Shown here: positions 1 to 42,299 of the stretch, piece after piece
Layout of the letters: every line of letters begins with the position of its first letter
How positions within the stretch are numbered: position 1 is the stretch's first letter
Made by a program: the position numbers and the translations under genes
Origin: Clostridia bacterium
GTDB taxonomy: Bacteria > Bacillota > Clostridia > Oscillospirales > Acutalibacteraceae
Assembly (NCBI GenBank): GCA_017531385.1
Contig: JAFXLD010000092.1
Coordinates: forward strand, 1-42,299
Reading direction: 5' to 3'
DNA length: 42,299 bases
Notes under the pieces: generated by a model
The model's input: only the letters and a program-made list of their open reading frames with translations
Told to the model about the DNA's origin: nothing
Database searches by the model: none

Positions 1-56
1 AATTCAAATTTCAGCCATATACTGCCATTTGCGAACAAACTGCATTATAATGGGGT

Positions 57-128
57 AAGGGGCAAAGCCCCTTCATAAACTCCTCACTTCTCACTCCTCA
101 CTCCTAACTATTGTCGGGCATAGCCCGA
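57..128. repeat. Intergenic repeat element with two small hairpins
   Basis: A hairpin (AAGGGGC/GCCCCTT, 57-63 with 67-73) is followed by tandem CT-rich units (CTCCTCACT-like, about 80-108) and a second hairpin (TCGGGC/GCCCGA, 114-119 with 123-128). The CT-rich core is the reverse complement of a related stretch at the other end of the window (about 42178-42209). This suggests a dispersed non-coding element; its family is not identified. It sits just upstream of luxS. A TATAAT at 46-51 has no convincing -35 partner. Confidence 0.55.
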
Positions 129-171
129 TAAATTATTGTTTGTTTCAGTTTTTTATGAAAGGAAAGTTAAT

Positions 172-624
172 ATGAAACGAATTGCAAGTTTTGAAGTTGA
201 CCATACCAATCTTCAGAAGGGAATGTATATTTCCCGTGTGGATGGCGATGTGGTAACTTATGACATAAGAACAAGACGACCCAATGTGGAAGAGGTTATG
301 GATAATGCATCCATTCATACTGTGGAGCATCTTTTTGCAACTTTTGTAAGAAATTCACCTCTTACCGATAAGATCATTTACTTTGGTCCTATGGGTTGCC
401 GTACAGGTTTTTATTTCCTTGTCCGTGACATGGCTCATGCAGACGCAATAAAGCTTACGCAGGATGCATTTGATTTTATTGCTTCATTCAGTGGTGAAAT
501 CCCCGGTGTTTCTGCTGCAGAATGCGGAAATTACAGGGATCATTCTCTTGAAGGAGCAATAAAAGAAGCGCAGATGTTTCTTCCTGTTATTAAAAATGTC
601 ACCGAAGAGAGTCTTAAATACTGA
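172..624 (+). CDS. luxS: S-ribosylhomocysteine lyase LuxS
   Basis: LuxS cleaves S-ribosylhomocysteine to homocysteine and DPD, the precursor of autoinducer-2, in the cytoplasmic activated methyl cycle. The 150-aa product matches the family's usual length. The signature HTVEHLFAT is at residues 49-57, with metal ligands H49, H53 and C118 (AECGNYRDH), and the conserved GCRTGFY with C76. The reading frame is open upstream to 136, but the ATG at 172 follows an AAAGGAAAG ribosome site and begins the family N-terminus (MKRIASFEVDHTNLQKGMY), so I chose it. It is monocistronic; no pfs or other methyl-cycle gene is nearby. Identification is very secure; a role in signalling rather than in recycling alone is not shown by sequence. 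Confidence 0.97.
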   Translation: MKRIASFEVDHTNLQKGMYISRVDGDVVTYDIRTRRPNVEEVMDNASIHTVEHLFATFVRNSPLTDKIIYFGPMGCRTGFYFLVRDMAHADAIKLTQDAFDFIASFSGEIPGVSAAECGNYRDHSLEGAIKEAQMFLPVIKNVTEESLKY

Positions 625-683
625 TTTTCGTTTGTTGAAAATATACAATTTTACAGCCTGATTTTTTATAGAAAAAAACAGAA

Positions 684-729
684 AGTATGTTCACTACAAT
701 ATGTAGATATTTTTTGTAGTGAACATACT
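684..729 (+). terminator. Perfect 16-bp inverted repeat after luxS
   Basis: AGTATGTTCACTACAA (684-699) is exactly complementary to 714-729, with a 14-nt loop, about 60 nt past the luxS stop. It is followed by a T-rich but interrupted tract (TGTATTTTGTTG). The stem is only about 38% GC, so it could be a weak terminator or a protein-binding palindrome. The rest of 625-924 is AT-rich and has no gene. Confidence 0.5.
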
Positions 730-807
730 GTATTTTGTTGTGTAAGTTTTTTGTAATGTCAATTTTAACAAAAATAAAGAAGTGAAAATAAATTTATTAA
801 AATAGGC

Positions 808-836
808 TTTAAATTTTTCTTAGTTAGTGGTATACT
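808..836 (+). promoter_or_regulatory. Possible murA promoter
   Basis: TATACT (831-836) lies 17 bp after TTTAAA (808-813), about 90 nt before the murA start. The -10 is good and the -35 is poor, so this is tentative. Confidence 0.35.
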
Positions 837-924
837 ATCAATGTTATAATGCGTTTTTTATGTGATGTGCATATTTTAGATATGCCGAAAAATTTGTTTT
901 CAAAAATTAAGGAAGTAAACCGTT

Positions 925-2223
925 ATGGAAAAATTTGTAATTAACGGCGGCAATAAACTTCATGGTGAGATTGATATAAGCGGTGCCAAAAATGCGGCAG
1001 TCGCTATTATTCCTGCGACTATTCTTGCAGAAGATATCTGCAGAATTGAGAATATACCTGATATCAGAGATGTTCAGGTTATGGTAAAAATCCTCATCGA
1101 GATGGGTGCTACCGTCCGTTATATAAATTCAAATACACTTGAAATTGACACAAGATATATAAGATCATACATCATTCCCTATGAAATGACAAAATACTCC
1201 CGTTCTTCATACTATCTTCTGGGAGCACTTCTGGGCAGATACAGCCATGCAAAGGTTGCAATGCCCGGTGGTTGTAATTTCGGCGGTGTAAGACCTATTG
1301 ATTTCCACCTCAAAGGTTTTGCAAAGCTCGGTGCTGTCATCACAAATGACAACGGTATGATTGATGCAGAAGCTGAAAGCCTTACAGGTAACATGATTTA
1401 TTTTGATAAGGTTTCCGTTGGCGCAACTGTCAATATCATGCTCGCTGCTGTAAAGGCAAAGGGTCTTACAGTTATTGAAAACGCAGCTAAAGAACCTCAT
1501 ATCGTTGACCTTGCAAACTTCCTTAACCTTATGGGTGCAAATGTTACCGGTGCAGGTACGGATGTTATTAAAATCAAAGGCGTGAAGTCACTTCACGGTT
1601 GTTCATATTCAATCATTCCCGATCAGATTGAAGCCGGCACATTCATGGTTGCCGTTGCAGCTGCAAAGGGTGATGTTACTCTTAAAAATGTTACTCCCAA
1701 GCATCTTGAATCCATCACAGCAAAACTCCGTGAATGCGGTGTTACAGTTGAAGAAACAGATGACACTGTCAGAGTTATAAGTGATGAGAGATCCGGTGCC
1801 TGTAAAGTCACAGCAATGCCTCATCCCGGTTTCCCCACAGATATGCAGCCTCAGATGACAACTTTCCTGGCTCTGAGCAACGGTACAAGCATCGTGACAG
1901 ACGGTGTATGGGACAACAGATTCAGATATGTTGATCAGCTGAGCAAAATGGGTGCAAACATTCAGATCGAAGGAAAAGCTGCCATTATTTCAGGTGTTGA
2001 GAAGCTTACGGGAGCTCCCGTAAGAGCTGATGACCTGAGAGCCGGTGCAGCAATGCTTATTGCAGGTATGTGTGCTCAGGGAAAAACAATGATCGAGGAT
2101 ATTTACCATATCGAAAGAGGCTACGAAAAAATTGTCGAAAAGCTTCGAGGAATCGGTGTTGACATAACAAAGGTAGATTTTCCCGATAATACGGAAAAAG
2201 ACGAAAAACATAACGCAGGTTAA
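925..2223 (+). CDS. murA: UDP-N-acetylglucosamine 1-carboxyvinyltransferase (MurA)
   Basis: MurA transfers enolpyruvate from PEP to UDP-GlcNAc, the first committed step of peptidoglycan precursor synthesis in the cytoplasm. The 432-aa protein is slightly longer than the usual ~420 aa. It shows the N-terminal substrate-binding K22-N23 (SGAKNAAV) and the catalytic-loop cysteine C117 in PGGCNFGGVRPIDFH, the residue that fosfomycin alkylates, so the enzyme should be of the sensitive Cys type. Residues after about 415 form a charged, probably disordered tail. An AAGGAAG site precedes the ATG. A weak terminator separates it from the downstream hydrolase gene. Many Firmicutes carry two MurA paralogues; which one this is cannot be decided here. 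Confidence 0.96.
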   Translation: MEKFVINGGNKLHGEIDISGAKNAAVAIIPATILAEDICRIENIPDIRDVQVMVKILIEMGATVRYINSNTLEIDTRYIRSYIIPYEMTKYSRSSYYLLGALLGRYSHAKVAMPGGCNFGGVRPIDFHLKGFAKLGAVITNDNGMIDAEAESLTGNMIYFDKVSVGATVNIMLAAVKAKGLTVIENAAKEPHIVDLANFLNLMGANVTGAGTDVIKIKGVKSLHGCSYSIIPDQIEAGTFMVAVAAAKGDVTLKNVTPKHLESITAKLRECGVTVEETDDTVRVISDERSGACKVTAMPHPGFPTDMQPQMTTFLALSNGTSIVTDGVWDNRFRYVDQLSKMGANIQIEGKAAIISGVEKLTGAPVRADDLRAGAAMLIAGMCAQGKTMIEDIYHIERGYEKIVEKLRGIGVDITKVDFPDNTEKDEKHNAG

Positions 2224-2227
2224 AAGT

Positions 2228-2254
2228 AAAAGGACGCTGAAAAGTGTCCTTTTT
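2228..2254 (+). terminator. Intrinsic terminator after murA
   Basis: AAAAGGAC (2228-2235) pairs with GTCCTTTT (2246-2253) around a 10-nt loop and ends in a T-run. It lies directly between the murA stop and the RBS of the next gene, so it may only attenuate read-through. Confidence 0.65.
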
Positions 2255-2273
2255 GTAGTATGGAGGCAAAGAA

Positions 2274-3065
2274 ATGGCAAGATTCTGTACGCTGTGTTCA
2301 TCAAGCAGCGGAAACAGTACATATATCGGCTGTAACAGCGGAGGAATTCTGATTGATGCAGGCACAAATGCAAAACGGCTTATTATGGCTATGGAACATA
2401 TCAATGTTGTGCCGGAGAGCATCAACGGGATTTTTATAACCCACGAGCATAACGATCATATCGGTGCCTTGCGTGTTTTTGCATCAAAATACAAAGTACC
2501 CGTCTATGCTTCAGCAGGAACGTTGACAGCGCTTGAAAAAGCAGGTCATCTGAAAGGTGATTTTGAAGCTTTTGTGATACCCGAAAAGGGAACCGAAGTC
2601 CGTGGTATGGAGATAAAAAGTTTCCGCACTTCTCATGACAGCGCTGAAAGCTGCGGTTACAGCGTGACACTTCCCGATGAAAGACGCATTTCAGTTGTTA
2701 CCGACACAGGTGTCATAACCAAAGATATCGTTGATAAAGTTACGGGCAGCGATCTTATTCTGCTTGAATCCAATCACGACAAGAATATGCTCAATGCAGG
2801 ACCGTATCCCTATTATCTCAAAAAGAGAATACTTTCATCTGAGGGACATCTTTCAAACGAAGATTGCGCAAAGGCGGCTTGTCATTTTATAAATACAGGC
2901 ACTACAAGGCTTGTTCTGGGGCATCTGAGCCGTGAAAACAATACTCCGTACAAGGCTTTTGAAAGAACAAATCTTGCACTCGGAGAAATGGGTGCTGTTC
3001 CCGATCTTGATTATGTTTTACAGGTAGCACCGGCAGGTGTGGGCGAAAGAATGGTGATTTTCTGA
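2274..3065 (+). CDS. Metallo-beta-lactamase-fold hydrolase, WalJ/YycJ type
   Basis: This is a cytoplasmic MBL-fold metal-dependent hydrolase of 263 aa. The signature HEHNDH is at residues 57-62, preceded by the strand ILIDAG (D28), with later metal-ligand motifs TSHDS, TDTG and LESNHD. The N-terminus FCTLCSSSSGNSTYIG is typical of the YycJ/WalJ subfamily, which in Bacillus is linked to the WalRK cell-wall regulon and has been proposed to act as a nuclease; the true substrate is not settled. In many Firmicutes walJ lies just upstream of rlmH, as here, with the stop and start overlapping by one base (TGATG). No walRK genes are in the window. GGAGG precedes the ATG. Confidence 0.9.
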   Translation: MARFCTLCSSSSGNSTYIGCNSGGILIDAGTNAKRLIMAMEHINVVPESINGIFITHEHNDHIGALRVFASKYKVPVYASAGTLTALEKAGHLKGDFEAFVIPEKGTEVRGMEIKSFRTSHDSAESCGYSVTLPDERRISVVTDTGVITKDIVDKVTGSDLILLESNHDKNMLNAGPYPYYLKKRILSSEGHLSNEDCAKAACHFINTGTTRLVLGHLSRENNTPYKAFERTNLALGEMGAVPDLDYVLQVAPAGVGERMVIF

Positions 3066-3547
3066 TGCAGAGTTTAAAAATTATTTGCGTAGGCAAGCTC
3101 AAAGATGCTTTTTTCAGGGATGCATCCGATGAATATATGAAGCGGCTCAAGGCTTTCTGCAAGGCAGAGATTATTGAAATTCCCGCTGCAAATCTGCCCG
3201 ATGATCCGAATGATGCTCAGATTGAAGCAGCTCTTGAAAAAGAAGCCGATGCGATACTCAAAAAAATGCCGACGGGAGCACTGACGGTTGCAATGTGTGT
3301 TGAGGGAAAACTCTATTCATCCGAGGATATGGCGAAATGTATTGCCGATGCGTCAATGCGCGGTAACGGCGATATAACTTTTATAATCGGCGGTTCATAC
3401 GGAATATCGGAAAGAGTAAAAAAACAAGCCGACATCAGAATGTCAGCTTCAAAAATGACCTTTCCCCACAGACTTTTCAGAGTTATGCTCCTTGAACAGA
3501 TTTACAGGGGATATAAAATCAATCAGGGGTCAAAATATCATAAATAA
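3065..3547 (+). CDS. rlmH: 23S rRNA (pseudouridine1915-N3)-methyltransferase RlmH
   Basis: RlmH is a SPOUT-class methyltransferase that methylates pseudouridine 1915 in helix 69 of 23S rRNA on assembled 70S ribosomes, using SAM. The 160-aa length is as expected. The SAM-binding knot contains GGSYG (109-113), and the family C-terminus is complete: FPHRLFRVMLLEQIYR (133-148) and the final YHK that reaches the catalytic site. Translation is coupled to the hydrolase gene upstream through the TGATG overlap. A strong terminator follows, closing the operon. Confidence 0.96.
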   Translation: MQSLKIICVGKLKDAFFRDASDEYMKRLKAFCKAEIIEIPAANLPDDPNDAQIEAALEKEADAILKKMPTGALTVAMCVEGKLYSSEDMAKCIADASMRGNGDITFIIGGSYGISERVKKQADIRMSASKMTFPHRLFRVMLLEQIYRGYKINQGSKYHK

Positions 3548-3550
3548 CAC

Positions 3551-3580
3551 AAAGCACAGGTTTTCTGTGCTTTATTTTTT
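3551..3580 (+). terminator. Intrinsic terminator after rlmH
   Basis: AAAGCACAG (3551-3559) pairs perfectly with CTGTGCTTT (3565-3573) around a 5-nt loop, followed by ATTTTTTT. Confidence 0.9.
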
Positions 3581-3603
3581 TGTTATACAAAATGTGACAA
3601 AAC

Positions 3604-3844
3604 TTGATAGACTATATATAGTATAATTTTATATGAAAGGATGGTGAAAGTATGAATTATAAAGCAATTTTAAAATACTTGGCTGAAAAAGAAAATGTTT
3701 CTGTACATGAAATTGAAGAAGAAATGCAAAAAGCAATATGTTGCACAGGATTGAATTGTTCTGCCGAGGAATTCATCAAAGCAGTATCAGAAATTATCAT
3801 TAAGGACTATATATAGTAAAATTGTATAATATATAGTCTATCAA
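3604..3844. repeat. 28-bp imperfect terminal inverted repeat enclosing a small gene
   Basis: The segment 3604-3631 begins TTGATAGACTATATAT and matches the reverse complement of 3817-3844 at 25 of 28 positions. The first 16 bases are identical. The palindrome ACTATATATAGT occurs exactly at 3611-3622, within the left arm, and again at 3806-3817, abutting the right arm. The enclosed DNA holds only the 54-aa gene at 3652-3816, which ends inside the second palindrome. I see no target-site duplication outside the arms. The structure could be a MITE-like element or, more simply, paired operators for the XRE regulator encoded next to it. Confidence 0.7.
3652..3816 (+). CDS. 54-aa small protein resembling the Spo0A C-terminal fold
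   Basis: A short ORF starts at ATG 3652 after an AAAGGATGGTGAAAG ribosome site and ends with TAG at 3814-3816. The product is helical and charged. The segment LKYLAEKENVSVHEIEEEMQ followed by KAI resembles the Spo0A DNA-binding helix region (compare AEKFNTTPSRVERAIRHAI), and SAEEFIKAVSEII resembles the closing Spo0A segment. It is far shorter than an effector domain of about 120 aa and lacks a receiver domain, so independent DNA binding is doubtful. It has two adjacent cysteines in the middle. It lies inside an inverted repeat and just before an XRE gene, which suggests a regulatory role. The resemblance is by eye and moderate. Confidence 0.6.
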   Translation: MNYKAILKYLAEKENVSVHEIEEEMQKAICCTGLNCSAEEFIKAVSEIIIKDYI

Positions 3845-3881
3845 CTCCTGATGAAAATTATAAAATGTTTTTATCAGGAGT
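3844..3881 (+). promoter_or_regulatory. Hairpin sequestering the ribosome-binding site of the XRE gene
   Basis: ACTCCTGAT (3844-3852) is exactly complementary to ATCAGGAGT (3873-3881). The right arm contains the AGGAG Shine-Dalgarno (3876-3880) of the gene starting at 3889. In the mRNA this 9-bp stem would hide the ribosome site, so translation of the regulator is probably controlled or kept low. A TATAAT at 3825-3830 could start a transcript just upstream. Confidence 0.65.
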
Positions 3882-3888
3882 GATAAAA

Positions 3889-4131
3889 ATGAACATTACA
3901 GAAGCGGTTAAAAAAAGATTTGACGAATTATGTTTTCAGAAAGATATAAATTATTGCAGATTGGCAAGTATATCGGGTGTGCCGTATACAACGGTAAAAT
4001 CTATATTTTACAATCAGAGTAAAAACCCCGGTATTGCTACAATAAAAAAACTCTGTGACGGACTTGAAATCTCAATAACCGATTTTTTCGATACAGATTA
4101 TTTCAGAAATCTTGAACAGGAAATAGAATAA
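3889..4131 (+). CDS. XRE-family (Cro/CI-type) transcriptional regulator
   Basis: An 80-aa protein that is essentially one helix-turn-helix domain. Helices run from NITEAVKKRFDELC through the turn and recognition part (RLASISGVPYTTVKSIFYNQ) to GIATIKKLCDGLEISITDFF, the typical XRE end. A start eight codons upstream (3865) is in frame, but the ATG at 3889 has AGGAG at the right distance and begins the domain. The Shine-Dalgarno lies in a hairpin, and the palindrome ACTATATATAGT occurs twice upstream, so autoregulation is likely though unproven. It ends at a terminator shared with the convergent operon. Its partner genes are unknown apart from the small protein before it. Confidence 0.85.
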   Translation: MNITEAVKKRFDELCFQKDINYCRLASISGVPYTTVKSIFYNQSKNPGIATIKKLCDGLEISITDFFDTDYFRNLEQEIE

Positions 4132-4135
4132 AACA

Positions 4136-4162
4136 AAGCACAGTCGGTGAAAGACTGTGCTT
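4136..4162. terminator. Bidirectional terminator between convergent genes
   Basis: AAGCACAGTC (4136-4145) pairs perfectly with GACTGTGCTT (4153-4162). A T-run follows on the + strand (4165-4170), and a shorter T-rich tract follows on the - strand. Confidence 0.88.
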
Positions 4163-4168
4163 GATTTT

Positions 4169-4603
4169 TTAAAGAAAAAACAGCTGACAGAGTAATAATA
4201 GATTTGATGCAGCAATTACGTAAATTCCCACAAATGCCGCTGCAGTGAAAAACTCTTTAACAATCGGCGCATGATTTTCTTCGAAAGCTTTATGCGGTCT
4301 GCCTTTGGGATAGCAAGCCGTTATTTTATCGGGCAGATGTCCTATCTGTCTGTCTACAGTATAAGTCAATTCATATTCCTTACCGTCAACTTCAAATTTA
4401 TATGTACCGACTGTTAAATAACTGTATGTATAGGTTGAATTTGAACCCATTCTTGAACTGGTGTAGTCTGATTTTATAAGCTCTGCTTCAACACTTTCAA
4501 GATTGGATTTTTTGTAACCGAAAAGATTTCTGAATTTCAGAATGCCGATGATAAGAAGAGGGGAACATACTGCAAAGGGGAGTATATAGGTGAGGATTTC
4601 CAT
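4169..4603 (-). CDS. Small membrane protein, DUF3592-like (paralogue of the next gene)
   Basis: The function is unknown. The 144-aa protein has one N-terminal membrane helix (about 4-22), a soluble part of about 90 residues, and a C-terminal membrane helix (about 117-141). The soluble part alternates strands with YTYSYLTVGTYKFEVDGKEY followed by a Pro-containing strand and a Tyr-Pro-Lys turn, the pattern of DUF3592-type proteins. GGAG lies upstream of the ATG. It is the last gene of a three-gene operon with a MraY-type transferase, and the neighbour at 4619-5044 has the same architecture, so the pair probably arose by tandem duplication. An envelope role is inferred from context only. Confidence 0.7.
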   Translation of the reverse strand: MEILTYILPFAVCSPLLIIGILKFRNLFGYKKSNLESVEAELIKSDYTSSRMGSNSTYTYSYLTVGTYKFEVDGKEYELTYTVDRQIGHLPDKITACYPKGRPHKAFEENHAPIVKEFFTAAAFVGIYVIAASNLLLLCQLFFL

Positions 4604-4618
4604 AAAATCGGCTCCTTT

Positions 4619-5044
4619 TTATATATCAAAAAATGTAAGAATAAATCCTGCCGTGAACATTAAGAAGAAAAACAATGCAATAAAACCGGAGAACAAATAT
4701 GTTATATCATTTCCTATACATGATCGTTTAGGATGTTTTTTCTGATAAGTAACCATTACGGTTTTTGGTGCATGATGGGGCTTCTGTGCCAAAGACATTT
4801 TTACTTCATAAGCCACATTATCAACTCTGTATGTATACACACAGTCGGTCATATGACTATAGTGTTTTTTTGCTCTGCCGATTCCTCTGTAGGTATCTTT
4901 ACTGTAATTTGCTTCTTTAAGATAGCCTCTTGTCTGTGCTGATTTTCCGGGACGGTATTCCGAGTGGATGACAAAAAGAACAATGCTGATAATAAGAGGC
5001 GTTATTGCCAATAAACCAAAAAATATCATGCCGTAAACTTCCAT
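4619..5044 (-). CDS. Small membrane protein, DUF3592-like
   Basis: A protein of about 141 aa, function unknown, with membrane helices near residues 6-26 and 113-137. Between them is a soluble region containing CVYTYRVDNVAYEVKMSLAQ and a following VMVTYQKKHPKRS, parallel to the downstream paralogue. The frame can be opened at a GTG (5056), but that GTG overlaps the AAAGGTGG ribosome site, so the ATG at 5044 is preferred. It sits 15 bp from the gene on each side in the operon led by the MraY-like transferase. The soluble region carries several Cys and His residues without a clear metal motif. Confidence 0.7.
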   Translation of the reverse strand: MEVYGMIFFGLLAITPLIISIVLFVIHSEYRPGKSAQTRGYLKEANYSKDTYRGIGRAKKHYSHMTDCVYTYRVDNVAYEVKMSLAQKPHHAPKTVMVTYQKKHPKRSCIGNDITYLFSGFIALFFFLMFTAGFILTFFDI

Positions 5045-5059
5045 TTGTATTCCCACCTT

Positions 5060-6031
5060 TTACTTTATAAGCAACAGGAAAGAAAGCGAAATAACTGTCT
5101 GCACGATCTGGAATCTGAAAATTGTTTGTGTGTTTGACCAGCCTTTGTTCTTTCTGAAATGGTCATGAAGAGGAGTTCTGATATTTTTCATTATGCTGAT
5201 TTTAAGGAATCTCTTGAGTGAAACCTTAGCAATGCCGAGAAGTCCGTCAAGGAGAATGAGCAGACAAAGGGGAATTGCAAGAACGATGTTGCCTGTTTCA
5301 AGAAGTGAAATGCCGAGGAATACGCCGATAGCTCTTGAGCCTGCGTCGCCCATCATCATTGAGCTGGGCTCTGCGTTGTACCAGAGATAGGGCACGATGC
5401 AGAAAATCATTGCAATGATAAGTGATGAAAATTCCTTTTCCATGCTGCCTGCAAGACCGATAACGGCAATAAAAATGAGTGAATTTATTGAAAGTGTACC
5501 GCAGAAACCGTCAATACCGTCTGAGCAGTTTGTGGCGTTTATCATCATCCACAGGAAAACGGTTGAAATGCAGACAAAGAGAATCTTATTCACTGCAAAA
5601 TCAACAAAGAACAGGTCAAGCTTTGCAAGGTCAGGATTGAAATAAACAAAAGCAACCGATGCACCGACACAGATAACAAGGTCGATAAGTCCTTTTTTGT
5701 ATTCACTCCAGGGCTTGTCCGATTTGTCATCAAGATAGCCTGAGAGCATACTTGCAAGAACCACAACATAGTAAATTATGTATTCGGCAGTGATTGGAGC
5801 AAAAATCAGAGATGCCAGAACAAAAACGGCAGTGAAAACTATACCTGCACCTCTTGCTTTTCCCTCTGAAAGCTTGCCGTTGAATGCAAATTCACGCCCT
5901 GCATCTTTGGGAAGTTTTTTCTTGAAAACTTTAAGCAGTACAAGAACTGCAACAAATGAGAAAAGTATCAGTCCGAGATACATTAATTTGTTGTCAAAGG
6001 GGATGTTTAAAAGGGTTAACATAAGTAACAC
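5060..6031 (-). CDS. MraY/WecA-type phospho-sugar-1-phosphate transferase
   Basis: A polytopic enzyme of the polyprenyl-phosphate phosphosugar transferase family, which moves a UDP-linked sugar phosphate to undecaprenyl phosphate on the inner face of the membrane. Of 323 residues, the diagnostic loops are present: DDKSDK (101-106), NATNCSDGIDG (165-175), MGDAGS (227-232) and PLHDHF (287-292). The last is the MraY-like HxH loop, so a MurNAc-pentapeptide substrate is plausible. The sequence is divergent, and no murE, murF or murD lies beside it, so it may be a second, specialised copy. The start is uncertain: GTG at 6031 or ATG at 6022. It leads an operon with two small membrane proteins. Confidence 0.85.
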   Translation of the reverse strand: MLLMLTLLNIPFDNKLMYLGLILFSFVAVLVLLKVFKKKLPKDAGREFAFNGKLSEGKARGAGIVFTAVFVLASLIFAPITAEYIIYYVVVLASMLSGYLDDKSDKPWSEYKKGLIDLVICVGASVAFVYFNPDLAKLDLFFVDFAVNKILFVCISTVFLWMMINATNCSDGIDGFCGTLSINSLIFIAVIGLAGSMEKEFSSLIIAMIFCIVPYLWYNAEPSSMMMGDAGSRAIGVFLGISLLETGNIVLAIPLCLLILLDGLLGIAKVSLKRFLKISIMKNIRTPLHDHFRKNKGWSNTQTIFRFQIVQTVISLSFLLLIK

Positions 6032-6193
6032 TCACTTTCAATTCTGAGGATGAAGATATTGTATCACAGGATTACTGTTTATTCAATATTTTAATTGTAA
6101 CATTGATTGGCAATTTGTTTTATGGTTTTAAAGACAAAAAGACCGATCAAAAGTAGCGTAAGTAGGGATAAAAAAGACTAAAAGTACCACTTA

Positions 6194-6604
6194 TCACAAT
6201 TTAAACATTTGCAGTAAGTTTCCGATTAATGATTGATCTGCTTCGAATTCAAACATTAATGAGTGTGAGGAAAAGGACGCACCTAGCTGACCCTTGATAA
6301 ATACTATCCCATTTTTCATAACAAATTCTATATATCCATCCGTATCTGCTCCGATATCATAGATACGAAAAGAGCCGTTCAACGAATCATATGCAGTTTT
6401 TATCTCGTTTACTATGTTGAAATAAAAATGGTCAAATAGAGTAAAGGTATCGTACCCCTTGAAATCCGCATTTTCATAAGATATTCCAAATGTAATACAG
6501 GGACATCCCTCAATGTATTTGTATTGTTGCTCACTTGGTACTGAAAGCAAGCACAAGCAATTTGTTCTGTTATTCCATAGAACAATATCATTTTTTACAG
6601 TCAT
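6194..6604 (-). CDS. WapI-like immunity-type protein (orphan)
   Basis: A 136-aa soluble protein. The second half has strands ending in YIEFVMKNGIVFIKGQLG and a C-terminus FEFEADQSLIGNLLQMF that resembles the closing ADQT-x-L-x-x-L motif of WapI-family immunity proteins, which neutralise contact-dependent or polymorphic toxins. No toxin gene lies beside it, so it would be an orphan immunity gene or relic. AAAGGGGAG precedes the ATG, and the start overlaps the end of the broken gene upstream by about 17 nt. Assignment is by pattern only; a general hypothetical protein remains possible. Confidence 0.55.
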   Translation of the reverse strand: MTVKNDIVLWNNRTNCLCLLSVPSEQQYKYIEGCPCITFGISYENADFKGYDTFTLFDHFYFNIVNEIKTAYDSLNGSFRIYDIGADTDGYIEFVMKNGIVFIKGQLGASFSSHSLMFEFEADQSLIGNLLQMFKL

Positions 6605-6947
6605 TTATACTCCCCTTTGCCGTGTTGACAGAGGCAATCAACATTCTGCGAATTGATCCACAATCGTGTAAGACACTTTTTGCAACATCATCAAAGATAA
6701 TGCCTGATTTTTGGGCTATTTCAATCCAATATTCCGTTTCATATCATTCTTTCAATGCAATCTGCAACTTGGCGATAAAATCTGCACGGCTATGTGCGTA
6801 TTTTGCTTCACGGATATTTGCCCCTATACTTGTTCCACTTCATTCAAGCTGATTTGATAAAGAATAGTGTCCTTTTATGCCGCTAGTCAGTTTTAGAATT
6901 CGAATTGCAAAATCGGTTGATATGTCTGCAAGCTTATTTTCAGCCAT
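6588..6947 (-). pseudogene. Four-helix-bundle (23S rRNA intervening-sequence family) protein, two in-frame stops
   Basis: Reading the - strand from ATG 6947 gives a 119-codon frame that matches the four-helix-bundle family throughout, including HYSLSNQLE, SGTSIGANIREAKYAHSRAD, IALKE, YETEYWIEIAQKSGII and IRRMLIASVN. Two codons are TGA: codon 36 (6840-6842), where the family usually has Arg, which fits CGA to TGA, and codon 68 (6744-6746), where Cys is common. There is no frameshift, and the promoter and AGAGGTG ribosome site are intact, so inactivation looks recent. TGA is a normal stop elsewhere in the window, for example at 3063-3065. The frame runs slightly into the start of the next gene. 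Confidence 0.85.
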
Positions 6948-6968
6948 CGAAATCACCTCTTTTATGCT

Positions 6969-6997
6969 ATTATATCATAAAGCTTCGTAATTTTCAA
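6969..6997 (-). promoter_or_regulatory. Promoter of the four-helix-bundle pseudogene
   Basis: On the - strand TTGAAA (6992-6997) is followed after 17 bp by TATAAT (6969-6974), then AGAGGTG and the ATG at 6947. This is a near-consensus housekeeping promoter that would still drive the broken gene and the immunity-like gene. Confidence 0.8.
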
Positions 6998-7000
6998 TGA

Positions 7001-7156
7001 AATCGCTCAAAGAGCGATGAAATCCTCACTCCGTTCGGATGAATTCTGCTGTGCAGATGAAATTAAATCCGTCCTTTCTCCCGACGAAGTCGGATTTCAT
7101 CACAGAGTGATTTCATCCCACGCAAGTGGGATTTATCCCGTCCATAAGGACGGATT
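7001..7156. repeat. Array of short hairpins separated by ATTTCATC/GATGAAAT
   Basis: At least five small stem-loops follow one another: ATCGCTC/GAGCGAT (7002-7018), TCTGC/GCAGA (7045-7057), CCGAC/GTCGG (7081-7093), ATCCCAC/GTGGGAT (7115-7132) and CCGTCC/GGACGG (7138-7153). A weaker TCAC/GTGA lies between. Each stem differs in sequence, loops are 3-4 nt, and the spacers repeat GATGAAAT or ATTTCAT. There is no ORF. It resembles intergenic hairpin repeats of gut Clostridia; function unknown. Confidence 0.75.
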
Positions 7157-7160
7157 TAGT

Positions 7161-7201
7161 TAAAAAGAATCCACACTTGTCGTAGACAAATGTGGGTTCT
7201 T
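7161..7201 (-). terminator. Terminator of tRNA-Val
   Basis: A 17-bp stem with one mismatch and a 3-nt loop spans 7165-7201. On the - strand it begins right after the tRNA CCA end and finishes in CTTTTTAAC. Confidence 0.88.
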
Positions 7202-7204
7202 TTT

Positions 7205-7280
7205 TGGTGGACGATAACGGACTCGAACCGCTGACCCTTCGCACGTCAAGCGAATGCTCTACCAACTGAGCTAATCGTCC
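7205..7280 (-). tRNA. tRNA-Val, anticodon GAC
   Basis: A 76-nt cloverleaf on the - strand. The acceptor GGACGAT (7274-7280) pairs with ATCGTCC, the D-arm is GCTC/GAGC, and the anticodon stem TTCGC/GCGAA encloses the loop TTGACGT with anticodon GAC. The T-arm has TTCGAGT, the discriminator base is A, and CCA is encoded. It reads GUC/GUU valine codons. Fold and anticodon were assigned by hand. Confidence 0.95.
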
Positions 7281-7298
7281 TTATTCGGTTGCTTGGTT

Positions 7299-7327
7299 AT
7301 TATACATTAATCTTTTATAAAAATCAA
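7299..7327 (-). promoter_or_regulatory. Promoter of tRNA-Val
   Basis: On the - strand TTGATT (7322-7327), 17 bp, TATAAT (7299-7304), placing the start site close to the tRNA 5' end. Confidence 0.8.
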
Positions 7328-7395
7328 GACCTAAATCAAATAAATTTCATTTAAAAAAATATAAAAATAGTGGTGCAATTTTTGTTTATATATAG

Positions 7396-7427
7396 TATAA
7401 TATTTATGTATACGTTCAGAAAGGAGG
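7396..7427 (+). promoter_or_regulatory. cysE -10 box and an unexplained strong Shine-Dalgarno
   Basis: TATAAT (7396-7401) is the only good -10 before cysE; its -35 is weak. An AGGAGG (7422-7427) sits 41 nt before the chosen cysE ATG and has no ATG, GTG or TTG at a usable distance in any frame. It may be a remnant or belong to a non-standard start. No T-box or riboswitch can fit in the short leader. Confidence 0.45.
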
Positions 7428-7468
7428 AACGGCAGAGATTATTTTTTAATCTCGAGTCGCAAGGTGTT

Positions 7469-8092
7469 ATGTTCAGACAGTTAAAAGAAGACATCCGGTG
7501 TATAAAAGACCGTGACCCTGCGGCTGCGTCTGTCCTTGAGATACTTCTTCTGTATCCGGGACTTCGTGCTGTCAGGTCGCACCGTAAGGCTAATTGGTGT
7601 CACCGTCACAATCTTCATTTTCTGGCAAGATGGTTGTCACAGCGATGTGTACGCAGAACAGGTATTGAAATTCATCCCGGTGCGACCATAGGAAAAAGAT
7701 TTTTCATCGACCACGGAACAGGCGTAGTTATCGGTGAAACAACCGAAATCGGCGACGATGTTACTATTTATCAGGGAGTAACGCTCGGCGGTACAGGTAA
7801 AGATGTGGGTAAACGTCACCCGACAGTCGGTAACAATGTTATGATAGGTGCAGGTGCGAAAGTGCTTGGCCCCATAAAAATAGGCGATAATACAAAAATT
7901 GCGGCAGGCTCTGTTGTTCTTCACGAAATTCCCGCAAATTCAACTGCTGTGGGTACTCCTGCAAGAGTTGTAAAACAGGACGGAATAAAGGTTGAAGCTC
8001 TTGACCAGATTCATATTCCCGACCCTGTTGCTCAGGAAATCGAAAGACTTGAAGAAATGATAAAGACTCTTGCCGATACTATAAATAAATAA
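7469..8092 (+). CDS. cysE: Serine O-acetyltransferase
   Basis: CysE acetylates L-serine with acetyl-CoA to O-acetylserine, the substrate for cysteine synthase. The 207-aa protein has a helical N-terminal part (about 1-60) and a left-handed beta-helix of hexapeptide repeats (IHPGATIGKRFFIDHGTGVV, then IGETTEIGDDVTIYQGVTLG), with the catalytic HGTG region and the C-terminal GTPARVV. The frame is open upstream to 7370, but those starts lie at or before the promoter; ATG 7469 starts the family N-terminus (MFRQLKEDI) after AAGGTG. It is 12 bp ahead of cysS, the common Firmicutes pairing that links cysteine supply to Cys-tRNA charging. This is the short Gram-positive form. Confidence 0.94.
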   Translation: MFRQLKEDIRCIKDRDPAAASVLEILLLYPGLRAVRSHRKANWCHRHNLHFLARWLSQRCVRRTGIEIHPGATIGKRFFIDHGTGVVIGETTEIGDDVTIYQGVTLGGTGKDVGKRHPTVGNNVMIGAGAKVLGPIKIGDNTKIAAGSVVLHEIPANSTAVGTPARVVKQDGIKVEALDQIHIPDPVAQEIERLEEMIKTLADTINK

Positions 8093-8104
8093 AGGAGAAA
8101 CATC

Positions 8105-9520
8105 ATGTTATTATATAATTCAGCAACAAGAAAAAAAGAAGAGTTTGTTCCTCACACAGAGGGTAAAGTCAGCATGTACACCTGCGGCCCCACAGTTTAT
8201 CACTTTGCACATATAGGCAATCTTCGTACTTATATCATGGAAGATGTGCTTGAAAAATATTTCCGTTATGTGGGCTATGATGTAAAGCGTGTTATGAATA
8301 TCACTGACGTCGGTCATCTTTCGAGTGATGCCGATACAGGAGAAGACAAGATGCTCAAGGGTGCAAAGCGTGAGAAGAAGACAGTTATGGAGATAGCTCA
8401 GTTCTATACAGATGCTTTCTTCTCTGACTGCGAAAAGCTTAACATCAAAAAGCCCGATGTGATTGAACCTGCAACAAACTGCATCTGCGAGTTTATCGAA
8501 ATGGTTCAGGGGCTTCTTGACAAAGGCTATGCATATATTGCAGGCGGAAATGTTTATTTCGACACATCAAAGCTTAAGGATTACTATGTATTCAACAATT
8601 TCGATGCGGAAGACCTTGCAATAGGTGTCCGTGACAGCGTTTCAGAAGATGAAAACAAGAGAAACAAGACTGACTTTGTTCTCTGGTTCACAAAGTCAAA
8701 GTTCGAGGACCAGGAGCTTAAATGGGACAGCCCCTGGGGTATAGGTTATCCCGGTTGGCATATTGAATGTTCCGCAATCAGCATCAAGCACAACGGTGAA
8801 TATCTTGATATTCATTGCGGTGGTATTGACAATGCATTCCCCCATCATACAAACGAAATCGCACAGAGTGAAGCTTATCTCGGTCACGAATGGTGCAAAT
8901 ACTGGTTCCATGTTCTGCATCTTAACACATCAAACGGCAAGATGAGTAAGTCAAAGGGTGAATTCCTTACCGTTTCTCTTCTTGAAGAAAAAGGTTATAA
9001 TCCCCTTGCATACCGTTTCTTCTGCCTGCAGTCACATTACAGAAAGAGTCAGGAATTTTCATTTGAAGCTCTAGACAACGCACAGGCAGCATTCAATAAG
9101 CTTGTTGCAAGAGTGGCAGCACTTAAGGCTGACGGTGATGTTGACGGAGCTGTTGTGGCTGAGTACAGACAGAAATTCTCCGAAGTTCTCGGCAATGATA
9201 TGAACACATCACTTGCAGTTACAAGTGTTTACGATGCACTCAAGGCTGACACAAACGATGCAACAAAGCTTGCAATACTGAATGATTTTGACAAAGTTCT
9301 TTCACTTGACCTTGTAGGAGAAGCAAAGAAGTACAACGAAAAACAGGCATCAGCTCCTGCAAATGAAGAAGATGCAGAAATCGATGCTCTTGTTGCACAG
9401 AGAACACAGGCAAGAAAAGACAAGAACTGGGCAGAGGCAGACAGAATCCGTGACGAGCTTAACGCAAGAGGTATCGTTCTTACAGACACACCCGAAGGTG
9501 TCAAGTGGTCAAGAAAATAA
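8105..9520 (+). CDS. cysS: Cysteinyl-tRNA synthetase
   Basis: A class I aminoacyl-tRNA synthetase that charges tRNA-Cys. The 471-aa length is normal. The HIGH motif is HIGN (36-39), the KMSKS loop is at 279-283, and zinc ligands fit C27 in TCGPTVY, C222 in HIECSA and the H/E of PHHTNEIAQSE. The C-terminal anticodon-binding part runs from about 325, and the final domain has ADRIRDELNARGI. AAAGGAG precedes the ATG. It is co-transcribed with cysE and followed by a strong terminator. Confidence 0.97.
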   Translation: MLLYNSATRKKEEFVPHTEGKVSMYTCGPTVYHFAHIGNLRTYIMEDVLEKYFRYVGYDVKRVMNITDVGHLSSDADTGEDKMLKGAKREKKTVMEIAQFYTDAFFSDCEKLNIKKPDVIEPATNCICEFIEMVQGLLDKGYAYIAGGNVYFDTSKLKDYYVFNNFDAEDLAIGVRDSVSEDENKRNKTDFVLWFTKSKFEDQELKWDSPWGIGYPGWHIECSAISIKHNGEYLDIHCGGIDNAFPHHTNEIAQSEAYLGHEWCKYWFHVLHLNTSNGKMSKSKGEFLTVSLLEEKGYNPLAYRFFCLQSHYRKSQEFSFEALDNAQAAFNKLVARVAALKADGDVDGAVVAEYRQKFSEVLGNDMNTSLAVTSVYDALKADTNDATKLAILNDFDKVLSLDLVGEAKKYNEKQASAPANEEDAEIDALVAQRTQARKDKNWAEADRIRDELNARGIVLTDTPEGVKWSRK

Positions 9521-9532
9521 GACAGAATAATT

Positions 9533-9560
9533 TCAGCACGGCAGAAACCGTGCTGATTTT
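9533..9560 (+). terminator. Intrinsic terminator after cysS
   Basis: TCAGCACGG (9533-9541) pairs with CCGTGCTGA (9548-9556) around CAGAAA, followed by TTTTATTGTTTTT. The T-tract runs into the stop codon of the convergent gene. Confidence 0.88.
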
Positions 9561-12100
9561 TATTGTTTTTCCTCCAGCTTCCTGTATGCAACCTTGCCGA
9601 CAAGTGTTTTCGGGAGTTCTTTTCTGAATTCAATTTCTCTCGGCACAGCATAAGCCGTGATCTGTTTTCTGCAATGATTTTTTATTTCTTCTTTCAATGT
9701 TTCGCTTTCTGTTATGTCTTCTTTTGTGACGACAAAAGCTTTTATTTTCTCTATTTTGTAGTCGTCTTTCACTCCGATAACGCAACAGTAATCAACAGCA
9801 GGATGTGTTTCGATTGTTTTTTCAACCTGAGAGGGATAAACGTTGTAACCTGATGTGATAATCATTCGTTTGATGCGTTGCCTGAACCAGACATAGCCGT
9901 CATTGTCTATAAAGCCAAGGTCACCTGTATGCAGCCATATTCTGCCGTCTTCACGTTGTCTGAGGACGGCATTTGTTTCGTCTTCGTTATGAAGATAACC
10001 CTGCATAATTGTGGGACCGCTTATGATTATTTCTCCCTCTTGCCCTGCACGCACTTCTTTGCCTGTTTCAAGGCTTACGATTTTATATTGTGTGTCGGGA
10101 AAGGGGAGCCCGATGCTTCCTTCTCTGTAGGTTTTTTTAGGTGTAAGACAGCTTGCCGTTACACATTCCGTCAGACCGTAGCCCTCACGAACCTGTATAT
10201 CTGCATTGTGTTTTTTCAGAAAAGCATCGACATCTTTTTTCAGCTGGGCGGGCATTGCGTCGCCACCTACAAACATCCCTTTAAGGAATGACAGGTCGGC
10301 GTTTTCAAGCTCTTTGCATTCTATCAGCATTTTGAAAATTGTGGGAACACCTGCGATGAAGTTTGGTTTTTGTTTTAGCATGGTTGATACGTAGCTTTTT
10401 GTGTTGAATTGAGGCATAAGCACGCAGCAGGCGTTGTTGATAAGCACCGTATGGATTCCGATTCCCAGACCGAAACCGTGAAAAATCGGCATCGCTGAAA
10501 GATTTTTAAGTCCTCTTGAAAACTCACAGTCCATGCTGATACGTGCCTGCATGGCAAGTGCATTGAAGTTCAGGTCGGACAGGCAAATTCCTTTCGGAAC
10601 TCCCGTTGTGCCGCCGCTGTAAAGAACAACAGCAGTCCTGTTACTGTCATAGGAAACAGGAGGAATTGAAATGTTGTCAGGTGTATTTCTGATAAAATCT
10701 TTCCACAGTACACCACCTCTTTCATCGGGAAATTTCAGAAAATCCTTTCCTTTTTTTATTGTGTATATCGCACTGAGCACAGGTGGAAGCTCGTCCTGAA
10801 TCCTTGCCACAATAATTTTTACATCATGGTCAACATCGGAGAGTGCATTGACAACATTCTCGTAAAACAGATCGGGCACAACGATTGCTTTGCTTTTTGA
10901 AAGATTCAGATAATATGCGATTTCTTTCTCTGCAGAAAGAGGATGAATAAAGCTTGCGACTGCACCTATTATGTTGAGTGCATACAGGCAGTCAACAGCC
11001 TGAGGAGTGTTGGGCATACAGATTGTCACAACATCCCCTTTGATAATACCTGTTCTCAGAAATGCCTTTGACGTTTTATTTATTTTTTCAACCATTTCAG
11101 AATAAGACGTTTCTGCACCCATGAAATTATATGCAATGTCGTCGGGAAGTCTGTCTGCGGCTTCTTTTACAAGCTGATACATGGTTTTTTCGGGATAATG
11201 GAGATGTATTTCTTCGCTGAAATTTTTTGAATCATATTTTTCAAAAAAAGATGTCAGCGAATCAAAATATTTGTTTCTGTAATCAAAACAACCGTGAAGA
11301 TGCTTTGAATTTTCAAAAATAACAAGGCTTTTTTCGCTGTGGCAATTATTGAAGATTTCTTCAGCCATTGAAAAGGGTGTCAGTCTGTCGTTTGTTCCGT
11401 GAAAAAGCAGAACAGGTCTTGAGAGAGATTTCAGAGCTTCATTTACGGAAAAATCATAAAGGCTGAAACCGAAACGTTTCATAACCATCTTGTCAAGCCT
11501 GTCTTTCAGTCTGTCTTTATTTATATTTTCCTTGATTTTTCTGTTCAGAGTATGGGAAATGATGTCACTGGGCGATGTGAACGGACTGTCGGCAATTATT
11601 CCTTTTACTCTTGACGGCAAGCTTTTTTCACCTGCCATAAGTACCGATGCAGCACCCATTGACATACCGTAAAGATAAACTGGGAGTTTTGAATCCGTGT
11701 TTCTGATAGCATAATCAAGCCAAGTCCTGCAGTCGTGCCGTTCATAAATACCGAAAGTTGTGAATTCTCCGTCGCTTCTGCCGTGTGCTCTTTGTTCAAT
11801 GAATAAAACAGTGCAATCTGACTGAAAAAGATGCTCCGAAACCAATGCAAAATCCCTGAAACAACTGCTTTTATATCCGTGAAATGCAAGTATGATTCTT
11901 TTTTCATTTTCAGCTTTTCTGATATATCCGCTGAGTGTCAACCCGTCAAAGCTTTTTACCGTAACACGCTCAAAATCGTGTTCCTTTAAGTTTTTTTCTG
12001 CTTCATTTACCGCAAATGAATACGCTGAATAGGCTTTTTCATTCCATACATTTGTATTACATTCTGTGAACATTCTGTCGCATAAAGTTCTGATTTTCAT
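9560..12100 (-). CDS. Alpha/beta hydrolase fused to an AMP-forming acyl-CoA synthetase
   Basis: An 846-aa two-domain cytoplasmic protein with no signal peptide. Residues about 45-290 are an alpha/beta hydrolase: the oxyanion strand AFHGYKSS, the nucleophile elbow GMSMG (S147), D238 in HGTNDRLTP, and a histidine at 267/269 (KHLHG). Residues about 306-846 are an ANL-family adenylating enzyme: P-loop YSGGTTGVPKG (494-504), YGLTE (641-645), HTGD (724-727), and the catalytic lysine at about K836 in TLVGKVAYR. One chain could therefore hydrolyse an ester or thioester and activate the released acid as a CoA or other thioester. The substrate is unknown. An RBS (GGAGG) precedes the ATG; the gene stands alone. 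No carrier-protein site was seen. Confidence 0.9.
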   Translation of the reverse strand: MKIRTLCDRMFTECNTNVWNEKAYSAYSFAVNEAEKNLKEHDFERVTVKSFDGLTLSGYIRKAENEKRIILAFHGYKSSCFRDFALVSEHLFQSDCTVLFIEQRAHGRSDGEFTTFGIYERHDCRTWLDYAIRNTDSKLPVYLYGMSMGAASVLMAGEKSLPSRVKGIIADSPFTSPSDIISHTLNRKIKENINKDRLKDRLDKMVMKRFGFSLYDFSVNEALKSLSRPVLLFHGTNDRLTPFSMAEEIFNNCHSEKSLVIFENSKHLHGCFDYRNKYFDSLTSFFEKYDSKNFSEEIHLHYPEKTMYQLVKEAADRLPDDIAYNFMGAETSYSEMVEKINKTSKAFLRTGIIKGDVVTICMPNTPQAVDCLYALNIIGAVASFIHPLSAEKEIAYYLNLSKSKAIVVPDLFYENVVNALSDVDHDVKIIVARIQDELPPVLSAIYTIKKGKDFLKFPDERGGVLWKDFIRNTPDNISIPPVSYDSNRTAVVLYSGGTTGVPKGICLSDLNFNALAMQARISMDCEFSRGLKNLSAMPIFHGFGLGIGIHTVLINNACCVLMPQFNTKSYVSTMLKQKPNFIAGVPTIFKMLIECKELENADLSFLKGMFVGGDAMPAQLKKDVDAFLKKHNADIQVREGYGLTECVTASCLTPKKTYREGSIGLPFPDTQYKIVSLETGKEVRAGQEGEIIISGPTIMQGYLHNEDETNAVLRQREDGRIWLHTGDLGFIDNDGYVWFRQRIKRMIITSGYNVYPSQVEKTIETHPAVDYCCVIGVKDDYKIEKIKAFVVTKEDITESETLKEEIKNHCRKQITAYAVPREIEFRKELPKTLVGKVAYRKLEEKQ

Positions 12101-12159
12101 TTTCCGACCTCCGAAATCTTGTATACTGATTATCGGATTTAATTAGAAAAAATATTCAG

Positions 12160-12196
12160 AACAAAAAGAAAAACCAACCGCAAAAAAACGGTTGGT
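12160..12196 (-). terminator. Terminator of the rny-ymdB-lipoprotein operon
   Basis: On the - strand ACCAACCG (12189-12196) and CGGTTGGT (12173-12180) pair around an 8-nt T-rich loop and are followed by TTTTCTTTTTG. The stem is a perfect 8 bp just past the stop codon at 12203. Confidence 0.9.
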
Positions 12197-12202
12197 AGGG
12201 AT

Positions 12203-13750
12203 TTAGTTTATAACTGTCCATTCATAAATATTTTTGTATGCGTTGCTCATATCGCTGTCTGCTGCGGGAGTGATATTGTTTGAATAGATAAGCGAGCCCA
12301 TTCTGAAGCAGATCGGAGCAAAGGGCATATTCTGCAGGAAAGACCTTGTGAAAGCTTCCAGAGAAATGTTTCCGCCAAGGTATTCGCTGTATGCGGTTGC
12401 TGTTGTATCCGTTGCTGAAATGCCGTAAACAGCTCTGTTGTCACCGAAAAGCGCAGAGAGATTCATGTTCATCGGCAGTCTGATTTCACCTATGTAAAAA
12501 TCGTAGTTACCGCCTGACAGCGCAAGCTGATAATTTTCCCAGGTGAGTTCTGATATTGTCAGATTGATACCGATATTTTTCAGATTCTCCTGCAATTCTT
12601 TTGCAGCTGCAATCTTGAAATTGTTGCCTGAATACACGATAAGTGTGTAGTTTATTTTTTCATTGAAGCCGGCTTCTTTCATAAGCTTCTGTGCTTCGGA
12701 ATAATTCAGTGTAAGACCCGATATATCATACTCCGATTCTGATATCACATGCCATTCGGGATGATACGGCACAGCACTTTCAGTGGCATAATTCTTGAAT
12801 GAATTTTTTGCAATCGACTGCCTGTTGATTGAGTAGTAAACAGCCTGTCTTAATGCAGCAGAAGATAAACCGTAGGAGTTGCTGTTCATGCCCAGAAAAA
12901 CAAGGTTTGTAAGATTTGTTTTTGCTGTCTGTGCATTTGCCTGTGAATAACTGCCCGAAGACATATCATCAAAGAAAGCATCGATAGTGCCAAGCTCAAG
13001 CGTGTGTATCATAGTCGATGATGAGGGGATGCGGACAAGATTTATAGTTGTGATGTTCGGACGTGGCTTTTTGCAGTACGGATTGTATTGCAAATCGGTT
13101 TTTTCACCCGAAATGTTGAATTTGTAAAGCCCTGTTCCGACAGGAACAGCATCCTTGTCTGCCGCTGTGGATGTTTTTACGATAGGAAAAGACAGCGAAT
13201 CAACAGCATTTATACATTTTGTGCTGAGCGTGAAAGAAACTGTATCAGATGCAGTTGCCGTTGCAGATGCAATACCGCTGAGTTCATTTCTGAAGTATTC
13301 TGATTGTTTTGCAAGATTAAATGAGTATACAACATCAGAAGAAGAAAACTGAACACCGTCTGAAAAAGCGACGGAAGTGTCAAGTTTTACGGTAAGAGTC
13401 ATATCATTCTGCGTATAGGATTTTGCAAGAGCATTTCTTGCACAGAAAGAATCGTCAATGTAAAACAGCGGTTCAAAAACAAGATCGGTGATGTCTGAAT
13501 TAAGGTCAGTTTTAATGAAATACGGATTGAGTGAATCATTTTCTGATATGCCGATATTCAGAACCGAACCTGTGGTATATGAATGATTATCGGGGTCAGG
13601 TGTTGTGCCTGTATTTGTGGATATAACAGTGTCGTCACATCCCGAAAATAATACTGAAAGAAGTGCAATCACAAGCAGGGCGGAAAATATTTTACGTAAT
13701 TGACACTGCCTTGGCAGAAAGCGTTTTTCCTGTTTTGTTATCGATTTCAA
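12203..13750 (-). CDS. Lipoprotein, solute-binding protein of the peptide/nickel ABC family (SBP_bac_5)
   Basis: An exported lipoprotein expected to bind oligopeptides or a similar solute outside the membrane. From the TTG at 13750 the product is 515 aa: a basic start, a hydrophobic run (LLVIALLSVLFSG) and the lipobox cysteine C38 (LFSGC). The body has family landmarks such as SLNPYF, VAFSDGVQFSSSDVVYSFNL and LRQAVYYSINRQSIAKN. An ATG at 13792 is in frame, but GGAGGG at the correct distance points to the TTG. The gene overlaps the end of ymdB by 59 nt in another frame. No permease or ATPase genes are nearby, so it is an orphan binding protein, perhaps serving a shared transporter or acting as a receptor. 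Confidence 0.85.
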   Translation of the reverse strand: MKSITKQEKRFLPRQCQLRKIFSALLVIALLSVLFSGCDDTVISTNTGTTPDPDNHSYTTGSVLNIGISENDSLNPYFIKTDLNSDITDLVFEPLFYIDDSFCARNALAKSYTQNDMTLTVKLDTSVAFSDGVQFSSSDVVYSFNLAKQSEYFRNELSGIASATATASDTVSFTLSTKCINAVDSLSFPIVKTSTAADKDAVPVGTGLYKFNISGEKTDLQYNPYCKKPRPNITTINLVRIPSSSTMIHTLELGTIDAFFDDMSSGSYSQANAQTAKTNLTNLVFLGMNSNSYGLSSAALRQAVYYSINRQSIAKNSFKNYATESAVPYHPEWHVISESEYDISGLTLNYSEAQKLMKEAGFNEKINYTLIVYSGNNFKIAAAKELQENLKNIGINLTISELTWENYQLALSGGNYDFYIGEIRLPMNMNLSALFGDNRAVYGISATDTTATAYSEYLGGNISLEAFTRSFLQNMPFAPICFRMGSLIYSNNITPAADSDMSNAYKNIYEWTVIN

Positions 13751-14465
13751 AGATGCAACCCTCCATTCTGCAGTCACCGTCGGGATTTTCAAATCTCACG
13801 GGAAGATTGGTTTTCATTTTTTCAATTGCAAATGACGGTGTTACGCCGAGAACTGACTGAATCGGCCCAGTCATTCCGATGTCTGTAATATATCCTGTTC
13901 CTTTCGGTAATACCTGTGCGTCATTTGTCTGAACATGGGTATGTGTGCCGAAGATTGCGGATATTCTTCCGTCAAGATAGAATCCCATTGCTCTTTTTTC
14001 TGCTGTTGCTTCTGCATGGAAGTCAACAATTTTTATCCGGCAATCCTTTACTTCTTCGAGGATTCTGTCGATGCAGTCAAAGGGATTTTCGTTGTTTTCA
14101 AGATAGACAACGCCCATAAGGTTGATAACGGCAATTTTCATAAAGCCTTTATCTATTATATAATAGCCTTTCCCGGGAGCTGTTCTGTAAAAATTTGCAG
14201 GACGGATAAGTGGATAACCCTCTTCGTCAAATTTGTCGTATATTTCAAAACGTCTGAGTGCGTGATTTCCCGTAGTTATTATGTCTGCACCGCTTGTGAG
14301 TATATGCTCGGCAGACTGCGGCAGAATGCCGTTGCCCTGTGCCGAATTTTCACCGTTTACGATGCACAGGTCTATTCCGTTGAATTTTTTGAATGCAGGA
14401 AGTGTACGGCGCAAAAATTCGCAACCGTTTGTTCCCACAACATCGCCTATTACAAGTATATTCAT
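13692..14465 (-). CDS. ymdB: YmdB-family metallophosphoesterase (TIGR00282)
   Basis: A 257-aa dinuclear-metal phosphodiesterase. In Bacillus subtilis the orthologue hydrolyses 2',3'-cyclic nucleotides and affects biofilm and motility choice. The expected ligands are present: D8 (GDVVG), E39-N40 (GEN), N67-H68 (GNH), the HAEAT histidine, and GTHTHVQTND. The usual GNHxWD is GNHALRR here, so the residues just after the metal-binding pair differ. It lies downstream of rny, the conserved rny-ymdB order, but separated by a hairpin that looks like a terminator. Its 3' end overlaps the lipoprotein gene. Confidence 0.93.
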   Translation of the reverse strand: MNILVIGDVVGTNGCEFLRRTLPAFKKFNGIDLCIVNGENSAQGNGILPQSAEHILTSGADIITTGNHALRRFEIYDKFDEEGYPLIRPANFYRTAPGKGYYIIDKGFMKIAVINLMGVVYLENNENPFDCIDRILEEVKDCRIKIVDFHAEATAEKRAMGFYLDGRISAIFGTHTHVQTNDAQVLPKGTGYITDIGMTGPIQSVLGVTPSFAIEKMKTNLPVRFENPDGDCRMEGCIFEIDNKTGKTLSAKAVSIT

Positions 14466-14490
14466 AATATTTCCAGACTCCTCAAATGAA

Positions 14491-14518
14491 AAGGCAACAG
14501 GTTTTTGCCTGCTGCCTT
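14491..14518 (-). terminator. Terminator or attenuator between rny and ymdB
   Basis: An 11-bp stem (AAGGCAGCAGG on the - strand with CCTGTTGCCTT, one wobble) with loop CAAAAA spans 14491-14518 and is followed by TTTTCATTTG. Because ymdB follows in the same direction, it probably tunes read-through. Confidence 0.8.
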
Positions 14519-14530
14519 AATGTCACTTCA

Positions 14531-16087
14531 TCATTTTGCGTAGTCGCAAGCACGGCTTTCTCTTATGATGTTGACCTTTATCTGTCCCGGATATTCCAGT
14601 TCATCCTCAATTTTCTTGACGATATCTCTTGCAACGAGAATCATCTGATCGTCTGAAATAACATCGGGCTTGACCATGATTCTTACTTCACGGCCTGCCT
14701 GAATTGCAAAGGATTTTTCAACACCCTCGAATGATGTTGCGATCTCCTCAAGCTTTTCAAGACGCTTGATATAATTCTGAACATTTTCACGTCTTGCACC
14801 GGGTCTTGCTGCTGAAATTGCATCGGCAGCCTGAACAAGACAGGCAACGATAGTTTTTGCTTCGATGTCGCCGTGATGTGCATGAATAGCATGAACAACA
14901 GAGTCATTCTCTTTGTATTTCTTTGCGTATTCCACACCGAGCTCAATGTGTGAACCGTCAAGCTGATGGTCAAGAGCCTTACCGATATCATGAAGAAGAC
15001 CGGCTCTCTTTGCAAGTTTTACGTCTGCGCCGATTTCGGCTGCCATAAGACCTGCGATGTATGAAACCTCAAGCGAATGATTAAGAACATTCTGTCCGTA
15101 ACTTGTTCTGTATTTAAGTCTGCCGAGAAGTTTTACAAGCTCTCCGTGAAGTCCGTTCACACCTGCATCGATAACAGCTCTGTCGCCGGCCTGCTTGATG
15201 CTGTGTTCAACTTCCTTCTTGGACTTTTCGTACATTTCCTCAATTCTTGTGGGATGAATTCTTCCGTCAGTAATGAGTTTTTCAAGTGTGAGCCTTGCGA
15301 TTTCACGTCTTACGGGATCAAAGCTTGATACCGTAATGGCTTCGGGAGTATCGTCTATGATAAGGTCAACGCCCGTGATTGTTTCAAGTGTTCTGATGTT
15401 TCTGCCTTCACGGCCGATGATTCTTCCCTTCATTTCATCGTTGGGAAGAGCCACAACAGAAACTGTTGCTTCTGCAGCATGGTCTGCTGCACATCTCTGG
15501 ATTGCCGATGTTATAATTTCTCTTGCGAGCTTTTCTGCATCGTCTCTTGTCTGCTGTTCGATTTCAAGAATCTTGAGAGCTTTTTCGTGTGTCAATTCGC
15601 CTTCAAGGAGCTTGATAAGGTGATCCTTTGCCTGTTCTTTTGTGAAGCCTGAAATTTTTTCAAGCATATCAAATTGGCTTTTCTTGAGAGATTCAACTTC
15701 CTGGAGCTTGTCTTCAGCTTCTTTGATTTTCTTGCTGAGAGTTTCGTCTTTCTTTTCAAGGTTATCAGCTTTTTTATCAAGATTTTCTTCTTTCTGAACA
15801 AGACGTCTTTCCTGCTTCTGAACTTCGTTACGGCGTTCTTTGATTTCTCTTTCGAGGTCGTTACGCTGCTTATGTATCTCGTCCTTAGCTTCGAGGATAG
15901 CTTCTTTTTTCTTGGATTCAGCCTCTGAAACAGCCTGACTGACAATTCGGTTTGCTTCTTCAGTTGCGGAGCCGATTGCAGCTTCTGCCACTTTTTTTCT
16001 GTGAATACCGCCGAGAATAAATCCCACAATACCGAAAATGACCGCAACTACAGAAAGGCCGATTGCCAAGCCAATATTAATGTCCAT
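14531..16087 (-). CDS. rny: Ribonuclease Y
   Basis: RNase Y is the membrane-anchored endoribonuclease that starts mRNA decay in many Firmicutes. The 518-aa length is standard. The order is an N-terminal membrane helix (about 5-27), a long charged coiled coil (about 35-200, rich in K/E repeats), a KH domain with [13 protein letters not shown], and an HD domain with [11 protein letters not shown], then a C-terminal part ending near [19 protein letters not shown] is upstream of the ATG. It heads the run to ymdB and the lipoprotein gene, behind a good promoter at 16198-16226. Confidence 0.97.
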
Positions 16088-16197
16088 TACTTTACACCTC
16101 CGTGTTTTTGATTTTTTGTACTGAAATAACTGACATAAGTCAGAGGATAATTCAGAAAATAATGCCGAGCAAAAAACACTTATGCATTATCTATGTT

Positions 16198-16226
16198 ATT
16201 TTATAACTTAAAAATAATAATGTCAA
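16198..16226 (-). promoter_or_regulatory. Promoter of rny
   Basis: On the - strand TTGACA (16221-16226), 17 bp, TAAAAT (16198-16203), giving a leader of about 100 nt. The 300-bp AT-rich divergent region 16088-16387 holds this promoter and the symporter promoter but no gene. Confidence 0.78.
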
Positions 16227-16318
16227 GTACTTTTACTTTAAAATATTATATTATTTTATAACAAATCAGTAATAAAAACGAAAATCAATCTATTTTAACC
16301 AAAAAAAATAATTTGCTA

Positions 16319-16347
16319 TTGAAAAAATTTTAAAAATATTTTAAAAT
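16319..16347 (+). promoter_or_regulatory. Likely promoter of the GPH symporter gene
   Basis: TTGAAA (16319-16324), 17 bp, TAAAAT (16342-16347). The surrounding AT-richness allows alternatives, for example a TATTATAAT about 10 nt downstream. Confidence 0.5.
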
Positions 16348-16387
16348 AAAAATATTATAATTAAACAGTGAAACGGAGGAGAGTTTA

Positions 16388-17893
16388 ATGGCTGAAAATC
16401 AGACTTCTGTGAAAGAAATTTCGCAGGAAATGATTGATAAACAGCTTGAACAACAGAATAAATTTTACCTTTCTCCCAAAGAAATGGCATCATATATTCT
16501 TTCAGGTGTCGGTGATAAAAACTGGGAAACCTTCAACGGTGCAAATTCAGATTTTTATTACAGAACGATTATCGGTGCAGAGGCAGCAACGCTGAGTACG
16601 GCAAGCGTTATCTGTACTTTTGCAGATACTTTTGACAATGCAATTTCAGGTCCCATAATCGACAGAACAAGAACAAGATGGGGCAGGGTGCGTCCGTTTC
16701 TTGTGCTTACACTTCCGTTGTGGTTGATTGCAAACTTTATTCCGTGGCTTCTTCCCTCGGGACTTTCACAGATTGCGTATCTCGGGATTTTTGCGGTGCT
16801 TTATTACATCGGTTCGATCGCAAACTCTTTTTACGGACCTGCATATTCGGCACTGCTGTTCAATCTTACCCCGAATGTAAACGAACGTAACAGGCTTATT
16901 GCGGCAGATACATATGTTGACCTTTTCGGTGTGTGGATTCCGTCATTTTTTCCGTTTTTCATAGACTTTTTACCCGAATCGGTAGCAAGACAGTCTATTT
17001 ATGTGGGCGGTGCGGTGTTCTTTATTATTCTTGTTATAATTTTCCGTATATTCGGTTTTTTCTCCTTGCGTGAACGTATGCCGTTGGCTTCACGACAGGA
17101 AATGAATGAAGTCAGTGTATGGAAGTCAATCAAAATCGTTGCAAAATGTCAGCCCATGTGGATACTGCTCATCAAGGGATTCTTTGAAATCGGCAGAGGT
17201 GTCAGCAGCCGAGTCCAGAATGACTTCTGGCTCAACTGTTTCGGCAAAGTGTCATACAGCTCCATTACAGGTCTGTTTACAGGCTTGCCGTCGTATTTTG
17301 TGCTTCCCCTTGCTCCTAAACTCACAAAGAAAATGGGACTTAAAAATCTCGGTGCACTCAGCTACGGTATCGGCGGTATTTCATACATAGTTATGTGGCT
17401 TATCGGCTATAATCCTTTCGGTGAATCACACACAGTACTCAATCTTATTTACATAACAATTATGCTTACCTTGGCAGGCTCTTTCAACAGTGTTCAGAGA
17501 TATTGTAACACTGCTCTGACAGGTGATATGTACGATTATGTAGAGTGGAAAACAGGCATCAGAAACGAAGGTATTATGAGTGCTGCAATGGGTTACATAA
17601 ACCTTATCGTAAACCAGGTTTCAACACTTCTCAGCGGTGCAATGATTACAGTTCTCGGTATCAGATCACAGTATATCGGCGGTCAGCTTGTACGACAGAC
17701 AGACCCGGTAATGCTCCGCAATATCTGGGCTATGTTTGCACTTGCAATCGGACTCGGACGCACGATTGAAGCCATCATTCTTCTCTTCTTCAAAGTCCAC
17801 GGAAAAACCCGCGAAAAGATGATGCATGATCTGGCTATTTCACGAGCTTCAAAGGTTGTTGACGGTGGCAGCGATGAGGTAGCCGAAGAGTGA
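16388..17893 (+). CDS. GPH-family (MelB-like) sugar:cation symporter
   Basis: A 501-aa, 12-helix major facilitator protein. The conserved loop after the second helix, DRTRTRWGRVRPF (residues 92-104), is the GPH (glycoside-pentoside-hexuronide:cation symporter) version of the MFS A-motif. The N-terminus of about 30 residues and the C-terminus are hydrophilic and cytosolic. A symporter of galactosides, xylosides or glucuronides is likely, but the substrate cannot be read from sequence. No glycosidase gene is adjacent; the GH36 enzyme lies 21 kb away. An ACGGAGGAG site precedes the ATG. Confidence 0.88.
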   Translation: MAENQTSVKEISQEMIDKQLEQQNKFYLSPKEMASYILSGVGDKNWETFNGANSDFYYRTIIGAEAATLSTASVICTFADTFDNAISGPIIDRTRTRWGRVRPFLVLTLPLWLIANFIPWLLPSGLSQIAYLGIFAVLYYIGSIANSFYGPAYSALLFNLTPNVNERNRLIAADTYVDLFGVWIPSFFPFFIDFLPESVARQSIYVGGAVFFIILVIIFRIFGFFSLRERMPLASRQEMNEVSVWKSIKIVAKCQPMWILLIKGFFEIGRGVSSRVQNDFWLNCFGKVSYSSITGLFTGLPSYFVLPLAPKLTKKMGLKNLGALSYGIGGISYIVMWLIGYNPFGESHTVLNLIYITIMLTLAGSFNSVQRYCNTALTGDMYDYVEWKTGIRNEGIMSAAMGYINLIVNQVSTLLSGAMITVLGIRSQYIGGQLVRQTDPVMLRNIWAMFALAIGLGRTIEAIILLFFKVHGKTREKMMHDLAISRASKVVDGGSDEVAEE

Positions 17894-17912
17894 AAACCAA
17901 TGAATTTTTCTA

Positions 17913-17941
17913 TTGACAATTGATTTTATCTAATGTATAAT
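17913..17941 (+). promoter_or_regulatory. Perfect consensus promoter of the secreted-protein gene
   Basis: TTGACA (17913-17918) and TATAAT (17936-17941) are separated by exactly 17 bp, starting 19 bp after the symporter stop codon. AGGAGG (17966-17971) follows before the ATG. High constitutive transcription is expected. Confidence 0.93.
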
Positions 17942-17979
17942 ATAACTATATTATTAGGATTTTTCAGGAGGAATGCAAA

Positions 17980-19029
17980 ATGAAAAAAATCATATCTGTT
18001 ATCCTTGCAGTTGTAATGATTTTCTCAATCGGTTCCGTTGCAGCCTTTGCTGCAGAAACATATGAAGTTGTGTTTACCGAATTTCCCTATGATGTCGCTC
18101 CTTTCAGAAGCGATTATGTAGGAAAATATGAAGGTTATGAATACGGTGTTGATTATTGGTTCACAATAACAAATGAAGACGGCACAACAACCGACATCAA
18201 AGGTTATCCTCACAGTGTTCAGGTTGAAGCAGGCAAAGCGCTTGAATTTGTTGTTAACCTTGCAGATTATATCGAGCCTACTTCAGTAAAGATTATGGCT
18301 TTCCCTGAGGGTGCAGAAAAAGAGGAAGATTTTTACAACACAATTACAGGCGAGCCCAATGGCGATTATTATGTAAAAAGAACCAGCATCGGCACATATG
18401 GTGTAAAACCCACAGAAAATATGACAGTTTGCCTTTCAGAGTTCCATCTTTACAATAAGGCTTTCCTGTTTGATTTCCCTGTTTCAGAGTTCTACACTGC
18501 AAACAGACTGTTCCTCACAGATCCCGATGCAACAAATAAATGGAATCAGTTTTCTTATGAAGAAATGGGAAATACAGAAGTTATTTTCATGAATGAAACT
18601 CTTTTCTTCGAAGTAAGAATTCCCAAAGACGGCAAGCATAAGTATAACTATGAAACATATCATGTTTATTATACAGACGGCGATTCACTGCTTGCTCAAA
18701 AGCATTATCTCAGAATGCCTGCATCTGAAAAGAACGGCACAGAAGAGATTGATGAAAGATATGCTCACTATGAAACAGATACTGAGTGGGTTGATATTTA
18801 TGCAATTCCCAATATCCCCGAAGATGCACAGGTTAAGGTTGCAAACACTGTAACATATACAATCGCAATGCTTGATCAGTTCTTACAGGACTTTGATCTT
18901 ACCAATCTTGATCTGAGCACGGTTGATCTTCAGCCCTTGCTTGAATATCTTCTCAGACTTCTCAATCTTCTTGTAAAGCTCCTTAACAGCTTTGGTCTTA
19001 ACATAACTCTTCCCGATCTTCTCAGCTAA
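17980..19029 (+). CDS. Secreted protein of unknown function with a leucine-rich amphipathic tail
   Basis: A 349-aa exported protein. Residues 1-24 are a Sec signal peptide ending AAFA, with probable cleavage before AETYE. The mature part is rich in aromatic and acidic residues and looks beta-rich; no catalytic motif or anchor (LPXTG, SLH, dockerin) is visible. The last 50 residues (about 300-349) are leucine-rich and amphipathic, with LLEYLLRLLNLLVKLLNSFG as the core, suggesting membrane association or self-assembly. It is monocistronic with a perfect promoter, a strong RBS and a very strong terminator, so it is probably abundant. Similar tails occur on other clostridial exported proteins, but I do not recognise the family. 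Confidence 0.8.
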   Translation: MKKIISVILAVVMIFSIGSVAAFAAETYEVVFTEFPYDVAPFRSDYVGKYEGYEYGVDYWFTITNEDGTTTDIKGYPHSVQVEAGKALEFVVNLADYIEPTSVKIMAFPEGAEKEEDFYNTITGEPNGDYYVKRTSIGTYGVKPTENMTVCLSEFHLYNKAFLFDFPVSEFYTANRLFLTDPDATNKWNQFSYEEMGNTEVIFMNETLFFEVRIPKDGKHKYNYETYHVYYTDGDSLLAQKHYLRMPASEKNGTEEIDERYAHYETDTEWVDIYAIPNIPEDAQVKVANTVTYTIAMLDQFLQDFDLTNLDLSTVDLQPLLEYLLRLLNLLVKLLNSFGLNITLPDLLS

Positions 19030-19065
19030 AAGCTTATTCGTTCTTTGCAAGACATTATCCCATAT

Positions 19066-19099
19066 CAAAGAGAGGCAGGATTTTTCCTGCCTCTCTTTG
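19066..19099. terminator. Strong bidirectional terminator
   Basis: A perfect 15-bp stem (19066-19080 with 19085-19099, core AGAGAGGCAGGA) closes on a TTTT loop between the convergent secreted-protein gene and S1-domain gene. Confidence 0.92.
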
Positions 19100-19101
19100 T
19101 T

Positions 19102-20025
19102 TCAGAATCTGCTTTCGATTGTTTTTTCACAGCAATCAGGCGAATAGACAAATCTGTCTATGTGTGCGCCTTTAAAGAAGTATTTTGTTTTCGGCTCAGG
19201 ATATGATGCGTTGAAACTGTCAACGATAATCAGTTTCAGTTTCATTTTTTCGGGAATGATATTTTTTATAAACACACTGCAATGCTGTCCTTCGGAAATT
19301 CCGTCTGTCAACTCTGCAAGCCCCGCAAGATTCGGTGTCAGTTCCACAAAAATCCCGTAATTTTCAACTGAACGGACTATTCCGGGCACTGTTTCACCGA
19401 TTGAAAACAATGCTGCATTTTCTTCCCATGTTCCGAGAAGTTCTTTTGATGTGAGTGTTATCCTGCCTTGTTCATCAATGCTTCTGACAATTGTTTTTAT
19501 GTCGTCATTGACAGACAGTCTTGCTGCAGGGTGAGGAATTCTCGAAACTGAAATCCCGTCAATCGGAAGAAGTGCACTGATGCCGCAACCGATGTCGCAG
19601 AATGCACCGAATGGCTCAAGATGTGTAACAACCGCATCAATGACATCACCGCACCGCAGTGCTGATATGTAATTCTGAACACAGTCTTCCTGTGCAATGC
19701 GTCGGCTGAGGATGGCAAACGATGTTCCGTCGGGACCGCTTTCAATTTCAAGAACCTTAAAGCAGACTGCTTTGTTTACTCTTGAAATTATAGCGATATC
19801 ACGCACGGCACCTTCTTTTATGCCCATGGCACACTCATCCCGCGGGATAATTCCTCGCATACTGCCCAGATTTACGTGCAGATTGTGTTCGTTGTCGCAA
19901 AGAAGTGCTCTTGCTTCAAGTATTGTGCCTCTTGTCATTGCTTCGTGGAGTGCCGCTTCGGAGAAAGCGGAATCTCCGGTCGATTTGTTATATATTATTC
20001 TGCCTTCAGGTCTGTAATCAGGCAT
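19102..20025 (-). CDS. Protein with three S1 RNA-binding domains
   Basis: A 307-aa protein related to ribosomal protein S1 and to S1-domain regulators of Firmicutes. Three S1-like OB folds are visible: about 33-110 (LHVNLGSMRGIIPRDE), about 123-195 (GDVIDAVVTHLEPFGAFCDI) and about 205-265 (GIVRSVENYGIFVELTPNLA). The second and third are the most typical. It should bind single-stranded RNA and could assist translation initiation or RNA turnover. The start has AAGGAAGG upstream. A large hairpin lies 44 nt before the start codon in the leader and could be an autoregulatory site. The last 40 residues are not S1-like and contain a CC pair. Confidence 0.85.
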   Translation of the reverse strand: MPDYRPEGRIIYNKSTGDSAFSEAALHEAMTRGTILEARALLCDNEHNLHVNLGSMRGIIPRDECAMGIKEGAVRDIAIISRVNKAVCFKVLEIESGPDGTSFAILSRRIAQEDCVQNYISALRCGDVIDAVVTHLEPFGAFCDIGCGISALLPIDGISVSRIPHPAARLSVNDDIKTIVRSIDEQGRITLTSKELLGTWEENAALFSIGETVPGIVRSVENYGIFVELTPNLAGLAELTDGISEGQHCSVFIKNIIPEKMKLKLIIVDSFNASYPEPKTKYFFKGAHIDRFVYSPDCCEKTIESRF

Positions 20026-20068
20026 ACCGACCTTCCTTTCAAGTAAAATTATTGTTGCTACCTTTTGG

Positions 20069-20116
20069 GTGACGGGAATCAGCCTGTAAAAAACAGGTTC
20101 GTTTTATTCCTGTCAC
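20069..20116. promoter_or_regulatory. Long two-tier hairpin between the S1-domain and DUF951 genes
   Basis: GTGACGGGAAT (20069-20079) pairs with ATTCCTGTCAC (20106-20116) with one wobble, enclosing an inner stem AGCCTGT/ACAGGTT (20081-20087 with 20093-20099). In the - strand transcript it would lie in the 5' leader of the S1-domain gene. There is no terminal T-run, so it is not a standard terminator. A folded leader, RNA-binding site or relic of a repeat are all possible. Confidence 0.6.
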
Positions 20117-20207
20117 TCTAAATAGATATGTAATTTTAAGTTTTTTAGAATAAAAATGTTCCATCTTACGGAAAAATATGTTAAAATATATTTTGGAGGA
20201 ATGTCGT

Positions 20208-20390
20208 ATGGATATAAAAGTTGGAGATAAAGTCGAAATGAAAAAGCAGCATCCCTGTGGATGTAAGGAATTTGAAATTCTTCGTATCGGCATGGATTTT
20301 AAAATAAAATGTTGCGGTTGCGGCAGAGAAGTTATGGTACCCCGTGCAAAAGCCGAAAAAAATATCAAGCATATATTGAATAAGGAATAA
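20208..20390 (+). CDS. DUF951 family protein
   Basis: A 60-aa protein with the family pattern VGDKVEMKKQHPCGCKEFE, then IKCCGCGREVMVPR and a basic C-terminus. The paired cysteines suggest a small zinc-ribbon-like or RNA-binding fold; the family has no established function. The frame opens at 20178, but ATG 20208 has GGAGGA (20195-20200) and fits the family start. It is 5 bp ahead of the U32 peptidase gene, so the two are translated from one mRNA. Confidence 0.93.
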   Translation: MDIKVGDKVEMKKQHPCGCKEFEILRIGMDFKIKCCGCGREVMVPRAKAEKNIKHILNKE

Positions 20391-20395
20391 TATTT

Positions 20396-22435
20396 ATGAT
20401 AAAAACCGAAATATTGGCACCTGCAGGAGGTATGGAGCAGCTTGTTGCTGCTGTGAGATGCGGTGCAGATGCTGTGTATCTGGGCACAAAAAATTTTAAT
20501 GCCAGAAACAGTGCGGCAAATTTTGATTCTGAGTCGCTTGCAGAAGCGGTAAAATATTGTCATGCAAGAAATGTGAATGTGTATGTCACGATGAATACCC
20601 TTGTGACAGATAAGGAAACAGAAGATGTTATAAATGAAATGAAAATGATTGCAAAAAGCGGTGCGGATGCTGTAATAATTCAGGATCCGGCTGTTGTTGC
20701 GCTCTGGAAAAAATACTGTCCGACAATGAAGCTTCATGCTTCAACCCAGATGACAATTCATAATGTTGCAGGTGCAAAGCAGGCTGAAAAACTCGGTTTT
20801 GAACGAATTGTTCTTGCCCGTGAGCTGACACTTGCCGAAATTGAAAAAATCGCAAAAAACACAAATGCCGAAATCGAAGTTTTTGTTCACGGAGCACTTT
20901 GTATGAGTGTTTCGGGAACTTGTCTGCTTTCCTCTATGATAGGTTCAAGAAGCGGAAACAGAGGCAGATGTGCCCAGCCGTGCAGACTTGACTTTAAATG
21001 TAATGACCGTGAATACGCATTGTCGCTGAAAGATCTGTCGCTTATTGATGAAGTGAATGAACTTGCAAAGGCAGGTGTCACATCGCTTAAAATTGAAGGC
21101 AGAATGAAGCGTCCCGAATATGTTGCTGCTGCTGTGACGGCAGTAAAAAATTCCATCGAAAACAAGCCTTATGATGAAGAAACTCTGAAAGCTGTTTTTT
21201 CAAGAAGCGGTTTTACAAAGGGCTATTTTGAGGGGCAGAGAAATCTTGAGATGTTCGGCTATCGCAGACATGAGGATGTAACTGCCGCATCGGGAGTTTT
21301 AAAGGAACTCGCTAATTTATATAAAGATGAAATAAGAAAAATCCCTCTGAAAATTGAGTTCTTTGCAGACGAAAAAGGTTCATCACTGACTGTTTCAGAC
21401 GGTGAAAACAGAGTTAATATCGTTGGTGATGTCCCTGAAAAAGCAAAGTCAAAGCCTCTTGACGAAGAATTTGCAAAGAAATGTTTTTCAAAGCTTGGCG
21501 GAACGATTTTTTATGCAGATGAATTTAAGTTTGATATCGGAGAAAATCTGTCACTTTCCGCATCAAGTCTTAACAATATGCGAAGAGAAGCCACCGAAAA
21601 GCTTTATGAGAAACGGTGTGAAATCAAGGAAAAAGAGATAGTTGTTCCAAATAAAAATGAAGCTGTGAGCTTTGCGCATTACGGAGAAAAAACATACAGA
21701 CTTCGTTTTGAAAGATTCTCACAGAGTTTTGATGATGAAAGAGCAGAAAAAATAATTCTGCCGATGGGTGAAATTTTAAAATATCCCGAATGTGTACAGC
21801 AATACGGAAAAAAGCTTGTCTGTGAAGTGCCGTTTCTTGTTTTTGCTCAGGATGAAGAAAGATTCATTTCTGCAATGCAAAAAATCAGGGAAATGGGAAT
21901 CCGTGAAGTACTTGCAGATAATATCGGCACTTTTGCCGTCGCAAGAGATATGGATTTTATCGTTCACGGCGGTCACGGACTGAATATACTTAATTCAATA
22001 TCTTTTTCTGAGTACGAAAAAATGGGTGCCGAGGATATCACCCTTTCACCTGAGCTTATGATGAATGCTGTCGGCAAAATCAGAAATAAAAGAAAAAAAG
22101 GCATAATCGGTTACGGTTTTCTGCCGCTGATGAGATTCAGAGCATGTCCCGCACAGAGCAAAAACGGTTGCGGTGACTGCAAAGGTCTTTCTGTGATAAA
22201 AGACAGACTCGGCATTGATTTTTATATTCTTTGTTCGGGCAAAAAATATTCATCACTGCTTAATTCAGTCCCTCTTTACATCGGTGATAAGCCACATGAA
22301 AATGCTGATTTTGTGACGCTGTATTTTACTTTTGAAAAGCAGGAAAAATGCAGAAAGATTTTTGAATATTTTTATAACAAAAAATCGCCTGCAATGAAGA
22401 AAACAGGCGGACTTTACTATCGTGAATTGCTATGA
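20396..22435 (+). CDS. U32 family peptidase-like protein (RlhA type)
   Basis: A 679-aa protein of the U32 collagenase-like family. The TIM-barrel N-terminal half (about 1-290) has LAPAGGMEQLVAAVRCGADA and the cysteine cluster CMSVSGTCLLSS ... GRCAQPCR that binds an Fe-S cluster in characterised members. The C-terminal half is of the DUF3656 kind, with a further cysteine group CPAQSKNGCGDCKG. E. coli RlhA, of similar architecture, hydroxylates 23S rRNA C2501; UbiU/V and YegQ hydroxylate other substrates, so an RNA-modification role is more likely than proteolysis. It overlaps the next gene by 4 nt (ATGA), and DUF951 precedes it. Confidence 0.92.
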   Translation: MIKTEILAPAGGMEQLVAAVRCGADAVYLGTKNFNARNSAANFDSESLAEAVKYCHARNVNVYVTMNTLVTDKETEDVINEMKMIAKSGADAVIIQDPAVVALWKKYCPTMKLHASTQMTIHNVAGAKQAEKLGFERIVLARELTLAEIEKIAKNTNAEIEVFVHGALCMSVSGTCLLSSMIGSRSGNRGRCAQPCRLDFKCNDREYALSLKDLSLIDEVNELAKAGVTSLKIEGRMKRPEYVAAAVTAVKNSIENKPYDEETLKAVFSRSGFTKGYFEGQRNLEMFGYRRHEDVTAASGVLKELANLYKDEIRKIPLKIEFFADEKGSSLTVSDGENRVNIVGDVPEKAKSKPLDEEFAKKCFSKLGGTIFYADEFKFDIGENLSLSASSLNNMRREATEKLYEKRCEIKEKEIVVPNKNEAVSFAHYGEKTYRLRFERFSQSFDDERAEKIILPMGEILKYPECVQQYGKKLVCEVPFLVFAQDEERFISAMQKIREMGIREVLADNIGTFAVARDMDFIVHGGHGLNILNSISFSEYEKMGAEDITLSPELMMNAVGKIRNKRKKGIIGYGFLPLMRFRACPAQSKNGCGDCKGLSVIKDRLGIDFYILCSGKKYSSLLNSVPLYIGDKPHENADFVTLYFTFEKQEKCRKIFEYFYNKKSPAMKKTGGLYYRELL

Positions 22436-23343
22436 TACATTATTATTCTCTTAATGACTATTGCCGAAAAACTTTCGGGCATAAGCTCTATAAACTGTCG
22501 CTTGACGGCGGAATGACCTGTCCTAACCGTGACGGAAAAATCGGCACGGGAGGCTGCATTTTCTGTTCGGAAGAAGGCTCGGGAGAATTTGCAGAGAAAC
22601 GATGCGGAGACATCACCTTTCAGCTTGAAAATGCAAAAAGACGTGTTGAACATAAAAACAAAGGCGGAAAATATATTGCATATTTTCAGAGCTTTACGAA
22701 TACTTATGCTCCGATACCGTATCTTGAAAAGATTTTTACCGAAGCGCTGAATCATCCCGATGTGGAGGTTTTTTCCGTTGCCACAAGACCCGACTGTCTG
22801 GGGGATGATGTGCTGAGACTTTTTGAAAAACTCAACCGCATCAAGCCCGTCTGGGTTGAACTTGGTTTTCAGACTTCAAACGAAAAGTCAGCTCTTTATA
22901 TCGGCAGAGGTTATGAAAACGGTGTTTTTGAAAAAGCCGTAAAAGACCTTAATGCAATCGGAATAAAAACAGTGGCACATATAATTCTCGGCTTGCCCGA
23001 TGAAACATATGATGATATGGAAAACAGCGTGAAATTTGTGTGTGACTGCGGAATTTGGGGTATTAAACTTCATCTTCTTCATGTGCTTAAGGGTACAGGT
23101 CTTGCAAAGGAATATGAACGCGGTGCATTCCGTTGCATGGATGAGAATGAATATCTCTGCACCGTTTGCAGATTGTTGAAAATTATTCCGCGTGATGTTG
23201 TTATCCACCGTCTTACGGGTGACGGTGATAAACGCAGACTTATTGCTCCTTTATGGAGCGGAAATAAAAAAGAAGTGCTCAATTCTCTTGCAAAAATGCT
23301 CAGAGAGCAGAATATAGTCCAAGGCTCTGAGTGTGAATATTGA
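22432..23343 (+). CDS. Radical SAM protein, TIGR01212 (YtqA) family
   Basis: A 303-aa radical SAM enzyme. The cluster-binding cysteines are in TCPNRDGKIGTGGCIFC, the widely spaced TIGR01212 variant of CxxxCxxC. The rest of the barrel follows, with YFQSFTNTYAPI, VATRPDC, ELGFQTSNEKS and HIILGLPDET. The family is widespread in Firmicutes; it is related to the Elp3-like group and its substrate is not established. The start codon overlaps the stop of the U32 gene (ATGA), indicating translational coupling. The next gene has its own promoter. Confidence 0.92.
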   Translation: MIHYYSLNDYCRKTFGHKLYKLSLDGGMTCPNRDGKIGTGGCIFCSEEGSGEFAEKRCGDITFQLENAKRRVEHKNKGGKYIAYFQSFTNTYAPIPYLEKIFTEALNHPDVEVFSVATRPDCLGDDVLRLFEKLNRIKPVWVELGFQTSNEKSALYIGRGYENGVFEKAVKDLNAIGIKTVAHIILGLPDETYDDMENSVKFVCDCGIWGIKLHLLHVLKGTGLAKEYERGAFRCMDENEYLCTVCRLLKIIPRDVVIHRLTGDGDKRRLIAPLWSGNKKEVLNSLAKMLREQNIVQGSECEY

Positions 23344-23368
23344 ATTTTTTTCCGATTAGTTATATAAT
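23340..23368 (+). promoter_or_regulatory. Promoter of the membrane-anchored sigma-factor gene
   Basis: TTGAAT (23340-23345), 17 bp, TATAAT (23363-23368), overlapping the stop codon of the previous gene; ACGGAG follows. This is a housekeeping-type promoter rather than an obvious ECF (AAC...CGT) one. Confidence 0.7.
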
Positions 23369-23386
23369 CGTAACGGAGTTGATTTT

Positions 23387-24625
23387 ATGACAAGTTCAGA
23401 TTACAGAAAATTATCGACACTGCTTGCAGAAATTAAAAGCGGGTCGAGAGATGCGTTTTCATCTGTATATAAAATGTATGAGAAAAAAGTTTATTTTCTT
23501 TTCTGCAAAATTCTGGGAAGCAAGACACTTGCAAGCACAATGACAATTGACCTGTTTGACCATGTCTATCTGAAGCTTTCTGATATGACTGACCCTGTGG
23601 GGTTTGAAAAATGGCTGTATAAAATACTTTTTTCAAGAGCAAGACAGCATCTGATTGCCAACAACCCCGAAGCTTTTGGTGATTACATTGACACAAATGC
23701 CCCGGCAGGTGAAGAAGCAGATGTGCTTCTTGCGCAGGATGCCGACGAAATGCTGTCTTATCCCGAGGGTATTGATATTACTGTCGATATGATGAAAACC
23801 GTCGATACGGTTCTGACCGACCTGCCTCTTAAATTGCGTGTTGCTGTGTTGCAGTATTATTTCTGCGGTTTTGATATGACTGAAATTGCATCGGCAGAGC
23901 AGATTTCTCTTATGGCTGTTAAAAACCGTCTTCTGAAGGCAAGAATCAGGATGAAAACAGAAGAACATAAATATACAGAGCTCGGGTTTGATTGCAGAGG
24001 ACTTGTTGTTTTTCTTCCCGACATACTCTCGACAATGGCGCAGAGTATTGTAACGGCGGCAAATATAGCAGCCGGTGTAACATCAAGAACGGGCATCAGA
24101 TGCACACAGGCTGATACACAGAACCCAAATTCAGACAGTCCCACAATGGTAATAAATGTTCCGAAACAACAACCGAAAGTCAATAATTATGCGCCCACAA
24201 GTTACGGAGTTCCTGAACCTCCTAAAAAGAGAGTCGGAGAGGATATTTCTCCCTCAGTTAAAGTTCTTATGGCATTGGTTGCCATCCTTATAATAATAGG
24301 CGGCACGGTTGCTGTTGTGCTTGCGGTGCAGGGCAGAAACGAAGCAAAAGAGAAAGGCTCCGTTGCGAATATCGAAAACACAACTCAATCAACAACTTTT
24401 GAGATAACTACAAACCCCATAATTAAACAGACTACTACGGAAACTACCACAGAAGAGTCAACGACCGAAACTACAACCGAAACAACCACGGAAACCACTA
24501 CCGAAACAACCACAGAAACTACAACACAGACCACAACGGAAACCACAACAGCCGATATACAGCAGCCTGAACCGGGCGGAGACGATATTCCCGTTGTTGA
24601 TGAAGATAATTTCCTGCTGTTTTAA
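23387..24625 (+). CDS. Sigma-70/ECF-like factor fused to a transmembrane helix and extracellular TTTE repeat
   Basis: A 412-aa protein with an unusual layout. Residues about 18-90 resemble sigma region 2 (RDAFSSVYKMYEKKVYFLFC ... GFEKWLYKILFSRARQHLI). About 135-192 form region 4 with a helix-turn-helix (LPLKLRVAVLQYYFCGFDMT, then EIASAEQISLMAVKNRLLKA). A variable linker of about 100 residues follows, then one membrane helix at 291-314, and an outer tail with tandem Thr-Thr-Thr-Glu units (about 349-388) ending in an acidic segment. Sigma domains would be cytoplasmic and the tail outside. ECF factors are normally held by separate anti-sigma proteins; here the anchor is in cis, so release by proteolysis is a natural model. 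A phosphohexomutase gene follows 13 bp downstream. Confidence 0.88.
   Translation: MTSSDYRKLSTLLAEIKSGSRDAFSSVYKMYEKKVYFLFCKILGSKTLASTMTIDLFDHVYLKLSDMTDPVGFEKWLYKILFSRARQHLIANNPEAFGDYIDTNAPAGEEADVLLAQDADEMLSYPEGIDITVDMMKTVDTVLTDLPLKLRVAVLQYYFCGFDMTEIASAEQISLMAVKNRLLKARIRMKTEEHKYTELGFDCRGLVVFLPDILSTMAQSIVTAANIAAGVTSRTGIRCTQADTQNPNSDSPTMVINVPKQQPKVNNYAPTSYGVPEPPKKRVGEDISPSVKVLMALVAILIIIGGTVAVVLAVQGRNEAKEKGSVANIENTTQSTTFEITTNPIIKQTTTETTTEESTTETTTETTTETTTETTTETTTQTTTETTTADIQQPEPGGDDIPVVDEDNFLLF
24431..24550 (+). repeat. Tandem 12-bp repeat coding for TTTE units
   Basis: About ten near-repeats of a 12-bp unit (ACNACNACNGAA) encode Thr-Thr-Thr-Glu in the sigma-like gene, with one Gln variant and one irregular unit (TTTEESTTE). 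Third positions vary, so the protein repeat is kept by selection rather than by fresh DNA duplication. Length variation between strains is likely. Confidence 0.85.
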
Positions 24626-24638
24626 AGGAGAATGAAGA

Positions 24639-26138
24639 ATGTCACTTATAAGTCTTAAAAGCGGAACTGATATCAGAGGTACCGCAATCGGTGAAAAAAC
24701 CGATCTGACTGATGAAGCTGTCAGAAAAATTACAATGGGATTTATAAAAGTTGCAGCTGAAAAGTGTTCGGTTGCGCCCGAAAAAATGACTGTTGCGGTC
24801 GGTCACGATTCAAGACTTTCTGCAGAGCGTATCAAAAAAAATGTTATTTCCGTCCTTTGCGCAAATGGCATAAAAGTGCTTGATTGCTCTCTTGCGTCTA
24901 CTCCCGCAATGTTCATGACAACTGTTACTCTTGGCTGTACTGCATCTGTTCAGATAACGGCGAGTCATCATCCCTTTGATAAAAACGGACTCAAATTTTT
25001 TACAAAACACGGCGGTTTTGAAAGCAACGACATCATAAAAATTCTGGAGTATGCCGAGCAAGCGGATATTTCGGGAATTGCAGATGCCGAAACAAGCGAA
25101 AAAATTGACTTTATGAGTCAGTATGCGGACATTCTTTGCAAGATGATCTGCGATGGTGTAAATGCAGAAAATTTTGAAAAACCTCTTGAGGGATTTCATA
25201 TCGTGACCGATGCAGGTAACGGTGTCGGCGGTTTTTATGCCGAAAAAGTGTTGAAAAAACTCGGTGCTGATATTTCGGGCAGTTTATTCCTTGATCCCGA
25301 CGGTAATTTTCCCAATCATGCACCCAATCCCGAGGATAAAACAGCAATGAAATTTATTTCCGATGCTGTTATTGCATCAGAAGCCGATTTCGGTGTGATT
25401 TTTGATACAGATGTAGACAGGGCTGCCTGTGTTGATGAAAACGGCAATGAAATCAACAGAAATTCACTTGTTGCTCTTGCTTCTGCAATCGCTCTTGAAG
25501 GAAATGCAGGAGGTACTATCGTAACCGATTCCGTAACAAGTGACGGTCTGAAAATTTTTATTGAAGAGCATCTGGGTGGCAAGCATCACCGATTCAGAAG
25601 AGGCTATAAAAATGTTATAAACGAAGCAATAAGGCTCAACAGCGAGGGTATCAACTGTCCTCTTGCCATAGAAACTTCGGGACATGCTGCTCTGCGTGAA
25701 AACTACTTCCTTGATGACGGAGCATATCTTATTACAAAAATAATTATTCTTCTGGCTTCGCTCCGCAAAGATGGTAAAAAAATCGGAGATATAATTTCTT
25801 CCCTGAAACAGCCGAAAGAAGAAAAGGAAATGCGCTTTAAAATTCTTACCGATGATTTTAAAAGCTACGGTGAAGAAGTTATAAAAAGTCTTGAAAAATA
25901 TGCAAAAACACGTGACGGTTGGAAAATCGCAGATGATAACCGTGAGGGAATCAGAATTTCGCTTGACGAAAACCACGGTAACGGCTGGATGCTTCTGCGC
26001 CTGAGTGTTCATGACCCGATTCTGCCCTTTAATGCAGAAAGTGATTCTGAGGGTGGAGTAAAAATCATAACAAATGAATTTTATGAATTTATTAAAAAAT
26101 TTGATATGCTTGATCTTTCTGCGTTCAGAACAAATTAA
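24639..26138 (+). CDS. Phosphoglucomutase/phosphomannomutase family enzyme
   Basis: A 499-aa alpha-D-phosphohexomutase, interconverting hexose 1- and 6-phosphates for polysaccharide and wall precursors. The phosphoserine loop is TASHHPFDKNGLKFF with S109 (the usual TASHNP is changed to HHP), the Mg loop is DTDVDR (D256, D258, D260), the sugar-specificity loop is ETSGH, and the C-terminal phosphate-binding domain is present. The metal-sugar region FRRGYKNV replaces the common VGxK form. AAAGGAG precedes the ATG. It is 13 bp after the anchored sigma factor gene, probably the same transcript. Confidence 0.9.
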   Translation: MSLISLKSGTDIRGTAIGEKTDLTDEAVRKITMGFIKVAAEKCSVAPEKMTVAVGHDSRLSAERIKKNVISVLCANGIKVLDCSLASTPAMFMTTVTLGCTASVQITASHHPFDKNGLKFFTKHGGFESNDIIKILEYAEQADISGIADAETSEKIDFMSQYADILCKMICDGVNAENFEKPLEGFHIVTDAGNGVGGFYAEKVLKKLGADISGSLFLDPDGNFPNHAPNPEDKTAMKFISDAVIASEADFGVIFDTDVDRAACVDENGNEINRNSLVALASAIALEGNAGGTIVTDSVTSDGLKIFIEEHLGGKHHRFRRGYKNVINEAIRLNSEGINCPLAIETSGHAALRENYFLDDGAYLITKIIILLASLRKDGKKIGDIISSLKQPKEEKEMRFKILTDDFKSYGEEVIKSLEKYAKTRDGWKIADDNREGIRISLDENHGNGWMLLRLSVHDPILPFNAESDSEGGVKIITNEFYEFIKKFDMLDLSAFRTN

Positions 26139-26151
26139 ATACGGGTAACTA

Positions 26152-26180
26152 TTGATTTGTATAAAAAAAAGTGTTATTAT
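26152..26180 (+). promoter_or_regulatory. Promoter of the alkaline phosphatase gene
   Basis: TTGATT (26152-26157), 17 bp, TATTAT (26175-26180), 30 nt before the ATG. I see no convincing PhoP box. Confidence 0.6.
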
Positions 26181-26209
26181 TATTTTATTAATTAACAGAG
26201 GTGCATAAA

Positions 26210-27364
26210 ATGCTCTACTTTATCAGACAAGCTCTTCAGCCCATTATTGCAATTGTAATGGCAATCATCATGATGTTTTCTGCGGCAGGCCCAGAAAAGG
26301 CTCCCGAAGAATTTGAACAGGTGCAGAATGTTATCTATCTTATAGGTGACGGTATGGGACCTCTTCATCTTGAGAAGGCTAAGCAGGAGAGAAATATTAC
26401 TCTTACTATGGATACTTTTGATTATATCGGACGTTCTCAGACACGTTCACAGGCAAACCCTGTTACAGACAGTGCTGCAGGCGCAACAGCTCTTGCTTGC
26501 GGTGTAAGAACTTTCAACGGCTATGTCGGCGTTTTCTATTATGATCCGCTTCATGTTGAAAGTCAGCCCAAGAGCCTTACTGAACTTTGCATTGAAAAGG
26601 GTATGATGACAGGTATTGTTACAACAGACAGCACATCAGGTGCAACTCCCAGCGGTTTTTCTGTTCACACTTCATCAAGAAACAATACAGAAGATATTGA
26701 CACTCAGCAGATGAATTCCGATATCGACCTTATCTGGGGTGGCACATCTGATTATATTTCACAGGAAACATGTGAAGCAAACGGCTTTACTTTTGTTAAA
26801 ACATATTCAGAAATGATGGCTGTTGAAGAGGGCGAACGCAGTTTTGCTCAGTTTGACAACAACACATGGGGTGTAGAACAGTATGATGCTGAAACTCCCA
26901 CTCTTTCACAGATGGCAATGAAAGCTATCGATGTTCTTGATGATACAGATGAGGGCTTCTTTATTATGATTGAAGGCGCTCATATCGATAAACATTCACA
27001 CAGTAATCTCGATGCAGAAATGGCAGAAGCTCTTGAAGAGTTTGACAGAACTGTTGCTGCTGCACTTGATTATGCAGAAAAAGACGGCAATACTCTTGTT
27101 GTTGTTACTGCTGACCATGAAACAGGCGGTATTGTTCTGAATGATGACGGAACATATTCATTCACATCGGGCTCTCATTCCGGTGCAAATGTTCCCGTGC
27201 TTGTTTACGGTTCAGATACTTTCCTCGAAGACGGTGAAGTAGTAAATAACATTGATATTCCTGTAAGAATCGCATATTCACTCGGCTTTGAAGAAGGCGA
27301 TATTCCTTATGAACAGTTTGCTGATTGGATGAAATATGTGATTGAGGCTTACGAAAAGAAGTAA
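26210..27364 (+). CDS. Exported alkaline phosphatase
   Basis: A 384-aa alkaline phosphatase superfamily enzyme that releases phosphate from phosphomonoesters outside the cell. It has an N-terminal membrane or signal segment (about 8-27, MAIIMMFSAAG), IGDGMG with metal ligand D47, the nucleophile serine S88 in VTDSAAGATALACG, the metal motifs IEGAHIDKHSHS and TADHETGG, and a late SGSHSGANVPV histidine. There is no lipobox cysteine. A GTG at 26201 is in frame, but AGAGGTG is the ribosome site for the ATG at 26210. It lacks the extra C-terminal domains seen in larger family members. Confidence 0.92.
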   Translation: MLYFIRQALQPIIAIVMAIIMMFSAAGPEKAPEEFEQVQNVIYLIGDGMGPLHLEKAKQERNITLTMDTFDYIGRSQTRSQANPVTDSAAGATALACGVRTFNGYVGVFYYDPLHVESQPKSLTELCIEKGMMTGIVTTDSTSGATPSGFSVHTSSRNNTEDIDTQQMNSDIDLIWGGTSDYISQETCEANGFTFVKTYSEMMAVEEGERSFAQFDNNTWGVEQYDAETPTLSQMAMKAIDVLDDTDEGFFIMIEGAHIDKHSHSNLDAEMAEALEEFDRTVAAALDYAEKDGNTLVVVTADHETGGIVLNDDGTYSFTSGSHSGANVPVLVYGSDTFLEDGEVVNNIDIPVRIAYSLGFEEGDIPYEQFADWMKYVIEAYEKK

Positions 27365-27432
27365 GACCGTTCATATGATGTTCATATTTGTGTGATATTA
27401 TATGAAACAGTCACATCGGGGGAGGTAAGGTA

Positions 27433-28383
27433 ATGGATTCCAAGAAAAAGAAAGCGATAATCTGGAGTGTTGTTGCCGTAGTTTTATTGTTGGCTGTAGC
27501 CGGGCTTGTCTGGTTTATGGTAGAAAATCCGGATTCGATTCCAACCGGTAATGATGGTGGGATTGACGAGATTACATATCAGACTCCGCAGACAAATGTC
27601 TTTACTACAGAGCCGGAAAGTACAACACCGGCGCCTGAAATTACAACTGAAAAGCCTACAACAGAAGTTGAAAGCTATGTTGAACAATTTATGGCTGAAG
27701 CAAATACTTATTCTCAGACAGTTGAAGTTACAACAACTCCTGCAGGTGAAAAACCGTTTTTCCACATTGTAACAGACGGAACAGTTACTGACGATAATTC
27801 ACTGGAAGGTCTTGACGGTGCACTTAAAACAGTGGGACAGGTTATCCTTGCTGCAGGTTTCAGATATGATAAAGAGCAGCGTATTTTCTATTCTGAAACT
27901 CAGTCATGGCAGAGAAACTTCGGTTTCACACCGATTTATGATGCAGCCGCAGCCTTTACCGGTATGTATTATGACACCATGCGTATAAAATTCAATTATG
28001 AGAATCTTGATTGGATGTTCCAGATCTGGAAAGGCAGATACGGCATTACAACAGGTGCTGAGATGGGCGTTTATCATAAAGACCCCGGCACTGATGCAAA
28101 TTTCTATGTATGCGCAGAAGATGAAGAAAGAATCACAATGTCATTCGCTCTTTATAAAGGTGATGAACTTTTCATGACAAGAGGTCCCGAGCCTCATTGG
28201 TGGCTCACAGGCTTCAAACTTTTTGAAATGATATCGCCAAAGGATCTGACACTTCATGCAACATTCTTTATGGAAGATGCAGGCATGGCAGATGCTCTTG
28301 AGAATTCACTTGAAGATCTCGGATTCAAGAAAGGCATAAACTATCAGCGTCTGGGACTTACCATGACGATAATCTGGAGATAA
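27433..28383 (+). CDS. Membrane-anchored DUF4474 protein with a Thr/Glu/Pro-rich linker
   Basis: A 316-aa protein. A short basic N-terminus and one membrane helix (about 9-29) place the rest outside. A linker (about 55-80) is rich in Thr, Glu and Pro (TTEPESTTPAPEITTEKPTT), similar in kind to the tail of the anchored sigma factor 3 kb upstream. Residues about 155-310 match the DUF4474 pattern, including FGFTPIYDAAAAFTGMYYDT and WMFQIWKGRYGITTGAEMGV. DUF4474 has no known function but is common on surface proteins of Ruminococcaceae. GGGGGAGG precedes the ATG and a terminator follows. Confidence 0.82.
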   Translation: MDSKKKKAIIWSVVAVVLLLAVAGLVWFMVENPDSIPTGNDGGIDEITYQTPQTNVFTTEPESTTPAPEITTEKPTTEVESYVEQFMAEANTYSQTVEVTTTPAGEKPFFHIVTDGTVTDDNSLEGLDGALKTVGQVILAAGFRYDKEQRIFYSETQSWQRNFGFTPIYDAAAAFTGMYYDTMRIKFNYENLDWMFQIWKGRYGITTGAEMGVYHKDPGTDANFYVCAEDEERITMSFALYKGDELFMTRGPEPHWWLTGFKLFEMISPKDLTLHATFFMEDAGMADALENSLEDLGFKKGINYQRLGLTMTIIWR

Positions 28384-28389
28384 AAAATC

Positions 28390-28423
28390 ATTCCGGCATG
28401 TGTTTACATGTCGGAATTTTTTA
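28390..28423 (+). terminator. Intrinsic terminator after the DUF4474 gene
   Basis: ATTCCGGCATGT (28390-28401) pairs with ACATGTCGGAAT (28406-28417; one wobble), followed by TTTTT. Confidence 0.9.
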
Positions 28424-28431
28424 ATGATTTA

Positions 28432-28460
28432 TTGACAATGTATTAATTATTTGTTAAAAT
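28432..28460 (+). promoter_or_regulatory. Promoter of the lipase gene
   Basis: TTGACA (28432-28437), 17 bp, TAAAAT (28455-28460), then AGGAGG and ATG 28498. Confidence 0.85.
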
Positions 28461-28497
28461 AAAATTGCTAAATATTTCTTATATCAGGAGGTTACTT

Positions 28498-29784
28498 ATG
28501 AAGAAATTTATCAGCATTATTTTAAGTATCGCAATCATTATGTCTGTTTGCTGTATTTCTGTTTATGCAGAAGATGCAGGTGTGACAGATGAAAAAATTT
28601 ATGACATTGAGGGCAGCTATCCGTATGTGTTTGTTCACGGTATGGGCGGATGGGGTCCCGATTATGAAGAAATGCCTTATTGGGGAGGCTGGGCAGCTTC
28701 CGAAGGTGACGTTATCGGAATGTATAACAGTAATGGTATCGAGGCTTATGCAGCTACAGTAGGTCCTTTTAACAGTGCATGGGACAGAGCATGTGAACTT
28801 TATGCTCAGCTTACAGGAACAGTTGTTGACTATGGTGAAGCTCATTCAAAGGAACATAATCACGATCGTTTCGGCAAGGACTTTTCTTCAAAAATTCTTA
28901 TGGGTGAACCCTGGGATTGTGAAAGCCCCATTAATCTTGTAGGACACAGCTTCGGCGGACCTACAGTCAGACTTTTTGCATCACTTATGGCTTACGGCGA
29001 TGAAACTGAACTTGCAGCAACAGGTGAAGAGACATCACCTCTCTTTGCAGGCGGTCATGAAAAATGCATCAATGCACTTATCACATTTTCAGGTGTTCAT
29101 AACGGTTCTCCCATTGCAAATCTCATTCATGACAACAGCACAATAATGACATTTATTGCTGCCTTTGCAAATCTTGCAGGTGTTCTTTTCGGTAAAGGAA
29201 TTATGATGTGGGAGGATATTCAGCTTGGTCATTTTGGTCTTACAGCAAAACAGGATCAGGATAAAGCTTCTTTCAGTTGGGAAAGAATAAAGAATTTTGC
29301 ACTGACAGGTGATAACTGCGGTTCTGATATGACTCTCAGAGGTGCGAAGGAGCTTAATGAAAAAATCAAGCTTTCTCCCTATACTTACTACTATTCATAT
29401 TCAACCATTTCAACAGAAGAAACTGTTGTCGGCACACAGATGCCTATCCCATCTAACTTTGCATTGTTCTATCTCACATCAATGTATATCGGCACTCTTG
29501 AAGGCAAGACAATTGATGGCGTATACATGGATAAAAACTGGGCAATCAATGACGGTATCGTTCCTCTTGCAAGTGCACTTTATCCTTCAAACTGTGCTGA
29601 CACAGCAAAGAATTATGAAGAGGCAATTAATGCTGGTGAAACGATTGAGGGCGGCAGATGGTATTATATGACACCGTCAGTTGGTTTTGATCATTTTGAT
29701 TATTGCGGCACTATTGATTATCCCACAAGCTTTGAGGATTTCTACTTCACATTGGCTGAGACAGTAAACAGAACAAATAAGTAA
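28498..29784 (+). CDS. Secreted triacylglycerol lipase, family I.5/I.6-like
   Basis: A 428-aa exported alpha/beta hydrolase. Residues 1-24 are a Sec signal peptide (cleavage near VYA-EDA). The mature part follows the large Gram-positive lipases: YPYVFVHGMGGWGPD oxyanion region, YWGG, VGPFNSAWDRACELYAQLTG, VDYGEAHS, and the nucleophile elbow GHSFGG with S151. The catalytic Asp fits NDGIVPLAS and the His fits GFDHFDY. These lipases usually bind Zn and Ca and cleave long-chain acylglycerols. The frame runs upstream to 28465, but ATG 28498 has AGGAGG and starts the signal peptide. It has its own promoter and terminator. Confidence 0.92.
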   Translation: MKKFISIILSIAIIMSVCCISVYAEDAGVTDEKIYDIEGSYPYVFVHGMGGWGPDYEEMPYWGGWAASEGDVIGMYNSNGIEAYAATVGPFNSAWDRACELYAQLTGTVVDYGEAHSKEHNHDRFGKDFSSKILMGEPWDCESPINLVGHSFGGPTVRLFASLMAYGDETELAATGEETSPLFAGGHEKCINALITFSGVHNGSPIANLIHDNSTIMTFIAAFANLAGVLFGKGIMMWEDIQLGHFGLTAKQDQDKASFSWERIKNFALTGDNCGSDMTLRGAKELNEKIKLSPYTYYYSYSTISTEETVVGTQMPIPSNFALFYLTSMYIGTLEGKTIDGVYMDKNWAINDGIVPLASALYPSNCADTAKNYEEAINAGETIEGGRWYYMTPSVGFDHFDYCGTIDYPTSFEDFYFTLAETVNRTNK

Positions 29785-29816
29785 ATTTCTGTAGCTTTTC
29801 AGTTGAATAAACAAAC

Positions 29817-29848
29817 AAAAAAGAACTGCTGAAAAGCAGTTCTTTTTA
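29817..29848. terminator. Bidirectional terminator between lipase and ferredoxin genes
   Basis: AGAACTGCT (29822-29830) and AGCAGTTCT (29835-29843) form a 9-bp stem on a GAAA loop, flanked by A-run and T-run. Confidence 0.9.
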
Positions 29849-29868
29849 ATGTACATTTGCTATTTTGA

Positions 29869-30039
29869 TTATTCAGCAACAGGAGCCTCTACGGGGCAAG
29901 TACTTGCACAAGCACCACAGTCGATGCAAGCGTCAGCGTCGATAACATAAATGCCATCGCCTTCAGAAATAGCCTCTACGGGGCAATCTGCTTCACAAGC
30001 ACCACAAGAGATACAAGCATCTGTGATTTTGTAAGCCAT
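29869..30039 (-). CDS. 2[4Fe-4S] ferredoxin, clostridial type
   Basis: A 56-aa electron carrier. Two CxxCxxCxxxCP motifs are present: CISCGACEADCPVEAI near the start and CIDCGACASTCPVEAP near the end, giving eight ligands for two [4Fe-4S] clusters. It would pass low-potential electrons among anaerobic enzymes such as pyruvate:ferredoxin oxidoreductase and hydrogenase. GGGAGG precedes the ATG. It stands alone between a shared terminator and its own promoter. The two halves share an internal duplication visible at both protein and DNA level (GCCTCTACGGGGCAA twice on the + strand). Confidence 0.96.
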   Translation of the reverse strand: MAYKITDACISCGACEADCPVEAISEGDGIYVIDADACIDCGACASTCPVEAPVAE

Positions 30040-30069
30040 CGTCAAACCTCCCTTTAGTTGATTTACTTT

Positions 30070-30097
30070 ATTGTATCATACTTTTTTTAAAATGCAA
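30070..30097 (-). promoter_or_regulatory. Promoter of the ferredoxin gene
   Basis: On the - strand TTGCAT (30092-30097), 16 bp, TACAAT (30070-30075), 31 nt before the start codon. Confidence 0.7.
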
Positions 30098-30145
30098 TAG
30101 ATAATAAGCATTTTATTAATAAAATTTTATACAAAAATACAAAAA

Positions 30146-31015
30146 TCAGTCATCTGCAATGTGTTTCAGAGCATCAAGTTCTTCCTTTTCTACAATGATT
30201 TTGACATCTTTTATGAGCTTGACTTCACGTCTGTTGACGACAACGGGTGCAGCATCGGGATTTCTCTCAAGCTTTACTGTGAGTTTGCCCGTAAGCAGGT
30301 TCATGTCAATAACTTCGCCCTTGCCGTGTTTTGTTTCAACAATTGCTCCGATTTTCGGGGTGATTTTCAGAAGATGCTCATAAGCATCCTGTTCATATTT
30401 CAGACAGCACATAAGCCTGCCGCAAGAACCGCTGATTTTAAGAGTATTCAGGGAAAGTCCCTGTTCCTTTGCCATTTTGATGGAAACAGGCTGGAAGTCG
30501 CTCAGAAATTCTTTACAGCAGAACGGTCTGCCGCAAATGCCAAGACCTCCGAGCATTTTTGATTCATCTCTTACACCGATCTGACGAAGTTCGATTCTTG
30601 CTCTGAAGACGCTTGCAAGATCCTTTACGAGTTCACGGAAATCCACTCTTGAGGGCGCTGTGTAGTAAAAAAGAATTTTGCTTCCGTCAAAAGTATATTC
30701 AACATCCACCAGTTTCATGTCAAGTTTGCGATATGCAACTTTTTCATCAAAGATTGCAGCTGCTTTTGCTTCCTTTTCCCTGTTTTTCTGAGCAATCTCC
30801 AGATCTTCGGGAGTCGCTTTTCTGACAAGTTTTTTCAGAGGCTGAATGATCGAATCGTCTTCAACCATACGGTTTTCCAGCGCAACTGTGCCGCATTCAA
30901 GTCCGCGGGCTGTTTCGACAATTACACTTTCACCTTTTTTTATTTCTATTTCACCGGGATCAAAGTAATAAACTTTTCCCGTCTGCTTGAATTTTACACC
31001 GATTACTTCTATCAT
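30146..31015 (-). CDS. ricT: PSP1-domain protein RicT (YaaT)
   Basis: RicT, with RicA and RicF, forms an Fe-S-containing complex that in Bacillus subtilis promotes RNase Y maturation of transcripts and supports sporulation, competence and biofilm. The 289-aa protein has the PSP1 core and the cysteines GICGRPFCCKEF and SCGRLMCCLKYE that bind the clusters. It follows holB by 9 bp, the conserved holB-yaaT order of Firmicutes. RNase Y itself is encoded 15 kb away in this window; ricA and ricF are not here. Confidence 0.95.
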   Translation of the reverse strand: MIEVIGVKFKQTGKVYYFDPGEIEIKKGESVIVETARGLECGTVALENRMVEDDSIIQPLKKLVRKATPEDLEIAQKNREKEAKAAAIFDEKVAYRKLDMKLVDVEYTFDGSKILFYYTAPSRVDFRELVKDLASVFRARIELRQIGVRDESKMLGGLGICGRPFCCKEFLSDFQPVSIKMAKEQGLSLNTLKISGSCGRLMCCLKYEQDAYEHLLKITPKIGAIVETKHGKGEVIDMNLLTGKLTVKLERNPDAAPVVVNRREVKLIKDVKIIVEKEELDALKHIADD

Positions 31016-31024
31016 AAGTAACTC

Positions 31025-31903
31025 CTATCTGTCAACACATGCAACAAGCTCAATTGCGAGCCTTGTCACAAGAAGATTGTCGTTTGCGTTTTTGTCTGCA
31101 TCGCTTAAAAGTGTTTTAAGCACATTTTGCATGTTTATTATTTCTTTTTCCGAGAAAACATCAGAGAATCTTTTTTCGGTAATATTTACGTCGGAATCTG
31201 TTCTGTATTTTGAAATGATGCTGTTCCGGAGCATGATTATCATTTTTTCAAGTGCGATCTTGTAATTTTTCTTGTCTTTTTCCAGTGCACCTGTGCTGAG
31301 CATGATTTTTGCTTCATTTTTTGTCATGAGTGCAGCAAAAATATCCTCAGCCGCTTTTGCAGCCTTTGAATTTTCTTTTTCACCTGCTGCCTGACCGCTG
31401 TCCTCGCTGATTGCAAACGGTGTCACACGGGAAAGAATGGTTTGACGGAAGTCATCACGGGAACGTGATGCAAGAATAAACCTTGCCGTTGACGGTGGTT
31501 CTTCCAGAATTTTAAGAAGAGCATTCTGCGCTTCTTCACCCATTCCAGATGCTTCGAGAATTATAAATATCTGAAACGGGGCTTCATTCGGCATTATGTA
31601 TGCTCTGGAACGAATGTCACGGATAGTATCGATTTTTATGCTTCTTTGCTTGCCTGCTTCACCTTCTGTTATTATCACATCAGGATGTATTCCCGATTTT
31701 ATTTTTTTACAGGTGTTGCATTTAAGGCAGGGAGTCGGTGAATTTTCGCAAAGAAGCGCCTGCGCCAAAAGCAGAGAAAGCTCTTTGCGCTCTTTTTCGG
31801 TGCCGCCTGTCAGCAACAGTGCATGGGAAAGTGTTCCCGTATCAACTGCTGAGGAAAGCTTTTTCTTTACTTCTTCGTTAAGCTGTAATTTTCCGAAATT
31901 CAT
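31025..31903 (-). CDS. holB: DNA polymerase III subunit delta'
   Basis: The delta' subunit of the clamp loader, which opens the beta sliding clamp onto primed DNA. The 292-aa protein has an AAA+ fold with a degenerate P-loop (LTGGTEKERK, no GKT, as usual in delta'), the zinc-binding CLKCNTCKK, the EASGMGEEAQNALLKILEEP segment, and LSRVTPF in place of the SRC arginine-finger motif. AAGGA precedes the ATG. It is fifth-from-first in a close-spaced run led by citrate synthase, with ricT after it. Confidence 0.94.
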   Translation of the reverse strand: MNFGKLQLNEEVKKKLSSAVDTGTLSHALLLTGGTEKERKELSLLLAQALLCENSPTPCLKCNTCKKIKSGIHPDVIITEGEAGKQRSIKIDTIRDIRSRAYIMPNEAPFQIFIILEASGMGEEAQNALLKILEEPPSTARFILASRSRDDFRQTILSRVTPFAISEDSGQAAGEKENSKAAKAAEDIFAALMTKNEAKIMLSTGALEKDKKNYKIALEKMIIMLRNSIISKYRTDSDVNITEKRFSDVFSEKEIINMQNVLKTLLSDADKNANDNLLVTRLAIELVACVDR

Positions 31904-31912
31904 ATTATTTCC

Positions 31913-32851
31913 TTAAATTTGCGATAATGCTATCATTATCGGCAATGTGATGATAGATACAAAACTGTTCAGTGCCACGATTTTTGATGCGAGTGCTGTG
32001 TCTTTACCGTATTTTGCAGAGAACATGACTGTGTTGTTTGCGCTGGGTACTGCCGCTGAAATCATACATGCAGTTGTAAGTGTTTCATTAAGTGATAAAA
32101 TCTTAGATACTCCCATGATAAGAACAGGCACACCGATAAGTCTTACAAGCATAATAAGGTACTGCTCTTTGACCTTGAACATGGTTTTTAAATCGGTATT
32201 TGCAAGATATGTGCCGAAAAACAGCATTGCAAGGGGTGTATTCATTCCTGCGATAAAGGATATGGGTTGCTGAATGACTGAGGGGAGTTTTACTGAAAAC
32301 AGGAACAACGGCAGACCGATTGCAACGGATATCACACCCGGATTCAATATAAGTGATTTTATTTTGAATTTTACTTCTTTCTTGCCTTTGTTCATCAGCC
32401 AGATTCCGTGGGTGAATGCAAGTGTGTTGAATACAATAACACCACCGGAACAGTAAAATACACCCGTTTCGCCGAGAACTGCATTTGCAAGAGGCAGTGC
32501 CATATAACCGAGATTGCCGTATACACAGGCAAATTTGAAAACGGCACTGTTGCTGTCATCTTTTTTATTAAAAAGAGGAGCTGCCAGAAAAATGCCTGCA
32601 GCGTGTGCAATAACAGAACAGAATATAGCCACTGCAAAACCGCTTGCTGTTGCCTTTGAAAAATTTGTAGTGAGGAACGAGTTGATTATAACACAGGGCG
32701 TTACAATATAAAACAATAAATCATTGGAAGCCCTGGCTGTTTTTTCGGTAAAGACACGAAGCTTATCTGCCGTAAAGCCTGCCGCAACAATGATATAAAG
32801 TATAAATACCTGCATTGCGGCTGTACCCATATTTTGCAGAAAAAGCCCCAT
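31913..32851 (-). CDS. AEC-family transporter (first copy)
   Basis: A 312-aa membrane protein of the auxin efflux carrier family with about ten helices in two inverted halves. Characteristic segments are LFYIVTPCVIINSF in the first half, GNLGYMALPLANAVLG, and AVPSANNTVMFSAKYG in the second half. Bacterial members carry malate, malonate, citrate or lysine and are often named MleP or MdcF. It is in the run led by citrate synthase, 18 bp after a membrane protein gene, so a carboxylate substrate is a reasonable inference but not shown. A second AEC gene lies at 38156-39181. Confidence 0.88.
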   Translation of the reverse strand: MGLFLQNMGTAAMQVFILYIIVAAGFTADKLRVFTEKTARASNDLLFYIVTPCVIINSFLTTNFSKATASGFAVAIFCSVIAHAAGIFLAAPLFNKKDDSNSAVFKFACVYGNLGYMALPLANAVLGETGVFYCSGGVIVFNTLAFTHGIWLMNKGKKEVKFKIKSLILNPGVISVAIGLPLFLFSVKLPSVIQQPISFIAGMNTPLAMLFFGTYLANTDLKTMFKVKEQYLIMLVRLIGVPVLIMGVSKILSLNETLTTACMISAAVPSANNTVMFSAKYGKDTALASKIVALNSFVSIITLPIMIALSQI

Positions 32852-32869
32852 GGTCTGATCCTCCCGGAA

Positions 32870-33856
32870 TTATTCTTCAGTATTTGTATTTTTGCTCTGA
32901 TCATGAACAACAGGGATTTCATCTTCGCCCGGTGTTTTTTCATTTTCAGATTCTGCCTGTGCAGCTTTTATTTCTTCATTCATTTTTTCAACATCTTCCA
33001 CAGCATATCCGCAGCGGAGTGTTGTGACAACAAATATGATAATGAACAGAGCACATCCGATATCGGCAAAATTAACGGGATAACCGTTTACAAGGCTGTC
33101 GGAATTGCCTGTTAACATGAGCATCAATCTGGGGATTGAGTAAGTAAGCAGGAAAAGTGTTGAAACTGCACCGCAGGATATAACGCTCCACATTGAACCC
33201 TTGCTGTTCACTTCTGAAACAACCCTTGCAAAGGTCATGAAGAAAAGCATAAGGAAAACAAAGGCACAAAGCTCAAGAAGAAGCTCTGAAACTCTGACAA
33301 TGCTTATTATAACCGTAATTCTTTCAAGTACACGCATAATTGCCCATACAAGAGGAGCAAGAGAAAGAATTTTTAATTTTTTGTGGAATGATTTTCCGGT
33401 CATGTAAGAAATACTGAACACGATAAAGTAACAGCATGACAGGAATGCAAAAAACGAATGAACGTGATGGATTGTTGAAAGTGAATGTGCATTCTGAACG
33501 ATAGTAGCAGTTTCCTGTGAACGGGGAATATAGTTGTAAATTGCATCATAAAAAAGTGTTGCCGCAAAAACAATTGAAGATATTCCCAGAGGTATTCTTC
33601 TGCCTTTCGGTGCAACTGCTGCAGGGATTCTTCCGCTTAAAAATGTGAGAAGAAGAATAAGGAATGAAGCAAGCCCTAAGATTGCATAGAGAATAATTAT
33701 TGTAAAGTTTGAATAATCGTCAAAGAAACCTGTTACCGGGTCGATATTTTTAAGCATCTGAAAAATTCTTACGGGACAGGCAATGAGTATTCCGAAACAC
33801 ATAAGAATAACAGAAATATCAGGGGATATTGATTGTACGCTGTTTTTGATTTTCAA
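32870..33856 (-). CDS. Polytopic membrane protein of unknown function
   Basis: A 328-aa protein with about seven to eight membrane helices in residues 15-285, and a hydrophilic, strongly acidic C-terminal tail (about 290-328) containing repeated Glu and Pro. The fourth and fifth helices are separated by SLSTIHHVHSFFAFLSC, with three histidines at the membrane edge, possibly a metal or haem contact. No family is recognised. It is 20 bp after citrate synthase and 18 bp before the AEC transporter. Confidence 0.7.
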   Translation of the reverse strand: MKIKNSVQSISPDISVILMCFGILIACPVRIFQMLKNIDPVTGFFDDYSNFTIIILYAILGLASFLILLLTFLSGRIPAAVAPKGRRIPLGISSIVFAATLFYDAIYNYIPRSQETATIVQNAHSLSTIHHVHSFFAFLSCCYFIVFSISYMTGKSFHKKLKILSLAPLVWAIMRVLERITVIISIVRVSELLLELCAFVFLMLFFMTFARVVSEVNSKGSMWSVISCGAVSTLFLLTYSIPRLMLMLTGNSDSLVNGYPVNFADIGCALFIIIFVVTTLRCGYAVEDVEKMNEEIKAAQAESENEKTPGEDEIPVVHDQSKNTNTEE

Positions 33857-33876
33857 TTGAATTTACTCCTTTGAGT

Positions 33877-35244
33877 TTATTTTTCAGTTCTTTCGTCAAT
33901 GGGAATATAGTCCGTATGTGAAGAAAGGCTCTTGTATGCAGGACGAATGATTCTGCTGCCTGTGTAGAGTTCTTCAATTCTGTGTGCACACCAGCCAGCC
34001 ATTCTTGCTGTTGCAAAAAGAGGTGTGTACAGATCTTCGGGGATACGGAGCATTTTGTAGACAAGGCCTGAGTAAAGGTCCACATTTGCACAGACAGTTT
34101 TTGATTTGCCTGTAACTTTTGCAAAAAGCTCGGGAGTGAGAGTTTCAATGTTTCTGAGAAGTCTGAATTCGTCTTCAAATTCCGTTCCCATTGCGAATTC
34201 TTCTGCCTTTGCACGAAGAATTGTTGCTCTGGGATCTGAGAGTGTGTAAACAGCATGCCCCATACCGTAAACAAGACCGCTGCCGTCACCGCCCTCTTTT
34301 TTCATTATTTTTGTAAGATAATCTGCAACCTGACCTGCATCTGCAATGTTACTGCAGTTTTCCTTGAAACTATCGATCATGCAGGAAACCTTGTGGTTTG
34401 CACCGCCGTGCTTGGGACCTTTGAGAGAACCTATACCCGCAGCGATTGCAGAATATGTATCTGTGCCTGATGATGAAAGGACTCTTGTTGCGAAGGTTGA
34501 GTTGTTACCGCCGCCATGCTCTGCATGAAGAATCAGGCAGATATCAAGAAGCTTGGCTTCTGCGTCGGTAAAGGTTTTGTCAGAACGGATAGAGTTGAGT
34601 ATGACTTCTGCTGTGTGGTGCTGAGGCTTTGGGGGATGAATGTACATACTCTTGTGGTAATAATGCCTTCTCTTTACCTGATATGCGTATGACATGATTG
34701 AGGGAAGCTGTGCAATCAGATGAAGTGACTGGTTGAGAACATTCTCAATTGATGTGTCATCAGGGTTCTCATCGTATGAATAAAGAGCCATTACACCTCT
34801 TGCAAGTTTGTTCATGATGTTTGGTGACGGCGCTTTCATGATCATATCTTCCGTGAAGTTATCGGGGAGCTCACGCATCTGTGCCAGTGCGTCATTAAAA
34901 CGCTCAAGCTGATTCTGTGTGGGAAGAGTGCCGAAAAGAAGCAACCAGATTACTTCTTCAAAACCGAAACGGTTTTCTCTTGTGCAACCGTTTACGATGT
35001 CGTTTATATCAATTCCGCGGTAGAAAAGATGACCTTCCTTGGGAACCTTTTCACCGTCATTCATGTAATAGCCTTCAACGCTGCATATCTTCGTAAGTCC
35101 TGCCATGACACCAGTGCCGTCAGCATTACGAAGTCCTCTTTTTACACCGTATTTTGCAAAATCTGCGACATTTATATAGTTATTATCAGCAAGTCCGTTG
35201 CATAATATTGAAATAGCTTCGTCCTTGATTATGGTTTTGCTCAC
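33877..35244 (-). CDS. Citrate synthase
   Basis: Condenses oxaloacetate with acetyl-CoA to citrate, feeding 2-oxoglutarate and glutamate synthesis in anaerobes with a partial cycle. The 455-aa protein is of the ordinary (Si-type) fold. The catalytic residues fit H in LHAEHGGGNNST, H in GMGHAVYTLSDPRA, and D in CANVDLYSGL. The start is GTG, with AAGGAG at the right distance. It heads a five-gene run (membrane protein, AEC transporter, holB, ricT) and is divergent from spoIID. The leader holds a 22-bp tandem duplication that includes a second, altered Shine-Dalgarno copy. Confidence 0.95.
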   Translation of the reverse strand: MSKTIIKDEAISILCNGLADNNYINVADFAKYGVKRGLRNADGTGVMAGLTKICSVEGYYMNDGEKVPKEGHLFYRGIDINDIVNGCTRENRFGFEEVIWLLLFGTLPTQNQLERFNDALAQMRELPDNFTEDMIMKAPSPNIMNKLARGVMALYSYDENPDDTSIENVLNQSLHLIAQLPSIMSYAYQVKRRHYYHKSMYIHPPKPQHHTAEVILNSIRSDKTFTDAEAKLLDICLILHAEHGGGNNSTFATRVLSSSGTDTYSAIAAGIGSLKGPKHGGANHKVSCMIDSFKENCSNIADAGQVADYLTKIMKKEGGDGSGLVYGMGHAVYTLSDPRATILRAKAEEFAMGTEFEDEFRLLRNIETLTPELFAKVTGKSKTVCANVDLYSGLVYKMLRIPEDLYTPLFATARMAGWCAHRIEELYTGSRIIRPAYKSLSSHTDYIPIDERTEK

Positions 35245-35252
35245 TGTATCAA

Positions 35253-35296
35253 CTCCTTATGGTAATACACTTTACTCATTATAGCAATACACTTTA
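35253..35296 (-). repeat. 22-bp tandem duplication in the citrate synthase leader
   Basis: On the - strand two adjacent 22-bp units, 35275-35296 and 35253-35274, both start TAAAGTGTATT and match at 19 of 22 positions. The downstream copy ends in AAGGAG, the working Shine-Dalgarno; the upstream copy has AATGAG. The unit begins at the last base of the -10 box. Two helical turns of spacing would also suit a regulator binding direct repeats. Confidence 0.88.
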
Positions 35297-35324
35297 TTAT
35301 ATAATGTTTTAACGCCATAGTCAA
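35296..35324 (-). promoter_or_regulatory. Promoter of the citrate synthase operon
   Basis: On the - strand TTGACT (35319-35324), 17 bp, TATAAT (35296-35301). The start site would fall within the first unit of the tandem duplication. Confidence 0.82.
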
Positions 35325-35364
35325 GAACTGCAAAACATAAAATTTGTGCAAAGGAAGAATAAAT

Positions 35365-36366
35365 ATGAAAATATACGGTGTTTTGTGTGTTGTTGTTGCA
35401 ATAATAATGCTTCTTGCTCCCATGGCTGCAATTTCCTTTAAAAAAGAACCTGCGGAAAAAGAACCGAAATCGCAATCTGTCGCTGAGGAAACTGTGAAAA
35501 CGGACAACTCTGAAACCGAAAAAGAGGATACCATCAGCGTTTTTATGACAGCAGACAACGAAACTGAAGTTATGGATATGCGTGATTATATTATCGGTGC
35601 CGTGAGTGCCGAAGTTCCTGCATCTTATAATGAGGAAGCAATCAAAGCTCAGGCTCTGGCGGCTGTTACTTTTGCCGAATACAGAAAACAAAACGGCAGT
35701 GATGAAGACATCGGCGGTGCTGATATTTCTGATGACAGCAGTGTTCATCAAGGGTATATGACAAAGTCGGAAATGCAGGAAAAATGGGGCGATGCTTTTG
35801 ATACGTATTATAAAAAAGTGTCGGATGCGGTTGATGAAGTGCTTGACAAGATCATAACATATGACGGCGAACCCATTATGGCGGCTTATCACGCCATCAG
35901 TTCGGGAAAAACGGAATCAGCAGAAAATATGTGGGGAGAAGATATCGCATATCTGAGAACTGTTGACAGTAAATGGGATAAGGATTCGGCACGGTATTCC
36001 TCGGAAGTGATTTATTCTGCCGATGAGCTTAAAGAGTTGCTGAAAGATGTCCCAAATGCCGATTTCAGCAGTGATGAAGCAGACTGGATAAAAATAAAAA
36101 GCACATCCGATGCCGGAACAGTGCTTGAAGCTGAAGTCTGCGGTGCTGAAATGACAGGTATGGAGCTGAGAACTCTTCTGACTCTGAGAAGTCCTGTTTT
36201 TGAGGCTGAGTATGCAGACGGAGACTTTGTTTTTACAGCCAGAGGCTACGGACACGGAGTGGGAATGAGTCAGAACGGAGCAAACAGCATGGCACAGGAC
36301 GGTTATACATATGAAGAAATTATAGCTCATTATTATCCCGGAACGGTGATTGAGAACAGAAAATAA
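35365..36366 (+). CDS. spoIID: Stage II sporulation protein D (SpoIID)
   Basis: SpoIID is a membrane-anchored lytic transglycosylase that, with SpoIIM and SpoIIP, thins septal peptidoglycan during engulfment of the forespore. The 333-aa protein has one N-terminal membrane helix (about 4-22), an acidic linker, then the SpoIID domain: MRDYIIGAVSAEVPASYNEE (catalytic glutamate in this segment), AIKAQALAAVTFAEY, the YHAISSGKTE motif, and the final GYGHGVGMSQNGANSMAQDG. The frame opens at 35344, but ATG 35365 has AAAGGAAG. Its presence supports a spore-forming ancestor; spoIIP and spoIIM are not in the window. Confidence 0.94.
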   Translation: MKIYGVLCVVVAIIMLLAPMAAISFKKEPAEKEPKSQSVAEETVKTDNSETEKEDTISVFMTADNETEVMDMRDYIIGAVSAEVPASYNEEAIKAQALAAVTFAEYRKQNGSDEDIGGADISDDSSVHQGYMTKSEMQEKWGDAFDTYYKKVSDAVDEVLDKIITYDGEPIMAAYHAISSGKTESAENMWGEDIAYLRTVDSKWDKDSARYSSEVIYSADELKELLKDVPNADFSSDEADWIKIKSTSDAGTVLEAEVCGAEMTGMELRTLLTLRSPVFEAEYADGDFVFTARGYGHGVGMSQNGANSMAQDGYTYEEIIAHYYPGTVIENRK

Positions 36367-36373
36367 TAAAGAA

Positions 36374-36400
36374 TCCTCGGAACAATCCGAGGACTTTTTT
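36374..36400. terminator. Terminator between spoIID and ppa
   Basis: TCCTCGGA (36374-36381) pairs with TCCGAGGA (36386-36393), then C and six T. The - strand side is also T-rich, so it can serve the convergent ppa gene. Confidence 0.88.
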
Positions 36401-36413
36401 GTAAAAATATAAA

Positions 36414-36959
36414 TTATCCGTTATTGTCTGTACCGAAGTTGCGTTTGTAGTTTTCAATGCACTCTGTGATGATTTTAACAGCTTCATCGGCATCGTTAAC
36501 TTCGTCAACAGCAGTTTCTTTGTGCTCAAGAGCTTTGTAGACTTTGAAGAAATGCGACATCTCATCATAAACATGCTTGGGAAGCGCAAATATGCTTCTG
36601 TAAACATTATATGTGGGATCACCGAAAGGAACGGCGATGATTTTTTCGTCACCTCTGCCGTTATCCATCATCTTGATAACACCGATGGGGTAGCATCTTA
36701 CAAGAGTCAGGGGGTCAAGGGGTTCTGAGCAAAGAACAAGAACATCAAGAGGGTCAAGGTCGTCACCGTATGTAAGGGGAATGAAACCGTAGTTCGCAGG
36801 GTAGTGAGTGGAGGTGTGAAGAATTCTGTCGAGCATAATAAGACCGGATTCCTTATCAAGCTCATACTTTTTTTTGCTTCCCTTGGGAATTTCAATTACA
36901 GCCATAAAATCATCAGGCTTTATTCTGTCGGGATTTATAGAATGCCATATATTATCCAT
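36414..36959 (-). CDS. ppa: Inorganic pyrophosphatase, family I
   Basis: Hydrolyses pyrophosphate released by biosynthetic reactions in the cytoplasm. The 181-aa enzyme is a soluble family I member: [17 protein letters not shown], the conserved YPANYGFIP, the signature [11 protein letters not shown] holding the metal-binding aspartates, and the later DPTYN. Many Clostridia use family II enzymes or membrane pumps instead, so a family I enzyme is informative but not rare. GGAGG precedes the ATG and the promoter is close upstream. Confidence 0.95.
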
Positions 36960-36986
36960 AGTATTACCTCCGTAAATGTTATTAGT

Positions 36987-37015
36987 ATTTTACACCCAAT
37001 ACGAAAAAAAATCAA
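36987..37015 (-). promoter_or_regulatory. Promoter of ppa
   Basis: On the - strand TTGATT (37010-37015), 17 bp, TAAAAT (36987-36992), 28 nt before the start codon. Confidence 0.78.
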
Positions 37016-37023
37016 TATAAAAA

Positions 37024-37053
37024 GAAAAAAAGCCCGTGCCGAAGCACAGGCTT
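37024..37053 (-). terminator. Terminator of the rplU-prp-rpmA operon
   Basis: On the - strand AAGCCTGTGC and GCACGGGCTT pair (37044-37053 with 37030-37039; one wobble) around the stable loop TTCG, followed by a T-run. Confidence 0.92.
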
Positions 37054-37067
37054 TATGGAATAAAATC

Positions 37068-37346
37068 TTAGTTTTCGTAAACGCTGACCTTTTTACGGTC
37101 TTTGCCCATTCTTTCAAACTTAACAGTGCCGTTTACAAGAGCGAAGAGTGTATCGTCAGAACCCTTACCAACATTGTTGCCGGGGTGGATCTTTGTGCCT
37201 CTCTGACGAACAAGAATTGTTCCTGCATTAACAGCCTGGCCGTCTGCACGCTTTACGCCGAGTCTCTTTGATTCAGAGTCACGGCCGTTACGGGTTGAAC
37301 CCATACCTTTTTTATGCGCAAAAAGCTGAATGTTTATCTTGAGCAT
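37068..37346 (-). CDS. rpmA: Ribosomal protein L27 with Prp-cleavable leader
   Basis: L27 (bL27) reaches the peptidyl-transferase centre through its N-terminus. The 92-aa protein begins [20 protein letters not shown]: the first nine residues are the Firmicutes extension, which Prp cuts before AHKKG. The rest is standard ([17 protein letters not shown]). It is last in the rplU-prp-rpmA operon, 3 bp after prp, and followed by a strong terminator. Confidence 0.97.
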
Positions 37347-37349
37347 AGC

Positions 37350-37652
37350 TTATACCTCCGTAATTATTTTGATAAAGTCTGGATAGTCCTTGGAGAGCTC
37401 TGAAATATGAAGTTCCAGACCTTTCAGGATATCCGTTGCGGCATCATTACTGCCGCAGAGCCTGATTTTCATGTATCCGTCTTTGACATCTGCTTCAACA
37501 TCTTCACCGAGAATTTCGGTTACTGTATTCACCGCCATGTAAGCTGCCGATGAAACTGCGGCACAGACAATGTCCTGACCGCTTTCAGCTGAGCCCGAAT
37601 GTCCTTCGATAGTGAAACTACCGCCGCGGATATTAAACTTAGCTCTGATCAT
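37350..37652 (-). CDS. prp: Ribosomal-processing cysteine protease Prp
   Basis: Prp removes the N-terminal extension of L27. The 100-aa protein has the catalytic pair H18 (IEGHSG) and C30 (DIVCAAVSS), plus AAYMAVNTVTE following. Its start overlaps the rplU stop (TAATG), and rpmA follows after 3 bp, the conserved order. The substrate in the next gene carries the matching cleavage motif. Confidence 0.96.
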   Translation of the reverse strand: MIRAKFNIRGGSFTIEGHSGSAESGQDIVCAAVSSAAYMAVNTVTEILGEDVEADVKDGYMKIRLCGSNDAATDILKGLELHISELSKDYPDFIKIITEV

Positions 37653-37963
37653 TAAGCGTTGATTGAAGCAACTTCAATCTTTGTGTAGGGCTGTCTGTGG
37701 CCCATCTTACGCTTTTCGTTTTTCTTTGCTTTGTAGGTAGCAACAGTAATTTTCTTGCCCTTGCCGTTCTTGACAGCCTTAGCTGTAACGGTTGCACCTG
37801 CAACATAGGGAGCGCCGACTTTGATGCCGTCATCTGCACCTACAGCAATAACCTTATCAAAAACTACTTCGCTGTCAGCTTCAACGTCAAGCTTTTCGAT
37901 GAAAACGATTGAGCCTTCTTCTACTTTGTACTGCTTGCCGCCTGTTTCGATAATTGCGTACAT
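37652..37963 (-). CDS. rplU: Ribosomal protein L21
   Basis: L21 (bL21) is a 50S subunit protein. The 103-aa product has the family start [17 protein letters not shown], the middle [16 protein letters not shown], and the end [19 protein letters not shown]. It leads the operon with prp and rpmA behind a structured leader and a near-perfect promoter. Confidence 0.97.
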
Positions 37964-38050
37964 CAGATTTACCTTCCTTAATTAGACTCGCTACGACGGG
38001 CGGGTAAAACCACTTTCAGGGCGCAAAAAGCCCTGCCTGCCATATGCGGC
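37964..38050 (-). ncRNA. Probable L21 leader (autoregulatory mRNA structure)
   Basis: The leader of about 87 nt between the promoter and rplU contains a CAGGGC/GCCCTG hairpin and further complementary GC-rich blocks (GGCAGGC with GCCCGTC), far more GC-rich than neighbouring intergenic DNA. Firmicutes rplU genes are known to carry a structured L21 leader. I could not align it to the family model. Confidence 0.6.
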
Positions 38051-38056
38051 GAAAAG

Positions 38057-38085
38057 ATTATATCATTTATTGATAAATATGTCAA
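38057..38085 (-). promoter_or_regulatory. Promoter of rplU-prp-rpmA
   Basis: On the - strand TTGACA (38080-38085), exactly 17 bp, TATAAT (38057-38062): full consensus. Confidence 0.93.
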
Positions 38086-38155
38086 GAGTGCAATTCCTAT
38101 AAAGAACAGCTTGCAATCTGCGGCACAGAATACAAAATGCACAAGAAATAATACT

Positions 38156-39181
38156 TTATATCAATTTTATAAACTTCAGCAGAACCACCGTCACAAAAAC
38201 TGTCAGCACAGATGCTATGCTTGTCCAGACAAGGATCTGATTTGCAAGCTGGTCGTCATTATCCATCTGCGATGCCATGATTGCACTCGATACTGCCACA
38301 GGGGATCCGAAAAGTGCAACAAATGCCGCATAATGTGCAGATGTAAAGCTAAAAAAGTCACTTATGTTTGCCAATAATATTGCCAATGCAATACCCAATG
38401 CAGGTGCAAAGATTATTCTTGCAAAAGAGCCTGCGATAATCTGCTTTTTCAGACCTTTTATCGCATCAAAACGGAATCTTCCTCCGAGCACTATAAGTGC
38501 AAGGGGCGACGCGATTTTTGACAGCATTTCGGTTGTATCATAAAGAAACGGCAGATTGTTTTTTATTGTAAAAATATATTCTCCGTCAGTGCCGACAGAA
38601 ATAAGTTGCCTTATTCCGAGTATGACAAGTCCGATAAAAACACCGATAATAAGCGGATTTTTTGCGATTTTCAGAAGTATTTCTTTTACGCTGATTTTAT
38701 TTTTGTCGTCAGACGATGTATATACGGAAAGTGATACGACTGCCAGCGCATTGAAAACAGGAATTGAAAATGCCGACAGAATACTTGCAATTGCGATACC
38801 TTCCGTACCTCCGAGTGCCTGTGATAAGGGAAGTCCTATTATTGCAAAATTTGAACGGTAAAAACTCTGCCACACAACGCCTTTCTGCCTGTTATCCTTA
38901 ATAAAAAGCTTTGAATAAACAAACCCCGATGTAAAAAGAATCAGAATTATAATTAACACAAAAATAACTGTGTTCCATTGTATTTCACCGAGATTTCCGA
39001 TGTTATAAACATTAAAAAACAGCAGAACAGGAAGTGAAACATTGAATACGAATTTATTTGCTGTCTGCAGAAATTCATCGGACAGAAAGCCGATCCTTTT
39101 AAGACCGAAGCCTAAAAGGATCAGCAGAACAATTGGTGTTATGGCGTTGAACGCAAAAAGAAAAATTTCAAAAAATGACAT
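38156..39181 (-). CDS. AEC-family transporter (second copy)
   Basis: A 341-aa auxin-efflux-carrier family protein with about ten membrane helices. Landmarks are NKFVFNVSLPVLLFFNVYN in the first half, RSNFAIIGLPLSQALGG, and GSPVAVSSAIMASQM in the second. It is clearly related to, but quite diverged from, the copy at 31913-32851, so the two probably differ in substrate. It lies alone between the rplU promoter region and the alpha-galactosidase gene, in the same direction as the latter but separated by a hairpin. Confidence 0.88.
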   Translation of the reverse strand: MSFFEIFLFAFNAITPIVLLILLGFGLKRIGFLSDEFLQTANKFVFNVSLPVLLFFNVYNIGNLGEIQWNTVIFVLIIILILFTSGFVYSKLFIKDNRQKGVVWQSFYRSNFAIIGLPLSQALGGTEGIAIASILSAFSIPVFNALAVVSLSVYTSSDDKNKISVKEILLKIAKNPLIIGVFIGLVILGIRQLISVGTDGEYIFTIKNNLPFLYDTTEMLSKIASPLALIVLGGRFRFDAIKGLKKQIIAGSFARIIFAPALGIALAILLANISDFFSFTSAHYAAFVALFGSPVAVSSAIMASQMDNDDQLANQILVWTSIASVLTVFVTVVLLKFIKLI

Positions 39182-39218
39182 TGCATCACCTGCATATCGG
39201 AAATAAAATTTTGAAGAG

Positions 39219-39249
39219 AGCAGACACCGCCTGCGTGGCAGTGCCTGCT
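39219..39249 (-). terminator. Hairpin after the alpha-galactosidase gene
   Basis: A 13-bp stem with two wobbles (39237-39249 with 39219-39231) and a 5-nt loop. The following tract on the - strand is CTCTTCAAAATTTT, only partly T-rich, so termination may be incomplete. Confidence 0.65.
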
Positions 39250-39260
39250 TGATTTATGCA

Positions 39261-41432
39261 TTAAATTGCAACAAAGTGCATTGCGATGCTGTCGCCTGTG
39301 CCTCTGAGTGATGAAAGGTTGATGCCTGAATTCATAAGGAGTGCACCCGAATAGACTTCGCCTGTTTTCTGACACTTGTACATCTTGTTCTTATCAAGTC
39401 CTCTGAGTTTAAGGAAGAACAGATGGTCCATATTTTCTCTCATTATAACTGCTGTTGCGAGAACCTCATTTTTATCGGGTGAAACAAAGCTCCATGCACA
39501 CTTGAAATGGTCGAAATATGGATCAATAAGTCTGTAAAGGTCACCGTAATGGATAAGGTCATAATATTTATGGTAATCATTGACCTGTTCTTTTACGATT
39601 TCTCTGTCAGCTTCTGTAAGTTTTGTAGGGTCAAGCTCATAGCCGAATGTTCCCCAGAGTGCAACATTACCTTTTGTCTTGTAGCCCGTTCTGTTGGATG
39701 CGGAAACATGTGCACCCATTGTTGATGCAGGATAACACATTGATGTTCCGAACTGAATTGTCAGTCTTTCGATGGGGTCTGTATGGTCGCTTGCCCATAT
39801 CTGGGGTGAGAAGTAAATCATGCCCGGGTCAAATCTGCCACCGCCGCCTGAACAGTTTTCAAGAAGAAGGTCGGGGAACGTGCTTGTGAGTCTGTTCATA
39901 AGGTCATAAGTACCGAGAACAAAACGGTGGAAGAATTCCTTTGACTGTTCGGGAGGAAGAATTGCTGAGCCTGCCTCAGAAATATTACGGTTGAAGTCCC
40001 ACTTGAGGTAGTCAATCTTGTTCTTTGAAAGAACGGAATACATCTGATTCCATATATTATCTCTTACATCTTCTCTTGAAACGTCAAGAACATACTGATT
40101 TCTGCCGATTGATGATTCTCTTACAGGTACGTGAACATACCAATCGGGATGAGCTCTGAAAAGTTCTGAGTCGGGAGAAATCATTTCGGGCTCATACCAG
40201 ATGCCGAACTTCATGCCAAGTGCATTTACTCTGTCAATAAGTACACCAAGACCGCCCTTGAGTTTATTTTCATTTACAAACCAGTCGCCGAGTGAATTTG
40301 TGTCATCGTTACGCTTACCGAACCAACCGTCGTCCATAACGAGCATATCCATACCAAGCTCTTTTGCATTCTTTGCGAACTCAACAAGCTTGTCTGTGTC
40401 AAAGTCAAAATATGCTGCTTCCCAGCTGTTTATGAGAAGAGGTCTCTTTTCTGTTTTATATCTGCCTCTTACGAGGTTGTTCATGTAAAGTCTGTGATAG
40501 ATACGGCTCATTTCACCAAGACCCTTGTCTGTGTAAACAAGGACTGCTTCGGGAGACTGGAAGCTTTCACCTGATTCAAGATGCCATGAGAAATCTGTGG
40601 GATTGATACCCATAATTACTCTTGTTGTGCCTGAGTAGTCACATTCTGCGCTGAATTCAAAGTTACCGCTGTAAACAAGGTTGAAGCCGTAAGCATCGCC
40701 GCCCACTTCAGTTGCACCGTGTCTGAGAAGTGCTGCAAAGGGATTCTGATTGTGACTTGATGAACCTCTCTTACTTGCAACGCCCTGAATACCGTGAGCA
40801 AGTCTTCTCTGCTCTCTGCATCTTTCCTTTGCGTGTCTGCCGTAAAGAGTGATAAGGTCAAAATCCATTGAAGGCAGGTCAAGACAGGTTGAGAATACTC
40901 TTTCAACATCAACAGCCTCTGTGCCGCCGTTTTCGATTCTGACACTCTTTGTGATAGCATCAACTGTGTTGAATGCAGTGTAAATGAGAGTGACTTTTAC
41001 ACCCGTTACACAATCTTCTGCAAGAATTTCAAGTGTATCTGCTTCGTCATCGTTGTTGAGATAAACGTGAGGAAGAGGTGCAAGAGAGGGTTTGCCTTTA
41101 TAGAGTTTGTGGCTCACATATCGAATGTCAGTTGTTGTGTTGCCGTGAACATTTTTTATTGCAAGAGCAGATATTCTGAAGTCACCGCTGCCGTTGCATG
41201 AATATTCCATGGGAGCTACGTCTGTTGAAAACTCTTCATTCGGAATATGAGGATTTGCAGGGCTGAAAGATGCACTTTTTATGCGTCTTGAATTTGCCCA
41301 GAGATTTGCATCGGGAATGTATGCACCGTAATAGAGGTTGAGAAGATAATTTTCGCTGTTCACACCTATAACATAGCTGGAATTTGGTGTGTCAAGCTTG
41401 AATATTTTCTGAGCTGAATCAAATGTAATCAT
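39261..41432 (-). CDS. Alpha-galactosidase, glycoside hydrolase family 36
   Basis: A 723-aa retaining alpha-galactosidase acting on raffinose-type oligosaccharides or galactomannan side chains. No signal peptide, so it works inside the cell after uptake. It has an N-terminal beta-sandwich (about 1-320), a catalytic barrel with MDDGWFGKRNDD, the nucleophile D479 in DYLKWDFNR, CSGGGGRFD, the acid/base D549 in ASDHTDPIERL, and a C-terminal beta domain. Length matches typical GH36 enzymes of Firmicutes. AGGAGG precedes the ATG. No transporter or LacI/AraC-type regulator lies beside it. Confidence 0.96.
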   Translation of the reverse strand: MITFDSAQKIFKLDTPNSSYVIGVNSENYLLNLYYGAYIPDANLWANSRRIKSASFSPANPHIPNEEFSTDVAPMEYSCNGSGDFRISALAIKNVHGNTTTDIRYVSHKLYKGKPSLAPLPHVYLNNDDEADTLEILAEDCVTGVKVTLIYTAFNTVDAITKSVRIENGGTEAVDVERVFSTCLDLPSMDFDLITLYGRHAKERCREQRRLAHGIQGVASKRGSSSHNQNPFAALLRHGATEVGGDAYGFNLVYSGNFEFSAECDYSGTTRVIMGINPTDFSWHLESGESFQSPEAVLVYTDKGLGEMSRIYHRLYMNNLVRGRYKTEKRPLLINSWEAAYFDFDTDKLVEFAKNAKELGMDMLVMDDGWFGKRNDDTNSLGDWFVNENKLKGGLGVLIDRVNALGMKFGIWYEPEMISPDSELFRAHPDWYVHVPVRESSIGRNQYVLDVSREDVRDNIWNQMYSVLSKNKIDYLKWDFNRNISEAGSAILPPEQSKEFFHRFVLGTYDLMNRLTSTFPDLLLENCSGGGGRFDPGMIYFSPQIWASDHTDPIERLTIQFGTSMCYPASTMGAHVSASNRTGYKTKGNVALWGTFGYELDPTKLTEADREIVKEQVNDYHKYYDLIHYGDLYRLIDPYFDHFKCAWSFVSPDKNEVLATAVIMRENMDHLFFLKLRGLDKNKMYKCQKTGEVYSGALLMNSGINLSSLRGTGDSIAMHFVAI

Positions 41433-41457
41433 AAATTTACCTCCTGATTAATTCATG

Positions 41458-41485
41458 ATTTTATATTAACAGAAAATAATATCAA
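41458..41485 (-). promoter_or_regulatory. Promoter of the alpha-galactosidase gene
   Basis: On the - strand TTGATA (41480-41485), 16 bp, TAAAAT (41458-41463). No clear cre site was found. The remaining region up to ctsR is AT-rich without a gene. Confidence 0.65.
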
Positions 41486-41615
41486 TTACAATAATAAAAA
41501 TAACTACATGGTGTTTTTTATGTTGATTTTCGATGCGTTTAAAAAACTATTAATTATCGTAGAAAATCAAAGAAAAACGAAGAAAACGTGAGCTAAATTA
41601 AAACCAATTAATATT

Positions 41616-41639
41616 TTTGACCTTTTTTGACCTTTGACA
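41616..41639 (-). promoter_or_regulatory. CtsR box upstream of ctsR, with a third half-site
   Basis: On the - strand GGTCAAA, a 3-nt spacer and GGTCAAA (41616-41632) match the CtsR heptad direct repeat. A further half-site, TGTCAAA, abuts at 41633-41639 and covers the -35 box (TTGACA, 41634-41639). Confidence 0.88.
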
Positions 41640-41661
41640 AAAAATTGAAAACGGGTATAAT
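41634..41661 (+). promoter_or_regulatory. ctsR promoter
   Basis: TTGACA (41634-41639), 16 bp, TATAAT (41656-41661). It is bracketed by the two CtsR boxes. Confidence 0.88.
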
Positions 41662-41672
41662 CATTACTGTAA

Positions 41673-41695
41673 GGTCAAAGAAAGTCAAAGTCAAA
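41673..41695 (+). promoter_or_regulatory. CtsR box downstream of the ctsR promoter, with a third half-site
   Basis: GGTCAAA (41673-41679), GAA, AGTCAAA (41683-41689), then an adjoining GTCAAA (41690-41695). It lies at about +5 to +28 of the transcript, facing opposite to the upstream box. Confidence 0.88.
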
Positions 41696-41711
41696 AAAAG
41701 GAGATGATATA

Positions 41712-42161
41712 ATGAGCATCAGTAACGATATAGCAAGAATGCTGCTTGCCATGCTTGACGAAACAGGAAGAGCAGAAATTCAGCGTAACGAACTTGCGGA
41801 ACAATTGGGATGCGTACCAAGTCAGATAAACTATGTGATATCATCAAGATTTACCCCCGAAAACGGTTACACTGTTGAAAGCCGCAGAGGTGGCGGAGGA
41901 TATATAAAAATCACAAGAATAAATTATTCTGCAAAAGAGCAGATGCTTATGCATATAATTAATTCCATAGGTGATTCCATAGGCGAACAATCTGCAAGAG
42001 CAATTGTAATAAATCTGAATCACAGTGAAATTCTTTCGGCAGATAAGGCAAAACTGATACTTGCGGCACTCAATGACAATTGCTATAAATCAGTCCCTGT
42101 TGAATACAGAGGAAGAATAAGAGCAGCAGTGTTCAAACAGATGCTGCTTGCAAACAGATAA
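41712..42161 (+). CDS. ctsR: Heat-shock transcriptional repressor CtsR
   Basis: CtsR represses clp and other protein-quality genes in low-GC Gram-positives and releases DNA on heat or oxidative stress. The 149-aa length is normal. The winged helix-turn-helix has IQRNELAEQLGCVPSQINYV, the RFTPENGY segment and the glycine-rich wing RGGGGYIKI, whose glycines act as the thermosensor. AAGGAG lies before the ATG. Two CtsR boxes flank its promoter, so it is autoregulated. In many Firmicutes mcsA, mcsB and clpC follow; the 138 bp available here contain only a repeat element. Confidence 0.97.
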   Translation: MSISNDIARMLLAMLDETGRAEIQRNELAEQLGCVPSQINYVISSRFTPENGYTVESRRGGGGYIKITRINYSAKEQMLMHIINSIGDSIGEQSARAIVINLNHSEILSADKAKLILAALNDNCYKSVPVEYRGRIRAAVFKQMLLANR

Positions 42162-42174
42162 ACAATAATTTATC

Positions 42175-42236
42175 TGAGAGTGAGGAGTTAGAAGTTAGGA
42201 GTTAGGAGTGTCGGAAGTGCTACGCACTTGTTCCGC
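42175..42236. repeat. Intergenic repeat element after ctsR
   Basis: GA-rich units (GAGTGAGGAGTTAGAAGTTA, then two more AGGAGTTAG-like units) are followed by a hairpin AAGTGC/GCACTT inside CGGAA/TTCCG. The GA-rich core is the reverse complement of the CT-rich core at about 80-108. The rest to the window end is AT-rich with no gene. Confidence 0.55.
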
Positions 42237-42299
42237 TACGCTCTAAAAAAAGATACTAAAAATGTTAAAAAACCACCATTTATGCTGAATCTGCATTGT

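Follow-up and report, generated by a model that had tools for sequence, protein, structure and literature searches.

A predicted membrane-tethered ECF-type sigma factor with a threonine-rich tail, and its fused relatives in the Clostridia

Introduction

ECF sigma factors of the SigW and RpoE type are soluble proteins, each with a separate membrane anti-sigma factor. There are also sigma factors that are fused to a membrane region, which the literature covered describes for some groups of Actinobacteria and for one Pseudomonas protein. IutY of Pseudomonas putida (ECF243) is described as a single polypeptide with an N-terminal cytoplasmic ECF sigma domain, a single membrane segment, and an outside part (PMC5411451, PMC8999054). 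It is freed by Prc and RseP, and Prc was reported to be required only for those variants with an outside part of more than about 50 residues (PMC5411451). SCO4117 (ECF52) is described as having a zinc finger, a membrane region, a proline-rich stretch, and a carbohydrate-binding domain, and its proteolytic release has been proposed (PMC5826349). Proteins of ECF48, ECF52, ECF53, and ECF243 and some members of ECF36 are listed as fused, with proteolytic activation shown or expected (PMC8999054). Some of those in ECF52 and ECF53 are predicted to carry glycosyl-hydrolase or carbohydrate-binding domains outside (PMC10766802), and C-terminal extensions are known across many ECF groups (PMC8103513).

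The gene described here is from a Clostridia bacterium (assembly GCA_017531385.1, contig JAFXLD010000092.1) and lies in a 42,299 nucleotide stretch of DNA, which is the window referred to throughout. The original prediction, made from the letters of the window, was that sensor, anchor, and effector of an ECF-type sigma factor could all be present in one polypeptide.

Results

The gene is at 23387..24625 on the + strand, as are all of the window features given below, and its frame is intact, running for 412 codons from an ATG start to a stop. Its product of 412 aa appears to be an ECF-type sigma factor that continues into a predicted membrane helix and a tail, in the order of N-terminal sigma domain, single predicted membrane segment, and C-terminal part, with the placement of the helix coming from hydropathy only. 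Sigma region 4 (residues 132-191, 23780..23959), with a basic recognition helix, has an over-cut-off match to Pfam Sigma70_r4_2 at residues 139-189, of 30.1 bits against a cut-off of 25.7. Region 2 (residues 11-91, 23417..23659) was placed through a profile alignment to SigW over residues 11-189. There is no match to Pfam Sigma70_r2 in the window protein at E<=1, and the Pfam Sigma70_ECF score of 18.4 is below its cut-off of 21.1. The NCBIfam SigW model covers residues 12-191 (E 4e-15), although at 56 bits against an equivalog cut-off of 209, and TIGR02937 aligns region 2 at 35.9 bits, below 42.9. Region 2 is therefore regarded as divergent, since Pfam does not see it, yet both the SigW model and the general ECF model align it at scores below cut-off.

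A profile made from ten orthologs matches the solved SigW 5wuq (E 1e-20, residues 11-189) and also sigma-H and sigma-E (1e-13 to 1e-11). The SigW, SigH, and SigE matches span both regions, which is the ECF (group IV) layout, a single chain that has regions 2 and 4 and lacks regions 1 and 3. Residues 18-192 had been proposed to match a sigma factor, which is borne out for the stretch as a whole by these profile and model matches and by Sigma70_r4_2, but region 2 on its own is not recognised by the Sigma70_r2 family. Region 4 stays basic across ten orthologs, with a net charge for residues 170-195 of +1 to +5. The best reading of these alignments is that the window protein is an ECF-type sigma factor, with a predicted role in directing transcription from promoters.

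The linker of about 100 residues that had been noted between region 4 and the helix is indeed present, and is made up of two parts. The first is a conserved neck directly after region 4 (residues 192-239, 23960..24103), which is gapless in ten orthologs and ends in an invariant Cys. The second is a variable spacer (residues 240-287, 24104..24247) with 26% gaps. The linker was considered as a possible zinc-finger anti-sigma domain and this was ruled out, there being no such Pfam family on the window protein at E<=1, and no Pfam domain at all is found over cut-off after residue 192.

The predicted membrane helix (residues 288-313, 24248..24325) is without gaps in the ortholog alignment. The window protein's helix was called by hydropathy as the one criterion, the top 19-residue window being at 293-311 with a mean of 2.96, inside the helix first placed at 291-314. 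A hydropathy window of 2.8-3.4 is present in 12/12 orthologs, one of which (L036) has an additional weak window (1.66) inside the neck. None of the 11 other sigma-like proteins of the same genome has a hydropathy window >=1.6.

The tail (residues 314-412, 24326..24622), presumed to be outside, is 35% Thr, and the Thr content of the tail across the 12 orthologs is 18-38%. Within it is a repeat block (24431..24553) for which about ten Thr-Thr-Thr-Glu units had been claimed. This was an overcount, as there are nine Thr-Thr-Thr-X units by pattern and, by eye, seven of these are TTTE, one is TTTQ, and one is TTTA. The Thr codons of the block are mixed (10 ACA, 9 ACC, 6 ACT, and 4 ACG), which rules out simple DNA slippage as its origin. 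No ligand-binding Pfam domain was found in the tail.

Full-length orthologs are present in nine of the ten other genomes of the same genus, at 46-77% identity, from a search of 60 genomes that included the window's own. In the tenth (G002, 70% complete) there are matches to the helix-and-tail part only. Two further orthologs were found in genus g131 when 250 genomes of the family were searched. The nine named ortholog records are from Clostridia or Clostridiales, four of these coming from the gut of yak, water buffalo, or roe deer. The strong helix and the Thr-rich tail are kept in 12/12 orthologs. That the same architecture is seen in 12 genomes rules out a lone fusion or an accident of assembly.

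Residues 1-239 of the ten same-genus proteins align without a gap. Mean pairwise identity is 0.53 for region 2, 0.61 for region 4, 0.62 for the neck, 0.29 for the spacer, 0.67 for the helix, and 0.46 for the tail. Compared with relative G008, dN/dS is 0.16 for region 2, 0.06 for the loop, 0.07 for region 4, and 0.04 for the neck, the lowest of the four, and 0.10 over the whole core; these values are from one pair, for which dS of about 0.9 to 2 is near saturation. The constraint on the neck thus equals that on the DNA-binding domain, and the neck may act on the sigma domain. The gapless core of sigma domain and neck in ten proteins, together with the helix and tail in all 12, lends support to the idea of sensor, anchor, and effector in one polypeptide.

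There were 12 matches to PF08281 over cut-off in the window's genome, which is 83% complete, and the 11 other than the window's gene served as the control, with 14 weaker matches lying outside the control set. In eight of these 11 sigma-like genes, the next ORF has a predicted membrane helix and begins at a gap of -16 to +15 bases; three have no such ORF. Anti-sigma factors are usually encoded in this position. Only one of the eight partners carries a named anti-sigma domain (RsgI_M, E 2e-27, plus PepSY), and the remaining partners are therefore putative anti-sigma factors; one has DUF4367 and six are without a family over cut-off, two of the eight ORFs being truncated where the locus ends.

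Beside the 12 orthologs, there is no membrane anti-sigma candidate among the adjoining ORFs of at least 90 codons, as far as the loci reach, those of G007 and G009 extending little past the gene on one side. Set against the 8/11 partnered sigma genes, this also favours the one-polypeptide idea. The earlier observation that no anti-sigma gene adjoins the window gene holds, as the gene that follows, for a phosphohexomutase, starts 13 bases past the sigma stop. The helix and tail may be read as occupying the place of the anti-sigma partner inside the same chain.

There appears to be a sigma-A-like promoter 5' of the sigma gene, with the pattern TTGAAT-17-TATAAT at 23340..23368. The form TTGAWW-17-TAWAMT is present in 11 of the 12 upstream regions, and nine of these sit 47-53 bases before the start; G238 and G140 are near copies. 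When each upstream region was shuffled 300 times with dinucleotides kept, no more than 1% of the shuffles had the pattern, a figure that is only descriptive because the pattern was written after the alignment was seen. An inverted repeat, CGATTA-N6-TAATCG (23353-23370), overlaps the -10 element in the window and is not exactly kept in G008. The promoter pattern points to steady transcription, with control likely to come after synthesis. Autoregulation at the visible promoter is unsupported, the pattern being sigma-A-like.

The phosphohexomutase gene (24639..26138; PGM/PMM family, Pfam PGM_PMM I-III) had been taken as incidental. It is instead a conserved downstream neighbour and likely operon partner, being directly 3' of the sigma gene in the window, in seven of nine same-genus relatives, and in both g131 genomes, which is 10/12 loci. 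Its start, as aligned among the orthologs, is 4 to 21 bases past the sigma stop in nine of these ten, and 175 bases past it in G001. In G010 the phosphatase-like gene described below follows the sigma gene instead, and in G009 the contig ends there. In both of these genomes (G010, L090; G009, L089) the sigma gene is kept and a phosphohexomutase match at E<=1e-80 is absent, which would mean that the operon link is not obligatory. The idea that a phosphohexomutase generally accompanies fused sigma genes was also considered, and was ruled out on the 16 of 22 further loci (L180-L201) in which a phosphohexomutase ORF was located, these being all but L194 and L196-L200 (L196 is same-genus G002). None of the upstream ORFs shown for the 16 is sigma-like by eye (none being shown for L183).

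Further 3' is a gene retained in eight of nine same-genus relatives by tblastn synteny (26201..27364), the product of which we take to be an alkaline-phosphatase-like protein. After this is a gene, found downstream in six of nine same-genus relatives, for a DUF4474 protein (27433..28383; Pfam DUF4474, 165 bits) that has a hydrophobic helix at its N terminus and also a Thr-rich linker. The Thr-rich linker of this protein much resembles the tail of the sigma factor. The neighbours of the window gene are those for a radical-SAM protein and for the phosphohexomutase. The 5' side varies between genomes, the adjoining gene being of the YtqA type in the window and in G008, whereas five others have a divergent transporter.

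A sister paralog, here called the 674-type, is present in eight genomes, including that of the window (L064, G000:C8:10000-22000, 5186-7210, + strand; the others are L065-L071). In these proteins of 668-715 aa, a sigma-like domain is joined to a neck related to that of the window type and to a helix, with glycine-rich repeats past the helix. The net charge of the region-4 recognition helix is -5 to 0 in the eight 674-type proteins, the range for the window type being +1 to +5 and the segments of the two types having been cut out by different rules, and the 674-type probably no longer binds DNA. The repeats resemble GLUG repeats by eye, and L064, the protein of this type that was scanned, is without such a Pfam match at 1e-4. 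Cys239 (24101-24103), the last residue of the neck, is invariant in the ten aligned orthologs and was seen by eye in both g131 proteins; it was not seen at that site in the 674-type. It is conceivable that it is a thiol switch or a lipidation site.

When an HMM of the neck only was run against 48 fused proteins, the two g131 orthologs were clear matches (28.3 and 26.9 bits) and two of the eight 674-type proteins scored 12.4 and 9.0 bits. The remaining fused proteins were at 6.0 bits or less, inside the range of 960 shuffled sequences (best 7.9). In hhalign comparisons, the neck profile scores 29.0 against the 674-type neck (maximum of 15.2 in 60 column shuffles) and 16.9 against the neck of the wider family (maximum of 12.7 in 60 shuffles). 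The 674-type neck scores a poor 9.9 against the wider-family neck, a value without a shuffle control. The likeness to the wider-family neck is suggestive, and is weak taken alone.

Frames of 411 to 1303 codons hold 46 of the 64 family-search matches listed, including the first 40. From 34 loci chosen for their long frames came 36 ORFs, two of which are the g131 orthologs. In 34 of the 36 there is a hydrophobic window past residue 190 of >=1.6, reaching >=1.9 in 30, and it is absent in L144 and L148. All seven loci picked from searches of the order and class have such a window; in these searches many of the matches are ordinary short sigma genes, and those that extend past the sigma domain sit in long frames partly by construction. 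Long sigma fusions of a second kind, in frames of about 850-1100 codons, turn up repeatedly among the matches listed for the order and class. The one that was read, L076 (G055:C24:3000-13000; 867 aa), is without a hydrophobic window.

Pfam was run on 30 of the 48 fused proteins, and 13 have a named domain over cut-off past the helix. Ten of these have LRR_5, and single proteins have CAP, Ig-like (Big), or WG repeats. For the other 17, no outside Pfam domain is found at E 1e-4. One protein of the fused set (L158) has no Pfam family at E 1e-4, sigma included. The wider-family profile (A4) was built from 28 of the 48.

In a tree from 180 sigma-only columns, made without a mixture model and with soluble L019 (a very long branch) and soluble L052 absent, 58 fused rows are on one side of a branch from 17 soluble ones, with support of 100/98 and one change. 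A quick tree with some neck columns and with L019 kept gives two changes. In both, fused means having a long C-terminal part, so that L144 and L148 are counted despite having no helix call, and L076 (a large fusion with the helix absent) and L077 (a 173-aa ORF) were kept out of the fused set. A single origin is favoured and not proved, because likeness to fused proteins was the basis on which the fused set was gathered, and soluble rows are few.

Discussion

On balance, we consider it somewhat probable that the window gene encodes a one-piece, membrane-tethered ECF-type sigma factor, expressed from an operon with a housekeeping promoter, held latent by its tether and neck, and freed by proteolysis. 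From this promoter the sigma gene would be transcribed steadily, at the head of an operon that also holds the phosphohexomutase gene. The sigma domain would face the cytoplasm and be held off RNA polymerase by the membrane tether, with the neck probably folding back on it as a built-in anti-sigma factor, and the Thr-rich tail would reach into the cell wall. An envelope signal may expose or trim the tail, with a first protease shortening it and an RseP-type site-2 protease then cutting inside the membrane. The freed sigma fragment would direct a small, envelope-related regulon. That the signal is the state of the wall is a guess, as is the content of the regulon.

Release by two cuts is favoured by the precedents of IutY and SCO4117, by the M50 match, and by the length of the tail. 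At about 100 residues, the tail exceeds the roughly 50 of the IutY rule, which would make a first cut necessary. There are M50 site-2 protease candidates in the window's genome, with a match on C6 over the whole profile (E 9e-64) and more on C102 and C40. The same genome, at 83% completeness, gave no match to a PrsW-type site-1 protease, which would also fit a protein that is never cut. Membrane-bound regulators of the ToxR/CadC type act without release, and the uncut window protein might similarly bring RNA polymerase to nearby promoters, with the variable spacer between neck and helix serving as a flexible lead. This is an unlikely explanation, given that IutY, itself a one-piece sigma protein, is activated by removal of its outside part and that the same is proposed for SCO4117.

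It is improbable to much the same degree that the protein is a sigma-derived decoy or scaffold at the membrane that has lost its function in starting transcription. The 674-type paralog may be just that, as it keeps the neck and helix despite the charge of its region 4, and the divergence of region 2 in the window protein would be in keeping with this. The window type, however, has a basic region 4, a match to a region-4 family over cut-off, and strong constraint. Least likely of all, and very doubtful, is an ordinary ECF sigma factor with its anti-sigma factor encoded elsewhere and a helix and tail that merely place it at the membrane, for which a neighbourhood is no bar in a genome that is 83% complete and three of the 11 other sigma-like genes equally have no adjacent membrane partner, but against which eight of the 11 have theirs directly adjacent and none of the 12 orthologs does within the stretches covered.

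Taking the latent, tethered sigma factor as the preferred reading, a single gene would cover every step between the cell surface and the promoter. If true, this would provide one-gene handles on sensing by uncultured gut bacteria, a scaffold for the building of sensors, and a test case for an anti-sigma factor absorbed into its own sigma factor. More tentatively, and with rather less confidence than for the window protein itself, the Clostridia may have a large family of receptor-like sigma factors that share a single origin, each composed of a sigma domain, a neck switch as built-in anti-sigma factor, a helix, and an interchangeable outside part. The outside parts would be BspA-type leucine-rich repeats, CAP, Ig-like domains, WG repeats, or a Thr-rich stalk only. 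The window protein would be the minimal form, reading the wall via a disordered Thr-rich stalk alone, much as is proposed for Wsc1 and Mid2, the Ser/Thr-rich wall sensors of yeast, and the sister paralog would be a membrane pseudo-sigma factor. Should this reading hold, Clostridia make wide use of fused sigma factors with varied outside modules.

Sigma factor and anchor in one chain are already known from the accounts of IutY and of ECF48/52/53, and varied outside domains have already been predicted in ECF52/53. The likeness to IutY, as that protein is described, is in the order of the parts within one chain, these being the sigma domain, one membrane segment, and an outside part (the last two predicted here). 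The outside part of IutY is an anti-sigma domain tied to an outer-membrane siderophore receptor that is encoded alongside. The window protein instead has its relatives in the Clostridia, a Thr-rich tail that is without a Pfam domain, and no adjacent receptor gene, and has neither of the features that mark the IutY type (ECF243). The actinobacterial ECF52, ECF53, and ECF48 share with it a sigma domain fused to a membrane region and, in ECF52, a low-complexity (proline-rich) outside stretch. The zinc-finger anti-sigma domain that precedes the membrane region in ECF52, ECF53, and ECF48, and the carbohydrate-binding domain of ECF52, a group called exclusive to Actinobacteria, are not found in the window protein by Pfam at E<=1, and the conserved neck is a different one. 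SCO4117 has been suggested to autoregulate, whereas the visible promoter of the window gene is sigma-A-like. SigW and RpoE-type factors align with it in regions 2 and 4 over residues 11-189, the difference being the neck, helix, and tail that are fused on. An existing group of the ECF classification may cover these proteins. A search of the literature for such a fusion in Clostridia or Firmicutes gave none among the matches listed. What is new, as far as those matches show, is the Clostridia family, along with its neck and the parts it has outside, as well as a minimal form that has a Thr-rich tail and a phosphohexomutase operon.
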